Positions 1-64,000 of a stretch of DNA of 64,000 nucleotides are shown piece after piece; within the stretch, counting starts at the first letter, position 1, and every line of letters begins with the position of its first letter. The stretch spans positions 2,852,001-2,916,000 of the forward strand of contig NZ_CP048103.1 of NCBI RefSeq assembly GCF_013282215.1, read 5' to 3'. The notes under the pieces are model-generated. The model was not told the origin of the DNA. It saw only the letters and a program-made list of their open reading frames with translations, and did no database searches. Source of the stretch: Kroppenstedtia eburnea (GTDB lineage: Bacteria; Bacillota; Bacilli; Thermoactinomycetales; DSM-45169). A program made the translations under genes and the position numbers.

Positions 1-10
1 CTTTTCTTTC

Positions 11-406
11 TTAATGTGTCTCTTCCGGGGAGGTTTGCCCACTGGTAGTTTTACCCGTCCAAAAACGGAGCAAGAGATCGTCACACTCGCTTCGAATCCA
101 GCCGTTCAGGTAACGCATGGTGTACTGATATCCCCGGTGCAGCGCAGTCACTTCCCGGCAATCCTTCCTCTGCCGAATCTCCAGGATTCGTCCCCCTGAT
201 CGATGAAGCTCGTTTTCCGCCGCCATCCGGTCCCTGCGGATCTGTTCCAGGGTGACGGGCAACAAACGGATCCAGGCCCGACCTGTTTTCAGCGGGGATT
301 GCATCAGCCACCGGCGGTCCCATTGCAGGGCCCGCTCCAACACATCCAGCAACACAATCTTTTTTGTCAGGTTGGAAAAACGATCAATTTCCTGTTCATC
401 CACCAT
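11..406 (-). CDS. Conserved helical hypothetical protein (possibly YhjD-like)
   Basis: A soluble, charged protein of about 131 residues with no membrane segment or signal peptide. It is predicted to be mostly helical, with a run of basic residues (IRRDRMAAENEL) in the middle. Its pattern recalls the small Bacillus YhjD-type proteins, but I could not verify this. The ATG at 406 is chosen because GAGG lies about nine bases upstream; a TTG at 415 is also in frame but has no well-placed ribosome site. The gene is preceded by a striking inverted repeat (426-470), so it is probably under a dedicated repressor. Function unknown. Confidence 0.55.
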   Translation of the reverse strand: MVDEQEIDRFSNLTKKIVLLDVLERALQWDRRWLMQSPLKTGRAWIRLLPVTLEQIRRDRMAAENELHRSGGRILEIRQRKDCREVTALHRGYQYTMRYLNGWIRSECDDLLLRFWTGKTTSGQTSPEETH

Positions 407-425
407 GTTCCTCAACCTCGAATCC

Positions 426-470
426 GGAACGTTCGTTCTCTCCCTTCTATTTTATTCGAACGAACGTTCC
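426..470. promoter_or_regulatory. Large inverted repeat, probable TetR-type operator
   Basis: Two perfectly inverted 13-base arms (GGAACGTTCGTTC at 426-438 and GAACGAACGTTCC at 458-470) are separated by 19 bases. Each arm contains the self-complementary core GAACGTTC. The repeat lies between the start of the leftmost gene and the end of the DUF421 gene, and on the minus strand a TAAAAT-like -10 box falls between the arms. Tandem palindromes over a promoter are typical of TetR/AcrR repressors; the regulator itself is not in the window. Confidence 0.55.
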
Positions 471-501
471 GTGATCCATGGTACTTTCGGGAAATCGGAT
501 C

Positions 502-1176
502 TCACCTTCCTCCGTCCCCCCGGTCCACATGGATCTCTTCTTCGTCTTCCTGCTTACCGGCATACAGAATTCCCCTCACATCCGGGTACCCTTGCTCTTT
601 CAGCTTCTGTCTCAACCAATCTTCATCTTTTCCGATCAGTTCCAAATTATTATGTTGAATATGGCCATCCACCACCAGGGAGAGAGCCATGCCGCGATAG
701 GTTTTGGTAACACCCAGATCTTTGGGAGTGACCGGATACATATCTTCCTGGGGCAGGACACTGATGCTCCCGGTGGGCTCCAGGATGGCATACTGGACAT
801 ACCGGATATCGGGGAAACCTTCGGAACGGATGGTCGCCATCAGCTCAGACACGGACATCTCACTCTTGGCCAGGTTTTCCCGAATCATCTTTCCATGTTT
901 GACCAAGATTGTCGGTTCCCCCAAAATCCAATGATTGGTCCGTTTATAGAGGGTCATCTTGGCAAACAGGATATGAATCGCAGTCACCAGGACAATCGCC
1001 AACAATGTTTTGCCGACTTCGTTCACCAGAATCGGATTGGTGGCCAGAGCCGCAATGATCACAATCGCCATCAGATCATGGGGGGTGACCTGGGCCAGTG
1101 TCGATTTTCCCATCATGCGCAGGGAGGCGATCGCCGTGGTGAACAGGAGTGCCACTTTTAAAATGTACAACAGCAA
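502..1176 (-). CDS. DUF421 / YetF-family membrane protein
   Basis: A 224-residue protein with an N-terminal membrane region (roughly residues 1-75, two or three helices, including LMAIVIIAALATNPIL) followed by the cytoplasmic DUF421 beta-rich domain with the typical GEPTILVKHGKM stretch. Bacillus YetF, YdfS and YrbG belong to this family; YetF/YdfS paralogues have been linked to spore germination membranes, but a function here is not shown by the sequence. The start is TTG at 1176, preceded by AAGGTGAG. The length is normal for the family. Confidence 0.85.
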   Translation of the reverse strand: MLLYILKVALLFTTAIASLRMMGKSTLAQVTPHDLMAIVIIAALATNPILVNEVGKTLLAIVLVTAIHILFAKMTLYKRTNHWILGEPTILVKHGKMIRENLAKSEMSVSELMATIRSEGFPDIRYVQYAILEPTGSISVLPQEDMYPVTPKDLGVTKTYRGMALSLVVDGHIQHNNLELIGKDEDWLRQKLKEQGYPDVRGILYAGKQEDEEEIHVDRGDGGR

Positions 1177-1198
1177 AAAGTCTCACCTTCTCCAACCG

Positions 1199-1232
1199 AA
1201 AAGCCTGCCTCACTCAGATCAAGGCAGGCTTT
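1199..1232 (-). terminator. Rho-independent terminator after the CBS gene
   Basis: Eleven-base stem (AAAGCCTGCCT / AGGCAGGCTTT) with a short loop, followed on the minus strand by a weak T run. It sits just past the stop of the CBS-domain gene and before the TTG start of the DUF421 gene. Confidence 0.75.
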
Positions 1233-1248
1233 CCATCGGGATGGGCAG

Positions 1249-1677
1249 TTACATCTGGGGAGAACTGGGCTCCGAAATATTGCTCAGAGCCTGACCCGCT
1301 TCATTGACGTGGGGCTGACGGACGGCCATGTCCCCAAGGGAAACCATACCCACCAGTTGGTTGTTCTCCACCACGGGCAGACGGCGAATCTGGTTCCGGG
1401 CCATCAGGCTGGAGGCCTCATCCACCGACATCTCCGGAGTACCGGTCACCACTTGGTTGGTCATCACTTCCCCCACTGTCACCTGCTCGTTCTTCTGCTC
1501 GGCGAGGGCCCGTAACACCAAGTCCCGATCGGTCACCATGCCGCGAACCTGACCGTTCTCCACCACCGGCACGGAGCCGATGTTGTGTTGTCTCATCAGG
1601 GAAGCGGCTTTGTATACATTGTCCTGCGGGGAGACCGACGCCACGTTTTGCGTCATAATCTCGCGTAATTGGCTCAT
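1249..1677 (-). CDS. Tandem CBS-domain protein
   Basis: A 142-residue protein made of two CBS motifs (about residues 1-60 and 70-130), each with the GMVTDRDLVLRAL- or GMVSLGDMAV-type ending. CBS pairs bind adenine nucleotides and report energy status. This stand-alone form is common in Bacillota (YhcV-like). ATG at 1677 has a perfect AAGGAGGG ribosome site nine bases upstream. It appears monocistronic, ending at the hairpin at 1199-1232. Confidence 0.85.
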   Translation of the reverse strand: MSQLREIMTQNVASVSPQDNVYKAASLMRQHNIGSVPVVENGQVRGMVTDRDLVLRALAEQKNEQVTVGEVMTNQVVTGTPEMSVDEASSLMARNQIRRLPVVENNQLVGMVSLGDMAVRQPHVNEAGQALSNISEPSSPQM

Positions 1678-1763
1678 GATCTAGTTCCCTCCTTTTCTGT
1701 GGTTATCATTTCCGTTTCCCCCAATTCCATTCCCCATGACCCACCCATTTTCATTGAAAGGGG

Positions 1764-1829
1764 TTGACACATCAGATTGTCACAGTGTACTATCTATCTA
1801 GAACACCACTGTATTATGTAACTAATACA
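1764..1829 (+). promoter_or_regulatory. SigA promoter and YtrA-type operator of the ABC operon
   Basis: TTGACA (1764-1769), an 18-base spacer and TACTAT (1788-1793) form a good vegetative promoter. Just downstream is the inverted repeat TGTATTA-N6-TAATACA (1810-1829), and AGTGTACTAT overlaps the -10 box. GntR regulators of the YtrA subfamily bind AGTGTA/TACACT-like inverted repeats over their own operon's promoter, and one is encoded at 3320-3700. Confidence 0.65.
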
Positions 1830-1860
1830 CATAGACATAAACCACGAAGGAGGAATCAAG

Positions 1861-2613
1861 GTGACAGTTAGCCCGTGGCCCAGCCTGTTGAAAAAAGACT
1901 TCCGACTGGCTCTTCCCTGGTTTTTGGGGGGATTGGGGCTGATCATCGCTTTTGATCTCTGGTTCGCCTGGTCACCGCATCCGGAGGTGCGATTGGCATT
2001 CAGCTCCATGCTGGTATTTGCCCATATCATCTATTTTCCTGTCTACCTCTTTATCAGCCTGTGGGTGGAAGGAAAGCAAATGCACCAATGGCTCCATTCC
2101 CCCCGCCCCGCCTGGCAATTGATCCTGTCCAAACTGGTGGTGGGAATCCCCTTCATCCTGCTCTCTCTGAGCATCAGCGGGTTGTATCCCACTTATCTGG
2201 TGCTGGGTCCGACGGATCTGTTCGCGAGCCTTCCGGGTTTGGATCCAACTGCTTTCTGGTCGGATGTGGGTCTGATGCTGATGGCAATTCTCTGGATCTC
2301 CTTCCACCTGAGTCTGCTTTTGTTGGTGGTCTGGTCCGTTTACCGGTGGCTTCGCACCTACCTCGGCAAGTGGACATGGTTGCTCACCGGCGCTGGATTC
2401 TTCTTTTTTCTGTACCTTTACAGCAAATGGGTCACCAGTCATTATTACGACCTTTTATTCCAGTGGGGCCCGACAATGAATATCAAAGGCCTGACAGAGG
2501 GACAGACATCCACTCCTTTCATTCACACCGGTGACATCCTGTTTGACTTATTGCTCGCGGCGGCCTTTTTTACCCTGGCCCAGTGGATTTTGGAGAAGCG
2601 GATGGAGGTGTGA
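1861..2613 (+). CDS. ABC-2 type permease-like membrane protein (first of operon)
   Basis: A 250-residue integral membrane protein with about six hydrophobic helices. It has a conserved N-terminal SLLKKDFRLALPWFLGG element and a central KQMHQWLHSPRPAWQLILSKL motif that is shared almost word for word with the next gene. It starts at GTG 1861, preceded by AAGGAGGA. It is the first gene of a six-gene transporter operon whose regulator and ATPases follow. By analogy with ytr operons of Bacillus it is a permease subunit of an efflux system responding to cell-envelope antibiotics; substrate unknown. Confidence 0.75.
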   Translation: MTVSPWPSLLKKDFRLALPWFLGGLGLIIAFDLWFAWSPHPEVRLAFSSMLVFAHIIYFPVYLFISLWVEGKQMHQWLHSPRPAWQLILSKLVVGIPFILLSLSISGLYPTYLVLGPTDLFASLPGLDPTAFWSDVGLMLMAILWISFHLSLLLLVVWSVYRWLRTYLGKWTWLLTGAGFFFFLYLYSKWVTSHYYDLLFQWGPTMNIKGLTEGQTSTPFIHTGDILFDLLLAAAFFTLAQWILEKRMEV

Positions 2614-2617
2614 TCAG

Positions 2618-3316
2618 ATGAACGCCTGGCTGTCCTTGTTCAAAAAGGATTTTCGGATCATCGCACCCTGGTTGCTGACGGGATTGCTGATCATCCTGTC
2701 GATCGATCTCATCGCCCTGCTGATGGTGGCGGACCTTGAAACCAAAATGATCCTCAGCGCAGTCTCCATCTTTTTTCACATCCTGTACTTTCCCGTCTTT
2801 CTGATCGGCAGTTTGGAACGGGAAGGAAAACAGATGCACTTGTGGCTACATTCCCCCCGACCCGCCTGGCAACTGCTGTTGTCCAAAGTCCTGAACGCCT
2901 TGACTGCCAAGATTCTTTCGCTGGGGTTCAGCCTGGTGGTTCCCGCCTGGCTCATCTGGAAATATCCCATCCTGATGCAAGAACTCACAAAGGCGGACAT
3001 GGACTCCCTGGTGGATGCAGCGGTTTCCATCTTCGCCGCCTCGCTGAACCTGGGCTTTCTGTTCCTGTTGCTCTGGACGATTCAACAGAGTTTGAAGCGA
3101 TGGATCGGGAAATGGAGCGGAGTCATCTTCGTGGTGGTGATCCTGTTATACAATCCCCTCATGGGTTTGAAGACCCACGTCGGCTCCGATGAGGCCTATG
3201 TGGAGTTCAAGGTGAACGAGCTGGGCCCCTGGGCAGGCGAAGGCCTCTCATTCACCCTGATGTTTCTCTTCTTCCTGCTGTCCGCCTGGTTGCTGGACAA
3301 GAAAACGGAGGTGTGA
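2618..3316 (+). CDS. ABC-2 type permease-like membrane protein (paralogue)
   Basis: A 232-residue membrane protein that is a tandem paralogue of the preceding gene: both begin with a LFKKDFRIIAPWLL-like segment and both carry KQMHLWLHSPRPAWQLLLSKV. The ATG at 2618 follows the upstream stop by four bases, with GGAGGTG inside the end of that gene. Six or so helices are visible. The pair probably forms a heterodimeric membrane channel powered by the downstream ATPase at 3697-4401. Confidence 0.75.
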   Translation: MNAWLSLFKKDFRIIAPWLLTGLLIILSIDLIALLMVADLETKMILSAVSIFFHILYFPVFLIGSLEREGKQMHLWLHSPRPAWQLLLSKVLNALTAKILSLGFSLVVPAWLIWKYPILMQELTKADMDSLVDAAVSIFAASLNLGFLFLLLWTIQQSLKRWIGKWSGVIFVVVILLYNPLMGLKTHVGSDEAYVEFKVNELGPWAGEGLSFTLMFLFFLLSAWLLDKKTEV

Positions 3317-3319
3317 TGG

Positions 3320-3700
3320 ATGAAAGATGACTTTAAAACATCCAGTCCGATTTACCTCCAATTGGCTGACCGGATCCAACGACGCATCCTGCGCCGGGAG
3401 TTGGCCCCCGGTGAAAAACTCCCCTCCGTGCGGGAGATGGCCCTGGAGTCCAATGTGAATCCCAACACGGTGCAAAGAACCTACAGCGAATTGGAGAGGA
3501 TGGGAATCGTGGAAACGAGGAGAGGTCAGGGAACCTTTATCACCGAAGACGGCTCCCGCCTGGAAAAAGTGAGGGAAGATCTGCGGCGCCAACAGATCGA
3601 AGCCTTTGTACGGGTGATGGGGGAGTTGGGGTTTTCTCCCCGGGAGATCATCACCGGCCTGGAAAAATACCTGAATGAAGAGGGGGAGAGTGAATCATGA
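3320..3700 (+). CDS. GntR-family regulator, YtrA subfamily
   Basis: A 126-residue repressor. The N-terminal winged helix (residues 10-75) carries the GntR signature: PIYLQLADRI, GEKLPSVREMA, NPNTVQRTYSELE and RRGQGTFI. The C-terminal tail is short (about 45 residues), as in the YtrA subfamily. It is embedded in the operon it probably controls, three bases after the second permease and overlapping the ATPase gene by four bases. Likely acts on the operator at 1810-1829. Confidence 0.88.
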   Translation: MKDDFKTSSPIYLQLADRIQRRILRRELAPGEKLPSVREMALESNVNPNTVQRTYSELERMGIVETRRGQGTFITEDGSRLEKVREDLRRQQIEAFVRVMGELGFSPREIITGLEKYLNEEGESES

Positions 3701-4401
3701 TCCGGTTTGAAAATGTAAGCAAACGTTACCTCACCAAAACCGCCCTGATGGACGTGGACCTGGAACTGCCCGAGGGGAGAATCATCGGAGTGGTCGGGGA
3801 AAACGGCAGTGGAAAATCGACGATGCTGAAGCTGATCGCCGGCCTCGTCCGACCCAGCAAGGGACAGGTGCTGGTGGACGGGGAGCCCGCCCGGCGCCGG
3901 ATCGCCCGCAAGGTGGCCTACCTGTCGGAGCTGGAAACCTACTATCCCTTCTTCACTGTCCAGGAAACTGTCGACTATCACGCCACTCAATTTGACGACT
4001 TCGACCGGGAACGGGCGCGGGAGATGATGGATTTCATGCGGCTGGACCCCACAGCCAAGGTGAAAAACCTGTCCAAGGGAAACCGGGGCCGGGTGAAACT
4101 GGTGACCACCCTCTCCCGCAACGCTCCCTATATCCTGATGGATGAACCCTTGTCCGGACTGGACCCCATCGTCCGGGATTCCATCATCAAGGGACTGATC
4201 TCCTTTGTCGATCTGGCCAAGCAGACCGTGATTATCACCACCCATGAGGTGAATGAAGTGGAACCCCTGCTGGATCAAGTGGTGGCGGTACGGGATGGGG
4301 AAATCATCAAGGTCGCTGATGTGGAAGAACTGCGTTTCCATGAAGGAATCAGCCTGGCGGAATGGATGACCCGGGTTTATGCCGGGCACGCCTGCAAATA
4401 A
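3697..4401 (+). CDS. ABC transporter ATP-binding protein (YtrB-like)
   Basis: A 234-residue ATPase. Walker A GENGSGKST (about residue 35), a divergent signature region (LSKGNRGRVKL), Walker B YILMDEP, and the switch histidine in TTHE are all present. ATGA overlap with the regulator gene shows translational coupling. Together with the two upstream permeases it probably forms one complete exporter. The signature loop reads LSKGNRGR rather than LSGGQ, as in other YtrB/YhcH-type ATPases. Confidence 0.88.
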   Translation: MIRFENVSKRYLTKTALMDVDLELPEGRIIGVVGENGSGKSTMLKLIAGLVRPSKGQVLVDGEPARRRIARKVAYLSELETYYPFFTVQETVDYHATQFDDFDRERAREMMDFMRLDPTAKVKNLSKGNRGRVKLVTTLSRNAPYILMDEPLSGLDPIVRDSIIKGLISFVDLAKQTVIITTHEVNEVEPLLDQVVAVRDGEIIKVADVEELRFHEGISLAEWMTRVYAGHACK

Positions 4402-4416
4402 AGAGGAGGATGCATT

Positions 4417-5349
4417 ATGGAAAATCAACAGCCGATATTGGAGATTCGGCACCTGACCAAAGTGATCGGTAAAAAAAAGATTGTGGACGACCTCTCCCTT
4501 CAGGTCTATCCGGGGGAAGTCTTCGGCTTCTTAGGCCCCAATGGCGCCGGCAAAACGACCACCATCCGCATGATTGTCGGACTGATCGGCATCACCGGAG
4601 GGGAAGTCCTCATCAACGGCATCAACCTGAAGGAGAACTTTGAAAAGACCCTCTCCCATGTGGGGGGGATCGTGGAAAATCCGGAGATGTACAAATTCCT
4701 GACAGGTTACCAAAACCTCATCCATTATTGGCGGATGACCCGGGGCATACCCAAAACCCGGATCGACGAAGTGGTGCGGCAAGTGGGGCTGGAGAATCGC
4801 ATTCATGACAAAGTGAAGACCTATTCCCTGGGGATGCGCCAGCGGTTGGGACTGGCCCAGGCCCTGCTCCACTCCCCTTCCCTGCTGATCCTGGACGAAC
4901 CCACCAATGGCCTGGATCCCGCCGGAATCCGGGAATTCCGGGAACATTTGCGCCGGTTGGCCCGGGAGGAAAATATCGCCGTGTTGGTATCCAGCCATAT
5001 CCTGTCCGAGATGGAGCAGATGTGTGATCGGATCGCCGTCATCCAACACGGTAAGCTGATCGACGTAAAGCAGGTCCGGGAATTTGTCGGCACCGCCCGG
5101 GAACAACAGACGGTTCTGTTCACCGTCAACCCCATCCCCCAGGCCAAGAAGTGTCTGCAGTCCGCCTTGGACGGCCAGCCCCTGGAAGTGACCCCGGAGG
5201 GGATCAAGGTGACAACCACCTGGGATGAGATCCCCATCCTCAACGCCCGTCTGGTGGAGGCGGGAATCCAGGTTTTCTCCATCCGGCCCGCCACCCGGAC
5301 CCTGGAGGATGAATTCCTTGAAATGACAGGAGGTACGCAAATTGTTTAA
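4417..5349 (+). CDS. ABC transporter ATP-binding protein (BcrA/YxlF-like)
   Basis: A 310-residue ATPase with GPNGAGKTT (Walker A), SLGMRQRLGLAQALL (signature), LLILDEPTNGLDP (Walker B and D-loop) and SSHIL (switch). The C-terminal 80 residues are the extension seen in bacitracin/lantibiotic-exporter ATPases. It starts with ATG after an AGAGGAGG ribosome site and overlaps the following permease gene by eight bases. It presumably pairs with that permease to make a second transporter in the operon. Confidence 0.88.
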   Translation: MENQQPILEIRHLTKVIGKKKIVDDLSLQVYPGEVFGFLGPNGAGKTTTIRMIVGLIGITGGEVLINGINLKENFEKTLSHVGGIVENPEMYKFLTGYQNLIHYWRMTRGIPKTRIDEVVRQVGLENRIHDKVKTYSLGMRQRLGLAQALLHSPSLLILDEPTNGLDPAGIREFREHLRRLAREENIAVLVSSHILSEMEQMCDRIAVIQHGKLIDVKQVREFVGTAREQQTVLFTVNPIPQAKKCLQSALDGQPLEVTPEGIKVTTTWDEIPILNARLVEAGIQVFSIRPATRTLEDEFLEMTGGTQIV

Positions 5350-6301
5350 CTTCATCCGCTTGGTGCAAAACGAAAACATGAAGATTTTCCGCCGGGTCGG
5401 CACCTGGGTCATGATCGGCCTGCTGTTGTTGGCGACAGGAGTCCTGGGAATCATGGTCAAACAGAATGTCTACGGGGACGATGACCTGGGCCCCAACTGG
5501 AAGCAGAAGCTGGAGAAGCAAGTGAAACAGGATCAAAAAATATTGAAGAGGGAAGACCTCCCTCCCGGTGTCAAGAAATCTTATGAAAAAAGCATCCAAA
5601 TCAACCAATACCGGATCGATCATGATGTGGTCCCCGACGGCCAGACCCTGTGGGGCTATATGTACCAAACAGCCAATGTTGCCAGCTTGATCACCCTGTT
5701 TACGATTATCATCGGGGCGACCAGTGTGGCCGGAGAGTTTTCCTGGGGAACGATCAAACTGCTTTTGATCCGGTCCGCCAGCCGCTCCAAGATCCTGCTG
5801 TCCAAATACCTGTCCACTCTGCTGTTCGCCCTGGCCCTGTTGGCCATCCTGTTCCTGTTCAGTCTGTTGTTTGGCACCATTCTGTTCGGATTCAGCGGAT
5901 GGGATGCTCCCCATCTCACCTATGACCATGGCAAGGTGATCGAAAAAAACCAGATGCTCCATGTCCTCAGCCTGTATGGACTGGAATGTGTCAACCTGCT
6001 GATGATGGTCACCTTCGCCTTTATGATCTCCACCGTGTTCCGCAACAGCTCCTTGGCGATCGGACTGGCAATCTTCCTGATGTTTGCAGGAACCAACGCC
6101 GTCGCAATTCTCTCCTTTCAGGGCTATGAGTGGGTCAAATATATCCTGTTCGCCAATACGGATTTGAGTCAGTATTTAGAAGGGCAACCCTTGGTCAAAG
6201 GCATGACCCTCTCCTTCTCGGTTACTGTTCTCGCCGTCTACTTCTTCATCTTCAACGCCATCTCCTGGATCGTGTTCAAAAAACGGGACGTGGCTGCATA
6301 A
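5342..6301 (+). CDS. ABC-2 family transporter permease
   Basis: A 319-residue permease: one helix near the N-terminus (about residues 22-40), an extracytoplasmic stretch of about 80 residues rich in lysine, then five helices with SVAGEFSWGTIKLLLIRSASR, the conserved element of ABC-2 permeases (PF12679-like). The TTG start at 5342 lies inside the end of the ATPase gene, with GGAGGT upstream. It is the last gene of the operon and is followed directly by a strong terminator. Confidence 0.85.
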   Translation: MFNFIRLVQNENMKIFRRVGTWVMIGLLLLATGVLGIMVKQNVYGDDDLGPNWKQKLEKQVKQDQKILKREDLPPGVKKSYEKSIQINQYRIDHDVVPDGQTLWGYMYQTANVASLITLFTIIIGATSVAGEFSWGTIKLLLIRSASRSKILLSKYLSTLLFALALLAILFLFSLLFGTILFGFSGWDAPHLTYDHGKVIEKNQMLHVLSLYGLECVNLLMMVTFAFMISTVFRNSSLAIGLAIFLMFAGTNAVAILSFQGYEWVKYILFANTDLSQYLEGQPLVKGMTLSFSVTVLAVYFFIFNAISWIVFKKRDVAA

Positions 6302-6308
6302 ATCGGGA

Positions 6309-6350
6309 AACCCTCCGGAGCTGTTGAAGCCCCGGGGGGTTCTTTTTCCC
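6309..6350 (+). terminator. Terminator of the ABC operon
   Basis: A 14-base stem starting AACCCTCCGG and closing CCGGGGGGTT, with one mismatch and G-U pairs, followed by TCTTTTT. Confidence 0.85.
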
Positions 6351-6463
6351 GACAAAGATGCGCAAACTGTCACCCGTCCCATATTGCAGAACCGGGCAAG
6401 ACATACTATCATGAGGAAGGAACGAGACCTTTTTTCGGAGACTGGAACAGGGAGGATCAACGA

Positions 6464-6802
6464 ATGGTATTGGAAGAGGCGGGACTGAAGGGCATCACCA
6501 AAACCTTCGGCGAAGTGGAAAAAACGATGAACGAGGCGGGGTTTGTCCGCGGCGGCGCCTGGGATTATACCAAAACCAGTTTTGATTTAAAGCTCTCCAC
6601 TGCGGAGAATGACTACTACCTGCGGATCCGGGCCCATGTGGTGGAAGGGCGGCTGGAAAAACCTCAAGCCGTGATCCAACTGGAAAACCCGGTCTTTTAT
6701 CGTCACATCTTCCCCCACGGGCTGGAGGAGGATGACATCCCCGAAGAATTGCAGGGACAGATTGACCAGGCACTCACCCATGTGAAAGAGCATTTGTCCT
6801 GA
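6464..6802 (+). CDS. yugN: YugN-like family protein
   Basis: A 112-residue soluble protein matching the YugN-like family (PF08868), found throughout Bacillaceae. Features include the opening GLKGITKTFGEVE, the central WDYTKTSFD and the YYLRIRAHVV strand. No biochemical function is established for the family. ATG at 6464 has GGAGG about seven bases upstream. The gene's 3' end is abutted, on the opposite strand, by a group II intron remnant. Confidence 0.82.
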   Translation: MVLEEAGLKGITKTFGEVEKTMNEAGFVRGGAWDYTKTSFDLKLSTAENDYYLRIRAHVVEGRLEKPQAVIQLENPVFYRHIFPHGLEEDDIPEELQGQIDQALTHVKEHLS

Positions 6803-6805
6803 AAA

Positions 6806-7092
6806 CGAGTAGGAGGGGGCGATTAACCCCCGTCCTCTCACACCATCGTACGTACCGTTCGGTATACGGCGGTTTGACGAACTACACTCAGGAGCCCTTG
6901 ATCTTGCCAATAAGCAAGGTCAAGGGTTTTGTTACGTTCCCTGCCCTTCGGCAGCAAGGACCCTGATGAGGTTTGCCATCGGCTTCCTTCAGATTCCGCG
7001 TCGCCGTGGACAGCCTTGCCTTAAGCTAACGGCTACTGCTGTCTTCACCCTTCGGGACTTTATCCTATAGAACGTGCCCATGCCGGGCGCAT
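6806..7092 (-). mobile_element. ORF-less group IIC intron remnant
   Basis: Read on the minus strand from 7092 the sequence opens with TGCGCCCGGCATGGGCACG, the start of bacterial class C group II introns (normally GTGCG...). The intron-like phrases GAAGACAGCAGTAGCCGTTAGC and GACGCGGAATCTGAAGGAAG follow. It ends with a domain V having the CGC-type triad (ACCGCCGTATACCGA...GTACGTACG) and the domain VI hairpin GGGGGTTAATCGCCCCC. Only about 287 bases remain, so the reverse transcriptase gene and most of domains I-IV are deleted. It lies right after the T run of a terminator hairpin (7094-7125), the usual IIC target. The first intron base is A rather than G. Confidence 0.8.
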
Positions 7093-7093
7093 A

Positions 7094-7125
7094 TCAAAAA
7101 GGAGCCGGCGATCGCCGGCTCCTTT
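7094..7125 (-). terminator. Terminator of the Asp23 gene
   Basis: Perfect palindromic stem centred on GGCGATCGCC (AAAGGAGCC...GGCTCCTTT) followed on the minus strand by TTTTTGAT. It is the insertion target of the group IIC intron remnant. Confidence 0.85.
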
Positions 7126-7135
7126 CGTTATTGTA

Positions 7136-7516
7136 TCAACGGACGCTCCGCTCTTCCGCGACCGGGGTCTCTTCCCGAAAGTCCACCCCTTCCACTTTGA
7201 CATTGATCTCCACCACGGACAGGCCGGTCATGTTTTCGACGGCTTCCTTCACATTTTCCTGCAGTTCCCGGGCCACTTCATGGATTTTCACCCCGTACTC
7301 CACGATCACCCGGAGGTCGATCGCCGTCTCCACCTGTCCCACTTCCACGGAGACACCCCGGGTGACGTTTTTGCCGCTGACCCGCTTGGCCCAGCCTTCA
7401 GTGATCCCCCCCGACATACTGGCCACCCCTTTGGTCTTGATGGCGGCCAACCCGGCGATGACGGCAACCACATCATCGGCGATGCGAATCGATCCTTCAG
7501 AAGCATTTTCTTTCAT
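7136..7516 (-). CDS. Asp23/Gls24 family envelope stress protein
   Basis: A 126-residue protein of the Asp23/DUF322 family: GSIRIADDVVAVIAGLAAI, GVASMSGG and the closing VNVKVEGVDF-like strand are all recognisable. Such proteins coat the inner face of the membrane and respond to cell-wall stress (YloU, YqhY in Bacillus). The ATG at 7516 is chosen because GGGAGGT precedes it by six bases; the longer frame from 7531 would place this ribosome site inside the gene. Monocistronic, ending at the hairpin 7094-7125. Confidence 0.88.
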   Translation of the reverse strand: MKENASEGSIRIADDVVAVIAGLAAIKTKGVASMSGGITEGWAKRVSGKNVTRGVSVEVGQVETAIDLRVIVEYGVKIHEVARELQENVKEAVENMTGLSVVEINVKVEGVDFREETPVAEERSVR

Positions 7517-7546
7517 ATCGCTACCTCCCATGTTGGTATCAACCCG

Positions 7547-8279
7547 TTACAATGCCTTCACCATTCCTCCATCCACCATCAACGACGTCCCGGTGATGTA
7601 TGTGTTGGCCCGGGACAGAAGAAAGACTGCGGTGCGGGCGAACTCCGCCGGCTCCCCATAGCGGCCGAGGGGAATTCCCCGGAGAGATTCCCTTTGAATG
7701 ACTTCCTCCGGTTTCCCCTCCCTTTCCGCTTTCAGCCGATCCAGTTCCCTCAGTCGGTCCGTGGCGATCCGACCCGGACACAAGGTGTTGACCAAGATAC
7801 CCCGGGGACCCAGTTCCTCCGACAAAGTTTTCATCAATCCGGCCACTCCCGCCCGCATCGTATTGGAGAGGATGAGGCCGGGGATCGGTTGTTTGACGGA
7901 TGAGGAGGCGATGGTGAGAATCCGGCCCCCATCCTTCATATGGGGCAGGGTGGCCCGAACCAGGCGAACCACGCTCAACAGATTGGTTTCAAAAGCTTTT
8001 TGCCAGGCATCATCATCCAGAGCGTCGAAAGCTCCCCCCGGCGGCCCGATCGACCAGTTCCCGCACTTCCTCTCCCCGGGAAACATCACACCGCCAGCCG
8101 ACCACCTCAGAACCGGTTTCGGAGGCGATCTCTTCGGCGGACTGTTCAGCGTTTCCCAGATCCCGGCCCGCCAAAGCCACCCGCGCTCCTTCCCGGGCCA
8201 ACTCCAGGGCCACCGCCCGCCCCAATCCCCGGCTTCCGGCAGTGACGAGGGCCGCTTGTCCCCTGATTCCCAGATCCAT
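7547..8279 (-). pseudogene. Short-chain dehydrogenase/reductase, broken by a deletion
   Basis: The 5' part (8279 down to about 8048) encodes GQAALVTAGSRGLGRAVALE, a good NAD(P)-binding TGxxxGxG-like motif. The 3' part in another frame encodes AFDALDDDAWQKAFETNLL through GRYGEPAEFARTAVFLLS and TGTSLMVDGGM. Between them, near 8033-8048, the reading frame shifts, and the segment that should carry the NNAGG motif is missing. This suggests an out-of-frame deletion of several tens of bases. Even the catalytic Tyr-x-x-x-Lys is not seen where expected (SNTMRAG). Probably non-functional; before decay it resembled FabG/YkuF-type reductases. Confidence 0.8.
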
Positions 8280-8391
8280 GGTTGACGGCTCCCTTCGGTA
8301 TCTTTTACCCGGCTTCGCAGGATACAACCGAATATTCTTCCGGACAATTCTGTGTTATTATACCATGGAAATTCAGGTCCCCCAACCGATT

Positions 8392-9213
8392 TCATCCCAC
8401 GCGGTAACCGGCGATGCGAATGACGGTACGCACCTGGGGGTGATCCTGATTCACCCGGTACCCATAGTAAATGTTTCCGTCCACATGCACTTCATGAGGA
8501 ACCAAATAGTCTCCGTGAAGCAGTCTGGAAAAAAGCTCGGCAGCCTCTTCCTCCGTCAGATTCAGTTTCCGGACCAGGTCTTTCTTGATCCAGGAACTCC
8601 CATAACTCTTCCCCTTATTATTCACATCTTTGTACCACTCATAGATCTGAATCAACGCTCCATGAAGATGCCGATCCATATGGGAGAGATTTTGGAATTG
8701 AGCGATGTTCAAAAATTCAAACAGGTTGTAAAACTCGTCGCAGAATGCCTCCAAGTGAGCATCCCGGGAGAGGCTTTCATCTTGGAGACAGAAGAGTTCC
8801 ACCCTCTTTCCCCTGGACCACAACCGGTCCATCAACGGAATCATATCCTGGTCGGCGCTCACGATCACAAAAGTCTCCACTTCCGACACCGTATGAAGCA
8901 CATCCATCGCATCCAGACACAACTGGATATCCGCAGCATTCTTCCGTTCCTCTTCTCCCCGTCCATTCCCGTGCACCTGATGGATATGGACATGTTTCTT
9001 CAAAAGCTGATTCATGGAGATATCAGGGCCCAACTGTTCAAAATCGCCGTACACCCCCATCATCCGGATTTTATGACGACCGTAATGTTCCTGAAGACGC
9101 AAAAACAAGTTGTGTTTCGGATCCGGATGGTCCGGATTCATATGATATTTTTTCAATCCATAATAAACATTTTCCAAATCAATCCAAATGGAGATCGATT
9201 TATCTTTTACCAT
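8392..9213 (-). CDS. NYN-domain (PIN-like) RNase-family protein with C-terminal winged helix
   Basis: A 273-residue protein. Residues 7-165 form the NYN domain (LabA/DUF88): ISIWIDLENVYYG with the first acidic residue, NAADIQLCLDAMD, and TFVIVSADQDMIPLMDRL. These acidic residues are those expected to bind metal in PIN-like nucleases. Residues 185-265 (SSWIKKDLVRKLNLTEEEAAELFSRLL) look like an OST-HTH/winged-helix module. The protein is probably a cytoplasmic RNA-processing or RNA-surveillance nuclease; its substrate is unknown. ATG at 9213 follows GGAGGATT. Confidence 0.85.
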   Translation of the reverse strand: MVKDKSISIWIDLENVYYGLKKYHMNPDHPDPKHNLFLRLQEHYGRHKIRMMGVYGDFEQLGPDISMNQLLKKHVHIHQVHGNGRGEEERKNAADIQLCLDAMDVLHTVSEVETFVIVSADQDMIPLMDRLWSRGKRVELFCLQDESLSRDAHLEAFCDEFYNLFEFLNIAQFQNLSHMDRHLHGALIQIYEWYKDVNNKGKSYGSSWIKKDLVRKLNLTEEEAAELFSRLLHGDYLVPHEVHVDGNIYYGYRVNQDHPQVRTVIRIAGYRVG

Positions 9214-9853
9214 AAATAATCCTCCCGGAACTCGGATACAAGCATATTGATCAGCCGGATTTCAGGTGTAAGAGATCGTGTTCCGCCGGTCGGCAGAGGC
9301 AAAACCATCACGAAGCGACACTCGGGAGACGGATGCTCCCCGCAAACTTCCCCCGGAGGGGATGAACCTCGATCCCGGAGCTTCCCCATACAGTGCACCC
9401 GGGGTGCAAAGGTTGCTTCGCACCCGCCCTGCCGCGCTGTACAAGACTCCCTTCGGATTATCAACAGCTGATCAACCACTCTGACTCAGATGTTTAAAGT
9501 AACCAATTATTATTCTACATCAAAAGGAAAGCCCTTTGGCAACTGTCCCCCCCACAGGACAAGATGATTTCGCGGGAAAAATCCGGGACTTTTTCACGAC
9601 AAACCGGCTTCCAACACAGGAAGCCGGTGTTTTTTACCATCTCTTTTTTCCCGAACTTTCGTCCCTGGACCGATTCCTTCCTGTGAAACCCAAAATCGCG
9701 GCTTGAATTCAACCCTCAACCATAGTAAAATGAAGGAACCGTCAAATATTTGTGTGACCAACAATTAAATTGTCCCACACTAATTGTATAACAACCAACC
9801 AAATCTGTCAACCCTCCATCAACATTCTCCAGGGAACGGGAGGAGTGGATCCC
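9214..9853. other. Gene-poor spacer with an orphan terminator and a palindrome
   Basis: No credible gene is seen in this 640-base stretch. A strong plus-strand hairpin, ACCGGCTTCC/GGAAGCCGGT followed by GTTTTTT (9602-9634), has no gene upstream of it on that strand and may end a small RNA. The perfect odd-centre palindrome ACAATTAAATTGT (9761-9773) lies in the helD promoter region, just upstream of a possible TTGTCC...TATAAC-like promoter. It resembles MarR-type operators. Confidence 0.5.
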
Positions 9854-12200
9854 ATGGACCGAGCCAGACAGGACTTCCGGGAAGAACAGCAGCGGGTGGA
9901 TCAGGTGATCCGGGAAATCGACCGCCGGTTCGCAGTCGATCATTTGCAAGCCACCCGGTCGAAAAAAGAGATGATGAAAATCCGCCGCAATTTTTGGGAG
10001 GATGTCAGGGTGAACTTGGATGATCCCGGTGAAGCGGCGGAAACAGCGATCAGCATCAAACAACAGGCAGAGGTGCTATCAGACCGGGAGCGGCGTCATC
10101 AACAGGCACAAAACCGACTGATGACACTGGAACGGCTCAAAGAATCCCCCTGGTTTGGACGCGTCGATTTCAAGGAAGAGGGAGAGCCGAAAGCTGAGCG
10201 CATCTATATCGGAATCGCCTCCATCCTCGATCCGAAGGGCGAAAATTTCCTCGTCTACGATTGGCGTGCCCCGATTTCCAGCCTGTATTATGACTATCCC
10301 CCGGGATCCGCACAATACAAGACTCCGGTGGGCACCATTTCCGGAACCATGGAGCGGAAGAGACAGTATATCATCCGGAACGGGCGGATCCAAAGCTTGT
10401 TTGACACCGGGGTGACCATCGGGGATGAATTATTGCAGGAAGTGCTGGGCCACCGGACCGACGCACAGATGAAAAGCATTGTGGCCACGATCCAGAAGGA
10501 GCAAAACCGGATCATCCGCAATGAAAGCTCCCGCTTGCTGGTGGTGCAGGGGGCGGCAGGGAGCGGCAAAACATCCGCTGCCTTGCAGCGGGTGGCTTAC
10601 CTTCTCTACCGGCACCGGGAAACCCTGCGTGCGGAACAGATCCTGTTATTTTCCCCCAACCCCATGTTTAACAGCTATGTGTCCACGGTTCTTCCCGAAT
10701 TGGGGGAGGAAAACATGCGACAGACGACGTTTCAGGATCTGTTGCAGACGCGCCTGGGGGACACTTTTCACTTGGAAGATTCCTTCACGCAGATGGAGTA
10801 CACCCTGACGGCGATGGACGAAACGGGATATGCCCCGCGAATGGAGGGCATCCGCTGGAAAGCTTCCCTCGATTTTATGCATCTTTTGGATCAATACCTC
10901 GCCATGCTCGGACGGGAAGGCATGCTCTTCCAAGACGTGAGCTTCAGAGGTGAGGTTCTCATCTCTTCCCGCTCCATTACGGAGCGCTTTTACGCCCTCG
11001 ATCCTGCCCTGCCGCTCCCCAACCGGATCCAGTTGCTTGTGGACGGGTTGCTTTCGGAACTGAAAAAGAAGGAACGTCTGGAGCGGGATAAACCTTGGGT
11101 GGAAGAGGAAGTCCAACTGCTGGATCCGGACACCTACACGCAGGTGTACCGAAAACTTCAACGGGAAAAAAGATTTACGGAAGAGACCTTCGATGATTTC
11201 CACCGTGAGCAGGAGTTGCTCGCCACCTGGGTCCTGCGGCGACACTTCAAGCCCCTTCACAACCATATCCGGCAGTTGCGCTTCATCGACCTCCCCGGAA
11301 TCTACCGCCGACTGTTTGAGCAGCCTGAGCTGATCCTCCGTCTCCACCCCGGGAGCCAACGGCTTCCGCTGTTGGAGACCCTCTGTGCACAGACGGTGGA
11401 GCGATTGGAGCGCCATGAGCTGGCTTATGAGGATGCCATCCCTGTTCTGTACCTGAAGGAACAGATGGAAGGACTGCAGAGGAACACTGCCATCCGCCAT
11501 CTGTTCATCGATGGCACAGGATTGGTCCCCCTTCCAGTTCGCTTTTGTCAAAAAGCTGTTTCCACGCTGTAAAATGACCGTCCTGGGTGATATGAATCAG
11601 GCAATCCACCCTCACACCGCCGAGGACACCGGGCTGGAATCGCTGCCCTCCCTCTACGGGCAGGAGGAGAGCCAAACCTTCACCCTGACCCGCAGCTACC
11701 GCTCCACCCGGCCGATCGTCGAGTTCACGCGCCGGTTGATCCCCGGGGGCGAAGGGATTGAACCCTTCAACCGCCCCGGCGGGAAACCCACCCTGACGGA
11801 GGCAACGGAACCAAAAGAGCTGACGGAAAAGATCGTCGCAGGCATCCGGAAGCTTCAGGCAAAGGGGCACCGGACCATCGCCGTCATCTGCAAAACCGCC
11901 GGCGAAAGCCGCAGAGTGTGGGGGGAGCTCCGGAATCTGCTTCCCATCCGCCTGATTGAAAAAGAGACGGCTTCTTTTGAAACCGGCAGCCTCGTCATCC
12001 CCTCCTATCTCGCCAAAGGGGTGGAGTTTGACGCTGTGATCATCTATGACGCTTCACAATATCAAAGGGAAAGTGAACGAAAACTGTTCTACACCGCCTG
12101 CACCCGGGCCATGCATGAACTTCATCTGTACACAACTGGGAAAGGAAGCCCCCTGCTTTCCGGGATTTCGCCCGACTTGTTGCAACCATGCGACCGCTGA
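9854..12200 (+). pseudogene. helD: HelD-like RNA polymerase recycling helicase, frameshifted
   Basis: UvrD-family ATPase of the HelD type, which removes stalled RNA polymerase from DNA in Gram-positive bacteria. The N-terminal coiled coil (first about 80 codons), YIGIASILD, the VYDWRAPISSLYYDY signature and Walker A QGAAGSGKTSAALQR are intact. At about 11513 the frame shifts: IRHLFID is followed out of frame by AQDWSPFQFAF. The expected GAT-GAR-GCA-CAG of the DEAQD Walker B has become GAT-G-GCA-CAG, a two-base deletion. The remaining 229 codons carry GDMNQAIHPH, LTRSYRSTRPI, VKGVEFDAVI-like and YTACTRAM motifs and are otherwise undamaged, so the lesion is recent or a sequencing error. Start ATG at 9854 with GGGAGGAG upstream. 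Confidence 0.85.
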
Positions 12201-12275
12201 TTCCCGGATGAAGTGCATTCCAGGACGGTCCTCGGATGGACCCGTTTCCAGGAATCCGGCGGTTCAATAAACAAG

Positions 12276-12325
12276 AGCCCCAAACCGATTGCCAGGGCCC
12301 CCCGGCAACAGTTTGGGGCTTTTTC
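12276..12325 (+). terminator. Terminator downstream of helD
   Basis: AGCCCCAAAC (12276-12285) pairs with GTTTGGGGCT (12311-12320), with a smaller inner GCC/GGC stem, followed by TTTTT. Confidence 0.85.
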
Positions 12326-12344
12326 CCACATTATTGGCTGCCAG

Positions 12345-12455
12345 GATGTGGCTGATAAAACCATAGCTGGGGCCGGGCCGGTCGGGATGGCGTTTCACAT
12401 TGCGTTCCGTTGTTCTTGCCCCCCTCTCCGATGTTTTCACCACGCTTCCAGGGCG
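12345..12455 (+). repeat. Degenerate MITE copy
   Basis: Contains GGTCGGGATGGCGTTTCACA and CGTTCCGTTGTTCTT of the repeat core and ends with TTTTCACCACGCTTC, the type 2 right end. The second half of the core is deleted. The rest of the 12201-12521 spacer holds only the helD terminator. Confidence 0.65.
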
Positions 12456-12521
12456 TGGCTTGCTTTGAAGCCACCGGGGGGGTACCCTCTTTCCTTCAAC
12501 ACTCTTGAAGGACCAGACACC

Positions 12522-13610
12522 CTAATCACACGGCATCGCTCCCGTGTAGACCGACTGGGGGCGAATGATTCGGTTATGGGTCATCTGTTCCAGGATATGG
12601 GCACACCAGCCTGCGGTCCGGCTCAGGGTGAAGGTGGGGGTGTACAGTTCCTTCGGGAGGCCGACGGCGCGGAGGACAGCGGCGGCATAGAACTCCACAT
12701 TGGTGTGGAGACGACGACCCGGCTTGTATTCCTCCAGCAGGCGAAGAGCTGTCCGTTCCACTTCAACGGCCAGATGAAACCAGGGATCCTCGCCGGAGAG
12801 CCCCTCCGACACTTTCCTGAGGGCCTCGGCCCGGGGATCTTGGGTCTTGTACACCCGATGACCAAAGCCCATCAGGCGCTCTCCCGCCTCCAGCCGCCTC
12901 CGGATCCAGGGCTCCGCCTCCTCGACGGATCCCACTGCCTCCAGCATCCCCTCCACTTCCGAGGGTGCCCCGCCGTGAAGGGGACCCTTCAATGCCCCGA
13001 TGGCCGCCGTCAATGCGGAAAACAGATCGGAACCGGTGGAGGCGACCACTCTGCCGGCAAAGGTGGAAGCATTCATCCCGTGCTCGGCAGTCAAAATCAG
13101 ATAGGCTTCCAGCGCCCGGATCTGGGCAGGTGAGGCCTCCCTCCCCTGAAGCAGATACAGGTAATGGGCGGTGTGGGACAGATCCCTTCGGATTTTCGGC
13201 ATCCGGCTCCCGCGGAGCAAATGATACCGGCAGGCGATGAGCGTCGGGATTTTGGCCAGAACCGAAACCGCCCGCTCCCGGGTCGGGGTCTCCTCCGCTG
13301 TCGCCAGGGAGGAGACCGCCGTTTGGAGCACACTCATCAGGTCCATCTTCCGGGGCAGGCGTTCCAACATCTCCGTCACCTGGACCGGCAGTTCCCGTTG
13401 GGAGGCGAGGAGATCCCGGAAGCATTGTTCCTCCTCTTTCCCGGGAAGGTGTCCGTACCACAGGAGATACACCACCGCTTCAAAAGTTTGGGAAACCGCC
13501 AGTTCCTTCGCCCAATGCCCCCGGTAAACCAGATGCCCCTTCTCGCCATCCACCAGGGACAACTCTGTCTCCGTGACTGCGATTCCTTCCAATCCGGGTA
13601 CCACTTTCAT
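12522..13610 (-). CDS. citA: Citrate synthase, CitA type
   Basis: A 362-residue citrate synthase, which condenses acetyl-CoA with oxaloacetate at entry to the TCA cycle. EHGMNAST, GPLHGGAPSEV, MGFGHRVYK and TAGWCAHILEQ are the active-site blocks. The usual catalytic Asp block NVDFYSG reads NVEFYAAAV, a Glu-containing version that I recall from Bacillus CitA, the minor synthase. The divergent LysR gene at 13727 completes the citA-citR arrangement. ATG at 13610 has a GAGAGGAA-like site upstream. Confidence 0.9.
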   Translation of the reverse strand: MKVVPGLEGIAVTETELSLVDGEKGHLVYRGHWAKELAVSQTFEAVVYLLWYGHLPGKEEEQCFRDLLASQRELPVQVTEMLERLPRKMDLMSVLQTAVSSLATAEETPTRERAVSVLAKIPTLIACRYHLLRGSRMPKIRRDLSHTAHYLYLLQGREASPAQIRALEAYLILTAEHGMNASTFAGRVVASTGSDLFSALTAAIGALKGPLHGGAPSEVEGMLEAVGSVEEAEPWIRRRLEAGERLMGFGHRVYKTQDPRAEALRKVSEGLSGEDPWFHLAVEVERTALRLLEEYKPGRRLHTNVEFYAAAVLRAVGLPKELYTPTFTLSRTAGWCAHILEQMTHNRIIRPQSVYTGAMPCD

Positions 13611-13726
13611 CTTCCTCTCCCCTTTCTTTTAACCGTAAATTTATCGTACTCCACCCCTGACGAAAAATCTAATTTATGATTATAATAGAGCTGATAATAG
13701 TAATTTATCGATAGGAGAGGATCACT
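13611..13726. promoter_or_regulatory. Divergent citA/citR promoter region
   Basis: A conspicuously A+T-rich 116-base gap between two divergent genes. It contains ATTTATGATTATAATAG, a -10-like TATAAT reading toward citR. Repeats of TAATTTAT around 13670-13710 could form LysR T-N11-A half sites. Confidence 0.5.
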
Positions 13727-14620
13727 TTGAATCTGTCCCAAATCCTCACCTTTCTTGAAGTGGCCAAACAGAACAGCTTCCGCAAAGCAGCCCGGGAGCT
13801 GACCTTGACCCAGCCGGCCGTCAGCGCCCAGATCCGATCCCTGGAGGAAGAGCTGGGCGCCCCCTTGTTCCTGCGGCAACGGGTTCGCCTCACTTCCGGC
13901 GGCAAAGCTTTCCTCCCCTACGCGCGCCAGGTGGCCGCCCTGTTGGAAGAAGGGAAACAGGCTGTTCAGGACACGGAAGAACTGCTGCGGGGAAAATTGA
14001 CCATCGGCGCCACTTCGGGGGCCGCCATCACCATCCTCCCCCGCCTCCTCACCTACTTTCGGGACATCCGCCCCCAGCTCCGGGTCACGGTCCACACCCT
14101 GTCCGGGGATCAGGTGGTGCAAGGAGTATTGGAAGGACGATTGGATGCGGGGATCAATTATCTGGACCAACCCCTGGATCACCTGCAAAATCAGGTCCTC
14201 TTTTATGACACTCTCACTCTGATCGCACCCCTGGATCACCCCGCCGCCCGGGAGCCTTACTTTCGATTGGAAAATCTGAAGGAGACCCCTTTGATCTCCC
14301 TCGTCCCGGAAGCGACGGAACGAAAATTGATGGATCAGATCCTGTGGGAAAAAGGGATCCGGACAGAATCCTCCATCGAACTGACCAGTCTGGAAGAAGT
14401 GAAGCGGATGGTCCGTGAAGGATTGGGTCTCGCCCTGATTCCCCGCCTCTGCCTCGACCCGGTGACTGACAGCGCACTCCGGCAACTCCGGGTCCCGGGC
14501 CTGAAAAACCAGCTCCCTGTCGTCCTCCTCTACCCCAAGGAACGATATCACTCTTCCGCCCTCCGCCGACTGTTGAACGACATCCGGGGCATCTACACCC
14601 CGGAAGAGGAATGGTCATGA
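13727..14620 (+). CDS. citR: LysR-family regulator of citA
   Basis: A 297-residue LysR protein. The winged helix (residues 1-60) reads FLEVAKQNSFRKAARELTLT followed by QPAVSAQIRSLEEELG. The effector domain follows from about residue 88 (GKLTIGATSGAAITILPRLL). It starts at TTG 13727 with AGGAGAGG nine bases upstream. Divergence from citA is the CitR arrangement of Bacillus, in which CitR represses citA and itself. Confidence 0.88.
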   Translation: MNLSQILTFLEVAKQNSFRKAARELTLTQPAVSAQIRSLEEELGAPLFLRQRVRLTSGGKAFLPYARQVAALLEEGKQAVQDTEELLRGKLTIGATSGAAITILPRLLTYFRDIRPQLRVTVHTLSGDQVVQGVLEGRLDAGINYLDQPLDHLQNQVLFYDTLTLIAPLDHPAAREPYFRLENLKETPLISLVPEATERKLMDQILWEKGIRTESSIELTSLEEVKRMVREGLGLALIPRLCLDPVTDSALRQLRVPGLKNQLPVVLLYPKERYHSSALRRLLNDIRGIYTPEEEWS

Positions 14621-14630
14621 CAAACCCTGC

Positions 14631-14652
14631 CCCTGCCGGGGCTGTTTTTGAT
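14631..14652 (+). terminator. Terminator of citR
   Basis: Short stem GCCCC-TGCC-GGGGC followed by TGTTTTTG. Confidence 0.7.
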
Positions 14653-14698
14653 TTTGGACGCCGCTGAGTTCCGATTGCGCCATTTTCCTCATGGACAG

Positions 14699-14711
14699 AC
14701 CGACGGTCGGT
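14699..14711. promoter_or_regulatory. Palindrome upstream of the small zinc-ribbon gene
   Basis: ACCGACGGTCGGT is a perfect odd-centre palindrome. It lies about 80 bases before the ATG at 14793, in a spacer with no other gene, and is of the kind bound by TetR-family dimers. Confidence 0.4.
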
Positions 14712-14792
14712 TTGTATATGACCCCATAAGCAACATGAATATCCTCACCTTTCCTGGAAATACTGGGAGCAGAAAGTCAGGGGGGGATCTTC

Positions 14793-14930
14793 ATGGAGTA
14801 CACCTGTGACCACTGTGAACACCCAACCGCAAGCATCCACCCTGTAACCCTGTACAAAACCGAAGGGGAACAGGATGAGCTTCTGTGTGACGAATGTTAT
14901 GCGGAGTGGCTGGAATCGACCAAAGGTTGA
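14793..14930 (+). CDS. Small zinc-ribbon-like protein (45 residues)
   Basis: A short gene of 45 residues. It contains two Cys pairs, CDHC near residue 5 and CDEC near residue 32, and an acidic middle, consistent with one bound zinc. The ATG at 14793 is preceded by an AGGGGGGA ribosome site and the stop is followed within 20 bases by a strong terminator, so it is a self-contained transcription unit. Function unknown; such proteins often act as protein-binding adaptors. Confidence 0.75.
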   Translation: MEYTCDHCEHPTASIHPVTLYKTEGEQDELLCDECYAEWLESTKG

Positions 14931-14950
14931 AAAAGAGATGGCCGCCGCTC

Positions 14951-14992
14951 ACAAAAGAGAGGACCCGGAATCCGGGATCCTCTCTTTTGTTC
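14951..14992 (+). terminator. Terminator of the zinc-ribbon gene
   Basis: Long stem ACAAAAGAGAGGA / TCCTCTCTTTTGT with an inner CCCGG/CCGGG stem. Confidence 0.85.
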
Positions 14993-15064
14993 TGAAGAGG
15001 TTGTTCATGGGCCGCCACTTCAAAGGATTTCACTCCGTCCGGATCGAATCTGCGATCCAAGACA

Positions 15065-15091
15065 ACAAAAAAAGACCCCGTTTCTGGAGTC
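15065..15091 (-). terminator. Terminator of ylaN
   Basis: On the minus strand GACTCC-AGAAAC-GGGGTC is followed by TTTTTTTG, about 25 bases after the ylaN stop. Confidence 0.8.
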
Positions 15092-15117
15092 TCGGTTGAT
15101 ATATCAGTAGACACCGA

Positions 15118-15414
15118 TCAGCCCTGCTGTTGGTTCGGGGAGGGAAGTACCGTCGAATAGAGGTGGGCCAATTTCTGTTCCAGTTCGCTGATGATACTCC
15201 TGCCCTGCTCCCGCGTGATCAAACCCGCCCGTACCGCGAAATCGATTTCGCGGGAAAGTCCGAACATTTGGGTGTCCAGTACTTCCTCATACAGAGGACA
15301 CTTGGGCGCGGTCAGATTATCCAACTGAACCGCAATCAGATGTTCAATTTTCTTCGCATCTTCCCTGAGCAACTGTTCGGCGCGCTGGGCCAGATCGGTT
15401 TGAGTCGGTGTCAT
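15118..15414 (-). CDS. ylaN: YlaN family protein
   Basis: A 98-residue protein carrying the family's diagnostic stretch [20 protein letters not shown] followed by FAVRAGLI. YlaN is a small helical Bacillota protein that binds ferrous iron and interacts with Fur, linking it to iron homeostasis. The ATG at 15414 has GGGGGT ten bases upstream; the longer frame from 15462 lacks a better site. Single gene. Confidence 0.92.
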
Positions 15415-15508
15415 CACGGTATACCCCCCATTCAACCGTTCGGTTCCCAAACGGTTCCACATGCGCTCAAAATCAGTGTATCATGACACCGACTGATTTG
15501 CAATTTCC

Positions 15509-16417
15509 TCAAAAGATGCTGAGATTCAATTCCCTGGATAACCCCTTCAGCAGACGCACTCCACCCACGCTGTTCCCTTTTTCATCCAAGGCCGGTCCAA
15601 AAACCCCGATCCCCATCCGCTCCGGAACAGAGGCCAAAATTCCACCGGAGACACCGCTCTTGGCCGGAATCCCGGCGAGGATGGCAAACTCACCGGAGGC
15701 GTTATACATTCCGCAGGTGACCATAAATGTTTTTACCAACCGGGCCAGCTCCCGGGGAATCACCTGCTCCCCCGCGTCGTTTTGACCGAGCCGGGCCAGA
15801 CACAATCCCATCTGGGCCAGATCGTCACAGTTGATCGCGATGGAACACTGCTGGAAGTAAAGTTCCAAGGTGGCTTCCACATCTTCGATCATACCGAATT
15901 CCTTCAGGAAATAAGCCATGGACCGGTTGCGGAATCCAGTGGCCCTCTCCGAATAATAGACCGCATGGTCCAACTCAATCTTCGGGTTTTCCGCCATCCG
16001 TCGGACCAAAGACAAAACTCTGCCCACCCTTTCCTCCACCGTCGATCCCTTGATCAATGAACTGACCACCAATGCACCGGCGTTGATCATCGGATTGAGG
16101 GGTTTTCCCGGTGCCTGTTCCAACTTATAAATGGAGTTGAAGGGATCTCCCGTCGGCTCCATCCCCACCCTCTCAAACACCGCTTCCCCTCCCCGGTCCA
16201 TCAGGGCCAGAATCAAGGTGATCACTTTGGAAATGCTCTGCATGGTGAATCTCTCGGGGCAGTCCCCGGCGGAATAAACCTCTCCGTCACAGGTTCGCAC
16301 AGAGATTCCCAGCGCGGTGGGATCCTGCTCCGACAATTGCGGGATATAATCCGCAAGCTTTCCCTCCCCGACCGAGGGTCTGTGTTGATTCACCAGCTCC
16401 TCCAAAAAAGCCTTCAT
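15509..16417 (-). CDS. glsA: Glutaminase A
   Basis: A 302-residue serine-dependent glutaminase, converting glutamine to glutamate and ammonia. The beta-lactamase-like active site is seen as FTMQSISKVITL (Ser and Lys of SxxK), NPMINAGALV, the Tyr region VYYSERATGFRN, and AKSGVSGGILA near the C-terminus. Length matches the family (about 305-310). The ATG at 16417 has GGCGGAGAG upstream; the frame extends eight codons further without a better ribosome site. Confidence 0.93.
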   Translation of the reverse strand: MKAFLEELVNQHRPSVGEGKLADYIPQLSEQDPTALGISVRTCDGEVYSAGDCPERFTMQSISKVITLILALMDRGGEAVFERVGMEPTGDPFNSIYKLEQAPGKPLNPMINAGALVVSSLIKGSTVEERVGRVLSLVRRMAENPKIELDHAVYYSERATGFRNRSMAYFLKEFGMIEDVEATLELYFQQCSIAINCDDLAQMGLCLARLGQNDAGEQVIPRELARLVKTFMVTCGMYNASGEFAILAGIPAKSGVSGGILASVPERMGIGVFGPALDEKGNSVGGVRLLKGLSRELNLSIF

Positions 16418-16514
16418 GCTCTCTCCGCCTTTCTTCATCACTCTTTATTTTGCACCGGCGCAGACTCCTGTATAATGAAGAGGATCGATGATCAACAAAA
16501 CAGGAGCGTTTACT

Positions 16515-16880
16515 ATGAATGAAATCATCCAGATCCAGGGGAATGTGAAGTATCAGATCCATGTGGATCCTTCCCTGTGGATTTTTGACGACCGTCGATT
16601 TGAGATGTCTGAGCGATTCCCCGGGGTGGACGGTCTCGGCATGGAGTTCGGCCCCTTCCTGAAAAACGCCGAACCGGCGGAAGACGCCACCAGGCTGGTG
16701 ATTCACCAGCGGGGAGGCGGGCGGGTGATACTGCCCCTGGAACAAGTGTACACATCTGTACTTCAGTTCGCCCGGGCCGGCAAACCCATCCGCCCCGACG
16801 GCCCCGCCCTCCTCTACCTGGCTGACGGCAGCAACCGGAACCGGCCTGTCGACTCGATTGAAAAGATGGAAGTGGTGTGA
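16515..16880 (+). CDS. Conserved Bacillota hypothetical protein (sometimes labelled peptidyl-prolyl isomerase)
   Basis: A 121-residue soluble protein. It has the pattern NVKYQIHVDPSLWIFDDRRF, then FGPFLKNAEPAEDATRLVI, then GPALLYLADGSNRNRPVDSI. I recall the same order of motifs in Bacillus and Geobacillus proteins that carry an unsupported isomerase label; no FKBP or cyclophilin fold is evident. The ATG at 16515 follows CAGGAGCG. It is divergent from glsA and ends at a strong terminator. Confidence 0.65.
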   Translation: MNEIIQIQGNVKYQIHVDPSLWIFDDRRFEMSERFPGVDGLGMEFGPFLKNAEPAEDATRLVIHQRGGGRVILPLEQVYTSVLQFARAGKPIRPDGPALLYLADGSNRNRPVDSIEKMEVV

Positions 16881-16905
16881 ACACCTCAGTTTCCCCAGGA
16901 CCAAA

Positions 16906-16951
16906 GAACCCGGCTCTCCGAGCTTCATCGGCGAGCCGGGTTCACTTTTTC
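16906..16951 (+). terminator. Terminator downstream of 16515-16880
   Basis: GAACCCGGCTC (16906-16916) pairs with GAGCCGGGTTC (16933-16943), followed by ACTTTTTC. Confidence 0.88.
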
Positions 16952-17021
16952 TTCAACAGGGCCGTTTTCCACGGGGAACCCATCCCTCCTGCCGGGAGTC
17001 GGCCCATGTTTTTTCCCAAGA

Positions 17022-17504
17022 TCACGGTAACGGGATGATGGCAAAGGTTGCAGTGGCATGAACGATTCGTTTTCCCCGTTCATTTTCCACCTTGCAGTCG
17101 GCGAATGCCAGAGTCTGTCCGAGGCGGATCAAGCGGGCTTCGGAGATCAATTCCTGTCCGATGCCCGCCTCCAGATAGTTCACCTTCATCTCCACCGTCA
17201 CCGCAGCCTTCCCTTCCGGAAGGCTTTTGTTGATCAAGGAACCCATGGTGGAATCGACCAAGGTGGCGGTGATTCCGCCATGAACGATTCCGCCCCGGTT
17301 CTTCATATAGGGAGTGATCGGGATGCGAAAACGATAGGTCCCTTCCTCTGTAAATTCTCCGGCCAGACCGAGAAATCCGGAGGGATAGGCACTTCCCCGC
17401 TCCCGTTTTTGTCTGACGGCTTGGACGGCCAGCCGCAAAATCTCTTGCTCCTCCTGCGTTCCCGTCTCTGTAATCTCTTTCAAGGCTTGGAACAGTTCCG
17501 ACAT
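17022..17504 (-). CDS. PaaI-type hotdog thioesterase
   Basis: A 160-residue hotdog-fold protein with the PaaI/YbgC-type active-site block GGIVHGGITATLVDSTMG (residues about 85-105), where the conserved Asp sits at the base of the hotdog helix. Probably hydrolyses acyl-CoA or aryl-CoA thioesters. An N-terminal helical extension of about 60 residues precedes the fold. A very similar paralogue is at 25037-25513. ATG at 17504 has AGGAGG six bases upstream. Confidence 0.85.
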   Translation of the reverse strand: MSELFQALKEITETGTQEEQEILRLAVQAVRQKRERGSAYPSGFLGLAGEFTEEGTYRFRIPITPYMKNRGGIVHGGITATLVDSTMGSLINKSLPEGKAAVTVEMKVNYLEAGIGQELISEARLIRLGQTLAFADCKVENERGKRIVHATATFAIIPLP

Positions 17505-17540
17505 GGAGGCCTCCTGTTTTGCTTCGTTCGGGAAACCCGG

Positions 17541-17965
17541 AAGCGATGTGATTTGGTGCATTATTGAACGGTCGGGATTGGGTTTCACATTCCATTCCGT
17601 TGTTCTGACGAGCCAAAATCACTCCATGTGAAACCCCACCCTCCCTGCATAGCGTGACCGGGGAGCGAAGCGACCCCAGGCACGACTTGTGCCCTATGGG
17701 TGCATAGCGAGACCGGGAACGAAGTGACCTTGGCGAGACTTGTACTCGTGAGTGCATTGCGAGACCGGGAACGAAGTGACCTTGGCGAGACTTGTGCCCT
17801 ATGGGTATGACGGCTTTTTCACAATGCTTCTAGAAGCGTTGTGATTTATGCGTTCATGGCCGGTCGGGATTGGGTTTCCCATTTCGTTCCGTTGTTCTTA
17901 CGAGCCAAAGTCACTCCATGTGAAACCCAACCCTCCCTGTGAATCGCTTTTTCACAATGCTTCTA
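17541..17965 (+). repeat. Two type 2 MITEs in tandem, the first with a 53-base tandem tract
   Basis: The first unit (17541-17832) opens with GGAAGCGATGTGATTT, contains the core GGTCGGGATTGGGTTTCACA and ends TTTTTCACAATGCTTCTA. The second (17831-17965) opens with TAGAAGCGTTGTGATTT, shares the TA with the first, and ends TTTTTCACAATGCTTCTA. The last TA (17964-17965) lies inside the TAG stop codon of the M42 peptidase gene. The spacer from 17505 to 17962 holds nothing else. Confidence 0.8.
17647..17806 (+). repeat. Three tandem copies of a 52-55 base unit
   Basis: Copies start at 17647, 17702 and 17754. Consensus begins GCATAGCGAGACCGGGAACG, continues with AAGTGACCTTGGCGAGACTT and closes GTGCCCTATGGGT. 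Single copies occur in the MITEs near 20417 and 26694, and an inverted copy near 26800-26870. Confidence 0.8.
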
Positions 17966-19018
17966 GAGGGATGTGGTTTGGATGTAGCGGTAAAGCAACC
18001 GGTAGGTGTTCTCCAATGCCTCCCGATGGGTCCGCTCAAATGCATGGGAAGCATCCACTCCGGGGCCGATCAGTCCGTGGATCAGGTCGTGTCCCGCCCG
18101 TACTGCCGCACTGGCGTCCGAACCGTAGTAGGGGTAGATATCCACCCGGTGATAAATTCCTTCCGCCTCCGCCAGCTCCGTCAGCTTTTTCCGCAGACCG
18201 TAATGATAGGGGCCACTGGAATCTTTGGCGCAGATGGAGACGCAGAACTCATCGGTGGCCTGCCCCTCCCCGATCGCTCCCATATCGACGGCCAGGTATT
18301 CCCGCACCCGGTCCGGGATATTGGAGTTGGCCCCGAAACCCACCTCTTCATAGGTGCTGAAATAAAAGTGGGTGGTGTGGGGCAGCCGCAATCCCTGTTC
18401 CACCACTTGGATGATCAGTTCCAGCAAAATGGCGGCGCTGGCTTTGTCATCCATGTGCCGTCCCTTGATGAAGCCGCTTTCTGTCACTTCGACCCGCGGA
18501 TCAAAGGAGACAAAATCCCCGACCTCAATGCCCAGCTCCCGAACCTCGTCCGCATTATGTACCTTGGCATCCAGGCGGACCTCCATATTTTCCTGTTTCC
18601 GTTCCTGCTTCTTGGCATCTTCGTAGACGTGAACGGATGTGTGGGTGGCCAGGATCGTTCCCGTCACCTTTCCTTTGGAGCGGGTCTGTACCGTACAATA
18701 ATTCCCTTCCACTGAGTGCCAGGTGAACCCGCCGATATTGGTGAGTTGGATCCGCCCGTTGGACTTGATCTCCTTCACCATCGCTCCGAGAGTGTCCACA
18801 TGGGCGGTCAGGAAGCGGTGAATCTGATGATTTTCTCCCTTGAGTGTGACCAACAGCCCTCCCTTGGCCGGTTGGCTCAATGAAATCCGCCCTTCATAAG
18901 GAGACAGTTTTCCTTTCAGAAATCGGATCGCCTCCTCGGCATGACCCGTTGGACTGGGGATGCGGACCAGACGGACCAGATGGTCGACGATGGGGTCGAC
19001 GGGGTTGGATGGTTCCAT
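17963..19018 (-). CDS. M42 family metallopeptidase
   Basis: A 351-residue di-zinc aminopeptidase/endoglucanase-type M42 protein (YtoP/YsdC-like). Metal ligands and catalytic acids are visible in AHVDTLG, GRHMDDKASAA, TYEEVGFGAN, AVDMGAIG and DASHAFERTH. A PDZ-like insertion lies between residues 75 and 165, as usual. Acts on peptide N-termini in the cytoplasm. ATG at 19018 has AAAGGAGC upstream. Its stop codon TAG coincides with the TA boundary of a MITE, so the natural 3' untranslated region and terminator have been replaced. Confidence 0.9.
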   Translation of the reverse strand: MEPSNPVDPIVDHLVRLVRIPSPTGHAEEAIRFLKGKLSPYEGRISLSQPAKGGLLVTLKGENHQIHRFLTAHVDTLGAMVKEIKSNGRIQLTNIGGFTWHSVEGNYCTVQTRSKGKVTGTILATHTSVHVYEDAKKQERKQENMEVRLDAKVHNADEVRELGIEVGDFVSFDPRVEVTESGFIKGRHMDDKASAAILLELIIQVVEQGLRLPHTTHFYFSTYEEVGFGANSNIPDRVREYLAVDMGAIGEGQATDEFCVSICAKDSSGPYHYGLRKKLTELAEAEGIYHRVDIYPYYGSDASAAVRAGHDLIHGLIGPGVDASHAFERTHREALENTYRLLYRYIQTTSL

Positions 19019-19073
19019 GGATAAGCTCCTTTCTGTATCAGGTCTCCCCTCAGTATACCAATAGAAAGCCCCG

Positions 19074-19106
19074 GCAACAAAAGAAGGGAAGCCCTGACGG
19101 CTTCCC
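19074..19106 (-). terminator. Terminator of abrB
   Basis: On the minus strand GGGAAGCC-GTCAG-GGCTTCCC followed by TTCTTTTGTT. Confidence 0.8.
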
Positions 19107-19158
19107 CCGTGCCTTCGGTTCCTCTTGTCCGTGACAAGCGACCGCCCGATGAAAGTAA

Positions 19159-19416
19159 TCAGGAGTGTTCCTCCAAAGAAGAGGCCAGTTGCCGCAAACA
19201 GTCTTCACAGACGTTTCTGCTGCGGTATTGCAGAACGTTTTCCACTTGCCCGCAAAAGATGCAGGATGGGCTGTACTTCTTCAGGATCACTGTGGATCCG
19301 TCGACATAGATTTCAAGAGGGTCTCTGACATCAATATCCATCGTCCGTCTCAACTCCACCGGCAACACAATCCGACCCAGTTCGTCCACCTTTCGTACAA
19401 TCCCAGTCGCCTTCAC
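19159..19416 (-). CDS. abrB: AbrB-type transition-state regulator
   Basis: An 85-residue regulator. The swapped-hairpin DNA-binding domain (KATGIVRKVDELGRIVLPVE through LEIYVDGSTVILKKY) is nearly that of Bacillus AbrB. The C-terminal half differs: CIFCG and CEDC form two Cys pairs, suggesting a zinc-binding or redox module in place of the usual AbrB-C tetramerisation segment. The GTG at 19416 is chosen because GGAGGTG lies six bases before it; the GTG at 19425 would overlap that site. AbrB represses post-exponential genes such as extracellular proteases, several of which are encoded nearby. Confidence 0.9.
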   Translation of the reverse strand: MKATGIVRKVDELGRIVLPVELRRTMDIDVRDPLEIYVDGSTVILKKYSPSCIFCGQVENVLQYRSRNVCEDCLRQLASSLEEHS

Positions 19417-19562
19417 AGGATTCACCTCCGTTTGGTATGGGTGCTACCTCTTATATACCACTAGATTCCATGCTTTAACCTTAAATCCCTTCTTTTACCG
19501 GATGATTGGCAACATTCGCCTGAGCGGGAAAAAAGGAAATGAACCGAACTAAGTCCTCTCTC

Positions 19563-19698
19563 TAGAAGCGTTGTGAAAAACCCATTCAGGGAGGGTTGGG
19601 TTTCACATGGAGTGATTTTGGATCGTAAGAACAACGAAAAGGTCATGTGAAACCCAATCCCGACCGCCTTCAAACGCAGTAAATCACAATGCCTCTAT
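19563..19698 (-). repeat. Type 2 MITE
   Basis: TA-flanked copy with ends TAGAAGCGTTGTGA and TCACAATGCCTCTA, and the core GGGTTGGGTTTCACATGGAG in reverse orientation. Its right edge coincides with the truncated 5' end of an AGCS symporter remnant. Confidence 0.85.
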
Positions 19699-19907
19699 TA
19701 CCGGATTTTCTTCGTCCTGGTTGTATTCGTCGGGGCCATGCAAGAGATCAAACTGGTCTGGGATCTCTCCGATACCATGAACGCCCTGATGCCCTGCCCA
19801 ACTCGGTTCGCCTCCTGCTCCTGTCCGGCATGGTCGTCTCCGAGACCAAGGACTTCCGGAAAATCATGTTGCAAGAACGGACCCAAAAAGCAAAGCAGAC
19901 CGGGTGA
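19697..19907 (+). pseudogene. 3' remnant of a sodium:alanine (AGCS) symporter
   Basis: Reading from the MITE edge, the frame gives YYRIFFVLVVFVGAMQEIKL then VWDLSDTMNALM. After a one-base deletion (near 19791) it continues ALPNSVRLLLLSGMVVSETKDF. This is the last 70 or so residues of an AGCS-family alanine/glycine:cation symporter (normally about 450-500 residues). No upstream part survives, since AbrB and its own promoter lie beyond the MITE. Truncated and frameshifted, so non-functional. Confidence 0.85.
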
Positions 19908-19912
19908 TCCCG

Positions 19913-19952
19913 AATAACCGACCCGCCTCAGCCACAGGCGGGTCGGTTATTT
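19913..19952. terminator. Bidirectional terminator
   Basis: AATAACCGACCCGCCT pairs with AGGCGGGTCGGTTATT. It serves the AGCS remnant on the plus strand and overlaps the TAA stop of the minus-strand gene at 19947. Confidence 0.85.
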
Positions 19953-20204
19953 GCCGGACTTTCCGGCACGGATCAGCCGCGTGAGCCCCATCACCGCCGC
20001 TGAAGTCAAAGTGACCAGCATGGCGACCCAGACGGCGAATCCGATCACTTCCAGCCAGTACATGCCCGGGGGCAAAGGAACCCACTGCACCTCATCCCCC
20101 TGCTCGACGGCAACCTGATCCGGGACCACGTTCAACCCGAACACCCACCCCGCAAACAGCCCGGTTCCGGCCACAGTCAACAGACGTTTTCCCCACTTCC
20201 GCAA
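19947..20204 (-). CDS. Small two-helix membrane protein
   Basis: An 85-residue protein with two transmembrane helices (LLTVAGTGLFAGWVFGLNVV and VIGFAVWVAMLVTLTSAAVM) separated by an acidic outside loop ending VPLPPGMYWLE. The family is not recognised. The TTG at 20204 has GAGGAGGT seven bases upstream; the longer frame runs back into a MITE and is not credible. Confidence 0.6.
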   Translation of the reverse strand: MRKWGKRLLTVAGTGLFAGWVFGLNVVPDQVAVEQGDEVQWVPLPPGMYWLEVIGFAVWVAMLVTLTSAAVMGLTRLIRAGKSGK

Positions 20205-20302
20205 AAGAGGACCTCCTCTCTCCCGGGACAAGTTGTTCCCTTGATACCTATGCCGGGAGAAGAGGAAACTTTCCTGAAATAGAATCCGGTTTCCCCGGGT
20301 CC

Positions 20303-20492
20303 TAGGGTTCGTCTGATCAATCTCTGGGCCGAGCCGGTCGGGATGGGGATTCACATGACCTTTTCGTTGTTCTTCCGAGCTAAAGTCATTCCATGTGAAA
20401 CCCAACCCTCCGTGCATAGCGAGACCCGGAACGAAGTGACCTTGGCGAGACTTGTGCCCTATGGGTATGACGGCTTTTTCACAACGCTTCTA
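20303..20492 (+). repeat. Hybrid MITE (type 1 left end, type 2 right end)
   Basis: Flanked by TA at 20303 and 20491. The left end TAGGGTTCGTCTGATCAATC belongs to the type 1 set, while the right end TTTTTCACAACGCTTCTA belongs to type 2. Between them lie the core and one copy of the 53-base unit (20414-20466). The spacer 20205-20556 holds nothing but this and the downstream terminator. Confidence 0.8.
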
Positions 20493-20510
20493 TAGCCGGC
20501 CTCGTAAAGA

Positions 20511-20548
20511 CAAACGCCCGCTGACATCAGAACGTCAGCAGGCGTTTG
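20511..20548 (-). terminator. Terminator of the M4 protease gene
   Basis: CAAACGCC-x-GCTGAC pairs with GTCAGC-x-GGCGTTTG; TCTTTA follows on the minus strand. Confidence 0.75.
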
Positions 20549-20556
20549 CATGTAGT

Positions 20557-22257
20557 TCACCGGGTGATGCCCACGGCATCAAAAGCGTCAGTGACCGCTT
20601 TCACCTCGGCACTTCCTTCCCCGTAAAGGTCAGTGGCCGCTTGAATCACCGCATACCGTGCATCCTTGAAATCGGACATCGGAGTCAGATAAACGGTGAG
20701 CGCCCGGTAGTAGATTTGGCCCAATTTCTGTTTCCCGATTTTCTCCCCGGCCAGATAGGCCCCGTGGTTGATGATGGAGGAGTTGACATGGACGCCCCCG
20801 TTATCCAAATTGAGGGGCAAATCATAAAATTCATCCATGTGAGAGGGGTATTTGCCTGAACCGTCCCCATAGGGCCAGTATTGTTGATTCACCTGGAATT
20901 TACCCGGATTCTCCAGACTGCGGAGGGAGGTGCGGCCGGAGGCGATGGCCTCGGGTGCCATGATCTCCTCTCCGATCTCCCAGTCGTCTTCATCCACCAA
21001 AGCTCCAAAAATATCGGAGAAGGCTTCATTGAGAGCGCCGGGCTGATTGCGGTAGACCAGGCCGGCGGAGTGAGTGGTCACTCCGTGGGTCATTTCATGG
21101 GCGGCCACATCCAGCCCCGCCGACAGGGAGATGAAGTAACTTCCATCCCCGTCCCCGTAGGTCATCTGTTTTCCGTTCCAGAATGCGTTGTTGTAGTCCT
21201 CCCCGTAATGAACCGTGGAGACAATGGCCATTCCTTTCCCGTCGATGGAATTCCGGTTGTGCTCCCGGAGGTAATACTCATAAACCATCTCGGAATTGTA
21301 ATGGGCATCCACTGCCGCCCGGTGGTAATCATCTTTCCAGGAGGCACTCTTGTTCTGGAACAACACTCCCGGCAACGGTTTGGTGCCGGAGTCCCACTGG
21401 TTTTTGAAGTCGTAGGTCAGGATATCCTGCATATGGGGGCGCCGGGTGATATCCCTCAGATAAAAGATGGCACCTCTGCCGCTGTTGTCCTTGGCCAGAT
21501 TCAGCTTGCGCTGGGTTCCTTTCACCCCGACCCCGACGCCTGTGGCCTGCTTCAACTCATCGGCGTCCATCATCGCATTATACTTGTCGACCACTTTCCC
21601 GGTTTTGGCATCCACGTAGACAAACCAGTTGCCCGGCTCTTTGCCGAGGAAGTTGAGGTTCACTTTGTAGGTGAGAATGCCTTTCCCATCGGAAGGATAA
21701 ACCACCTGTTCCGTCACCGGGTTTTCAAAAAGGTGTTCCGGAGCACTCACAGCCTCTTTTGCCACCTTCACGGCCTCTTTCTTTGAAATCTCCACCCGGG
21801 TATCGAGACTCCGATCGTCAATTTTCTGATCGATCTGACCGTTCACCGTCCGGACCGAGCCCTTTTCATCCGTATGAACCGTCAGGACGGCTCCCTCCAC
21901 AGGAAATCCTTCCTTCATCTGCTGGAAACGGAAGTGTTTCATCCCCAGCTTGTCCTTCTCCGTTTTTTCCAGCTTCAGATCCCGTGACGGACGGTTCACA
22001 TGGAAATACTCCCGGTGTTTTTCCAGAAAACGAAGGGCTTCCTGTGTTGTATCCGCTTCCCCTTTGCCGCTCAACACGCCGGTGACAAATACAGGATTCC
22101 CCTTCCGATCCACCCTCGCCTGCCACTTTCCTTTGCTGTATTTCTGAAACTGCTTGACCGACTCGCTCCCGTCAGCATGAACCACCGTCGTCCATGCCGA
22201 TCCCGTCCCCGTCACCAGGGCGGCCACCAGCAACAGCGTGAATGCCAGTTTCTTCAT
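20557..22257 (-). CDS. npr: Thermolysin-like neutral metalloprotease (M4)
   Basis: A 566-residue secreted protease precursor. The signal peptide is KKLAFTLLLVAALVTGTGSA. The FTP and PepSY propeptide domains extend to about residue 240 (EHLFENPVTEQVVYPSDGKG belongs to PepSY). The mature domain has the zinc site HEMTHGVT, the third ligand in GALNEAFSDIFG, and the catalytic His block DNGGVHVNSSIINHGAYL. Calcium-binding Asp clusters are typical. Acts outside the cell as a broad endopeptidase. ATG at 22257 after GGAGAGGGA. Likely an AbrB-type post-exponential gene. Confidence 0.95.
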   Translation of the reverse strand: MKKLAFTLLLVAALVTGTGSAWTTVVHADGSESVKQFQKYSKGKWQARVDRKGNPVFVTGVLSGKGEADTTQEALRFLEKHREYFHVNRPSRDLKLEKTEKDKLGMKHFRFQQMKEGFPVEGAVLTVHTDEKGSVRTVNGQIDQKIDDRSLDTRVEISKKEAVKVAKEAVSAPEHLFENPVTEQVVYPSDGKGILTYKVNLNFLGKEPGNWFVYVDAKTGKVVDKYNAMMDADELKQATGVGVGVKGTQRKLNLAKDNSGRGAIFYLRDITRRPHMQDILTYDFKNQWDSGTKPLPGVLFQNKSASWKDDYHRAAVDAHYNSEMVYEYYLREHNRNSIDGKGMAIVSTVHYGEDYNNAFWNGKQMTYGDGDGSYFISLSAGLDVAAHEMTHGVTTHSAGLVYRNQPGALNEAFSDIFGALVDEDDWEIGEEIMAPEAIASGRTSLRSLENPGKFQVNQQYWPYGDGSGKYPSHMDEFYDLPLNLDNGGVHVNSSIINHGAYLAGEKIGKQKLGQIYYRALTVYLTPMSDFKDARYAVIQAATDLYGEGSAEVKAVTDAFDAVGITR

Positions 22258-22429
22258 TCCGGATTCCCTCTCCCTGTCATGATTTTTATGGGTCTCATGA
22301 CCCCGAGCCGCACTTTATACATTTCAGCAAATTTTCAAAAAATCCTCCCCGAACAAGAAACAATCCAAAAAAAACAATGGACCGTTCACATCAGATTGAG
22401 TGTGTTGGGGAAGGGTGATTCGCACCCCC

Positions 22430-22458
22430 AAAAAAATGAGCCCTCTTTTCGAGGGCTC
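22430..22458 (-). terminator. Terminator of the M29 aminopeptidase gene
   Basis: AGCCCTC-GAAAA-GAGGGCT followed by CATTTTTTTGG on the minus strand. Confidence 0.85.
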
Positions 22459-22472
22459 TTCTTTGCCGTCAG

Positions 22473-23582
22473 CTACAGGTTTTCCGGGTTGAGGGGTTCC
22501 AGGTCGGGAACGACGAAGAGGCCGTCTTTGCGGATCAGTTCCCCGTCGAAATAGATCTCCCCCCCGCCGTAGTCGGAGCGCTGGATGTTGACAATATCCC
22601 AGTGGATGGCGGATTTATTGCCGTTGTTACACTCTTCGTAGGCCTTGCCGGGAGTGAAATGGAAGCTGCCGTTGATTTTTTCATCGAAGAGTGTGTCCAG
22701 CATGGGATGTTGGATGTGGGGGTTGAGTCCGAGGCTGAATTCTCCTATGTAACGGGCCCCTTCATCGGTATCCAGGATTTTGTTCAGCTTCTCCGTCTCA
22801 TTGGAGGTGGCCTTCACAATTTTTCCGTCCTTGAACTCCAGGTGGATGTGATCAAACTTGGTTCCTTGATAGACCGTGGCGGTATTGTAGGTGAGAACTC
22901 CGTTGACGGAATCCCGGACCGGAGCGGTGAAAACTTCCCCGTCGGGGATGTTGTTTTCCCCGGCACAGGGGATTGCCGGCAATCCTTTGATGGAAAAAGT
23001 GAGGTCGGTGCCGGGACCTTTGATATGAACCCGGTCCGTCTTTTCCATCCGCTCCACCAAGGGCTTCATCCCTTTTCCCATCCGCCCGTAATCCACGTTG
23101 CACACATTGAAGAAAAAGTCCTCGAAGCCTTCGGTGCTGGTCCCCGCCAGCTGGGCCATGGACGGATTGGGGTAGCGCAGGACCACCCAGCGGGTGTTGT
23201 TGACACGTTCTTCATGGACCCGATGGTTGTACCGCTCGGCATAGATCTTCATCCGATCTGAAGGAACATCCGCCAGTTCGTTGATATTCTCCCGTCCCCG
23301 GATGGCTACATAACAATCCATCGCTTTCATCCGTTCATAATCGAAGCGGGCCAACAACTCCATATGCTCCTCGGTGGTTTCCAAAAGCTGTGCCCGCAAC
23401 AGCGCATCCCGGTTCACCTGATAGAAAGGAAAGCCTCCCGCGCGATACACTTCGGCGATCAAGGCCCGGGCCAGCTCCTCCTTCTCCCCGAACAGATCGA
23501 TCAGAACATTCTCCCCCGGTTTCACTTTCATGGAGTGGGTGACCAGCAACCGGGCCAATTCATTGACACGCGGATCTCGCAT
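22473..23582 (-). CDS. ampS: M29 family aminopeptidase
   Basis: A 369-residue metallo-aminopeptidase of the AmpS/AmpT type. Recognised by DPRVNELARLLVTHSMKVKP followed by GENVLI, the RWVVLRYPNPSMAQLAG block, GENNIPDGEVFTAPV containing a metal-binding Glu, and the C-terminal HWDIVNIQR. ATG at 23582 is preceded by AAGGGG; the longer frame from 23639 has no ribosome site. Confidence 0.92.
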   Translation of the reverse strand: MRDPRVNELARLLVTHSMKVKPGENVLIDLFGEKEELARALIAEVYRAGGFPFYQVNRDALLRAQLLETTEEHMELLARFDYERMKAMDCYVAIRGRENINELADVPSDRMKIYAERYNHRVHEERVNNTRWVVLRYPNPSMAQLAGTSTEGFEDFFFNVCNVDYGRMGKGMKPLVERMEKTDRVHIKGPGTDLTFSIKGLPAIPCAGENNIPDGEVFTAPVRDSVNGVLTYNTATVYQGTKFDHIHLEFKDGKIVKATSNETEKLNKILDTDEGARYIGEFSLGLNPHIQHPMLDTLFDEKINGSFHFTPGKAYEECNNGNKSAIHWDIVNIQRSDYGGGEIYFDGELIRKDGLFVVPDLEPLNPENL

Positions 23583-23757
23583 AGTTAAAACCCCTTTAAA
23601 GCTGTTATTTTGTGCAGCCTCGGTCCATGGATGCCACACAATGCAGCAGATTCTGTTTTCCGCTACTTATTGTAACACTCCCCACCCCCATTTGTCAGAA
23701 ACGGACGGGACCGTTAGAATGAGGGAAGCAGCATGTGACGGCAAATTCAATCCCCCC

Positions 23758-23861
23758 GGAAAGTTTGTGAAAAGGTCGTCATCGGGTGGGTTGGGGTTCA
23801 AATGAAGGGGTGGAATGCCCCGTCCCGATCCACCCGGAAAACACAAATCACAACACGTTCA
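23758..23861 (-). repeat. Degenerate, internally deleted MITE
   Basis: Opens with AAGTTTGTGAAAA, has GGGTTGGGGTTCAAATGAAG and GTCCCGATCCA from the core, and ends AATCACAACACGTTC. It fills most of the 300-base gap between the M29 gene and the GAF gene, whose promoter must lie in or next to it. Confidence 0.6.
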
Positions 23862-23882
23862 GGGGATGTTGGAGGTATTACG

Positions 23883-24380
23883 ATGTTTCAGTTGAAACGG
23901 GTGGAAGGCAAAAAGGAAGAGCAATACCGGAGCCTGTTGGCCCAGGCGGAAAGTCTGCTGGCGGATGAGCGGGATTGGGTGGCCAATCTGGCCAATACGG
24001 CCTCCCTCTTATACCATTCCTTGGAGGAGGTCAACTGGGCCGGCTTTTACCTGTTGCGGGGCGATGAACTCCTGCTCGGCCCTTTCTCGGGATTGCCCGC
24101 CTGTATCCGGATCCCCCTCGGAAAGGGGGTCTGCGGCACCGCTGTCCAGGAGAGAGCCACCCAGCTGGTCCCCGATGTTCACCAATTTCCCGGTCATATC
24201 GCCTGTGACGCCGCATCGCGGTCCGAGATCGTGATCCCGCTGCAGGCGGAGGGACGCATCGTCGGGGTGTTGGATATCGACAGTCCCGTCCCCGACCGTT
24301 TCGACGAGGTGGATCGCGACGGTCTCGAAAAGTTGGCCCGGATCGTGGAAGAGAGCATCGACTGGTCCAAAATGGTATAA
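23883..24380 (+). CDS. GAF-domain free methionine-(R)-sulfoxide reductase
   Basis: A 165-residue single-GAF protein (YtsP/fRMsr). The family's redox cysteines are present in LPACIRIPLGKGVCGTA and HIACDAASRSEIVIPL; the usual NWAGFYLL and GVLDIDSP blocks frame them. It reduces free methionine-R-sulfoxide in the cytoplasm. ATG at 23883 has GGAGGTA upstream; the longer frame from 23802 runs back into a MITE. Confidence 0.92.
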   Translation: MFQLKRVEGKKEEQYRSLLAQAESLLADERDWVANLANTASLLYHSLEEVNWAGFYLLRGDELLLGPFSGLPACIRIPLGKGVCGTAVQERATQLVPDVHQFPGHIACDAASRSEIVIPLQAEGRIVGVLDIDSPVPDRFDEVDRDGLEKLARIVEESIDWSKMV

Positions 24381-24385
24381 GCAGA

Positions 24386-24414
24386 GGCCGCCCGTAAAAC
24401 AGGCGGCCCTTTTC
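24386..24414 (+). terminator. Terminator of the fRMsr gene
   Basis: GGCCGCC-N9-GGCGGCC followed by CTTTTC. Confidence 0.8.
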
Positions 24415-24416
24415 AA

Positions 24417-24830
24417 TCATTCCATGTAGATGCGGTAAGCTCGGCGGATCTCCTCTTTCATCCATTCCGGATAGGGGGATTCGTCCAATTCATCCATCCG
24501 GGTCCAGTGATAGCTGTCGTGTTCGGCACTCAGCTTCACTTCGCCAACCGGTTGCCGACAGGCGAACTTGATGATAATCAGGTGTTTCTCTTCCTGAAGA
24601 TCGTCATAGATGTAAGCGGGACCCACCACCCGGATGGAAAGACCCGTCTCCTCCTGAACTTCCCGATACAGCGCTTCCATCAGGGGTTCGGAAGGTTCCA
24701 GTCCCCCGCCGGGAAAATCCCATCCGTGGGTATCCTTCGCACTCCGCTCCGCTTTTGACTTGCGCAGGACCAACACGCGATCTCCATCAAAAATAATCGC
24801 TTTGGCGGCAATTTTATACGGCTTTTTCAT
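24417..24830 (-). CDS. Nudix hydrolase
   Basis: A 137-residue Nudix protein. The box GGGLEPSEPLMEALYREVQE followed by ETGL matches Gx5Ex7REUXEEXGU. Substrate cannot be told from sequence. ATG at 24830 is preferred because GAGAGG is nine bases upstream; two more in-frame starts precede it. Convergent with the fRMsr gene. Confidence 0.88.
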   Translation of the reverse strand: MKKPYKIAAKAIIFDGDRVLVLRKSKAERSAKDTHGWDFPGGGLEPSEPLMEALYREVQEETGLSIRVVGPAYIYDDLQEEKHLIIIKFACRQPVGEVKLSAEHDSYHWTRMDELDESPYPEWMKEEIRRAYRIYME

Positions 24831-24869
24831 GCGCACCATCCTCTCCATCCCCCCCATGGGGGATCCGAT

Positions 24870-25039
24870 TAAGGTGTGTCTGATAAATCTTTGGGCCGAG
24901 CCGGTCGGGATGGGGTTTCACATGTGTTTTCGTTGTTCTTACGATCCAAAATCACTCCATGTAAAACCCCATCCCTCCCTCTGTTACTCTCCACAACGTC
25001 TCACATTCCACGGAAAATTGAATAACCAGACACGCCTTA
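24870..25039 (+). repeat. Type 1 MITE
   Basis: 170-base element flanked by TA. The ends AGGTGTGTCTGATAAATC and AATAACCAGACACGCCT are imperfect inverted repeats. The core carries GGGGTTTCACATGTGTTTTC and ATCACTCCATGTAAAACCCC. The right-hand TA (25038-25039) is part of the stop codon of the thioesterase gene. Confidence 0.88.
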
Positions 25040-25513
25040 GCTCAGGCGGAAAAAAGTGCCGGCGGCCCGGGCGATCAACCGGTCCCGTTCATCTGCCACC
25101 TTGGTTTCCAGCACGATGATGGTTCGCCCTTTCTTGATCACCCGGGTTTGGGAAGTCAACCACCCTTCCACCGCCGGTTTCAGGAAGCTTATGTTCAGAT
25201 CGAGGGTGACCGATCGTCGATCCTGACCCACTTCCTGAAAGACCGTGGAGCCCATCGCCGTATCGATGAAAGTGGCGGTTATCCCCCCATGAAGGATCTT
25301 GTACCGGTTTTTCAGCTCGTCTGTCACCAGCATCCGGTGAATGTATGCCTCCTCTTGTTCATCATATCCCGGAGACTGGAAGTTCATCATCTCTTCAATA
25401 TAGGCCAACGGGCTGATCCGTGTCCGTTTCAGCGCCTGTACTTGTTTGTGTATCGTTTCCAGTTCGTTGGCGTTCAGATCCTGCAATTCTTTCAACAATC
25501 CGTCCAGAGTCAT
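25037..25513 (-). CDS. PaaI-type hotdog thioesterase (paralogue)
   Basis: A 158-residue protein with the same architecture as the one at 17022-17504: an N-terminal helical extension of about 60 residues and the block YKILHGGITATFIDTAMGST. The ending ETKVADERDRLIARAAGTFF aligns with the other's end. Probable acyl-CoA thioesterase. ATG at 25513 follows AGAGGG. The TAA stop is formed where a MITE begins, so the native 3' flank has been lost, as in the M42 gene. Confidence 0.85.
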   Translation of the reverse strand: MTLDGLLKELQDLNANELETIHKQVQALKRTRISPLAYIEEMMNFQSPGYDEQEEAYIHRMLVTDELKNRYKILHGGITATFIDTAMGSTVFQEVGQDRRSVTLDLNISFLKPAVEGWLTSQTRVIKKGRTIIVLETKVADERDRLIARAAGTFFRLS

Positions 25514-25627
25514 CTCATTACCCTCTTTTCAATCCTCATCAGTGATCGGAATGGGATCGATCACCTGGTGCGAATCCGACACCAGTTGCACTCCCCCCCT
25601 ATCTTATATACCATAAAAACCCTCCGG

Positions 25628-25664
25628 GGAAAACGAAAAGGACCGGTGAATGTTACACCGGTCC
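25628..25664 (-). terminator. Terminator of the 3-hydroxybutyrate dehydrogenase gene
   Basis: GGACCGGTG-N7-CACCGGTCC followed on the minus strand by TTTTCGTTTT. Confidence 0.85.
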
Positions 25665-25704
25665 GGACTTGACATCCCCATTATCAAGCACCTGTCTGCA
25701 ACCC

Positions 25705-26475
25705 TCACCAGCCGCCGGAGACGCTGATTCCCTCCCCGGTGACGGAAGCCGCACCCTCGGAGGCGAGGTAGACGGCACAGGCGGCGATCTCCGATCCTTT
25801 GATGAACCGTTTCAGCGCCTGTTTGTGCAACAGATGCCTATTCAAGGCTTCCTCCTTGGAAATCCCCTCTTCCTGTGCCAGATGCGACAATTGGTTTTGC
25901 ACCAGCGGGGTGTCCACCACCCCGGGCAGAATCGCATTGCATGTAATCCCGTCTGCTGCCGTCTCCAGGGCCACCGTCCGGGTGAGACCGATCACTCCGT
26001 GTTTGGCCGAGATATAGGCCGCTTTAAAAGGGGAGGCGGTTTTGCCGTGGACCGAAGAGATATTGATGATCCGCCCAGCCCCTTGCTTCTTCATGTGGGG
26101 AAGCACATGTTTCGTCATGAGGAAGGGGCCGGTCAACATCACCCCGATCAGCTGATTCCACTTTTCGAGGGGAAACTCCTCCACTTTGGCGATGTGTTGC
26201 AGACCGGCGTTGTTCACCACCACATCGATGGTCCCCCGGCGGGCGATCACCCCGTTTATCAATTCCTTCACTTTCCCTTCATCAGAAACGTCCACCGCCC
26301 ACCCGGAGGCTTCCCCGCCGGTCGACCCGGCAATGTTGCGGGCCGCTTCCTCTGCGATGTCCAGGTGGAGGTCGGCCACGATCACATGGTCTCCCGCTTT
26401 GGCAAAAGCCTCCGCCACACTGTACCCGATTCCCCTGGCCGCCCCGGTCACCAGCACCGTCCGTCTCCTGTCCAT
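25705..26475 (-). CDS. 3-hydroxybutyrate dehydrogenase-like SDR
   Basis: A 256-residue SDR. TGAARGIG binds NAD, NNAG is intact, the catalytic Ser lies in INISSVHG and Tyr-x-x-x-Lys in YISAKHG. The segment ILPGVVDTPLVQNQLSHLAQ followed by EEGISKEEA is typical of D-3-hydroxybutyrate dehydrogenases. It would oxidise 3-hydroxybutyrate to acetoacetate. The GntP permease upstream on the same strand fits this role, although a MITE cluster now separates the two. ATG at 26475 chosen for the GGGTGG site; GTG and TTG alternatives lie just upstream. Confidence 0.85.
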   Translation of the reverse strand: MDRRRTVLVTGAARGIGYSVAEAFAKAGDHVIVADLHLDIAEEAARNIAGSTGGEASGWAVDVSDEGKVKELINGVIARRGTIDVVVNNAGLQHIAKVEEFPLEKWNQLIGVMLTGPFLMTKHVLPHMKKQGAGRIINISSVHGKTASPFKAAYISAKHGVIGLTRTVALETAADGITCNAILPGVVDTPLVQNQLSHLAQEEGISKEEALNRHLLHKQALKRFIKGSEIAACAVYLASEGAASVTGEGISVSGGW

Positions 26476-26589
26476 TTTCCCATCCACCCTTTCCAAGCTG
26501 TGTCTTGTCTTGAGCAGGCGTGTTGATTAACCATATTTCGGTTTGGAGGATCGTGTATTCCCACGCAACCGTTGCACCCATCGGGCACC

Positions 26590-26915
26590 AGAAGCATATT
26601 TAGTGCGTTTGAAGGCGGTCGGGATTGGGTTTCACATGTCGTTTTCGTTGTTCTTACGATCCAAAATCACTCCATGTAAAACCAACCCTCCCTACATAGC
26701 GAGACCGGGTGCGAAAGCACCCTGGCGAGACTTGTGCCCTATGGGTATGAATGGCTTTTTCACAATGCTTCTAGGCGCCTGGTCCGCTTCCCTCCCTGTC
26801 TCGCGATGCACTCAGGGGAGTACAAGTCTCGCCAAGGTCACTCCGTTTCCGGTCTCGCTATGGCAGCACACGACTCCCTTTCCACCGCCCATTTTCTGTT
26901 GATCAACAGCCCTGT
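26590..26915. repeat. MITE plus an inverted partial copy of the 53-base unit
   Basis: A type 2-like unit (26590-26773) holds the core and one 53-base unit and ends CACAATGCTTCTA. It is followed by an inverted fragment (26790-26875) containing AAGTCTCGCCAAGGTCACTC. Next is CAGCACACGACTCCCTTTCC, then CCGCCCATTTTCTGTTGATC, a segment that recurs inverted at 47828-47895. The whole 26476-26960 spacer is repeat material. Confidence 0.75.
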
Positions 26916-26960
26916 GTCTTGAGTTGATGTTTTTATTATTGGATCCGATCGGGACCCGAC

Positions 26961-28379
26961 TCAGACCAATCCCGTGACCAGAGCCAGCAGGATGATCGCC
27001 GGCACCGCCAGGGTCTTGATCACTGTGATGGCAAAGATATCCGGGTAGGATTGGCGATGGGTCAAGCCACAGATGGCCAACAGCGTGATCACCGCTCCAT
27101 TGTGGGGGAGAGTGTCCATGCCGCCGGCGGACATGGACGCCACCCGGTGCAACAGTTCAGGATCGATGCCCGCCGTCTGGGCCCAAGCCAGATATTTGGC
27201 CCCCATCGTATCCAGCGCGATACTCATCCCTCCCGAGGCGGAACCGGTGATGCCGGCCAGGATGTTGATGGAGAGGGCCTCGGAGATGAGGGGACTGGTC
27301 TTCATCGTGAGCAGGAAGTCGGCCACCGCCTTAAACCCGGGCAGGGAAGCGATCACGTTTCCGAAACCGACTTCAGAGGCGGTGTTCATAATCGCCAGCA
27401 GGGAGCCCACCGCCCCGGCAGTCAGGGTTTTCGACAGACCGAGACCGGATTTGGCTCCTTCCGTCCCGAGAGACTCCCGGTTTTTTCTCCAATAGATCCA
27501 ACGCAGCAGGACGGCAAATGCCACTCCCAGGATCAGCGCCAGAATCAGGGACCAGATGCCCAGAACCTGATCCATGTCCAATCCTTCATACTGTGCGATG
27601 ATCGACCGGGGATACCAGCCGGGCAGCACGATATAGGTGAACAGGGCGTTTCCGCCCAACACCAACACCAATGGAATCAGGGAAAGCCAGAAGGAAGGCA
27701 GTTTCTCCCCCTCCATGATTTCCGGCTCGTTCAGGGTGTGATCCCCGTATCCTTCTCCCTTGGCCATCAAACGGTTTTTCCGGCGGTACAACCACCACAA
27801 CCCGAGACCGGCCACCAGCAGGCCACCCACGGTTCCGACCACTGGAGCGGCAAAGGAGGTCGTTTTGAAGTACGCGGTGGGGATGATGTTCTGAATCTGT
27901 GGACTTCCCGGAAAGGCATCCATGGTGAAGGTGAACGCCCCCAAAGCGATCGTGGCCGGAACCAGCCGTTTGGGAATGTCGGCTTCCCGAAACAGGGCGG
28001 CGGCGAAGGGATAGACCGCAAAGGCGACCACAAACAGACTGACGCCGCCATAGGTCAGAATGGCACCGGTCAACACCACTGCCAGGATCGCCTGGTTTTT
28101 TCCGAAGGTTCCCGTCAGACCCCGGGCGATCGAGCGGGCCGCCCCGCTGTCCTCCATCACCTTGCCGAAGACGGCGCCCAACAAAAAGATTGGAAAATAC
28201 AATTTCACATAGCCCACCGCTTTGACCATGAAGACTTCCGTATAGGTGGGCAACAGGGGCAACCCCGCCATCACCGCTGCCAACAAGGCGAACACCGGCG
28301 CAAACAGAATCACCGGATATCCCCGGTAAGCAACGAAAATCAACAGTCCCAGCGCCAAAAAAATACCCAGGACACCCAA
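26961..28379 (-). CDS. GntP-family permease, probable 3-hydroxybutyrate/gluconate type
   Basis: A 472-residue permease with about 12 hydrophobic segments. Family features include GAVFGKVMEDSGAARSIARG, FTMDAFPGSPQIQNIIPTAY and SGGMDTLPHNGAVITLL. The last two blocks are typical of the YxjC/hydroxybutyrate branch of GntP. With the dehydrogenase downstream it suggests uptake and oxidation of 3-hydroxybutyrate. TTG at 28379 has AAAGGAGAG about nine bases upstream; the GTG at 28388 is too close to that site. Confidence 0.85.
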   Translation of the reverse strand: MGVLGIFLALGLLIFVAYRGYPVILFAPVFALLAAVMAGLPLLPTYTEVFMVKAVGYVKLYFPIFLLGAVFGKVMEDSGAARSIARGLTGTFGKNQAILAVVLTGAILTYGGVSLFVVAFAVYPFAAALFREADIPKRLVPATIALGAFTFTMDAFPGSPQIQNIIPTAYFKTTSFAAPVVGTVGGLLVAGLGLWWLYRRKNRLMAKGEGYGDHTLNEPEIMEGEKLPSFWLSLIPLVLVLGGNALFTYIVLPGWYPRSIIAQYEGLDMDQVLGIWSLILALILGVAFAVLLRWIYWRKNRESLGTEGAKSGLGLSKTLTAGAVGSLLAIMNTASEVGFGNVIASLPGFKAVADFLLTMKTSPLISEALSINILAGITGSASGGMSIALDTMGAKYLAWAQTAGIDPELLHRVASMSAGGMDTLPHNGAVITLLAICGLTHRQSYPDIFAITVIKTLAVPAIILLALVTGLV

Positions 28380-28618
28380 GCTGAGCACTCTCCTTTCCTG
28401 TATAAAATCAACAGGTTGACCTCACCTTTTTTCGTCGCAATATTCGTGCCACGGGATGAAGCCGCAACCTTCCGCCATCCGGTATCCAAATATTTGGACA
28501 TATTGACACAGCTGTCGTCGAATCCCGGCACTTGCGCCTCTTTTCCAGTCCAAAATAATAGACTGGTGTCCGCCTTTTTGGAGAAGTCAGTCTCCTGAAC
28601 GTATCGCTGAGGGGCACC

Positions 28619-28905
28619 AGAAGCGTTGTGAATAAGCCGTTCACAGGGAAGATTGGGTTTCACTTTCCATTCCGTTGTTTCTTCCGAGCCAAAACCCAAC
28701 CCCTCCCTCCGATGTTTTCACCACGCTTCTAAAAGTGTTGTGAAAAAGTCACTGACAGAGAGGGTTGGGTTTCACATGGAGCGCCTTTGGCTCGTCAGAA
28801 CAACGAAGCGAAATGTGAAACCCAATCCCGATCGTCCAAGAACGCATTAATCACAATGCTTCTAAAAGGGATCTTGATGGGCACTTGAATTACCAGACAT
28901 GCCCT
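28619..28905. repeat. Two type 2 MITEs back to back plus a type 1 end
   Basis: Unit one (28619-28731) starts GAAGCGTTGTGA and ends CACCACGCTTCTA. Unit two (28730-28864) starts at the same TA, reads in reverse orientation and ends TCACAATGCTTCTA. Then TTGAATTACCAGACATGCC (28886-28904), a type 1 right end, follows without its left half. From 28389 to 28618 I see nothing beyond the permease promoter; from 28905 to 29086 only the AT-rich protease leader. Confidence 0.8.
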
Positions 28906-29086
28906 CTCTTCTCCCCTCTCCACTTGATGGACCCACCCATTTACCCCTTTCTTCAGACGCGACCAAATAAAGACCTAAATTTATTAAAAAAATATTCCAA
29001 AAAGGGAGGATTGGCCCAATCTTTGTGGAATTGTTCCTCACAGGTTGAATCTCAACCTGAAATCCATGGTGAAGGAGGAAGATCCT

Positions 29087-29602
29087 TTGTTGAAAAGAAT
29101 CACCGTCATCACTCTTGCCTTGTTGGCGTTTGGGTCCTGGTCACCGGCGATGGCCTATGTGCTCTGGGGATACAAATGGGCCAGCTCCACCATTTCCTAC
29201 GAGTGTGATATGTACGGCGATTACACCACGCAGTGCAACAACGGCAAGAATGATTGGAACAGCCGCACCCGTGCGAACTACGTTTACGGGGGAAGCACTG
29301 CCGGCGTCCGCACCAATGCCGCCAACTATGGAAACACCGGATGGAGCGGTCTCTGCTCCCTGGCCCAGGTTTCCGGAAACACGATCCGGCGTGCCGATAT
29401 TTCCATCAACACCCTCTACACAGATGGATATTCATCCGCCCAGCGCAAGGGCGTCATCACCCATGAACTGGGCCATGCCCTGGGACTCTCCCATGAGGAC
29501 CGCCTCGGACCCGGCGGTGCAGTCATGTACTCCAACGACGGCCGTACCGTCTACTCCCCAACCCAGGATGATATCAACGGAGTCAATGCCATCTACCGGT
29601 GA
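29087..29602 (+). CDS. Secreted matrixin-type zinc protease
   Basis: A 171-residue exported protein. The signal peptide RITVITLALLAFGSWSPAMA is followed by a compact metzincin domain with zinc site HELGHALGLSH and a Met-turn-like VMYS. It closes with TQDDINGVNAIY, as in matrix metalloproteases (M10A). No propeptide cysteine switch is evident. TTG at 29087 is eight bases after AAGGAGG. Followed 28 bases later by a membrane-anchored protein, with a shared terminator. Confidence 0.82.
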   Translation: MLKRITVITLALLAFGSWSPAMAYVLWGYKWASSTISYECDMYGDYTTQCNNGKNDWNSRTRANYVYGGSTAGVRTNAANYGNTGWSGLCSLAQVSGNTIRRADISINTLYTDGYSSAQRKGVITHELGHALGLSHEDRLGPGGAVMYSNDGRTVYSPTQDDINGVNAIYR

Positions 29603-29630
29603 ACGGTTACACTCAAAGGAGGGATGAAAA

Positions 29631-30179
29631 ATGATCCAAACTGTGAAGGCCCGGGCTTTCACCATCACCGTACTGACCATGGCCGTGCTGGTGGCCGTCG
29701 GAATCTACCTCTCGTTCATTGCCCCGAAGCAATTGGAAATGGGTCTGTCCGTGGATCATGCTTACACCAGTGTGGATGAAATGAAAAAAGCAGCCGACCT
29801 GATCGTGGAAGGGACTGCCCTGTCTCAGAAAACCGTCGACTATGAGGGGGTTCTTTTCACCACCAGCGTCCTTCAAGTGGATCAAGTGTTAAAGGGAAAA
29901 CTGAAAGAGAAAGAAATCGCTGTCCTGGAAACCGGTGGTTTTGACGGAAAGAATCATCTCACCATGGAAGAGAATCGGGTGATGGATCCATCCCGGCGGT
30001 ATATTCTGTTTCTGGAAAAATATAAGGGTCCTGTCGCCAAAGACGCTTACGTGATCACCGGCGCCTATCAGGGCAAGTTCGCGGTGGACGGCCACCGGGT
30101 GGAAGCACCCAAGCAAGTGAGCCCGAAAATTGAAACCATCGATAGCAAACAGGCGCTGATCCAGCATATCAGCAAGTGA
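29631..30179 (+). CDS. Membrane-anchored protein of unknown function
   Basis: A 182-residue protein with one N-terminal helix (AFTITVLTMAVLVAVGIYLS) and an exported domain of about 150 residues. The domain contains ADLIVEGTALSQ, QVDQVLKGKLKEKEIAVLET and DPSRRYILFLEKYKG, a pattern seen in small exported beta-sandwich proteins of Bacillota. It starts with ATG after AAGGAGGG. It may be a partner or inhibitor of the co-transcribed matrixin; that is inference from position only. Confidence 0.65.
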   Translation: MIQTVKARAFTITVLTMAVLVAVGIYLSFIAPKQLEMGLSVDHAYTSVDEMKKAADLIVEGTALSQKTVDYEGVLFTTSVLQVDQVLKGKLKEKEIAVLETGGFDGKNHLTMEENRVMDPSRRYILFLEKYKGPVAKDAYVITGAYQGKFAVDGHRVEAPKQVSPKIETIDSKQALIQHISK

Positions 30180-30270
30180 TCAAAAAACAGAAATACGAGG
30201 TGTTTGTCATGACCGCAACCGCAAAAAATCCGCCCGGCACACGAGCGGATGCGGATGACAGGCGCCACCG

Positions 30271-30302
30271 GCCCGGAGTGTTGCCGCACTCCGGGCTCTT
30301 TT
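30271..30302 (+). terminator. Terminator of the matrixin operon
   Basis: GCCCGGAGTG-TTGCCG-CACTCCGGGC followed by TCTTTT. Confidence 0.88.
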
Positions 30303-30390
30303 GTGCCTGCATGAAAATCATATCACAGGGGAGATCGGGCTGCCAATCCAGAAGCCCCGGCACCCCTTTCCCGGGAGAGTATAACACCAC

Positions 30391-30763
30391 ATAATGTTCA
30401 CCAAGATTGCGGACACACCGGTCAAGTACCTGATCCCTTGTATTATCGCCATCTCCATTTTCGGTGTGTATGCCGTCCAAGTGAACACCTTTGATTTCTT
30501 CCTGTTGATCGGGTTTCGGTCTGCTGGGATATCTGTTCGTCCGCCACGATTATCCCCCGGCACCGGTGGTGCTGGGAGTGGTGCTGGGCCCCATGATCGA
30601 AAGCAATATGCGCCGGGCCTTGACCGGCTCCAACGGCGACTGGCTGATCTTCCTGCAAAAACCGATCTCCCTCACCTTTCTGACCGCATCCATATTGCTG
30701 CTGGTGGTCCCCCTCCTCCTGAATACGCGCAAGTCGAAACAGAACGCGACGGAAGCAGTGTAA
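30391..30763 (+). pseudogene. 3' remnant of a TctA tricarboxylate permease
   Basis: The first part reads FTKIADTPVKYLIPCIIAIS then FGVYAVQVNTFDFFLLIGF. A one-base insertion near 30517 moves the frame, which continues GLLGYLFVRHDYPPAPVVLG then VVLGPMIESNMRRALTGSNG. These are hallmark C-terminal segments of TctA (PF01970), normally about 500 residues. Only about 125 codons remain, with no TctB or TctC nearby. It lies at the left edge of the accessory island. Confidence 0.85.
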
Positions 30764-30939
30764 AAGAAAATCAGAGTCCAAACAAACATCCCGACCCTGT
30801 CCATAGGGCCGGGATGTGGATCGTGCAAGGAAATTCAGGGTTACGCTTCCCCCACTGGTTTAGGAGAACATGAGGCACCCCGATTTCAGACCACTGATGA
30901 TCCAGTGTCCTTTTCCTTTGTCATCAGTGCTTTTGGCCT

Positions 30940-33078
30940 TTATACCGACTGTACCGGCATTTCAACATGAGTCGGTAACATGCCCCGATTAAAAAATGTG
31001 GAACTCTTATCCGCATAATTGACCGTGACGGGTAGCCGTGATTTATTTATAGCGTGCACATTCATATAGGATAGTTTGAAAATATCTTCCACAATTTCTT
31101 CCATCTTCAGAGTCCCCGTCCGTTGTTGGATTCGCACCGGCTGGGCCATGCCAAGAAAATCGGCGGGATCCGTGGCACACAGGTAGGCTGTATCTCCCTT
31201 AAGGAGTGCCACACCCATTGGATTTTTCCACGCTCCTTGTTTCTCTTCTCTCATAGCCATTCGTCTACCCGCTTTCTTAACCAAAGAGATATAATCAAAT
31301 TTGATTCCGTGACTCTCTGCAATTCGATTTAAGGCCTCGATCTCCTCCCAATGCCCCTTTCCATCACGATGAAAGGTGATATGATCAGGAACTCGTCGAT
31401 AACGTTTCCGAAAACGAAAAACCGTTTCTGCCACAATCTTTTCTAAGGTTTCCGGTCCAATTTTCTCTCCAGCTTCCACAGAGGTAACGGGTTTGGACCA
31501 AAGCACCCGCCCATCCGTTCCGATGGTCTGAACCACCCCCGCACCATGCTTCCCATCCTCACGACTAACATCCAAACCGATGAAACATGGGGAATATAAC
31601 GGTTCAGACAAGACCCAGGGCTGAATCCCACTCTTTACGTATACTCCCAACAATAGGTTAAGTAAAGCGGTCGACCTTCCTTTTTGTAATTCCAACGTAT
31701 CCATCGTGACCACTTGGGTAGACACGGCGTAATCTTTCCCCAGCACCTGCTTGAGCAATCCATATAAACCTTTGGACAAATTTTTCCGATCCGCCACAAC
31801 GATCAAGGGACAACCAGGCGCTACCTGTTCGGACAACTCCATCAGCTTGACACGTGTATTTTGTGAATCACTGAACTGAATCCGGTGTACGGGTCCTTTC
31901 AAGGTTAGAGGAACACCCAATTGGGCGGAACGTTTCGACAGCTCCTTTTCGATGGGCAAGATGCGTTTCCCCTTCTCTCCTGCGAGAACCTTTCGCAAAA
32001 TATCATCATCCAAAAGGTACTGACAGGCCAACGAAGATTTCGGAGTCTCATGGATCCCTCCGGCAGAAAGCCCACGATAAGGATTCCGATCCTTCCTCCC
32101 CTTTCCGAAAACTAACAAAGGATCAGTAAGAGTGAGCGGGACATAGCCTTTCTTTTTGGCATCCAATCCCCATCGATCAAAAGATAAAGGAAATTCGGCC
32201 TTCTGTTTCCACTGTTGCAAATGATCTTCAGCTGTTAAAAACATGGTTTGCACCCGTTTGGAGGGGGCCAATTTGGACACTTTTTGGGCAGGGGCGGGTA
32301 CCTGATCAAAAGAGCTGACCAGCTTTAGAAACTGCGGTACAAAGGACAGAGGCTTATCTTTATGGTTAAGACATTCTACTGCCGGAGTGTGGTCCGGTAA
32401 AGAATGGACCCAAGATTCCCGACCGTTCGCGATATGGTATTCTTTCAGACTTTGCCCATTTGGCAAAATAGGATCCACGATACTGGATTCCAGCTGTCTC
32501 ACATACCAGTAAGTCTGGTGATCCACTCGGTTGACTACCAAACACTTCGGCTCGATCTTTCCCGGAGCCCGCCTTAACATTTCCTCGATATTTTGCACAT
32601 GTGAATACTGATGAGACAATTCAAAGCCCACAGTGATTCGGCCAGATTCGTCCACATTCATATCAAACTGAAGGTAACGCCTGATTTCAATTCCACCTAC
32701 AACCTGCGTCGGTTTTCTTGGTATGACCTTACCGTAAGAGGCCCGATAATCTGCACGGTTTTGCGATAACTCAAAACTTCTGCTCAAGAGACGTTCCAAC
32801 AACCTTCGTTCCAAGGGAATGGAAGGGTTAATATCTCGCTTCTGCTCTCCCTGAAGTTGAATCTCATCGGAAGCAACCGGCTGAAAGGCTCCAATCAGAT
32901 GTCCGGCGGAAGCGATCGCCCACCCCGGATGATTTCTTCTTAGCTGCCGTACGATGGTAGCCGTCTCTGCCTCAACTTCGGCTTCACCCAAATTTTTAAG
33001 GGGAACTGTATACCAATGAAAGGGGATCTCTTCCGTCCGGGTATCCAACAGCCATTCAGAGAAGAAGTAGCTACTCAC
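30940..33078 (-). CDS. Long prokaryotic Argonaute (PIWI nuclease)
   Basis: A 712-residue protein with the order N - PAZ-like - MID - PIWI. A PAZ-like region lies at about residues 155-255 (ECLNHKDKPLSFVPQFLKLV), MID at about 395-490 and PIWI from about 495. Catalytic residues appear as Asp503 (FIGLDVSRED), a glutamate-finger candidate Glu535 or Glu538, Asp572 (TFHRDGKG) and Asp690 (LPVTVNYADK). The spacings of 69 and 118 residues match active long-A Argonautes, so a DEDD tetrad seems intact. Such proteins use short guides to cut invading DNA or RNA. GTG at 33078 has only a distant AGGAG. It follows the DUF4145-like gene by 27 bases. Base composition is visibly more A+T-rich than the flanking genes, consistent with transfer. 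Confidence 0.88.
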   Translation of the reverse strand: MSSYFFSEWLLDTRTEEIPFHWYTVPLKNLGEAEVEAETATIVRQLRRNHPGWAIASAGHLIGAFQPVASDEIQLQGEQKRDINPSIPLERRLLERLLSRSFELSQNRADYRASYGKVIPRKPTQVVGGIEIRRYLQFDMNVDESGRITVGFELSHQYSHVQNIEEMLRRAPGKIEPKCLVVNRVDHQTYWYVRQLESSIVDPILPNGQSLKEYHIANGRESWVHSLPDHTPAVECLNHKDKPLSFVPQFLKLVSSFDQVPAPAQKVSKLAPSKRVQTMFLTAEDHLQQWKQKAEFPLSFDRWGLDAKKKGYVPLTLTDPLLVFGKGRKDRNPYRGLSAGGIHETPKSSLACQYLLDDDILRKVLAGEKGKRILPIEKELSKRSAQLGVPLTLKGPVHRIQFSDSQNTRVKLMELSEQVAPGCPLIVVADRKNLSKGLYGLLKQVLGKDYAVSTQVVTMDTLELQKGRSTALLNLLLGVYVKSGIQPWVLSEPLYSPCFIGLDVSREDGKHGAGVVQTIGTDGRVLWSKPVTSVEAGEKIGPETLEKIVAETVFRFRKRYRRVPDHITFHRDGKGHWEEIEALNRIAESHGIKFDYISLVKKAGRRMAMREEKQGAWKNPMGVALLKGDTAYLCATDPADFLGMAQPVRIQQRTGTLKMEEIVEDIFKLSYMNVHAINKSRLPVTVNYADKSSTFFNRGMLPTHVEMPVQSV

Positions 33079-33105
33079 TCTTTCGTTTTCACTCCTCGTA
33101 TTTTT

Positions 33106-33900
33106 TCAAAAACCATCGGTCTTCTTGTTCATCAAGTACCAAGATGGCTGCCGGTGAGTTGCCCGGCCGCCTTTGGGGGTGAAGCGGAAGTAAATCTTGC
33201 GTTCTTTAAGGGGAAACAGTACCTTGTTCAGTTCCCAGCCTCCCACTACCCACAGGGTGCCACCGGATTTCCGCTTGTCGATCCATTCCAGGCCTTGCTC
33301 CAGCAGGTATCCGGTGAGAGAAAAGGAGGTGGAATCCGTAATCGTCTTCGGTTCGGCGGTTTGGACCACCGTGGCCGTTGCCGGCTGCCGATGTCTGTTC
33401 AGCACCGATTCCATACTGTTCAATTTCTCATCCAACGCCCGGATGATCACCCGCTCGATCTCTGCCGTGTCCACCCCTCTGTTCACCGGGGGATGGCGGT
33501 AGGGGGGTGCCTGGAAGTCGGCGCTCCCGTACACTTCCGTCCACCAGACTGCCAGTTGGTACAGATGGCGATGGGTCCTCAGGGATTCCTCCACTGTCCC
33601 GTATCCGTTCTGATGGGCGGCTTTGTTTCCTTCCAGCCGGAGCTGTTCCATCGCATCGAAGATCGGCTCGGTGATGATCCCTTCCCGCTTCAACGCCCGG
33701 GTTCGCTCGGCCAGGTTTTCATAGACATCGACGACTCCTTCCTCTTTCAGCAACCAACCCACGATCCCTTCCAGCCATTTGCGGCTTCGGATGAGAGCGG
33801 AGGGCGGATCGTCGTAGACCATCCGCTCCACATCCTCCGCTTCCCTGGCCGCTGCCGGTTGCCATCCATCCAAAAAGGCGAAAAGGGATTGTTCCTTCAT
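33106..33900 (-). CDS. DUF4145-like protein upstream of Argonaute
   Basis: A 264-residue soluble protein. Residues 1-140 (FAFLDGWQPAAAREAEDVER through RLEGNKAAHQNGYGTVEES) match the DUF4145 module, often found at the N-terminus of type I restriction HsdR helicases, here without a helicase. A linker predicted as coiled coil (residues 150-180) is followed by a C-terminal module with EWIDKRKSGGTLWVVGG and YFRFTPKGGRATHRQPSWYL. The gene sits 23 bases after the hsdR stump and 27 bases before the Argonaute, all on one strand. It is either a surviving part of the restriction locus or the Argonaute's partner. Confidence 0.75.
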   Translation of the reverse strand: MKEQSLFAFLDGWQPAAAREAEDVERMVYDDPPSALIRSRKWLEGIVGWLLKEEGVVDVYENLAERTRALKREGIITEPIFDAMEQLRLEGNKAAHQNGYGTVEESLRTHRHLYQLAVWWTEVYGSADFQAPPYRHPPVNRGVDTAEIERVIIRALDEKLNSMESVLNRHRQPATATVVQTAEPKTITDSTSFSLTGYLLEQGLEWIDKRKSGGTLWVVGGWELNKVLFPLKERKIYFRFTPKGGRATHRQPSWYLMNKKTDGF

Positions 33901-33923
33901 ACGATCAATGCCACTCCCCTCGG

Positions 33924-34440
33924 TTAAATTGTTTCCGTTTCACTAAGACACATCAGATGGGCCTGCTTCATGACGGTTTCGACGGCGTCCTTCTGTTGAT
34001 CCGGAGGGTAACCGTATTTTCTCAGCAGTTTTTTGATATTGACCCGCATCTTGGCCTGGACGCTCTTGCGCAGGTTCCAGTCGATGCTCATATCGTTTTT
34101 GATGGCCCGGGTCAGATCCCGTGCGATCTGTTTCAGGATGTCGTCCTCCATCATTTCCTTGGCGGAGCCATTGCTGGCCAGAGCATCATAGAAGGCCACT
34201 TCTTCCTTGGACAGGCCCAAGTCTTCCCCCCGGCGATGAGCCTGGTTCATCTCTTTGGCCAGCTCGATCATCTCCACGATCACCTGGGCCGTCTCTATTG
34301 CCCGGTTCTGGTATTTGATGATCGCTTGCTCCAGCATCTCGGAGAACTTTTTGGCCTGAACCATGTTGTCCCGTTGCACCGCACGAACTTTTCCTTTAAG
34401 CAGGCGGCGGAGCAGATAATCCAATTGACGAACTCTTCCA
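33924..34440 (-). pseudogene. hsdR: 3' remnant of type I restriction gene hsdR
   Basis: The last 170 or so codons of HsdR: VQAKKFSEMLEQAIIKYQNR, MIELAKEMNQAHRRGEDLGL, YDALASNGSAKEMMEDDILK, TRAIKNDMSIDWNLRKSVQA and KLLRKYGYPPDQQKDAVETV. This is the C-terminal domain of EcoR124-type HsdR. The motor and nuclease domains are gone; at about 34440 the sequence runs into the 5' end of the oppositely oriented toxin gene. No hsdM or hsdS is present. Confidence 0.88.
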
Positions 34441-34458
34441 AAAAAGGAGCGTGGTTGA

Positions 34459-36252
34459 TTGGATTTTTTACGTTTGCTCCTTCGAAAGGTAAGAAATAGA
34501 AGGGGTTCCCCCACCGTTGAATATGTGTTTGTGATGGTGGCCGCCGCGATGTTGGCGGGAATTGTGGTCGGAATTGTGAAAAGTGAGCCCGTGCAGGCAT
34601 CCCTACGACAAGTCATTCTTTGCTCTGTTCCCTTCCTTTACGATGAAAACGGAGAACCTTCCTGTAAGGCCGGGAAGTACATGGCCAAAGAAGACCCGGA
34701 GCCGGAACCTCCGGCGGAAGAACCAAATCCTCTTCAATTGGTCACAAAGCCTGATTTTGAATCCACACCTCCGGTAAAGCCGGTGAAAAGCGATCCACCT
34801 TGGTATGAATGTGCACTGAGCTGGGACTGCATCAAGAAAAAAGGGGGAGAGCTTCTTTCCGGCCCCAGTGAAGAAAAGAAAAAGCAGTTGCGTGAAGAAC
34901 GTATAAAAAGGCTTCTTCAGGAAGCACGTCAACATTGTGGAAACGATCAGGAATGCATTGCAAACTATGTCGGGAAGCCGATTGCGTATGATCAGATGGG
35001 AAAACACCCTCAATTCAAAGGTTTGATTGGCTTTTCCAAGCTGATTGGAGCCATCACCGGGGGCGATCCGTTTTTTGAGTTAGTCAGTTTTGGAATGGAT
35101 CATCCCGCATTTACCATCGGTTTAGCCGCAACCATCATTGCTCTCTTTGCCTCCCCTCCCCTTGGGGGAACGATGCTGGTCAGCGGAGCCATTTCCGGCG
35201 GTGTTTCGTGGCTTCAGGGAAACGATCCGGACACCATCCTGCGGGATGCGGGGATCGGTGGATTTGCGGGAGTCTTCGGTTATGGTGTGTTTGCCGGTGT
35301 CACCCGATATGCGGGAGCCCGATTGGCCCAATCCACGCTCAGTCCATTCATACAGAAGTGGTTGCCCAAGATCATCGGCGGCGGCAGTGGTGGAGTGGCG
35401 GATCAATCGGCGTTTGACTGGCTGAGAGATCGCAAATTCGATTGGAGAAGTGCCACCATTGCGGGCATGATCGGCATGCTGATCCCCTATGCCGGAGCGG
35501 TCATCGACGGCGCCCCCGCTCTGGGCAAACAACTGCAACAGATGATCCCCGGTGTCTCCGGCGACGGCACACTGGCCATGCCGTGGGTGAAGAAAAACGG
35601 GCAGGAAGCGGCGGAGGGGTATAACAAGGCCTCGGGTAAAAGTGGTGGGGGTGGCAAACAAGCCGCAGATGATGTCGGTGACATCGTAAGCAAGTCCAAA
35701 AGTGTAGATGAGATCGTGAACGATCTCATCGGGAAAGACATCTCCGAAACATCGTTATATAAGTCTCTTCGTGAAAGGTACGATGAAAAGACAGCAAGGA
35801 AAATTGCTCTTAATCTGGAACGGGGAAATGCCTTCAACGCCAAAATGAGGTCAAAGTATCCTCACAATGAGGTATACGTGAAGTATAAAGACAAGAAAGG
35901 GAGATGGCGGGAAGGAAAAGTCGATTCCTATGATCCAGATAAAGGAGAAATCATATCAAGGAAATATACTCCATTGGCTGATATTCAGTATCAGACAGCC
36001 AGAAACTACATGAACGAATTCTTGACAAAGTATGCTCCCGGAACCAAGATTAAGGATATTCCCACCCAACGTAAAGGATCAGGACATCAGAATGATGGTT
36101 TGGCGGGAGAAAGTCTTGAGGGTGATATGATTTTGGAGGTGCCAGTGCAGAAAAAACCTGTTCCCAGAAATGTTCGGGAATATGCTACCGACCATGATAT
36201 CATCATCAGAGATGAGAAGGGTAAAGTCTATAACCCGGAGGTTTTGGAATGA
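34459..36252 (+). CDS. Polymorphic toxin with prepilin-like N-terminus
   Basis: A 597-residue protein. Residues 1-40 look like a type IV/Flp-type prepilin leader: basic region, RRG16|S17PTVE21Y with Gly at -1 and Glu at +5, then a hydrophobic helix FVMVAAAMLAGIVVGIV. A proline-rich linker (78-113) and a charged helical part follow. A glycine-rich hydrophobic region (195-350) comes next, and a GGGG hinge near 397. The C-terminal 150 residues (GNAFNAKMRSKYPHNEVYVK; DSYDPDKGEIISRKYTPLAD; LEGDMILEVPVQKKPVP) resemble nuclease-type toxin domains at the ends of Bacillus LXG proteins. The last third is more A+T-rich. TTG start at 34459 after AAAAGGAG. Confidence 0.75.
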   Translation: MDFLRLLLRKVRNRRGSPTVEYVFVMVAAAMLAGIVVGIVKSEPVQASLRQVILCSVPFLYDENGEPSCKAGKYMAKEDPEPEPPAEEPNPLQLVTKPDFESTPPVKPVKSDPPWYECALSWDCIKKKGGELLSGPSEEKKKQLREERIKRLLQEARQHCGNDQECIANYVGKPIAYDQMGKHPQFKGLIGFSKLIGAITGGDPFFELVSFGMDHPAFTIGLAATIIALFASPPLGGTMLVSGAISGGVSWLQGNDPDTILRDAGIGGFAGVFGYGVFAGVTRYAGARLAQSTLSPFIQKWLPKIIGGGSGGVADQSAFDWLRDRKFDWRSATIAGMIGMLIPYAGAVIDGAPALGKQLQQMIPGVSGDGTLAMPWVKKNGQEAAEGYNKASGKSGGGGKQAADDVGDIVSKSKSVDEIVNDLIGKDISETSLYKSLRERYDEKTARKIALNLERGNAFNAKMRSKYPHNEVYVKYKDKKGRWREGKVDSYDPDKGEIISRKYTPLADIQYQTARNYMNEFLTKYAPGTKIKDIPTQRKGSGHQNDGLAGESLEGDMILEVPVQKKPVPRNVREYATDHDIIIRDEKGKVYNPEVLE

Positions 36253-36755
36253 AGGTAGAGTTTTACAAAAAGTGGATGATCAGCTTGGGAAAGCCCAGGC
36301 ATCCATTGACTCGGGAAGAAGCCAAAAAGCTGCACGACGAACGGGAATTGTATGTGGTTGTGTTTAAAGAGGAGGAAACGCCGAAGTTTGTAGTACAGAT
36401 GCAGTTCAGAACATGGTATTGTACCGTTCTTCATCTCAATGAGAACAGAAGGGAAAAGATTGTAGAAACCTACGCCGAAATGTACGACATGTACGACAAA
36501 ACAGGTGTTGGCATTCCAAAAGGGATCGAGAACCAGATCTTTCTCAGGAATCGAAAAGAAAAATACTACGATAAGGAAGGCTGGATATCGTTCCTCTTCG
36601 AAACGAGCGGAAAGTATACAAAGGTGTATCACAGTTGGTCGGGAGGAGTGTATCAGGAAGCTGATCAAGGCATCGAACATGTTGACAAGCTGATCAAAGA
36701 CAAACCCGAATTCGGCGATTATTGGGCTCTGTTGCCGGAAGAGAGTTTGTCATAG
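36249..36755 (+). CDS. Probable immunity protein
   Basis: A 168-residue acidic soluble protein whose ATG overlaps the toxin stop as ATGA, the usual arrangement of toxin and immunity genes. It has no signal peptide, so it would act in the cytoplasm. No known immunity family is recognised with certainty; segments such as EGWISFLFETSGKYTKVYHS and an aromatic-rich core fit small alpha/beta immunity folds. A+T-rich like the toxin tip. Ends at a terminator. Confidence 0.72.
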   Translation: MKVEFYKKWMISLGKPRHPLTREEAKKLHDERELYVVVFKEEETPKFVVQMQFRTWYCTVLHLNENRREKIVETYAEMYDMYDKTGVGIPKGIENQIFLRNRKEKYYDKEGWISFLFETSGKYTKVYHSWSGGVYQEADQGIEHVDKLIKDKPEFGDYWALLPEESLS

Positions 36756-36759
36756 GCTA

Positions 36760-36786
36760 AACCCCTCCGTTTTGGAGGGGTGTTTG
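36760..36786 (+). terminator. Terminator of the toxin-immunity operon
   Basis: AACCCCTCC-GTTTT-GGAGGGGT followed by GTTT. Confidence 0.8.
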
Positions 36787-36865
36787 CCGTAAAATATATA
36801 TAGCCTCCCTCAGTCCAACTAAAAGTAAACCCGTATTCTAAACCTTTTTTATTCGACCCAACATA

Positions 36866-36898
36866 CGGTTTCCAACAATCGTAAAATGGGATAGAATA
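36866..36898 (+). promoter_or_regulatory. Conserved promoter/operator block of receptor cassette 1
   Basis: CGGTTTCCAACAATCGT, seven bases, then GATAGAATA. TTTCCA (36869-36874) and TAGAAT (36892-36897) are 17 bases apart and would serve as -35 and -10. The identical block occurs before cassette 2 at 38488-38520, with a different 7-base filler. Confidence 0.7.
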
Positions 36899-36936
36899 TT
36901 GGTAGTGTTCAACCTGTTTGGAGAGGTGAGAGGGAT

Positions 36937-38244
36937 TTGAATACCCTGGAAGTTCACGATCTCGGCGAAATTATTCGAAAGGTGCGAAAGGAGAGGGGAT
37001 TGCGGCTGGAGGATCTGGCTGATGAGAACATCTCCCCCGCCACCATCAGCAACGTGGAACGGGGGGTTCCCCATGTCGGCCACGAGAAAGCGCTCTATTT
37101 GATCAACAAGCTGGGAATTGAACTGAGTCAGGTTCCCGAATTGTTGCATGGACAGCAGCTGGAGTTGAAACAACTGCAAAAAAGCTTGTTCCAAATGGAG
37201 TGTCTGTGTGATTCGGGGGACCCGCGTCAAGCATTAAAAAAACTGGACAAGCTGGAGCTCGAAAATTCACACCCCTACGCGGACTACTATTACTATATCA
37301 AAGGAAAAAGCCACAGTCGCCTGAAAAACTGGTCCAGGGCGGAACGGGCCCTGTTCAATGCTGTCCGCCTGGGAAGCCAGACCGACACCAATATTGAAGC
37401 CTCCGCATTTGCGGAATTAAGCCTGGTCTCCTACTATCAGAATGATCTGGAGACGGCTCTCAAGTACGCCAACAGCGGGATCGATGCCTTTACTGACAAC
37501 GGAAGCCGTTCACACACCATCCATGTCCTGAAACGGAACAAGGCCATCTATCTGGAACGGCTGGGCCGGCTGGGGGAGGCGCTCGGCGTCGTCCATGAGG
37601 TGTGGGACTCCCTTGAGAAGATGGAACAGGTGGAGACCAAGCTGACCTTTTACTGGTTGCGCGCCGAACTGTCCCGGCGAACCGGTGTTTATAATGAAGC
37701 GATCAAGTATGCGGAAGAAGGACTGGAGCTGGCCCGGTTTAACTACCAGCATTTATCGATGTTCGATCTCTGGATCGTCCTGGCCGGAGTCTATATGGAG
37801 TTGAAAGAATGGGATCAGGCGGAGAATTACTACAGTATGGCACTGAGCCTGGAAGGAAAGCTTTCCGAAGAAGATAAAAAGAAGTTTATTGACACATATG
37901 CCAACTTGGGACTTCTCTATATGAAACAAAACAAAATGGAACTGGCTTATAAGGCCTTAAATGAAGCAATCCGCCTCGGTAAAAAAAATAATGATGCGCC
38001 ACACCTGTCTTATGCATTACAGGCAATGGGTAACTTTCAAAGAGTGCAAAACAATGTGCAAGAAGCTATTACCTACTATCAAGAAGGACTGGAGATTGCC
38101 CGAAAACATCAACTGAAAAAGAGAGAGTATGAGATACTCCTCTATTTGGCACAGTGTTTTGAAAATGTGGATGAGCAGGAATTTGGGAAACTGACGCGGA
38201 ATATGTATAAAATACAACTCGAAATAAAGAATGATGGGAGGTGA
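36937..38244 (+). CDS. XRE-TPR peptide-responsive regulator 1 (RRNPP-like)
   Basis: A 435-residue protein. Residues 5-65 are an XRE helix-turn-helix: IRKVRKERGLRLEDLADENI then SPATISNVERG. The rest is a chain of TPR-like helical repeats (for example DYYYYIKGKSHSRLKNWSRA, AFAELSLVSYYQNDLETALK, YANLGLLYMKQNKMELAYKA). This HTH-plus-TPR order is that of PlcR, NprR and related RRNPP receptors, which bind a re-imported peptide in the TPR groove. A 44-residue exported-peptide gene starts six bases after the stop. TTG start at 36937 after AGAGGG. Confidence 0.88.
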   Translation: MNTLEVHDLGEIIRKVRKERGLRLEDLADENISPATISNVERGVPHVGHEKALYLINKLGIELSQVPELLHGQQLELKQLQKSLFQMECLCDSGDPRQALKKLDKLELENSHPYADYYYYIKGKSHSRLKNWSRAERALFNAVRLGSQTDTNIEASAFAELSLVSYYQNDLETALKYANSGIDAFTDNGSRSHTIHVLKRNKAIYLERLGRLGEALGVVHEVWDSLEKMEQVETKLTFYWLRAELSRRTGVYNEAIKYAEEGLELARFNYQHLSMFDLWIVLAGVYMELKEWDQAENYYSMALSLEGKLSEEDKKKFIDTYANLGLLYMKQNKMELAYKALNEAIRLGKKNNDAPHLSYALQAMGNFQRVQNNVQEAITYYQEGLEIARKHQLKKREYEILLYLAQCFENVDEQEFGKLTRNMYKIQLEIKNDGR

Positions 38245-38249
38245 ATTTT

Positions 38250-38384
38250 TTGAACAAGGGTAAAAGACTTCTGATTGCACTCATTCCCGTGTTGTTTGTA
38301 TCAAGCATCGCTTTTACTTTACCTTCCCAGTCCGCTCAAGTCGCATCCACTTCTCCCACAGCTGGTCAACCAGGCCGATCATGA
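38250..38384 (+). CDS. Exported signalling pro-peptide 1 (44 residues)
   Basis: An unannotated small gene just downstream of receptor 1. TTG at 38250 has GGGAGGTG upstream, provided by the receptor's stop region. The product has a Lys/Arg-rich start (NKGKRLL), a hydrophobic helix IALIPVLFVSSIAFTLPS, then a Ser/Thr/Pro/Gln-rich tail QSAQVASTSPTAGQPGRS with a plausible cleavage after a small residue. This is the layout of Phr, PapR and NprX precursors, whose C-terminal tail yields the mature signal. A strong terminator follows. Confidence 0.78.
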   Translation: MNKGKRLLIALIPVLFVSSIAFTLPSQSAQVASTSPTAGQPGRS

Positions 38385-38399
38385 TCACATCTCCACCCC

Positions 38400-38440
38400 C
38401 AAAAAAACCGGAGCAGGGTCCGACCCTGGTCCGGTTTTTG
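38400..38440 (+). terminator. Terminator of receptor-peptide cassette 1
   Basis: AAAAAACCGGA-N2-AGGGT-CCG-ACCCT-N2-TCCGGTTTTTG, a long two-part stem with a T run. Confidence 0.88.
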
Positions 38441-38487
38441 TATACGGATTTCCACGATCATCGATTTCCTTTGTCAACCGGCTGATT

Positions 38488-38520
38488 CGGTTTCCAACAA
38501 TCGTCATATACGATAGAATA
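38488..38520 (+). promoter_or_regulatory. Conserved promoter/operator block of receptor cassette 2
   Basis: CGGTTTCCAACAATCGT, seven bases, GATAGAATA; identical in the fixed positions to 36866-36898 although the bases around it differ, which points to selection on a binding site. Confidence 0.7.
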
Positions 38521-38564
38521 GCGTTAAACAAGCTCCAATCCAATCAACGAAGGTGGGATTCCTC

Positions 38565-39893
38565 TTGAAAACCCTTGAAGTTCACGACATCGGCGAAATA
38601 ATCCGAAAGGTGCGAAAGGAAAGGGGATTGCGGCTGGAGGATCTGGCCGATGAGAATATCTCCCCCGCCACCATCAGCAACGTGGAACGGGGCGTACCCC
38701 ATGTCGGCCGTGAAAAAGCCCTCTATCTGATCAAAAAACTGGAGATCGATCTCGACCGGGTGCAGGAGTTGTTGCAGGGACAGCAATTGGAGCTGGAACG
38801 GATGGAAAAAGCGTTGTTCCGGGCAGAATGTCTGCAGGATCTGGGCGATCCGCGCCAAGCCTTGAAAAAGCTGGCCAAACTGGAGGTAAAAAATTCCCAT
38901 CCCTTTGCCTCCTATTATTACTACATACTCGGTAAGTGTCACAACCGCCTCGGACACTGGGCCAAAGCCGAACGGGCTCTGTTCAATGCCCTTCGCCTCG
39001 GGGATGAATCCGACACCAACATCATCTCAGCCGCTTATACGGAATTGAGTCTCTTGAGTTACTATCAGAATGATTTGGAAGCGGCTCTGAAGTACATCAA
39101 CAACGGGATCCAGGCTTTCAAAAACAACCGGGACCGCCCCCAGTTCAAATATATCATGCAACGAAACAAGGCCATCTATCTGGAGAGACTGGGGCGGTTG
39201 GGGGAAGCGATCAACATCGTCCACGAAGTTTGGGACTCCCTCGGGGAGATCGAACAAATCGAGACCAAGCTCTCCTTCTACTGGTTGCGGTCTGAACTGT
39301 CCCAGCGCACCGGTGTTTACCAGGAAGCGATCCAATATGCTGAAGCCGGGCTGGAACTGGCGCGCTTTAATTACCAGCCTTCCCATATGTTCGATCTGTG
39401 GATCGTGTTGGCCGAAGTATACATGAAACAAGGGGATTGGGAACAGGCGGAGGAATGCTTTGATTTGGCACTCACTCTGCGGGGAAAGATCAGCAGTTCG
39501 GACCGGGACAAGTTTATTACCGCCTATTCCCGCTTGGGACTTCTTTATATGAAATTAAATCGGCAAGAAGAAGCCGCCGAAATGCTGGAAAAAGCGATCC
39601 GTCTCGGGGAAAGTTGTGACGATGTCCCCCGTCTCACCACCGCATTGCATCTGATGGGAGATTTTCACCTGCAGCAAAACAAAAGGGAAGAAGCGGCTGT
39701 TTACTATCGCCGGGAGCTGGAGATGGCCCGGAAACATCATTTGAAAAAAAAGGAGTATCAAGCTCTGCTCCGTTTGGCGCAGTGTTTTGAAAATGTGGAC
39801 GAGCAGGAATTTGCGCGCCTGACACGAAGAATGTATAAAGTGCAACTAGAATTGACATCTGAGGAGGGCGCAATTGGTGAGGAAGTGGAGTAA
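38565..39893 (+). CDS. XRE-TPR peptide-responsive regulator 2 (RRNPP-like)
   Basis: A 442-residue paralogue of the 36937-38244 protein. The helix-turn-helix is almost identical, and the TPR region is clearly similar but diverged, most where a peptide groove would lie. TTG at 38565 is chosen by alignment with receptor 1 (KTLEVHDIGEIIRK against NTLEVHDLGEIIRK) and the AAGGTGGG site; an in-frame GTG at 38553 would be too close to that site. Its last codons overlap the second peptide gene. Confidence 0.88.
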   Translation: MKTLEVHDIGEIIRKVRKERGLRLEDLADENISPATISNVERGVPHVGREKALYLIKKLEIDLDRVQELLQGQQLELERMEKALFRAECLQDLGDPRQALKKLAKLEVKNSHPFASYYYYILGKCHNRLGHWAKAERALFNALRLGDESDTNIISAAYTELSLLSYYQNDLEAALKYINNGIQAFKNNRDRPQFKYIMQRNKAIYLERLGRLGEAINIVHEVWDSLGEIEQIETKLSFYWLRSELSQRTGVYQEAIQYAEAGLELARFNYQPSHMFDLWIVLAEVYMKQGDWEQAEECFDLALTLRGKISSSDRDKFITAYSRLGLLYMKLNRQEEAAEMLEKAIRLGESCDDVPRLTTALHLMGDFHLQQNKREEAAVYYRRELEMARKHHLKKKEYQALLRLAQCFENVDEQEFARLTRRMYKVQLELTSEEGAIGEEVE

Positions 39894-40017
39894 AAAAATT
39901 CTGATCGCCATCATCCCTGCATTATTCATTGTGACGGCTGTATGGGCCATTTCACAACCGGACCCCGTTCCCGTGCATACGATAGCCGGTGACAGCAGTA
40001 ATCCGGGGGCCGGATAA
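39877..40017 (+). CDS. Exported signalling pro-peptide 2 (46 residues)
   Basis: An unannotated small gene overlapping the end of receptor 2 by 17 bases in another frame. GTG at 39877 (or TTG at 39874) is preceded by GAGGAGGG. The product begins RKWSKKILIAIIPALFIVTA and continues VWAISQPDPVPVHTIAGDSS to NPGAG. The start shares the pattern K-K/R-[IL]-L-I-A-x-I-P-x-L-F with peptide 1, while the tails differ completely. That is expected for two specific signals. Confidence 0.78.
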   Translation: MRKWSKKILIAIIPALFIVTAVWAISQPDPVPVHTIAGDSSNPGAG

Positions 40018-40025
40018 ACATGATA

Positions 40026-40068
40026 AGCCGGGCGGGAAAATCCAACTCTCGCCCGGCTGTTTGTGTTT
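40026..40068 (+). terminator. Terminator of receptor-peptide cassette 2
   Basis: AGCCGGGCGGGA-N9-TCTCGCCCGGCT followed by GTTTGTGTTT. Confidence 0.82.
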
Positions 40069-40092
40069 CCGCATCTCTTGTGGCATAAATCC

Positions 40093-40572
40093 TCATTCCT
40101 GAAGTAGACTCTCCATCTCTCTTTCCAGTTGGTCCGGTTTGGTGGTGGGGGCAAAGCGGCGAACCACCTTGCCCCGGCGGTTGACCAGGAACTTGGTGAA
40201 GTTCCATTTGATCGCCTGGCCGAGAAAGCCCGGTGCTTCCCGGGTCAGATACTGGAATAATGGATGGGCGTCCGGCCCTTTCACCTTCGTTTTGCTGAAC
40301 ATGGGAAAGGTGACCCCGTAATGGACCTGGCAAAACTCCCGGATCTCAGCCTCGGAGCCGGGCTCCTGACCACCGAATTGGTTACAGGGGAAGCCGAGAA
40401 TCTCCAATCCCCGTTCACGGTACTTCTCATAGAGTTGTTGCAGCTCCCGGTATTGTGGAGTAAAACCACACTTGCTGGCGGTGTTGACGATCAGCAAGAC
40501 GGAACCGGCATAATCAGACAGGGACTTCTCTTCGCCGGTGATGGTGCTGGCCGTATAATCATGGACACCCAT
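40093..40572 (-). CDS. bsaA: Glutathione peroxidase-like thiol peroxidase
   Basis: A 159-residue peroxidase with the thioredoxin fold of the GPx family. The catalytic Cys lies in NTASKCGFTPQY, the Gln in LGFPCNQFGGQEPG (which also provides a resolving Cys), and the Trp-Asn of KWNFTKFLV. In Bacillota, which lack glutathione, it probably uses thioredoxin or bacillithiol-linked donors to reduce peroxides. ATG at 40572 has AGGAGGTG upstream. Confidence 0.93.
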   Translation of the reverse strand: MGVHDYTASTITGEEKSLSDYAGSVLLIVNTASKCGFTPQYRELQQLYEKYRERGLEILGFPCNQFGGQEPGSEAEIREFCQVHYGVTFPMFSKTKVKGPDAHPLFQYLTREAPGFLGQAIKWNFTKFLVNRRGKVVRRFAPTTKPDQLEREMESLLQE

Positions 40573-40622
40573 GGCGACACCTCCTGTAAGGTCTATTCTA
40601 CCATGGAGATCCCGGATGTTAC

Positions 40623-42026
40623 CTATGATTGAATCCCGTACTTTTTCACCTTCTGATAAAATCCCGACCGGCTGATCCCCAGCATGCGGATGGCCTGTTC
40701 CCGGTCCCCGCGGTGAGTTTGGAGGGCCCGCAGGATCACGTTTTTCTCCGCCTCCTCCACTGCCTCTTTCAGAGTGGAGGGTCCCTCTCCCCTGCTCTCC
40801 CCCACCAGGTGGAAGGGGAGGTGTTCCCTGCGGATCCGGTCTCCCTCAGTCATGTGGAGGGATCCTTCGAGGACGTTTTTCAGCTCCCGCACATTTCCCG
40901 GCCAATGAAATCCCAGCAAGACATCCATCGCATCCGGTTCCACTCCCTCCACACGGATTCCCACCTCATGAGCCAATTCTTCCAGAAAATGCTCTGTCAG
41001 CACTGGAATATCCGACCGCCGTTCCCGCAAGGGGGGAATGGTCAAGGTGACCACATGAAGCCGATAGTAGAGGTCTTCCCGGAACCGGTTTTCCCGGACC
41101 ATTCGTTCCAGATCCCGGTTGCTGGCGGCAATGACCCGGACATCCACCTCGGTGGGATGAACCGCCCCCACCGGCTCCACCTCCCGCTCCTGCAACACCC
41201 GCAGGAGCTTGGCTTGCATGGTGAGGGGGAGTTCGCCGATTTCATCCAGAAAGATGGTTCCCCGGTGCGCCATTGCAAACTTTCCTTTCTGCCCTCCTTT
41301 GATTGCCCCGGTAAAAGCCCCTTCAGCATAGCCGAACAGCACCGACTCAATCAGAGTCTCGGGGATGGCGGCGCAGTTCACCTTGATAAAGGGACCGGCA
41401 CTTCTCCGGCTCAGCCGGTGGATCGAATGGGCAAACAACTCCTTGCCCGTGCCGCTCTCCCCTGAGATAAACACCGTGGAATCGCTGGGGGCCACCCGCC
41501 GGGCCATCGCCTTGACCGCCTTCAATTTGGGACTGTCGCCGATAATGTCCTCCAATCCGTAGCGGACACCCAGATGTTTGATCAGCTCTCCCTTGTAGTA
41601 ATCCAACTCCTCCTGAAGTTGAAGCACCCTTGCGGACAAGGCATGCAACTCCCCCACGTCCTGGAACAGGACCTTGCCCACCACCGCCACCACTCTTCCC
41701 TCTTTGAGAATGGGGATGCGGTGGACGACCATGTTTCCTTCCCGGATCTTCTGCACCTGGGCCAGTTCCGCTTCCCCTGTTTTGGCCACAATATGCATCC
41801 GGGTGTTTTCAATCACTTCCGTCACATGACGTCCGATCGCATCCTCCACCTTCACCTTCAAAAACCGGGCGTAGGTCTCATTCAACATCCGGATGGTTCC
41901 CTGAGGATCCGTCAGCACAATGCCTTCGTATGCGCTTTCAAAAGCGGCCTCAATCATCTCTTTGGTAGCCTTGCACTCCTCATAGGTGTGGAGCAACTCT
42001 TCATAATCGCAAAACCCCGCATCCAT
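40623..42026 (-). CDS. Sigma-54-dependent regulator with PAS domain
   Basis: A 467-residue enhancer-binding protein. A PAS domain (residues about 30-130, [20 protein letters not shown]) is followed by the AAA+ domain: [16 protein letters not shown] (Walker A), [10 protein letters not shown] (the sigma-54 contact loop), [11 protein letters not shown] (Walker B). A Fis-type helix-turn-helix closes the protein ([20 protein letters not shown]). This resembles RocR/BkdR-type regulators of amino-acid catabolism. No obvious target operon is beside it. ATG at 42026 is chosen for GAGGGGGT eight bases upstream. Confidence 0.92.
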
Positions 42027-42151
42027 CCTTTTCACCCCCTCAAGCCGAATGGGCCTCCCCTTAAGTATAATATTTTCAAAGGAGTGGGCCACTTCAAAAA
42101 GGGGGACCGGTTCCGACAAAATGAGAGATGGGAAGGACTTGTGCCTTCCAT

Positions 42152-42275
42152 TAGTAACGTTGCGAATTAGTGCTGGCCGGGTCGGTCGGGATTGGGTTTC
42201 ACATGTCGTTTTCGTTGTTCTGACGATCCAAAATCACTCCATGTGAAACCCAACCCTCCCTGTGACAATGTTTTA
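42152..42275 (+). repeat. Type 2 MITE
   Basis: Ends TAGTAACGTTGCGA and TGACAATGTTTTA with a full core (GGTCGGGATTGGGTTTCACA; CATGTGAAACCCAACCCTCC). Lies between the divergent sigma-54 activator and MFS genes. Confidence 0.8.
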
Positions 42276-42350
42276 TAAAAAAGACCTTCGCAAGGCGAAG
42301 GATTTACGTTAGGATGGAAAATGGAATTGTCCACTGAAGGAGAATTGGAG

Positions 42351-43871
42351 ATGAACCAACTAAACCCCACCCGGCGCAACATCATTACCGGGGCGCTGAT
42401 GGCGGCCACATTTATCGCCGCCGTGGAAGTGACCATCGTCAATGCCGCGATGCCGACGGTGGTGGGAGCCCTCGGCGGAATCTCCCTGTACAGCTGGGTG
42501 TTTTCCGCCTTTATGTTGGCCAATACACTCACCGTTCCCCTCTATGGGAAACTGGCGGATCTTTACGGCCGCAAAAAGGTGTTTATCACTGCAGTACTGC
42601 TGTTTGTCGCCGGCTCCGCTCTCTGCGGATTTGCCCAGTCCATGGGACAGCTCGTCTTCTTCCGGGCGATTCAAGGCATGGGAGCGGGCGGGGTACTGCC
42701 GGTCACCCTCACGATTGTGGGGGATATCTTCCCCTTTGAATTGCGGGCCCGCGCCCAGGGCTGGTTTTCCTCGATGTGGGGATTGGCGGCGATTGTGGGA
42801 CCCTTCATCGGGGGATGGACGGTGGAGTATCTCTCCTGGCACTGGATCTTTTGGTTCAACCTGCCTCTGGGGATTCTGATCGTCCTCACCATCGCCATTT
42901 TCCTCAAAGAACGGACTCATGAAGGGGAAAAAAGCATCGACTACGGCGGTGCCCTCCTGTTCAGCCTGGCGGTGTTGGGAATCCTGACCTTCACTCAGCT
43001 CATCGGCAGCGAAGGAGCGGGGCATCCGTTGCCCTGGGCACTTCTGGTCGGCGGAGCGATGCTGCTGATCTTCTTTTATCGTTGGGAACGGCGGGTGAAA
43101 GCTCCCTTTATCCCCCTCGCTCTGTTTCGCAACCGGATCATCGCCTCCAGCAACCTGTCCGCCTTTTTGACGGGGATGGGCATGTTTGGGGCCATCAACT
43201 TTGTGCCCCTGTTCGTCCAGGGAATCCTGGGGGAATCCCCCACCCTGGCCGGACTGGCGATCACCCCCCAAGTACTGGGGTGGAGCACTTGCTCGGTGGT
43301 GGCGGGCCGTTGGCTGTTAAAGCAGGGATACCGGCCGCCGATTGTTACCGGGACCGTGTTGATCTCCCTCGCGGCGCTCAGTTTCCTCCTGATGGGCCCC
43401 CACACGCCCTATGTCTTGGTGCTGGTGAGTATGTTCGTACTGGGATGCGGGCTGGGTCTGTCCATGACCACCTACATCGTGGCCGTGCAAAATGCCGTCA
43501 GCGGCAACGAGCGGGGTTCCGCCACCTCTTCCCAGATGTTTTCCCGCTCCATGGGGGGCGCCTGTGGCGTCACTCTGATGGGGGCGATCATGAGCTTCCG
43601 GTTAAAAGATGAGATCACTGCTTATATCACCGCCCACAAGGACGAACTGAGTGCAAAAACCATCCACCAGCTGGAACAAGCCCAGGGAGTGACCAATCCC
43701 GAGGGACTGGCCACCCTGCCTGAAGCAGTGGCCCAACAGGTAAGCAGCTTCCTCGCCCAATCCCTGGACACGGCATTTCTGACCGCCGCTCTGTTCAGCA
43801 TCGCCGCTCTGGTGGCCGCATGGCTCCTGGTACCCAAAGGGAGTGCGGCATCCCTGTCAGCCAAGGAGTGA
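42351..43871 (+). CDS. DHA2-family multidrug MFS transporter
   Basis: A 506-residue exporter with about 14 helices, the EmrB/QacA layout. Motif A appears as GKLADLYGRKKVF and motif C-like as GPFIGGWTVEYLSWHWIFWF. An acidic residue lies in helix 1 (FIAAVEVTIVNAAMP). It would export drugs or toxic compounds in exchange for protons. ATG at 42351 follows AAGGAGA; the upstream in-frame ATG at 42321 has no ribosome site. Confidence 0.9.
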   Translation: MNQLNPTRRNIITGALMAATFIAAVEVTIVNAAMPTVVGALGGISLYSWVFSAFMLANTLTVPLYGKLADLYGRKKVFITAVLLFVAGSALCGFAQSMGQLVFFRAIQGMGAGGVLPVTLTIVGDIFPFELRARAQGWFSSMWGLAAIVGPFIGGWTVEYLSWHWIFWFNLPLGILIVLTIAIFLKERTHEGEKSIDYGGALLFSLAVLGILTFTQLIGSEGAGHPLPWALLVGGAMLLIFFYRWERRVKAPFIPLALFRNRIIASSNLSAFLTGMGMFGAINFVPLFVQGILGESPTLAGLAITPQVLGWSTCSVVAGRWLLKQGYRPPIVTGTVLISLAALSFLLMGPHTPYVLVLVSMFVLGCGLGLSMTTYIVAVQNAVSGNERGSATSSQMFSRSMGGACGVTLMGAIMSFRLKDEITAYITAHKDELSAKTIHQLEQAQGVTNPEGLATLPEAVAQQVSSFLAQSLDTAFLTAALFSIAALVAAWLLVPKGSAASLSAKE

Positions 43872-43877
43872 GATTAT

Positions 43878-43916
43878 ACCACAGACCTCCCTTTATGTTG
43901 AAGGGAGGTCTGTGGT
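43878..43916. terminator. Terminator between convergent genes
   Basis: ACCACAGACCTCCCTT-N7-AAGGGAGGTCTGTGGT; a 16-base perfect stem ending the MFS gene and possibly the serine hydrolase gene. Confidence 0.8.
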
Positions 43917-43941
43917 TTCCGGATCAGTAGCGGTTGCCAAA

Positions 43942-44964
43942 TCAGAGCAGCCCATTGATCTCCCTTCCGATTGCACCCGGGCGACTGTTGTTGTTCGATA
44001 TAATATGAACATTTAGTCCCGATTCCACAAATACCGCTGATTGCAATCCCACTCCGGGGTCGCTTCCGGTTATGAAGTATTTAAATACGTCGTTATCACG
44101 CTTTAAAATCCAGATCCCGTATCCATAGTAAAGCGGATCACCAACTTCTGTGTGAGGGGTGAGTAGTTGATCCGTCGTTTCCCGGCTCAACAGTTGCGCA
44201 TTTAATAATCCTCTCCAAAATTTGGACAGATCGTGAACGGTTGTAAAAGCACCGCCGTCCGGACCACCCACGATGGGAATGGAGTAGATATTGGTCCTCC
44301 AGGTGTCATCCTCTTCACTGTCAATGTAGCCCAGGGCGGTTCGTTCAGGGAGTTGATCCATGGGAAAATATCCTGAATCGGACATGCCGCAAACTTGGAA
44401 TATATTTTTCTCGACATACTCTGTAAAGTTCAGTCCCGTCACTTGTTCCACGATCAGTCCCAGCAGAATATACCCCGAATTGCTGTAAGAGAATCTGTTT
44501 CCGGGTTGAAACTTCATAGGTTTGCTTTGGAACATGGGTAAAAAATCTTTGGCACAACGGATTGAATACATGGGTTTGCTCTTCCATAACTCCTCAAAGT
44601 CACTCATCACCTCTTCATCGAAATAATCGGGTATGCCCGAACTGTGGGTCAACAGCTGATGAATGGTGATTTTCGGGTCAAAATGTGGAAAAGAGATGTC
44701 CAAGCAATCTTTGCTATATGTATCGAAGGTTAAAAGCCCTTTTTCAACCAGTTGGCAGATGGCCACTGAGGTAAAAATCTTACACCCGGATGCCATACCA
44801 AACTTCGTGTATGATGTATTTGGAATCCGTTCATTCCGATTTGCATAACCAACTCCCTGTTCAAAAATGGTGTTCTGATCATCATGAACCAAGATGACAC
44901 CGGAAAATCGATTGCTTTTCCCATGTTCTTTTACTATTTCACCAATCTTCGCAGAAAGATCCAT
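43942..44964 (-). CDS. Serine hydrolase of the beta-lactamase/class C family
   Basis: A 340-residue protein of the PBP4*/EstB type. The nucleophile motif SxxK is ASGCK in FGMASGCKIFTSVA, YxN is YSNSGYILLG, and THSSGIPDY and the C-terminal GSDPGVGLQSAVFV are characteristic. No signal peptide, so probably a cytoplasmic esterase or peptidase. It is visibly more A+T-rich than adjacent genes and may be a newcomer. ATG at 44964 lacks a strong ribosome site, although AGAAAGGA is upstream. Confidence 0.85.
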   Translation of the reverse strand: MDLSAKIGEIVKEHGKSNRFSGVILVHDDQNTIFEQGVGYANRNERIPNTSYTKFGMASGCKIFTSVAICQLVEKGLLTFDTYSKDCLDISFPHFDPKITIHQLLTHSSGIPDYFDEEVMSDFEELWKSKPMYSIRCAKDFLPMFQSKPMKFQPGNRFSYSNSGYILLGLIVEQVTGLNFTEYVEKNIFQVCGMSDSGYFPMDQLPERTALGYIDSEEDDTWRTNIYSIPIVGGPDGGAFTTVHDLSKFWRGLLNAQLLSRETTDQLLTPHTEVGDPLYYGYGIWILKRDNDVFKYFITGSDPGVGLQSAVFVESGLNVHIISNNNSRPGAIGREINGLL

Positions 44965-45121
44965 CTATACATACATCCTTTCTCATCATTCTTCTCCAAC
45001 CCCCGTTTTTTCCTATCTGCAAAGGGAATCTTCCCTCACTTTATCATATTCTGAAAGGTGGACGACGGCCTTTTGTTTCCACATCCAAAAACAAATCAAC
45101 TCCCTGAAAAGAGGTGACAAC

Positions 45122-45934
45122 ATGCATCCGTTGATCGATGGGATTCAGTCCACCCTTCCCGGGCTGAAGATCCAAAGCACCCGGTCCCATGAGGAAGGAT
45201 GGGACTTCCACGTCCTGGAAGTGAACGAAGAATGGATCTTCCGCTTTCCCCGCCGTCCCCGGGAGATGGAACGACTGAAAAGGGAAGCTGACTTTTTGGA
45301 AAAAGCGGCCCCGGATCTGCCCGTTGCCGTTCCCCGCTATGAGGTGCTCCATCTGCGGGATCCCCTTCCCTTCGGGGGCTACCGAAAGCTCCCCGGAACC
45401 CCGCTGTCCGCTGCTACCGGCTCCTTCTCTGCCGTCACCCTGCGGGAGCTGGGACAGTTTCTCAGTGCCCTCCACCGGATGGATAACTTTCCGGATTTAC
45501 CGGGCGAAGCCGACTGGATGGAAAAATACCGGGTGCTGGAGGAGTGGGCGGCGGAAGCCCTGTTTCCCTCCATGGAAGCATCCCGGCGGGAGGGGTTGGA
45601 GAAGCTTTTTCAACATCTGCACCGGGAAATGGGGAAAGCCCATCTCCCTCTCTGCCCCATACATGGTGATCTGAGCGCCGCCCATCTCCTGGGCGGGGAA
45701 CATCACCTGACAGGGGTGATCGACTGGGGGGATGCCTGCATCGGCGATCCCGCCCACGACTTTGCCGCCCTCTGGCTGGAATTCGGGGAAAGCACCGCCC
45801 GGGGGGTGGCCCGGCACTACTCCGGGTTGATCGACCCCTCCTTCTGGATGCGGGCCGACCTGTACCGCCGCCTCGCCCCGGTTTACGGATGGTTACATGA
45901 CGGGGAACGGGGAGACCCTTGTAAAACAGACTGA
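45122..45934 (+). CDS. Aminoglycoside phosphotransferase-fold kinase
   Basis: A 270-residue APH-family protein. The Brenner/catalytic motif is CPIHGDLSAAHLLGG and the metal-binding motif is GVIDWGDACIGDPAHDFAAL. Both are intact, so it is likely an active kinase on an aminoglycoside, a macrolide (Mph-like) or another small alcohol. The N-terminal lobe keeps EWIFRFPRR. ATG at 45122 follows AGAGGTG. A 59-base gap separates it from the next gene; the two may be co-transcribed. Confidence 0.85.
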   Translation: MHPLIDGIQSTLPGLKIQSTRSHEEGWDFHVLEVNEEWIFRFPRRPREMERLKREADFLEKAAPDLPVAVPRYEVLHLRDPLPFGGYRKLPGTPLSAATGSFSAVTLRELGQFLSALHRMDNFPDLPGEADWMEKYRVLEEWAAEALFPSMEASRREGLEKLFQHLHREMGKAHLPLCPIHGDLSAAHLLGGEHHLTGVIDWGDACIGDPAHDFAALWLEFGESTARGVARHYSGLIDPSFWMRADLYRRLAPVYGWLHDGERGDPCKTD

Positions 45935-45993
45935 AAGAGCAGGAAACATCACCTGACACCCCCAAAAAATAAAACTGGAAAAGGATGAGCAAA

Positions 45994-46833
45994 ATGGACT
46001 GTACCATCGGCGATCTGAAGATCCACTACGCTGAACACGGCTCTGGAACACCGGTCCTCCTGCTGCACGGGTACAGCCTGGATCACCGGATGATGACCGC
46101 TTGCATGGAGCCCGTTTTCGCAGAGCGTCCCGACTATCATCGAATCTACCCGGATTTGCCGGGGATGGGCCTAACCCCGGCACAGCCCTGGATTCAGAAT
46201 TCGGATGATATGCTGAAAGCGATCCTCAGCTTCATCGATACAGTCATCCCCGACCGCCCCTTTTTGGTGGTGGGGGAATCCTACGGAGGTTATCTGGCCC
46301 AAGGGATCGCGGCCAAAAAAGAGGAACAGGTGATGGGTCTGGCACTCATCTGTCCGATGGTGATCCCCGATGCGTCCCGGCGGACTCTGCCGGATCCGAC
46401 GGTATTGCACCGGGATGAGCGGCTGCTGTCCGAATTGGAGTCCACCGCCGCTCCGGAAGCGGTGGAAGACTTCAAACAGATCGCCGTGATCCAGGACCGC
46501 TCCCACTGGGAACGCTTTGACCGGGAGATCTTGGCCGGATCACGGTTGGCGGATGCAGATTTGTTGCAGCGGGTTAAAAGCAACTATGGCTTTTCCCATG
46601 ATTTAAACCGAGAACTGGAGAAGTCCTTCACCGGGCCCACATTAATCTTGGCGGGTCGCCAGGATGCCGCGGTGGGCTATCAGGATCAATGGGTACTGAA
46701 CCAACGATACCCCCGGGCCAGCTTCGCCGTGTTGGATCGGGCGGGACACAATCTGCATATTGAGCAGTCCCGTCTGTTTGAGGCTCTGGTCACGGAATGG
46801 TTGGACCGGGTGGAAGAAGGCCGTAGCGATTGA
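45994..46833 (+). CDS. Alpha/beta hydrolase
   Basis: A 279-residue alpha/beta-hydrolase. Oxyanion motif HGYSLDHR, nucleophile elbow GESYGG, catalytic Asp in LAGRQDAAVG and His in RAGHNLHIEQ are present. Substrate unknown. The ATG at 45994 has AAAAGGATG about eight bases upstream; the ATG at 45985 is an alternative without spacing. Confidence 0.88.
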   Translation: MDCTIGDLKIHYAEHGSGTPVLLLHGYSLDHRMMTACMEPVFAERPDYHRIYPDLPGMGLTPAQPWIQNSDDMLKAILSFIDTVIPDRPFLVVGESYGGYLAQGIAAKKEEQVMGLALICPMVIPDASRRTLPDPTVLHRDERLLSELESTAAPEAVEDFKQIAVIQDRSHWERFDREILAGSRLADADLLQRVKSNYGFSHDLNRELEKSFTGPTLILAGRQDAAVGYQDQWVLNQRYPRASFAVLDRAGHNLHIEQSRLFEALVTEWLDRVEEGRSD

Positions 46834-46931
46834 ACAAAGGCAACATGGCGGGATTACACAGCAAACTTGGCATCCCCCTGAACGATGGTGTAAACTAAGC
46901 CCAACTTCTTTTTCCGGGGAGGGATCACACG

Positions 46932-47840
46932 ATGGAACGGGTGGATCTGATCGTCAATCCGGCAGCGGGGCAGGGGCGGTTGTTGGAACACCTCCCCCGG
47001 ATCACCCGCCGTCTGAAGGAACGTTTCCCAACTGTCAACATCCGTCAGACGGAAAAACCCGGGGATGGAGCCCGATGGGTGGAAAACGAGGGCGGTGAGG
47101 CGGATTTGGTGATCGCCGCAGGCGGGGACGGCACCGTGCACGAACTGGCCAATGCCCTCTCCCTTCTTCCCGACCGGCCCCGGTTCGCCATCCTTCCCGG
47201 TGGCACTTGCAATGATTTTTCCCGGGCTGTCGGAATGGAACAGGACATCCCCGCCGCCCTGGACCAGATTTTGCAGGGGTGGGAGCGGAAGGTGGATGTG
47301 GGGATGGTCGACGGGGAGCGGTTTTTCCTCAACTTCTGGGGGATCGGCCTGATTACCCAAGTATCGGCCCGGATTGACGGCAAAAACAAGGAACGCTACG
47401 GGCGGCTCGCCTACTATCTGAGTGCCGCCCAAAATCTGCTCAACCCCTGTTCCTTTCAGCTGTCCGTCACCTGGGATGACGGAAGCTTTGAAGGGGAAGC
47501 CGCCATGCTGCTGGTGGGCAACGGTTCCTACATCGGCGGAGTTCCGGGCTTCTTTCCCCACAGTCGTCTGGATGACGGCCGGCTGGATGTGCTGCTGGTC
47601 AAGGAAGCCTCCCTGGACAGCCTCTGGTCCATGCTGGCCTCCCATGTGACCCGGGAGTGGCCGGAGAGTGACGATCTTCTCTATTTCCACACCCGGAGCT
47701 TATCCATACAAGCGGAACCTGCCCAGAATATCGACTGTGACGGAGAGAAGGGCAGTCTCACCCCATCGGAGATCCGGAACCTCTCCGCTCACTTGACGCT
47801 CCTGGCCGGAGAGAAGGTATCCGATGAACAAGGCTATTGA
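46932..47840 (+). CDS. Diacylglycerol/lipid kinase family protein
   Basis: A 302-residue lipid kinase (YegS/DgkB/BmrU-like). The nucleotide-binding motif AAGGDGTVHELANAL and the LPGGTCNDFSRA loop are diagnostic, and the C-terminal beta-sandwich contains GNGSYIGGVPGFFP. It would phosphorylate diacylglycerol or a related lipid at the membrane. ATG at 46932 after GGGGAGGGATC. Confidence 0.92.
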   Translation: MERVDLIVNPAAGQGRLLEHLPRITRRLKERFPTVNIRQTEKPGDGARWVENEGGEADLVIAAGGDGTVHELANALSLLPDRPRFAILPGGTCNDFSRAVGMEQDIPAALDQILQGWERKVDVGMVDGERFFLNFWGIGLITQVSARIDGKNKERYGRLAYYLSAAQNLLNPCSFQLSVTWDDGSFEGEAAMLLVGNGSYIGGVPGFFPHSRLDDGRLDVLLVKEASLDSLWSMLASHVTREWPESDDLLYFHTRSLSIQAEPAQNIDCDGEKGSLTPSEIRNLSAHLTLLAGEKVSDEQGY

Positions 47841-47895
47841 TTAACCAGAAAATGGGCTGTGGAAGGGAGTCGTGTGCTGCCAAAGCGACCTTTGC
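47828..47895. repeat. Dispersed repeat segment shared with 26850-26915
   Basis: GAAAATGGGCTGTGGAAGGG then AGTCGTGTGCTGCCA is the inverted counterpart of the segment near 26860-26900. The following 47900-48110 stretch has no gene that I can support; it contains GTTTAGGGGCAACATTC and a matching TTGCCCCT, a weak inverted pair. Confidence 0.65.
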
Positions 47896-48114
47896 CATCC
47901 TACCGAGCGGAGAATCAGGAGAGAGGGCGTTTAGGGGCAACATTCTTCTTTGTGTTGCTTCCGTAAGGATTTGCCCCTGCCCGAAGGTCAGATTTGGAGC
48001 GGCCAGTCATTACTTCCTTGTTGGATGGCAACCGGAGCGTGGTAGACCACGATCTCCCCACCCAAAATATGGCTAATCAACACACCAGTCCAATGAACCA
48101 AAATAGAGACAGTG

Positions 48115-48150
48115 AAACCGCTGCACGAATCTCTTCGGCAGCGGTTTTTT
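48115..48150 (+). terminator. Plus-strand terminator
   Basis: GAAACCGCTGC-N13-GCAGCGG followed by TTTTTT; it overlaps the stop of the convergent PAP2 gene. Confidence 0.78.
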
Positions 48151-48827
48151 CACCTGTCCTCCGTCTGTTTCCGTCGCCAATACAGAATCCCCTCCCGCAC
48201 TGCGATGCACTGGATCAGAATCGCCATCCCGGCGATCCACCCGGCGAGCACATCCGTCGGATAGTGTACCCCCAGGTAGATTCGACTGAAGCCGATCAGG
48301 AGGATCAGAGCGCTCCACACCAAGCAACATGATGCTTTGGCCCACGGAGAAAACCGGCTTTTCACCGAAAAGTACAGGAGAAAACCGTAAAAAACGATCG
48401 ACCCCATGGCATGTCCGCTGGGAAAACTGTAGCCGGCAGCGTGAAGCAAGGGATTCTCCTCGGGGCGGATTCGCTCATAGGCGTTCTTCAACACCGTATT
48501 CATCCCCGAGGCTCCCAGCATCCCCAGGGCAAACAGAATCCCATCCCCCATCTGTTTCCTCCGGATCAACAGGAGAGTACCCACCACGGTCCCGATGATG
48601 AGCCATTCTTTTGCACCCAGCTCAGTCACCCCCTTCATCCAGAGGGTCACTCCCGGGGAACGAAGAGCCGCCACCTGCAGGAGGATCTCCCGGTCGGTCT
48701 GAAGGGTCGTTCCGGTCATCATTTCCTCCGCCAGATAGACAAACAGGTTGACTAAGAGGAGAGAAACGGATATGACAAGGATGAGGCCGATCACCAACGG
48801 TGCATGACGCCGAATCGGATGGGCCAC
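48150..48827 (-). CDS. PAP2-family phosphatase
   Basis: A 225-residue membrane phosphatase with five or six helices. The three active-site motifs are KNAYERIRPE (KxxxxxxRP), YSFPSGHAMGS (PSGH) and SRIYLGVHYPTDVLAGW (SRxxxxxHxxxD). Likely hydrolyses lipid phosphates such as undecaprenyl pyrophosphate or phosphatidate. GTG at 48827 is seven bases after GGAGGA; the ATG at 48833 sits directly on it. Confidence 0.92.
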   Translation of the reverse strand: MAHPIRRHAPLVIGLILVISVSLLLVNLFVYLAEEMMTGTTLQTDREILLQVAALRSPGVTLWMKGVTELGAKEWLIIGTVVGTLLLIRRKQMGDGILFALGMLGASGMNTVLKNAYERIRPEENPLLHAAGYSFPSGHAMGSIVFYGFLLYFSVKSRFSPWAKASCCLVWSALILLIGFSRIYLGVHYPTDVLAGWIAGMAILIQCIAVREGILYWRRKQTEDR

Positions 48828-48883
48828 TGCCATTCCTCCAGTTACTGATGGATTACCCCTTTTGCAAAGGAGTGAGTGCCCTT

Positions 48884-49798
48884 TTGGACAACTTGACACA
48901 CGGGTTGCTCGGTTATGCCGTTTATGCCGCTTCCGGTATCAAAGGAGCGACCAAAAAGGAGCGGCTCGGTTATGCAGCCGCTGCCGTCGTCGGTGCAGAA
49001 ATCCCCGATATTGAGGGGTTTACCACCTTTATGGGACAGGAAATCTATCTCACTTGGCACCGGGCGATCACCCATTCCCTGTTCTTCTCTCCATTGATGG
49101 CCCTCTTGGCGGTGGGGATCGTCGCCTTGTTCAACCGATCGATCCATTGGGGGAAAGCCTGGCTTCTCGCCTGGGTTGCCACACTGACCCATCTCTTCTC
49201 CGACTGGGCCAACACCTGGGGAACCGGACTGCTGGAGCCCTTTGTCGGCGGGCGATACTCCCTTGGTATCTTGCCCATCGTGGATCTCATCATCCTGTTG
49301 ATTTTCGCCTGCGGCTTTCTGATGAAACGGAAGTATGGAAGGGTCCGCACCTTTCGCGGCGTGTGGGCCGCCCTGCTCCTATATGTATCCTTGCAAGCGG
49401 GACACGCCGCCTGGCTGGAATCCCGCCTGACCGGAGTGGAACAAACCACCCCTGTCGCCCAACTGGTGCCCACCCAATATCAACTGGTTGCCAAAGACGG
49501 GGATCACTTTCACTATTATGCCGGGTCCCTGTTCACCGGGCTTCGCAAGATCGGGGAAAGTAGAAGCGAATCCCACCCTGCCGTGGAGAAAGCCCTGGCC
49601 GCCGATGGGGAAGCCCGGGCACTGGTTCGCTTTCTCTCCTCCCACGGCACGGAAGTGGAGGAATCCGCCACCGGATACCGGGTCCGCTTTTACGATCCCC
49701 GCTTTCGGATGCAGAGTCCTTCCCTGTTAAGCACCCAGGTGATCGTACCCAAAGAATCACCCAAAGAGTCCAGCCCGCCCCAGACGTCTGACCCCTGA
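48884..49798 (+). CDS. YdjM/DUF457-type membrane metal-dependent hydrolase
   Basis: A 304-residue membrane protein. The N-terminal half has four helices with the conserved metal-binding residues: DNLTHGLLGY, GAEIPDIEG, YLTWHRAITHS and THLFSDWANTWG. The C-terminal 130 residues form a soluble domain. The E. coli YdjM family is membrane-bound and uncharacterised biochemically. TTG at 48884 is preceded by AAGGAG at a long distance; GTG at 48872 is an alternative. Divergent from the PAP2 gene. The end overlaps a phosphatase remnant on the other strand. Confidence 0.85.
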   Translation: MDNLTHGLLGYAVYAASGIKGATKKERLGYAAAAVVGAEIPDIEGFTTFMGQEIYLTWHRAITHSLFFSPLMALLAVGIVALFNRSIHWGKAWLLAWVATLTHLFSDWANTWGTGLLEPFVGGRYSLGILPIVDLIILLIFACGFLMKRKYGRVRTFRGVWAALLLYVSLQAGHAAWLESRLTGVEQTTPVAQLVPTQYQLVAKDGDHFHYYAGSLFTGLRKIGESRSESHPAVEKALAADGEARALVRFLSSHGTEVEESATGYRVRFYDPRFRMQSPSLLSTQVIVPKESPKESSPPQTSDP

Positions 49799-49990
49799 GC
49801 TCTGCCAGTCCACCTCAAACAGGTCCGGGGTGGTCAGTCTCTGCCACTCTGCAAATCCGTATCCCGAATCAAAATGATGGAGCAAAAGTGTCAACAAGCC
49901 GCCATGGGTGATCACCGCCACCCGGGCGGCTTTGGTTTGGGCGATAAAAGTTACAAAATCGGCGACAGCAACCTGGAGATCGATTCTTTG
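49757..49990 (-). pseudogene. 3' fragment of a histidine-phosphatase gene
   Basis: The frame encodes TKAARVAVITHGGLLTLLLH followed by GFAEWQRLTTPDLFEVDWQS, the C-terminal quarter of a phosphoglycerate-mutase-like phosphatase, including the second catalytic His (THGG). There is no start and the RHGE half is absent. Its 5' side is occupied by the end of cls, so a deletion probably joined cls to this stump. Its 3' end runs into the convergent membrane hydrolase gene. Confidence 0.75.
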
Positions 49991-51396
49991 AACCGGATTT
50001 TGAGGGAGCGTTGCCGATACTCTTCCCATGTCAGCTCATGGGATTGTTCCAGATCCCTTTGAAAAGTGGCGGACTGTTGCAAGGCAGTCGGTTGGTGATA
50101 AAAAAAGGCATTCACTTCAAAATTGAGGCGAAAGCTCCGCATATCGATATTGGCGGTACCCACGGAGCCGACCTCATCATCGACGACAATGGTTTTGGCA
50201 TGGATAAATCCGTTTTCATAGATATAAATCTTGGCCCCGGCTTCCAACAGTTCGCCGATGTAGGAATAGGTCGCCCAATAGACAAACATATGATCCGGCT
50301 TGTCAGGAATCATCACCCGCACATCCACACCGGACAACACCGCAATCCGCAGCGCATCCAACAGACTGGCATCCGGGATGAAGTAGGGCGTCTGAATGCG
50401 GATGGATCGTTTGGCCGAAGAGATCATCTTGATGTAGCCGTTCTTGATCTGCTCTTCCTCGGAATCGGGACCGCTGGTGACGATTTGGATCGCCACATCC
50501 CCTGTGAAGGATGCCTCCGGAAAATACCGATCCGAATAGTGAATCTCCCCCTTGGCCGCCTGATTCCAATCCAGTATGAACCGCGTCTGCATCGCATGCA
50601 CCGCTGTCCCTTCCACCCGCAGGTGCGTATCCCGCCAATAACCGAACCTCGACTTCAATCCGAGGTATTCATCCCCTACATTGAAACCCCCGACGTAACC
50701 GATTTTGCCGTCGATGATGGCCAGTTTCCGATGGTTGCGGTAATTGAGGCGAAGGTTGATAAAGGGGATGGCGGAAGGAAAAAAAGCTTCCACTTCCCCA
50801 CCGTCTTCCAACAATTGGCGAAAGGCCCGTTTGGACAATTTTCTTGAGCCCAGGTCATCGTACAAGACGCGCACCTTCACCCCTTCTTTCGCTTTTTGGG
50901 TCAGGGTGTGGATCAACCGTTTTCCGAGATGGTCATTGCGAAAAATATAATACTGCAGGTGAATATGGTCCTCGGCTCTCTCCATGTCCCGGAACAGAGC
51001 ATTAAACTTTTCCTTCCCGTCCGTAATCATCTCCACACGGTTGTCCCGGGTCAACACCGCTTCATTGTTGATCAAATGCATATAAATCTGATCCCGGTAC
51101 TTCTCCAGGACGGGGTCGGAAAACCGAAAATCTTCATCCCGCAAGGACTCGATCTGTCCGGAGATCAAATGTTCAATTCCGATCTTATTGAGATCCTCCC
51201 AATCAAACAATCGCTTCCGACTCAGATTCTGACCGAAGACCAGATACAGAATAAAGCCGAGAAAGGGAATGAAGAACAAAACCAACAGCCACGCCCAAGT
51301 GGAACCGGCATCCCGGCGCTCCATAAAAATCACAATCGCGGCGAAGATAAAGTTCAGGATAAACAAAACGCTCAACAAAATGGTAAGAATATTCAT
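49951..51396 (-). CDS. cls: Cardiolipin synthase
   Basis: A 481-residue phospholipase-D-family synthase joining two phosphatidylglycerols into cardiolipin. Two N-terminal helices (residues 1-60) anchor it. Two HKD motifs, NHRKLAIIDGKIGYVGGFNV and FIHAKTIVVDDEVGSVGTAN, are intact. The last residues (SISRLLSPIL) match the usual end, so the adjoining phosphatase fragment has not altered it. ATG at 51396 lacks a clear ribosome site, and a MITE lies 18 bases upstream, so expression signals may have been changed by the insertion. Confidence 0.93.
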   Translation of the reverse strand: MNILTILLSVLFILNFIFAAIVIFMERRDAGSTWAWLLVLFFIPFLGFILYLVFGQNLSRKRLFDWEDLNKIGIEHLISGQIESLRDEDFRFSDPVLEKYRDQIYMHLINNEAVLTRDNRVEMITDGKEKFNALFRDMERAEDHIHLQYYIFRNDHLGKRLIHTLTQKAKEGVKVRVLYDDLGSRKLSKRAFRQLLEDGGEVEAFFPSAIPFINLRLNYRNHRKLAIIDGKIGYVGGFNVGDEYLGLKSRFGYWRDTHLRVEGTAVHAMQTRFILDWNQAAKGEIHYSDRYFPEASFTGDVAIQIVTSGPDSEEEQIKNGYIKMISSAKRSIRIQTPYFIPDASLLDALRIAVLSGVDVRVMIPDKPDHMFVYWATYSYIGELLEAGAKIYIYENGFIHAKTIVVDDEVGSVGTANIDMRSFRLNFEVNAFFYHQPTALQQSATFQRDLEQSHELTWEEYRQRSLKIRFKESISRLLSPIL

Positions 51397-51413
51397 CTGT
51401 ATTACGTGCAGGT

Positions 51414-51577
51414 TCCCGTGTCTGATAAATCCATTGCCGGGTGGGTCGGGATTGGGTTTCACATTACGCTTCCGTTGTTCTGACGATCCAAAGACGCTTC
51501 ATGTGAAACCCAACCCTCCCGCTGTTGCTATCACAACGTCTCACACTCCACGGAAACTTGAATTACCAGACGCGCCC
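51414..51577 (+). repeat. Type 1 MITE upstream of cls
   Basis: Ends CGTGTCTGATAAATC and TTGAATTACCAGACGCG. The core has GGTCGGGATTGGGTTTCACA and CATGTGAAACCCAACCCTCC. The element fills most of the cls/phosphatase spacer. Confidence 0.82.
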
Positions 51578-51624
51578 CAGCCCAACGCTTTCCCTGCACT
51601 CCCTCCTTTCCCGTTCACCCTCGG

Positions 51625-52242
51625 TCAGCTTCGGGCTCTCTCGGACTCCAGATGCTCCCCGCGATTCACCTCTTCCACCCGCCACCCGCTCTCCGGATGA
51701 TATACCAGAATGGAAACCGCGGTATTGCCGATCCGGGTTCGACCGGGTCCGTAACGCCCGTCGCTGACCGATTCCAACACGATATTGATACTACCTCCGT
51801 GACTGACCACGGCCGCCCGTTTGCCGGGGTGTTCACGACAGATGCCATCCAGGGCAGCCATCATCCGGACCCGAATGTTCTCTGTCGGCTCCACTCCGTA
51901 TTCCCCCCCCTGATTCCAGACTCGTTGCCAATCCTCGGGATAGTGCTTCTTCAGCGACTCAAGGGACAACCCCTCCCACTCCCCCAGATGACGTTCCCGC
52001 AAGGAAGGAAGGGTGTGAACTGACAAGTTTCTCCCGGCGGCCACCTGTTCCGCCGTCTGTACAGCCCGTTGCAGATCGCTGGCATACACCCCGTGAAAGT
52101 GGATTCCCCTCAGATGTTTTCCCAGACGGCGGGCTTGTTCCAGTCCTGCCTCCGACAGGGGGACATCCCGGTGTCCCTGAATTCGTCGCTCCCTGTTCCA
52201 AAGAGTTTCACCATGCCGGATCAGATAGATGGTTGTCTCCAT
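51625..52242 (-). CDS. Histidine phosphatase family protein
   Basis: A 205-residue phosphoglycerate-mutase-type phosphatase with IYLIRHGETLWNRERRIQGH (first catalytic His), LGEWEGLS and AAVVSHGGSIN (second His). Resembles GpmB/CobC/PhoE-type enzymes; substrate not determinable. ATG at 52242 follows AAGGGGA. It lies 14 bases downstream of the lipoprotein gene and is likely co-transcribed with it. Confidence 0.9.
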   Translation of the reverse strand: METTIYLIRHGETLWNRERRIQGHRDVPLSEAGLEQARRLGKHLRGIHFHGVYASDLQRAVQTAEQVAAGRNLSVHTLPSLRERHLGEWEGLSLESLKKHYPEDWQRVWNQGGEYGVEPTENIRVRMMAALDGICREHPGKRAAVVSHGGSINIVLESVSDGRYGPGRTRIGNTAVSILVYHPESGWRVEEVNRGEHLESERARS

Positions 52243-52256
52243 AGATTCCCCTTCCT

Positions 52257-53471
52257 TCATCCCTCATACCGGAAACTTTTCGCTTCCGGATCCCAGCTCA
52301 ATTCATAGGTTTTAACGGTCCGTCCCTCACCATTTAACTGATCCACGGTCAGCACCCGGATCGGCTGGCTGTCCTTTTGCTCTTCTTCCAGCAAGAGCAG
52401 CCGGTACCGGGCACCTGGGTCCTTGGGGATGGAAGGATCGAGCAATACTTGCTCATCCCGGACCAGACCGGCGATGTTTCCCCGGAAACAAACCCGCCCT
52501 TTTGCATCCAAAATCACGAAGCGATCCACCGTACCGCTGAGTCGGGGGGCTTCTCCGGGCCCATTTGTGGAGAAACTCCCTCCCCGTACCGCCAGGAAAA
52601 ATTCCGGACGGTTCCGGGAATCAGCCTTCCCCCGGAAGGCCACCTGTGCTCCTGTTCCGAGTACCGTCTTCAATCGTTTTTTCAGCCGATCTTCCGTCCA
52701 ATCCGGGGTGAGCATGGAGGCATCCAGAGTGTACATCAATGGCCTCAGTTGGCGGCCTTCCGTATGGGCGGAAGCGACCACGGTCCACTTTTCTCCGGGG
52801 GACGGGGAGGAACTGACCAGCCACCGGGAGGTTAAGCGCTCCCCTTTTTGCAGTGGAAACCGGGCCAGCTCCCAACGGTCTTTGCCCTTTTCCACTTTCA
52901 GGACAGCGGTGTGGCCCACCTGTTTCAATGTGAACTTCAGCGCCTGTTTCCCGGATGTGCGGATCCCCCGGTGGGTCACATGATCTTCAGGCGTGGTCGG
53001 CACTTTGATCCGATAGCCCAGATCCAGGGTTTCCTGGGTCAAAGCCAACAATTCTTCCTCCTCACTCCGGGAAGAATCCAAGTTGGCGGATGACGAGGAA
53101 GCACCCCCTTTTTTTATTTGACCGGGAGCATAAACGGTCTCCTGCACCTGGTGTGTGCCTGTGTGAAACAGATCCACGCGATAGGCTTTCGCCCGGGAGT
53201 CATAGACAAGCACTGCCGCAAAAGTGCCGTCGTAGCTGTAACCGAGCAGATAGGGCCGGATCTTGGTGTATTGGCGAAAGCCCTTCCTCCTGATCAATTC
53301 TTCCAATGGGGGGACCACCTGATCGCTGTAGGGAACAAACCGTTCCCCCCTTTTGTATTTCTCCGGACCGAAACTGTTTTTTTGCGAGGACAGAGCCGGT
53401 TTCACACCCTGACATGCGGCCAGGGCTCCCACCAGGAGAAGCAACAGGCAACTTTTCATCCAACGCGGCAT
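52257..53471 (-). CDS. Large lipoprotein of unknown function
   Basis: A 404-residue exported lipoprotein. The signal peptide MKSCLLLLLVGALAAC has a good lipobox (LAAC). The mature part is hydrophilic, with a Ser-rich linker (GGASSSSANLDSSRSEEEEL) near residue 125 and several beta-strand-rich segments. No family is recognised. ATG at 53471 is adopted; a second in-frame ATG at 53459 is also possible. The open frame continues upstream antisense to the acetyltransferase gene, but that part is not coding. Confidence 0.72.
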   Translation of the reverse strand: MPRWMKSCLLLLLVGALAACQGVKPALSSQKNSFGPEKYKRGERFVPYSDQVVPPLEELIRRKGFRQYTKIRPYLLGYSYDGTFAAVLVYDSRAKAYRVDLFHTGTHQVQETVYAPGQIKKGGASSSSANLDSSRSEEEELLALTQETLDLGYRIKVPTTPEDHVTHRGIRTSGKQALKFTLKQVGHTAVLKVEKGKDRWELARFPLQKGERLTSRWLVSSSPSPGEKWTVVASAHTEGRQLRPLMYTLDASMLTPDWTEDRLKKRLKTVLGTGAQVAFRGKADSRNRPEFFLAVRGGSFSTNGPGEAPRLSGTVDRFVILDAKGRVCFRGNIAGLVRDEQVLLDPSIPKDPGARYRLLLLEEEQKDSQPIRVLTVDQLNGEGRTVKTYELSWDPEAKSFRYEG

Positions 53472-53693
53472 ACTCCACACTCCAATCCCCGGATTATCCT
53501 TTTTACAGAGATCCGCCGTTGTTTGTATATAATGCCTGTAAGTATAGATGTTGGGATCATCGTCACCATCGTATCGCGCAGATCGCACAGGGTCAATCCG
53601 CAAATGAAGGGCCGGTTTCTTCAAAAAAGGGGCGGCGAATAGGAAGCGCTGCCGAACTAAAAATATAAGAATCAATGAATCGGGGGACTGGCC

Positions 53694-54236
53694 ATGGAAC
53701 TGATGCTGCAGGCGGGGGAAGACCTTCGCCTCCACCTCTTTCACTCCCAACACGCACAAGCTTTGCACCGGCTGGTGGAGGCGAATCGTTCCCATCTGGA
53801 GCCGTGGCTTCCCTGGATCCGCACAGTGAAGGGAGTTCAGGAGATCGAGAGATATATACGCCGGACCGAGGCTGCTTTTGCCTCCGGACGGGAAGCTCAT
53901 TTCGGGATCTGGCACCGGGGGGTGTTGGGAGGGTCGGTGACGGTGGAGAGGATCGATTCCCGCAATCAGGTGGCGGAGATCGGATACTGGCTTGGGCGGG
54001 AGCTGACGGGAGACGGCCTGATGACCCGATCCGTCCGCAGGGTGAGCACCTACCTCTTTCAGGAGCGAAACATCCACCGGATCGAAATCCGGGTGGAAGC
54101 CACCAATCACGCCAGCCGCCGGGTGGCCCTGCGGGCGGGCTTCATGGAGGAAGGAATTCTCCGTGAGGCCCTTTGGACGGATCCCGGAAGGAGCGACCTG
54201 GTGATTCACGGACTGCTCCGGCCGGAATTTCCATAA
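53694..54236 (+). CDS. RimJ/RimL-type GNAT acetyltransferase
   Basis: A 180-residue N-acetyltransferase of the RimL/YdaF group. It has EIGYWLGRELTGDGLMTRSV as the acetyl-CoA pyrophosphate-binding loop, the RIEIRVEATNHASRRVALRA block and GFMEEGILREA. Probably acetylates a ribosomal protein or small molecule. ATG at 53694 follows GGGGGACTGGCC. Confidence 0.9.
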   Translation: MELMLQAGEDLRLHLFHSQHAQALHRLVEANRSHLEPWLPWIRTVKGVQEIERYIRRTEAAFASGREAHFGIWHRGVLGGSVTVERIDSRNQVAEIGYWLGRELTGDGLMTRSVRRVSTYLFQERNIHRIEIRVEATNHASRRVALRAGFMEEGILREALWTDPGRSDLVIHGLLRPEFP

Positions 54237-54237
54237 G

Positions 54238-54264
54238 AAAAAGCCCGTCAGCGCGGGCTTATTT
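54238..54264. terminator. Terminator between convergent genes
   Basis: AAGCCCG-TCAGCG-CGGGCTT with A/T runs on both sides; overlaps the stop of the minus-strand lipoprotein gene. Confidence 0.75.
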
Positions 54265-54723
54265 AAAATCGGTCACCGTGGCAACCCTGGTTTTTCCATT
54301 GGAGATCACGGCTTGAAAAACAGCATTATGAGGGGTGAGGGGCTTTTTCCGTTCCACGAATTCCCCTCTCCCCTGATACTGAACATAGCGCTTCACCCGA
54401 TCGTTTTTGACGAACACCAGGAGGTTTTCCCCCTCCTTCAGACCGGCTGCCAGCTCTTCCCCGTCCGACCATGGAAAGCCCAGGGCCCGGTCGATTTCCG
54501 CCCCCTTGGTTCCCGGTGCGAAAATATAAAAACGATCCCAGGAAAACCGGGTGACATAGTTCATGCGCAGGATCCCGTTTCCCAGCCCCCCGTTTTCACT
54601 GGTCTCCAGCTTCTCCACCGCTTTATCCAAGTCTTTTTCCAGACTGGGTTGGGTGAGCTGGTTTCCACAGGCCACCAACAGCAGAAAAAGGGTGGCCACG
54701 CCGATGGATCGCAATATTTTCAA
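54259..54723 (-). CDS. Small lipoprotein of unknown function
   Basis: A 154-residue exported lipoprotein. The signal peptide IGVATLFLLLVAC ends in a lipobox. The mature part contains WDRFYIFAPGTKGAEIDRAL and GLKEGENLLVFVKNDRVKRY. No family recognised with certainty. TTG at 54723 is preferred because GAGGAGGGA is upstream; the longer frame adds 13 residues before the signal peptide. Confidence 0.75.
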   Translation of the reverse strand: MKILRSIGVATLFLLLVACGNQLTQPSLEKDLDKAVEKLETSENGGLGNGILRMNYVTRFSWDRFYIFAPGTKGAEIDRALGFPWSDGEELAAGLKEGENLLVFVKNDRVKRYVQYQGRGEFVERKKPLTPHNAVFQAVISNGKTRVATVTDFK

Positions 54724-54907
54724 CCTCGGTCCCTCCTCTACTTCTCCTGTCGTAACTTTCATTATACAACAGGTGGATCTCCCGCCATCCCCTCAACTGT
54801 GGCAAACCGGAAACAATGGAGTGCCCCCGGAATTTTAAATTCTCATTCCCTCTTCGCTTCCGTTGTTGTACAGTAAAGAAAATGATGGATGAAATGAGGG
54901 GAGCGGA

Positions 54908-55138
54908 GTGACTGACGCAGGGAGACGTCCCAAGTATTGCCCCATCTGCGGACAGGAAAATGGTTGCGGGATCGGTGAACCCCGGGAAACCTGCTGGTGT
55001 ACCCATGCGTATTTTCCCAAGGGGATCTTTGCGAAGGTGCCGCCGGATCAATTGAGAAAATCGTGCATTTGCAAAGAGTGTCTGGAGAAGTTTGTGGAGG
55101 AGAATCGGGCAGACACCGACACACACTCTCCGTTGTGA
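54908..55138 (+). CDS. Cysteine-rich CWC family protein
   Basis: A 76-residue protein with KYCPICGQENGCG, ETCWCTHAYFP and SCICKECLEKF, the spacing of the cysteine-rich CWC family (PF14375), probably metal-binding. Function unknown. GTG at 54908 has GGGGAGCGGA upstream. A terminator follows at 55163. Confidence 0.85.
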   Translation: MTDAGRRPKYCPICGQENGCGIGEPRETCWCTHAYFPKGIFAKVPPDQLRKSCICKECLEKFVEENRADTDTHSPL

Positions 55139-55162
55139 CCCCTGCCCCCACACAATGTCCAC

Positions 55163-55190
55163 AAGGGGCCACCCATCGGCCCCCTTTCTT
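55163..55190 (+). terminator. Terminator of the CWC gene
   Basis: AAGGGGCC-N7-GGCCCCCTT followed by TCTT; abuts the end of the convergent LacI gene. Confidence 0.7.
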
Positions 55191-56197
55191 CACTTTCCGC
55201 CAGATGTGCTGTCCCGCACCACCAGTCCATGCCCGACCCGGATCACCTCATCGGGGGAGGAACCTTCCCCCCGCAAGGTGGCCATCAACCTTTCTGTTGC
55301 CTTCCATCCCATCTCAAAGGGAGAATGGCGGACGGTGGTGAGACGGGGCCTGATCATTGTGGCTGCCTCTTCATCATCAAAGCCCGCCACCGCTATCTGA
55401 TCCGGGACGCGAATTCCGCGACTTTCCAGAGCTTGGATCGCACCGACGGCCATCCGGTCACAGGCGCAGAAAACCGCCGTGGGACGCTCTTTGGCACGTA
55501 AGATCCGTTCCATCCCCTTCACTCCATCCTGCAGACGAAAGGACTCTTCTGCCGCCACCCACTCCGGCCGTGGAGTCCACCCCGCTTCCCCCAGGGCATC
55601 CCGATACCCCTCATAGCGCTCCTTTCCCGAAGCGAGATCCCACATCGGACCGCTGATCATCCCGATCCGGCGGTGTCCCTTCCCGATCAGATGGGTGGTC
55701 ACCTCACATGCGGCGCGCCGGTTATCCACCTTGACGCAGGGCGCCCTCAACCCGGCGGGACGCTGTCCGATCAACACATAGGGAATCGTGAGAGACTGCA
55801 ACACTCTCCGGAGTTCCCCACCCACTCTTGCTGCCGCCAGAATGATCCCGTCCATCTGCCTTGCCTGAAAAATCCGCAACAGATCCATCTCCCGGCGGGG
55901 ATCCTTCCGTGAAACCGCCAGCATGATATGGGATTGGTGCTGATGGGCCACACTCTCAATCCCTTCGACGAGACCTGAAAAGTAAGGGTTGGCAATTTCC
56001 GGGATGATCACCCCGATCAGTCCCGTACGTTTTTGGATCATACTCCGGGCAACTGCATTGGGCAGATAGCCTGTCTCTCTTACCGCCTGCTCAATTCGCC
56101 TTTTCAATTCCTCGCTGACCGGTTTGGAGCGGTTCAACACCCGGGAAACTGTCGCGATGGAAACTCCCGCCCGCTTGGCCACCTCCCGGATCGTCAC
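55190..56197 (-). CDS. LacI-family repressor of the sugar ABC operon
   Basis: A 335-residue LacI/GalR regulator. The N-terminal helix-turn-helix VTIREVAKRAGVSIATVSRV plus the hinge are followed by a periplasmic-binding-like domain (GLIGVIIPEIANPYFSGLVE; VKVDNRRAACEVTTHLIGKG; GFDDEEAATMIRPRLTTVRH). It is the last gene of the minus-strand sugar transport cluster and probably binds the palindrome at 59908-59921. The GTG at 56197 gives the usual LacI N-terminus; a GTG at 56239 overlapping the permease gene is an alternative. Confidence 0.9.
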   Translation of the reverse strand: MTIREVAKRAGVSIATVSRVLNRSKPVSEELKRRIEQAVRETGYLPNAVARSMIQKRTGLIGVIIPEIANPYFSGLVEGIESVAHQHQSHIMLAVSRKDPRREMDLLRIFQARQMDGIILAAARVGGELRRVLQSLTIPYVLIGQRPAGLRAPCVKVDNRRAACEVTTHLIGKGHRRIGMISGPMWDLASGKERYEGYRDALGEAGWTPRPEWVAAEESFRLQDGVKGMERILRAKERPTAVFCACDRMAVGAIQALESRGIRVPDQIAVAGFDDEEAATMIRPRLTTVRHSPFEMGWKATERLMATLRGEGSSPDEVIRVGHGLVVRDSTSGGK

Positions 56198-56222
56198 CTG
56201 AGCCCGCCCGTCCCCGCCGGAA

Positions 56223-57050
56223 TTATTCTTTGACGGCACCGGTGGTCAATCCGTCCACGATCCGACGTTGAAACAGAAGAACCATGAGCACGAGGGGAAT
56301 GGTGACGATCACCGAAGCGGCGGAGATCTCCGCCCAGGGGATGGAGAATCGACCCTGGAAGAGAGCGATCCCCACGGGCACCGTTTTCATACTCTCCTCC
56401 GTGTTGAGGGTCAGGGCGAAGAAAAATTCATTCCAGGCGGCGATAAACACCAGAATGGCCGTGGTGAACGTGCCGGGCACCGCCAAGGGAAAGATCACCT
56501 TCCATAATGCCTGCCAAGTGGTGGCTCCGTCCATTTTGGCCGCCTCTTCCAGTTCAAAAGGGATTTTGCGGAAGAAATTGGTCAGATTCCAGAGCGCCAA
56601 GGGCAGTGCAAAAGTGGTGTAGGGAATGATCAAGCCTGTATAACTGTTGGTCAGGCCCATTTTCTCCATAAACATGAAGATCGGCGAGATGGTGGCGATC
56701 TGGGGAAACATGCTGACCGCCAGCGTGATCCCCAGTACAATACTCTTTCCTTTGAACCGGAGGCGGGCGATGGCATAGGCGGCAATCGCCGCCACAAAGA
56801 CACAATAGGCGGTCGTCACCACCGCCACCCAGGTGCTGTTCCACAGATAGGTGGCAAAGGGACGCTGGGTGAATACCTTCACGTAGTTGTCCATTGTCGG
56901 ATGCTCGGGAACCGGCCGGAAGGCATTCTCTCCAAAGAGTTCCCCCGGCGGCTTGAGCGAAGTCAACGCCTGCCAAATGAAGGGGAAGAGCACGACCAGG
57001 AGGAACCCCGTCAGAAAGAGATAGAACCAGAATCCCGTCTTTTTGCGCAT
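56223..57050 (-). CDS. Sugar ABC transporter permease (MalG-like)
   Basis: A 275-residue permease with six helices and the EAA loop EEAAKMDGATTWQALWKVIF followed by PLAVPG. This is the inner-ring subunit of a carbohydrate uptake (CUT1) importer. ATG at 57050 is preceded by GAAGGTGAG. It follows the MalF-like gene by 14 bases. The importer needs an ATPase (MsmX-like) that is not encoded here, as is common for such operons in Bacillota. Confidence 0.92.
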   Translation of the reverse strand: MRKKTGFWFYLFLTGFLLVVLFPFIWQALTSLKPPGELFGENAFRPVPEHPTMDNYVKVFTQRPFATYLWNSTWVAVVTTAYCVFVAAIAAYAIARLRFKGKSIVLGITLAVSMFPQIATISPIFMFMEKMGLTNSYTGLIIPYTTFALPLALWNLTNFFRKIPFELEEAAKMDGATTWQALWKVIFPLAVPGTFTTAILVFIAAWNEFFFALTLNTEESMKTVPVGIALFQGRFSIPWAEISAASVIVTIPLVLMVLLFQRRIVDGLTTGAVKE

Positions 57051-57064
57051 CTTTCTCACCTTCC

Positions 57065-58375
57065 TTATTTGCCGCTTCCGTCACTGATCAGATCCCGACC
57101 GAGCAGCTTCACAAACAATACGCTGATGATCGCGATGCAGAGGAAGACGATCACCGCCAGCGCGGACCCCGCCCCGAAGTTCATCTGGGCAAACATCGTC
57201 TTGTAGGCGTAGACCGAGATCGTTTCCGTGGCATTGGCCGGACCTCCGCCGGTCAGAACATAGATCAGATCAAAGACGCGGAAGGCATCCAGAATCCGGA
57301 ACAGAAGGGCGACCAGAATGGTCGTACGCAACATCGGCAGCGTAATTTTGAAAAACTGCTGGATTCTGCCGGCCCCGTCCACCTCCGCCGCTTCATACAG
57401 GCTCTTGGGGATGGTCTGGAGTCCGGCCAAAATCAACAGCGCCATAAAGGGGGTCGTCTTCCAGACATCGGCGAAAATCACGGCAAACATGGACCAAAGC
57501 TTGGTTGTTAAAAGTGTTCCCATATCAGGAATCAGGCCGAATTCGGCAAAAATTTTGGCCATGACGCCGTTCTGACCGTCAAAGAGAAACTTCCACATCA
57601 GCGCCGCCACCGCTGTCGGCAACGCCCAGGGAATCAACACCGAAGCCCGTACCAGCCCCCGACCGACAAACTGCCGGTTGATCAAGAGAGCGATGGCGAT
57701 CCCCAGCACCAGCTCCACACCCACGGAAATTCCGGTAAAGACGATCGTGTTGGTCAGAGACGCCCACATCCGCTCATCTGTCAGGTAGATCCGGTAATAT
57801 TTCAGACCGACAAAATTGGGCTCAATCAAGCACTCCTGCAATCCTTTGGCGAGACCGGTCACCCGTTTGGGCTGGTTCAAAATGCCCTCCTGCTCCATCG
57901 CCTTCAGATCCTCCCGGATTTGGGTGACCTGTTCCCCGGCAGCCCGGGCTTTCTGCTCCTCGATGTCCACCAGACGCAGGCTTTCGGGAACCGCCTTCCC
58001 CTCAAACAGGAGATCGTCCACTCTTTTGAAATTTTCACGGACCTGGGAATCCCTCTCCAGAGTGGATCGCACGTCCTCCACTCTCTCTTTGACCCCGGTG
58101 AGACGTTCCCGGGTGGTTCCCTCCGCCTTACCGATCTCCTGATCCAGCGCGGACAGCAAAAAGGGCATCGAGTTGGCATACCCCTCGAGATCGATTCCGT
58201 AACTGCTGTGAGTGGTCCGCTTGGTGGCATCATTCAGCCGCACATCGTGAAGACTGAGCCAAAAGGAACGGAACACCGGAAAAATGGCGATCACTAGGAT
58301 GAGAAGCAGGGCGGGAATCACCAGTAACCAGGCCAGGCTCCCTTCGGAAAGTCCTTTCCGAGTTCCTTTTTTCAT
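57065..58375 (-). CDS. Sugar ABC transporter permease (MalF-like) with long exported loop
   Basis: A 436-residue permease. After the first helix (residues 14-34) there is a hydrophilic insertion of about 150 residues rich in heptad-like charged helices (ALDQEIGKAEGTTRERLTGV; QVREDLKAM-type segments), predicted outside the membrane. The regular five-helix core then follows, with the EAA loop YEAAEVDGAGRIQQFFKITL. E. coli MalF also has a large outside loop but between helices 3 and 4. ATG at 58375 after GCGGGTG. Confidence 0.9.
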   Translation of the reverse strand: MKKGTRKGLSEGSLAWLLVIPALLLILVIAIFPVFRSFWLSLHDVRLNDATKRTTHSSYGIDLEGYANSMPFLLSALDQEIGKAEGTTRERLTGVKERVEDVRSTLERDSQVRENFKRVDDLLFEGKAVPESLRLVDIEEQKARAAGEQVTQIREDLKAMEQEGILNQPKRVTGLAKGLQECLIEPNFVGLKYYRIYLTDERMWASLTNTIVFTGISVGVELVLGIAIALLINRQFVGRGLVRASVLIPWALPTAVAALMWKFLFDGQNGVMAKIFAEFGLIPDMGTLLTTKLWSMFAVIFADVWKTTPFMALLILAGLQTIPKSLYEAAEVDGAGRIQQFFKITLPMLRTTILVALLFRILDAFRVFDLIYVLTGGGPANATETISVYAYKTMFAQMNFGAGSALAVIVFLCIAIISVLFVKLLGRDLISDGSGK

Positions 58376-58483
58376 GCTTTCACCCGCTTTTTTCTTCAGA
58401 GATGGGAAGAAGGGAGGGCGGGAACCGGAGCAACCCCGGCCCCACCCCTTCCATCCATCCTGTGGGTTGAAATGTGAACCCGA

Positions 58484-59761
58484 TTATTTAACGACTTCCT
58501 GCAACTTCTTCTCCATGCTCTTCACAGCTGCTTCCGGTGTTTGCTTCCCGGCCAGGGTTTTGGAAACTTCCACCTGAATGATATCGGAAATTTTCGGGTA
58601 CTCCGGGGAAACCGGGCGGGAAACGGCGGATTTCAAGCCTTCAACATAGTTTTTATCCTTGAACAGCGGGCTGGCCTTTTTCACCTCATCATCTTCAAAG
58701 AGAGGTATATAGGTCGGGGCCAACCCTCCATCGATGGCGGAGATCTTCTGTCCTTCGGGACCGGTCATGAATTTGATAAACTCCCAGGCTTCTTTTTTAT
58801 GTTTGGAGTTTTTGTTGATTCCGGAAACCCATCCCCCCAGAGCGGCGGCACTTCCTTTGTCCCCTGCCGGCAGGGGGGCGACAGCCACTTTCCCTTTCAC
58901 CTTGGATCCTTCTTCATTCATTTTGGTGTAATGGTAGGGCCATTGCCGGTCAAACACGGCCTGACCTTCGCCGTAGATCGCATCGGTCTCGATTTCCGTG
59001 ATGGCAGTGACATTCCCCGGTACCAAATCCGACCCGGCGAGTTCAGTCATCTTTTTCAGACCTTTCACCGTCTCCGGACTGTTGATGGCCACTTTCCCCT
59101 GCTCATCCAGCACCTGTCCGCCGTAGGAGCCGATAAACTCCACAAAGTTGCAGACCAAACCTTCATATTGCTTCCCCTGGAAGAGGTAACCGTACTTGGC
59201 CCCGTTTTTCCCTTTTTGCTCCTTGGCCTGCTCCATCATCTCATCCCAGGTTTTCGGGGCTTTCTTCACCAGATCGGTCCGGTAATACAACAGTCCCGCA
59301 TCCATAAACTTGGGCATCGCCCACTGCTGTCCGTTGTAGTTGCCGGCATCCACCGCCCCCTCCACATAGTTGTCCAGTTCGATCCGATCCCGCTGGATGT
59401 ACCGATCCAAGGGTTCAAGATACCCCGCCTGAGCAAATTCCGCAGGCCAGATCACATCCAAGTCAAATATGTCGATCTCTCCGGAGCCGCCGCTGAACAT
59501 CGTCACATACTGGTCATGGCTGACTCCGGTGTCTGAAGGCATCTCCTTAAACTTGACCCGGATATTGGGATGTTCCTTTTCGAAGGCTTTGATCAGCTTG
59601 GTGGTGGCACCGGTCTGATCCTTGCCCCGGGCGTAGGTCAGGGTGATTTTCTTCCCGTTGTCATCCCCTTTCACCTCATCCGGGCCCGAACCGCAGGCCG
59701 CCAGGGCAAAGGTCAGGGAAGCGGACAATCCGACGGTGAGCATCTTTCTCCAAATCTTCAC
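58484..59761 (-). CDS. Sugar-binding lipoprotein of the ABC importer
   Basis: A 425-residue extracellular solute-binding protein (family 1). Signal peptide LTVGLSASLTFALAAC with lipobox; the mature protein begins GSGPDEVKGDD. It contains FEKEHPNIRVKFKEMP, DIFDLDVIWPAEFAQAGYLE, GPEGQKISAIDGGLAPTY and the C-terminal helix EAAVKSMEKKLQEVVK. Trehalose/maltose-type sugar is likely, but the ligand is not proved. GTG at 59761 is preceded by AAAGGGGAG. First gene of the operon. Confidence 0.92.
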   Translation of the reverse strand: MKIWRKMLTVGLSASLTFALAACGSGPDEVKGDDNGKKITLTYARGKDQTGATTKLIKAFEKEHPNIRVKFKEMPSDTGVSHDQYVTMFSGGSGEIDIFDLDVIWPAEFAQAGYLEPLDRYIQRDRIELDNYVEGAVDAGNYNGQQWAMPKFMDAGLLYYRTDLVKKAPKTWDEMMEQAKEQKGKNGAKYGYLFQGKQYEGLVCNFVEFIGSYGGQVLDEQGKVAINSPETVKGLKKMTELAGSDLVPGNVTAITEIETDAIYGEGQAVFDRQWPYHYTKMNEEGSKVKGKVAVAPLPAGDKGSAAALGGWVSGINKNSKHKKEAWEFIKFMTGPEGQKISAIDGGLAPTYIPLFEDDEVKKASPLFKDKNYVEGLKSAVSRPVSPEYPKISDIIQVEVSKTLAGKQTPEAAVKSMEKKLQEVVK

Positions 59762-59907
59762 GTTTGGTTCTCCCCTTTCATCCATGTCATCAAAGCTTCA
59801 ATCCGAAAACGCATCCAGAACGGCGGCTGATGGGCTGCGAAACCACCCCCAGTGAAAATTGGGCATAGTCCGGCATGGAAAATTCGGAATAAAGGGTCTG
59901 AACTACG

Positions 59908-59921
59908 GGAAAACGTTTTCC
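59908..59921. promoter_or_regulatory. LacI-type operator upstream of the sugar operon
   Basis: GGAAAACGTTTTCC is a perfect 14-base palindrome with the central CG typical of LacI-family sites, about 145 bases before the binding-protein start. It also resembles a CcpA catabolite site, so either the local LacI or CcpA may use it. Confidence 0.75.
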
Positions 59922-59991
59922 TAACTATGAGGATATGAAAAAACAGGGGGAGATGCAAGAATAATTTGCATCCAACCCCCGACCTGTTGAT

Positions 59992-60154
59992 TAGGGCGTG
60001 TCTTCAATTTTTCGTGGAATGTGAGACGTTGTGAGAGTAACAGAGGGAGGGTGGGGTTTCACATGGAGTGATTTTGGATCGTAAGAACAACGAAAACGAC
60101 ATGTGAAACCCAATCCCGACCGGCTCGGCCCAGAAATTTATCAGACGCACCCTA
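59992..60154 (-). repeat. Type 1 MITE
   Basis: Flanked by TA (59992-59993 and 60153-60154). Ends GGGCGTGTCTTCAATTTTTC and AAATTTATCAGACGCACCC, with a reverse-orientation core (GGTGGGGTTTCACATGGAG; CATGTGAAACCCAATCCCGA). The rest of the 59762-60237 spacer holds the operator above and the trmB promoter region. Confidence 0.88.
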
Positions 60155-60237
60155 CCCCATATAGGATGTGGGGAGCCGGAGCATCCGCTATAATAGGTGA
60201 GACAAACTTTCGCAACAAGCACAAGAAGGAGACCACC

Positions 60238-60897
60238 ATGCGAATCAGACGAAAACCCCACGCCAAACAGATGGTGCAGGAGCACCCCCGGGTGGTGAAG
60301 GAACCGGAGCAACTGCGGGGAAAGTGGCACACCCTGTTTGGCAATGACCGGCCGATCCATCTGGAACTGGGCACCGGGAAGGGGCAGTTCTTGTCCCGTG
60401 TCTGTCAAGACCGTCCCGCGGTGAACTGGATCGGGGTGGAGCGGATCGAAGAAGTGCTCCTCCACGCCTTGAAGAAGGCGGAGGAGACCCCCTGTGCCAA
60501 TCTCCGGTTTTTGTGGATGGATGTCAACCGACTGGATGAGATATTTGCAGAGGGGGAAGTGGAGCGGATCCATCTTCACTTCAGCGACCCCTGGCCCAAG
60601 AAGCGACATGCCCGTCGGAGGCTGACCCACCACACCTTTCTCCACCGTTACAAGAAAGTGCTGGAGCCACAGGGGGAGATCCTGCTGAAGACAGACAACT
60701 CCTCCCTCTTTGATTTCTCTTTGGAGGAGTTGGAAACGACAGGATTCACCATCGTGGAATCCACCCGGGATCTTTATCACAGTCCCTATGTTAGAGGGAA
60801 CATCCCGACGGAGTATGAACAGAAGTTCACCGCCCGGGGAGTTCCCATCCATTACCTGCTGGCAAAGCCCACTGGGGATTTCTCTTCCACTCGTTGA
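60238..60897 (+). CDS. trmB: tRNA (guanine-N7)-methyltransferase
   Basis: A 219-residue SAM-dependent enzyme that makes m7G46 in tRNA. LELGTGKGQFLSRVCQ is the SAM-binding motif I, FSDPWPKKRHARRRLTH is diagnostic of TrmB, and the C-terminal TEYEQKF is present. ATG at 60238 follows AAGGAGACC. Its stop codon lies inside the -35 region of the rpsD promoter. Confidence 0.95.
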   Translation: MRIRRKPHAKQMVQEHPRVVKEPEQLRGKWHTLFGNDRPIHLELGTGKGQFLSRVCQDRPAVNWIGVERIEEVLLHALKKAEETPCANLRFLWMDVNRLDEIFAEGEVERIHLHFSDPWPKKRHARRRLTHHTFLHRYKKVLEPQGEILLKTDNSSLFDFSLEELETTGFTIVESTRDLYHSPYVRGNIPTEYEQKFTARGVPIHYLLAKPTGDFSSTR

Positions 60898-60921
60898 CAT
60901 CTCTTCAGAATTCGATATAAT
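60894..60921 (+). promoter_or_regulatory. SigA promoter of rpsD
   Basis: TTGACA (60894-60899), 16-base spacer, TATAAT (60916-60921): both hexamers are perfect consensus. The -35 box overlaps the trmB stop codon. Confidence 0.88.
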
Positions 60922-60927
60922 ATTGGT

Positions 60928-61154
60928 TTGTACGGCTCAAATTGTTCCTTTCGCAAAAGGGAACTTGAGGATAGCTCAGCAAACCAGGTGATGGAACGTC
61001 ACCCTCACCGGTCCGCCCTCGGGGAGGCGGCTGTTTTTCCCGGAGGTGCCCCGCTTTTCGCCGCTATCCGGAAAGTGAGGGCAACAGCCAGCGGATCGGC
61101 ATCCCCTGTCTTTGCTTAACCGACTGTGTGAAAAATGAAAGGAGCAAATGACCC
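60928..61154 (+). promoter_or_regulatory. Long structured rpsD leader, probable S4 autoregulatory site
   Basis: About 225 bases separate the promoter from the rpsD start. The region holds several G+C-rich hairpins (CCGCCCTCGGGGAGGCGG around 61012-61029; CTCACTTTCC against GGAAAGTGAG partners near 61000 and 61070). In Bacillus, S4 represses its own synthesis through a leader of this kind. A direct match to the known fold was not verified. Confidence 0.55.
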
Positions 61155-61754
61155 ATGGCACGTTACACCGGACCTCGTTGGAAACTGAGCCGCCGCCTGG
61201 GGATCTCCCTCTCCGGCACCGGCAAAGAGATGAAACGGCCTTACCCGCCGGGGGAACATGGCCCCAACCAACGGCGCAAGGTCTCTGAATACGGCACCCA
61301 GCTGCAGGAGAAACAGAAACTTCGTTTCATGTACGGGATGAACGAAAAACAGTTTCGTTCCCTGTTTGTGCAAGCCGGTAGGATGAAAGGAGTTCACGGC
61401 GAGAACTTCATGAAACTGCTGGAGTCCCGCCTGGACAACCTGGTTTACCGTCTCGGCTTTGCCCGCACCCGTGCCCAGTCCCGCCAGCTGGTGGTTCATG
61501 GTCATATCACCGTCAACGGCAAAAAAGTGGACCGTCCCGCCTACCGGGTGAAACCCGGCGATGTGATCGGTCTCCGGGAAAAGAGCCGCAACCTGGCCAT
61601 TGTCAAGGAAGCTCTGGCAGAACGCAACTTCCTGCCGGAATACCTGAGCTTTGACGACAACAAGCTGGAAGGCACCTACACCCGCATTCCGGAACGGGAT
61701 GAACTGCCCGCCGAAATCAATGAGCGTCTGATCGTTGAATTCTACTCCCGGTAA
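61155..61754 (+). CDS. rpsD: 30S ribosomal protein S4
   Basis: A 199-residue S4. [39 protein letters not shown], the S4 RNA-binding domain [20 protein letters not shown] followed by [10 protein letters not shown], and the C-terminal IVEFYSR are typical. It lacks the CxxC zinc motif of some S4 proteins (C-minus form). ATG at 61155 after AAAGGAGC. Ends at a strong terminator. Confidence 0.97.
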
Positions 61755-61770
61755 TCGGGAGTTCAGTGAA

Positions 61771-61807
61771 AACAACCTTCCCCCGCAAGGGGTGAAGGTT
61801 GTTTTTG
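61771..61807 (+). terminator. Terminator of rpsD
   Basis: ACAACCTTC-N2-CCCC-GCAA-GGGG-N1-GAAGGTTGT followed by TTTTG. Confidence 0.9.
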
Positions 61808-61893
61808 TTGGTCCTCTCGATCCCAGTCCGGTGGAGCAATTTAGACGGCAATCCAGGAACAACTCCGATTGCATTCAATAACAAACTGAACCA

Positions 61894-61935
61894 AAACCCG
61901 ACCCCCGCCAGTATCGGCAGAGGTCGGGCTTTTTG
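61894..61935. terminator. Terminator of tyrS
   Basis: AACCCGACC-N18-GGTCGGGCTTTTT; T runs exist on both strands, and it lies just past the tyrS stop. Confidence 0.8.
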
Positions 61936-61938
61936 TGG

Positions 61939-63195
61939 TCAAATCCGTTTCACCCGGGCAAATTTGCGTTTGCCCACCTGGATGACCATTCCGTCGTTGA
62001 CGGTGATCCGGGCATCCTGATCTGAGATTTTGTCGCCGTCGATTTTGACCGCGCCCTGTTTCACCATGCGGCGGGCTTCGCCGTTGGAGGAGACCAGCCC
62101 CAGGGAGCTGAGCAGCTGGACGATCCAAAGTTTGCCCTCCTCCAGTTCACTGTCGGGGATTTCCTTCTCCGGGATCTCTTCCGGAAGTTCCCGTTGTTGG
62201 AACACCCGGCGGAAGTGGGCTTCCGCCTCCGCCGCCGCCTCTTGGCCGTGATACATCTGAACGAGACGGCCGGCCAGCATCATCTTGGCATCCCGGGGAT
62301 GGATGCTGCCTTCCTTCAATCCCGCCCGCAACCGGTCCAACTCCTCCAGGGTGAGATCGGTCACCAGCTCAAAGTATTTCAGCATCAACTCATCGGGGAC
62401 AGACATCGCTTTCCCGTACATTTCCTGGGCCGGTTCATCGATGCCGATATAGTTGCCGAGGCTTTTGGACATCTTTTTGACTCCGTCCAGCCCCTCCAGC
62501 AAGGGCATGGTGAGGATCACTTGCTCTTCCTGCCCGTACTGGGACTGGAGTTGGCGTCCCATCAGCAGGTTGAAGGTCTGGTCAGTCCCCCCGGTCTCAA
62601 TATCGCTTTGCAGGGCGACGGAGTCATAGCCCTGCATCAGGGGATAGAAAAACTCATGGACACTGATCGCTTGACCGCTGTGGTATCGTTTGGCGAAATC
62701 ATCCCGCTCCAGCATGCGGGCCACAGTGGTCTTGGCCGCCAACTCCACCACCGCCGCGAAGTCCAGTGAGGCGAGCCACTCGCTGTTGAACCGGACCTCT
62801 GTCTTGTCCCGGTCCAGCACCTTGAACAGTTGCTCGGCGTAGGTTTGGGCGTTGGCCTTCACCTCCGCTTCCGAGAGCTGTTTGCGGGTCTCCGATTTAC
62901 CCGACGGATCTCCGATCCGCCCCGTGAAATCCCCGATCACCAACTGGACGGTATGACCCAGCTCCTGAAATTGACGCAGCTTGTTCAGGATCACTGTGTG
63001 TCCGATATGAATATCCGGAGCCGAGGGATCCAGACCCAGCTTCACCTTCAGGGGTTTCCCCGTCCGGATCGATCGTTTCACCTTTTTCTCCAGCTCGTCT
63101 TCAGGGATGATCTGTGCCGTCCCCCGCCGGATCACAGCCATTTGATGGGCCGCTTCCCGCTCCTGTTCCGGGGTCAACCCTTTTTCCTGATCCAT
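61939..63195 (-). CDS. tyrS: Tyrosine-tRNA ligase (TyrZ-like clade)
   Basis: A 418-residue class I synthetase charging tRNA-Tyr. [20 protein letters not shown] has the HIGH motif, [15 protein letters not shown] the KMSKS motif, and the C-terminal S4-like domain ([20 protein letters not shown]) binds tRNA. The HIGH-region wording resembles Bacillus TyrZ more than TyrS. ATG at 63195 follows CAGGTGAC. Controlled by the T-box leader upstream; rpsD and tyrS are convergent. Confidence 0.95.
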
Positions 63196-63247
63196 CTTTC
63201 AGTCACCTGCCCGCTTGATTTTGATAAATAAGGATTCAATTCCATAA

Positions 63248-63470
63248 AATAACCCCGTCCCTGGTAAAGGGACGGGGTTGAATGGCCCGCGGTACCACCC
63301 TTGTTGAAAGCCGGTGCTTTCCACTCTGAGGATAACGGGTTTTCACCCGCCGCACCGGAGTGCGATGGCTCCCAAGCTGTACTTCGTCCGGAGGGGGTTC
63401 ACTGGTTTGCACCTGCCACCAGCTCTCTGCGAGAACCCGTCTCCGGCTACTGCGGCTTGATCTGCGCCTG
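63248..63470 (-). ncRNA. T-box leader of tyrS
   Basis: On the minus strand AGGGTGGTACCGCGGGCC is the T-box antiterminator motif (63284-63302), followed by the terminator AACCCCGTCCC-N6-GGGACGGGGTT (63251-63279). The upstream stem I region contains GAAGTAC, in which TAC would be the tyrosine specifier. Uncharged tRNA-Tyr would pair and permit read-through into tyrS. Confidence 0.9.
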
Positions 63471-63526
63471 GCGATTTATGAAAAATCAATACATCCATCA
63501 TACCCAAAATGACGGGGGTAATCAAG

Positions 63527-64000
63527 TTGAAACCAAAACGGCCACCCGCCTCCGAAGGGCGGCGCAGCCGGCGGATCTGGTCCCTTCTCCGGCGGACCTT
63601 TGCCATCGGTGTCCTTTTAGTCTCCATTCTCATCCTGTTCACCGCTGCCGCAACCGGCGCGGCGGCAGGCTACATCGCCTCCCTCCTCAAAGAGGAGCCC
63701 CTGCGCAGTGAAGCGCAAATACGCCAACAGTTGGCCGGTTGGACCCAAACCAGCCACGCCTATTTCGGTGATGGCTCTCCCATCGGGGCGATGCGGACCG
63801 ATGCCGACCGGAAGTGGGTCGCCCGGGAGGAGGTGAGTCCCGCCCTGATCGATGCCCTGATCGCCACAGAGGATCACCGTTTTTATGAGCATTCCGGAAT
63901 CTCCCTCCACGGAATCTTGCGGGCGGCCTGGCATGACTTGAAGACAGGGTCCATCGCCAGCGGAGGGAGCACGATCACGCAACAGCTGGTTAAAAACGTG
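63527..64000 (+). CDS. Class A penicillin-binding protein, 5' part
   Basis: A partial gene of 158 codons, open at the window's end. A basic cytoplasmic tail (KPKRPPASEGRRSRRIWSLL), one membrane helix (FAIGVLLVSILILFTAAATG) and the start of the GT51 transglycosylase domain are seen, with motif 1 ATEDHRFYEHSGIS and motif 2 GGSTITQQLVKN. It polymerises lipid II glycan chains; the transpeptidase part should follow beyond 64000. TTG at 63527 is preceded by CGGGGGTA. Divergent from tyrS. Confidence 0.9.
   Translation, partial: MKPKRPPASEGRRSRRIWSLLRRTFAIGVLLVSILILFTAAATGAAAGYIASLLKEEPLRSEAQIRQQLAGWTQTSHAYFGDGSPIGAMRTDADRKWVAREEVSPALIDALIATEDHRFYEHSGISLHGILRAAWHDLKTGSIASGGSTITQQLVKNV

Follow-up and report, generated by a model that had tools for sequence, protein, structure and literature searches.

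Tandem receptor-propeptide cassettes for probable RRNPP-type quorum sensing in Kroppenstedtia eburnea and a predicted proline-centred peptide code in Thermoactinomycetales

Introduction

Among the described systems closest to the present locus, the propeptide NprX lies downstream of the receptor NprR. RRNPP(A) receptors are defined as proteins of 250-500 aa with TPRs and an optional N-terminal HTH in the available portion of PMC10075063, which also mentions that RRNPP_detector reported systems in Thermoactinomycetaceae. AloR-AloP systems of Paenibacillaceae comprise many paralogous HTH-TPR receptors per genome, some of which are orphans, and most AloR genes are directly followed by a short ORF, AloP, of 32-50 aa with a secretion leader; the mature piece of Alo13 consists of about six C-terminal residues, SHGRGG (PMC7425212, in excerpt). 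The pheromone of the phage phi105 Rap is ERPVGT (PMC11343458, in excerpt).

Here we describe two consecutive cassettes in a window of 64,000 nt from Kroppenstedtia eburnea (contig NZ_CP048103.1, positions 2,852,001 to 2,916,000), each comprising an HTH-TPR receptor gene and a small gene for a putatively exported peptide. For both cassettes there is good support for RRNPP-type peptide quorum sensing. Our searches of article texts brought up no prior study of these Thermoactinomycetales peptide signals. The preliminary description did not recognise the family as a described one, but the Thermoactinomycetaceae systems of RRNPP_detector may include it.

Results

Organization of the two cassettes

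The preliminary description of this DNA reported two pairs of a receptor gene and a small export-type gene. Both pairs are real, with receptors of 435 and 442 aa and propeptides of most likely 44 and 46 aa (Table 1). The receptors share 67-68% identity. The most likely propeptide starts were chosen by the GGAGG-like ribosome site just ahead of each, which places the start of propeptide 1 at 6 nt past the end of the receptor 1 gene and that of propeptide 2 at 16 nt before the end of receptor 2. Each propeptide also has one alternative in-frame start, GTG at 38241 for propeptide 1 and TTG at 39874 for propeptide 2.

Table 1. Features of the two cassettes (positions in the window)
Feature	Position	Strand	Remarks
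Promoter block 1	36868..36897	+	TTTCCA, 17 nt spacer, TAGAAT; exact pattern match
Receptor 1, HTH and TPR, 435 aa	36937..38244	+	TTG start; HTH_3/TPR models above cut-off
Propeptide 1, 44 aa	38250..38384	+	TTG start; predicted signal is the C-end GQPGRS
Terminator hairpin 1 with T run	38403..38439	+	Shuffle z -4.9; terminator scan: inner stem 38416-38432
Promoter block 2	38490..38519	+	Exact pattern match
Receptor 2, HTH and TPR, 442 aa	38565..39893	+	TTG start; HTH_3/TPR models above cut-off
Propeptide 2, 46 aa	39877..40017	+	GTG start; overlaps receptor 2 stop; predicted signal is the C-end SNPGAG
Terminator-like hairpin 2, weak T tract	40026..40058	+	Shuffle z -7.6; absent from terminator-scan list

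Both receptors, carrying HTH_3 and TPRs, fall within the RRNPP(A) size range, and both propeptides lie within the limits set for RRNPP(A) propeptides (10-100 aa, -60 to +400 bp from the receptor). The stretch KR/KK-[LI]LIA-[LI]IP-x-LF is present in both translations, as had been noted before, and a hydropathy proxy for Sec-type export recovers the RRNPP(A) leader in both, that is, basic N-terminal residues followed by a hydrophobic core with an 11-residue hydropathy maximum of 3.2.

The same promoter block precedes both cassettes, in agreement with the preliminary description: a whole-genome search with the pattern GTTTCCA-N4-TCGT-N9-TARAAT matched both sites with 0 mismatches, and the full block was found nowhere else in the genome, hence at no other gene, when up to two mismatches were allowed. 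A genome-wide search with two patterns gave exact matches at both window promoters and at the promoter of the receptor locus L005. Three weaker matches in the genome, one with 1 mismatch and two with 2 mismatches, did not make a convincing regulon of the promoter block; one of the weaker matches lies inside the L012 receptor gene, and the surrounding ORFs were inspected at one other, L118. A sigma-type promoter scan also stands behind both blocks, its total count being similar to that of shuffles. The hairpins following propeptide 1 (-27.9 kcal/mol) and propeptide 2 (-31.6 kcal/mol) each fold better than 200/200 shuffles, in keeping with a terminator for each cassette, although a simple terminator scan lists the first only (5 in total vs a shuffle mean of 4.1).

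A small export-type ORF accompanies receptors of the family

Conservation of the propeptide among relatives, a further RRNPP(A) feature, was found in ten genomes of the same family: for 54 of their 83 receptors, a small ORF of export type overlaps the receptor stop codon or directly adjoins it, compared with 7/412 other ORFs (Fisher p 8e-43). The same filter retained 37/1660 shuffles. Under this filter 29/83 receptors are without a small ORF, and at further loci of the order 8/41 receptors have one and 33/41 do not. The peptide-less receptors are dispersed over the tree (22 changes, 17 of them forced).

Pooled over five ortholog pairs, pN is 0.22 and pS 0.41, which indicates moderate in-frame purifying selection on the propeptides. 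The propeptides of the pair L002/L047 agree at just 14/45 aligned positions and have different tails; the L001/L047 pair has a dN/dS of 0.73. Two observations had been named beforehand as arguing against peptide signalling, namely relatives without a conserved downstream ORF and small ORFs without in-frame purifying selection. Neither was made: relatives keep the small ORF, although 29/83 and 33/41 receptors are without one under the filter, and moderate selection acts on it.

A C-terminal code around one proline

The tails had been characterized as Ser/Pro-rich, which is too simple, for the last six residues obey a family-wide pattern. From 62 candidate propeptides we removed L006 and L106, which look spurious, leaving 60; both are still included in the 54/83. 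Proline is fourth from the end (-4) in 52/60 propeptides, compared with a mean of 6.9 and a maximum of 17 in tail shuffles, and the tail consensus is S-[E/D/N]-P-G-x-x. This predicted signal code is what is new here. The C-terminal motif is present in repeated copies in 9/60 propeptides and in a tenth, that of T. vulgaris L134, which has four copies of QSEPGGL; the latter was missed by the filter, spotted by eye, and is outside the 54/83 and 60-propeptide counts. Of the tails examined, no two from the same genome are alike in any of the ten genomes.

An exported small peptide behind an XRE-type regulator also suits bacteriocin operons, and the small peptides might be secreted on their own account, as membrane peptides or as products resembling bacteriocins, with the HTH-TPR protein doing no more than regulating their expression. 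This appears highly improbable, as conservation lies in the last six residues around the proline, only that piece is repeated, and the tails covary with the receptors (TPR identity vs tail identity, Mantel r 0.33, p 0.0005; r 0.21, p 0.0045 excluding pairs of >50% identity). Phr precursors also carry repeated pheromone copies (PMC11343458, in excerpt).

The neighbours of 79 loci were surveyed (flanks of up to 2.5 kb, ORFs of at least 70 codons, clusters of at least 4 loci). No target gene shared next to the cassettes was found at these loci, where recurrence was limited to syntenic ortholog groups plus assorted ABC-type ATPases, and neither a defence library nor family scans tied the neighbours to the cassettes. 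The lack of a dedicated target gene in this survey would suit independent secreted products, but there is likewise no one immunity or exporter gene that keeps recurring: the ABC-type ATPases lie near 8/79 loci, 3 of them with a peptide, and are mostly 22-32% identical to one another at varying positions.

Domains and fold of the receptors

HTH_3 and several TPR Pfam models scored above the cut-off in both receptors, with strong TPR matches. The predicted model of receptor 2 (mean pLDDT 91.8) has NprR as its best VIA-align match (5dbk; Z 27.8, rmsd 5.0, 347 residues, 16% identity), followed among RRNPP members by Rap (8rst; Z 26.2) and Rap phi105 (8rte; Z 22.7), so the RRNPP(A) fold was recovered. 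The eukaryotic TPR protein LGN (5a6c; Z 27.2) is level with NprR, and in a Foldseek search both LGN and designed TPRs come out ahead of Rap; thus the fold alone cannot single out RRNPP. A profile search of the PDB returned NprR (4gpk, E 9e-11) and RapF amid many other TPR proteins. The RRNPP reading of the preliminary description is accordingly upheld for the receptor-propeptide pairs by the conserved small ORF, the selection on it and the NprR/Rap-like fold, with the reservation that LGN ties in fold score.

Within genomes, identity is 67% in the HTH and 38% in the TPR part, the HTH being higher in 334/334 pairs, and the recognition helix is near-invariant among 80 receptors. NprR and Rap, the nearest solved RRNPP folds, also act on Spo0F, and NprR has a double function of DNA binding and Spo0F binding. 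The present receptors might likewise be mainly protein-binding switches, for example in a phosphorelay, with a secondary role for the HTH, and the genome-wide pattern searches gave no strong DNA target other than the promoters of the cassettes themselves. We consider this unlikely, since the HTH is the part that is most conserved.

A promoter motif trained on the upstream regions of 80 receptors scored >10 bits in 24/40 receptors of held-out genomes vs 8/409 controls. The TTTCCA element is common to many receptor promoters of the family.

Comparison with described systems

The family resembles AloR-AloP, as far as the excerpted description goes, in its many paralogs, the adjoining export-type small ORF, the occurrence of orphans and the C-terminal piece of about six residues. 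AloR is given there as near-exclusive to Paenibacillaceae (PMC7425212), whereas a profile of the present receptors matched in 42/42 Thermoactinomycetales genomes examined. AloR TPRs are described in the same excerpts as divergent, while those of the present family match Pfam strongly, a distinction that holds by description only. The HTH with a long array of non-degenerate TPRs is like NprR and the nine-TPR receptors of 'clan B' (PMC12700828, in excerpt), and NprR is also the closest in structure; unlike NprR, the family has another peptide code and a large lineage-specific expansion, besides the low sequence identity. A six-residue signal with its proline at position -4 and repeated pheromone copies recall Rap-Phr of phi105 (PMC11343458, in excerpt). 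Rap is described as lacking an HTH in the available part of PMC12700828, but the present receptors carry one (HTH_3 at residues 13-64 of receptor 2) as their most conserved part. According to the same part, the peptides of AimR-AimP and of subfamily 08 of RRNPP_detector have a DPG motif in common, which resembles the [E/D/N]PG found here; their receptors, with degenerate TPRs (clan C) and occurring in phages and Paenibacillaceae, are unlike the present family. Also unlike AimR, relatives of receptor 2 were absent from the viral contigs and phage records searched, so a phage origin was set aside.

Family expansion and the tandem duplication

The notion of two cassettes from one duplication holds for the pair and understates the number, as the genome has at least 10 receptors of the family: 10 full-length, two broken and one distant. 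In 272 Bacilli outside Thermoactinomycetales, a class-wide profile search (E 1e-15) found just 2 partial TPR matches. A plasmid origin was likewise rejected: four plasmid records match, and only that of Staphylospora marina, 23% identical, covers most of the query; among the genes listed, none directly behind this receptor gene encodes a propeptide. The family probably grew by duplication in Thermoactinomycetales, with tails that diversified and a DNA-binding helix and promoter architecture that stayed alike.

According to the tree, the tandem duplication happened before the two Kroppenstedtia species separated, and each species has kept both reading frames open. The preliminary description took the diverged tails to suggest two insulated signalling channels. 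The tandem cassettes might instead be redundant, the receptors still taking each other's peptide after an old duplication, which would be compatible with the RRNPP model. The receptor identity, the same promoter and the near-identical HTH point in this direction, as do the counterpart tails of K. guangzhouensis, SNPGSG and SNPGTT, alike at 4/6 residues. The age of the duplication, the retention of both copies and the window tails GQPGRS and SNPGAG, which have only the proline and glycine in common, argue against redundancy, which we regard as possible but doubtful.

Discussion

The best explanation overall is very probably that each cassette encodes an RRNPP-type peptide quorum-sensing pair whose peptide is exported, processed, re-imported and bound by the receptor. 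The propeptide would be exported through its basic-hydrophobic leader, and proteases would cut loose its last six or so residues, which surround the conserved proline. An oligopeptide permease may re-import the peptide; the genome encodes six SBP_bac_5 proteins, i.e. OppA-type binding proteins. Judging from the receptor-tail covariation and the fold, the peptide would dock in the TPR groove of the receptor with which it shares an operon. Docking would in turn alter binding of the HTH at a site overlapping TTTCCA/-35 of the promoter of that cassette, and perhaps at related promoters too.

The differing tails, together with the near-invariant recognition helix and the common TTTCCA element, hint that many signals could be read onto similar DNA sites across paralogs. 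We tentatively suggest that the paralogs of a genome, each with a private S-[E/D/N]-P-G-x-x pheromone and a dozen signals in all, might converge and compete on one operator class (TTTCCA plus -10). If true, this would parallel, with transcription factors, the convergent network of Rap proteins.

For a whole order, Thermoactinomycetales, this adds a great number of probable peptide signals. Because the C-terminal code is simple, the active peptides should be predictable and cheap to synthesise, and as the DNA-binding parts are alike while the signals diverge, the family would offer a clean natural test of how signalling channels are born by duplication and of whether they remain insulated.

Two tandem receptor-propeptide cassettes

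The window contains two operons arranged head to tail. Each opens with a promoter block and a TTG-start receptor gene; the propeptide gene comes next, either overlapping the stop of the receptor gene or directly adjoining it, and a strong hairpin closes the set. These features bear out the preliminary description of two XRE-TPR regulators, each followed by a small peptide gene, preceded by the same promoter block and closed by its own terminator. The exact promoter block is confined to the two cassettes, and a related block is found at another receptor locus of the genome, L005.

Coordinates of the features (window positions unless another contig is given; propeptide lengths rest on starts picked by ribosome sites read in the sequence)
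Feature	Position	Strand	Size	Remarks
Two operons	36868-40058			head to tail
Receptor 1	36937-38244	+	435 residues	HTH_3 at about 13-64, TPR repeats across much of the remainder
Propeptide 1	38250-38384	+	most likely 44 residues	C-terminal end AGQPGRS
Receptor 2	38565-39893	+	442 residues	HTH_3 at about 13-64, TPR repeats across much of the remainder
Propeptide 2	39877-40017	+	most likely 46 residues	C-terminal end SSNPGAG
Prokaryotic Argonaute	30940-33078	-		Piwi domain; PADLOC pAgo model, E 2e-237
Divergent ORF	33016-33927	+	303 aa	no Pfam or PADLOC match; overlapped by the Argonaute start
DUF4244 protein	34459-36755	+	597 aa	DUF4244 at the N-terminal end, no further match; the span takes in the overlapping 168-aa gene
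Distant promoter-motif match	54845-54878	+		18.9 bits, second best in the window
Broken receptor L114	C1:2677423-2679856			propeptide end SDQPGPW
Broken receptor L115	C1:1012360-1014763			propeptide end ARDPIES
TPR protein L220	NZ_CP034119.1, 29577-31007			Staphylospora marina plasmid, 23% identical

Among the neighboring genes, that of the DUF4244 protein overlaps a 168-aa gene at its stop, and the two look like a secreted toxin-immunity pair, though one backed by no family match.

The small ORF is conserved beside the receptor

Export-type ORFs were sought with fixed criteria: a start between -60 and +30 relative to the receptor stop, a length of 28-80 aa, a hydrophobic core, a basic start and a hydrophilic tail. 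In ten genomes, 54 of 83 receptors (a set omitting L012 and short fragments) passed, and in 53 of these cases the last seven residues include a proline. Among controls, 7/412 other ORFs of 170 codons or longer passed (2 with such a proline), as did 37/1660 dinucleotide shuffles (11 with one). Relatives thus keep the small exported-type ORF, as had been anticipated. Eight of 41 further Thermoactinomycetales loci also passed, and L134 was spotted by eye in addition; these 41 were drawn from 79 named-genome loci, the others being mostly genes identical to the ten-genome set. Among 62 candidate propeptides, 59 overlap the receptor gene and 53 lie in the +1 frame, a bias suggesting that propeptide translation may be coupled to that of the receptor.

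The in-frame purifying selection likewise expected of the small ORFs was found and is moderate: pN was 0.22 and pS 0.41, pooled over five ortholog pairs from two Kroppenstedtia species. One pair (L002) aligned poorly and was too divergent for a ratio; the other four gave dN/dS of 0.73, 0.42, 0.57 and 0.15.

Propeptide tails share a proline code and covary with the receptors

After removal of two spurious candidates from the 62, proline occupies the fourth residue from the end in 52 of 60 propeptides and the third in 7 more, while 2000 tail shuffles gave a mean of 6.9 with proline at -4 and a maximum of 17. The preceding residue is E, D, N or Q in 44/60, and the following one is most frequently G. 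The C-terminal piece is repeated in nine of the 60 (SEDPGMS and NSEPGGL three times each; also GNPGEY and SKPGGH), and the T. vulgaris L134 propeptide carries QSEPGGL four times. Such repeats mark multi-pheromone precursors in Rap-Phr systems, and the phage Rap-Phr hexapeptide ERPVGT has its proline fourth from the end, as here (excerpts of PMC11343458). Peptides of the AimR type and of subfamily 08 reportedly carry a DPG motif (PMC12700828, in part).

No two tails are alike inside any of the ten genomes (50 propeptides, including the spurious L006 and leaving out tails behind broken receptors). The more similar two receptors are in their TPR part, the more similar their tails tend to be (Mantel r 0.33, p 0.0005), also once pairs of >50% identity are removed (r 0.21, p 0.0045).

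The DNA-binding side is conserved

Within genomes, mean identity is 67% in the HTH part versus 38% in the TPR part, and the HTH part is the more identical in 334/334 pairs. The five commonest forms of the recognition helix SPATISN[I/V/L]ERG alone cover 67/80 receptors. Their upstream regions share ATTTCCA, a weaker TCGT and then TATAAAAT or TAGAAT at -10. A motif trained on five genomes exceeded 10 bits in 24/40 receptor promoters of the other five versus 8/409 controls, a comparison that is not fully blind because the training start string was picked after promoters of both halves had been viewed. Where the -10 half scored well, so did the TTTCCA half in 17/30 receptor promoters versus 6/49 controls. 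This candidate element may be an operator or just an unusual -35. The match at 54845-54878 lies away from any receptor and may be due to chance.

The receptor family is expanded within genomes and specific to the order

The 3.56 Mb single-contig genome encodes ten full-length receptors of the family and a distant one (31% identity); frame changes or a stop interrupt two more. The duplication noted in the preliminary description is real, but the two cassettes are not a lone pair. Scanning together with reading of the sequence placed an export-type peptide ORF at the stop of 8 of these 13 receptors, and none was found at L003, L006, L009, L010 and L012. The propeptide genes behind the broken L114 and L115 are still open: either the signal is retained without an intact receptor or these are sequencing errors. 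At L068 and L054, one compared genome (G002) has three tandem receptors, one with a peptide, and another (G009) a convergent pair, indicating that local duplication recurs; a third compared genome (G003) is of the same genus as that of the window, Kroppenstedtia.

In a tree of 80 receptors, the two of the window group with their two counterparts from K. guangzhouensis in a single supported clade that divides by cassette, not by species; the tandem duplication thus predates the species split. Receptors without a detected peptide are dispersed (22 changes are needed, supported branches forcing 17 of them; 24.9 with shuffled labels), which fits repeated loss or peptides overlooked by the filter.

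With receptor 2 as query, relatives were found in 10/10 sampled genomes (7 genera) of the taxonomic family to which the window belongs, with 2-15 matches each. A profile of 26 receptors matched 42/42 Thermoactinomycetales genomes (27 genera; 1-30 matches each, some being fragments). In a class sample of 299 genomes, 27 of Thermoactinomycetales matched, and only 2 of the 272 Bacilli genomes outside the order did, both as partial TPR matches. A scan of named genomes with the same profile gave 84 relatives; it depended on two HTH patterns and would therefore miss distant families. The best 80 of these 84 (79 loci) include Kroppenstedtia, Melghirimyces, Paludifilum, Marininema, Thermoactinomyces, Laceyella, Shimazuella and others, along with MAGs, one assigned no further than Bacillota; MAGs aside, we take all these genera to be Thermoactinomycetaceae.

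Six relatives without a detected peptide (L175, L181, L183, L194, L195 and L197, in Shimazuella, Baia, Croceifilum and a Thermoactinomyces) lie close to genes of one cluster, which in L175 is spoIIIAA-spoIIIAB; an upstream position was seen for L175 only. A link to sporulation is possible. Close to the plasmid-borne L220 are two genes that carry a helix-turn-helix regulator annotation.

The cassettes as probable RRNPP-type systems

The receptor 2 model (mean pLDDT 91.8; 55 sequences in the alignment) best matched apo NprR in VIA-align (Z 27.8, 347 residues, rmsd 5.0), followed by LGN (27.2), phage Rap (26.2), NprR with NprX (26.0) and RapF (24.9), whereas Foldseek placed LGN and designed TPRs on top and Rap at rank 34. 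The predicted fold fits RRNPP receptors, an agreement that is not specific because general TPR proteins score nearly as high.

The gene layout, promoter block, hairpins, conservation and tail code are established. In the mechanism that we propose, the propeptide would be exported, trimmed to ~6 residues and taken up via one of the six OppA-type systems encoded in the genome; the peptide would then bind in the receptor TPR groove and change how the receptor binds DNA at the promoter of its own cassette.

In Paenibacillus, the Alo systems are RRNPP systems that likewise have many paralogs and share this gene order (PMC7425212, in part), and the biosynthetic-cluster list of RRNPP_detector includes systems from Thermoactinomycetaceae (n = 4; PMC10075063, in part). 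Open-literature searches, supplements aside, found no study of this receptor-propeptide family, and the portions consulted of PMC7425212, PMC10075063 and PMC9765709 hold no description of the tail code. The Thermoactinomycetales cassettes are very probably RRNPP-type systems, with this tail code and an order-specific spread.
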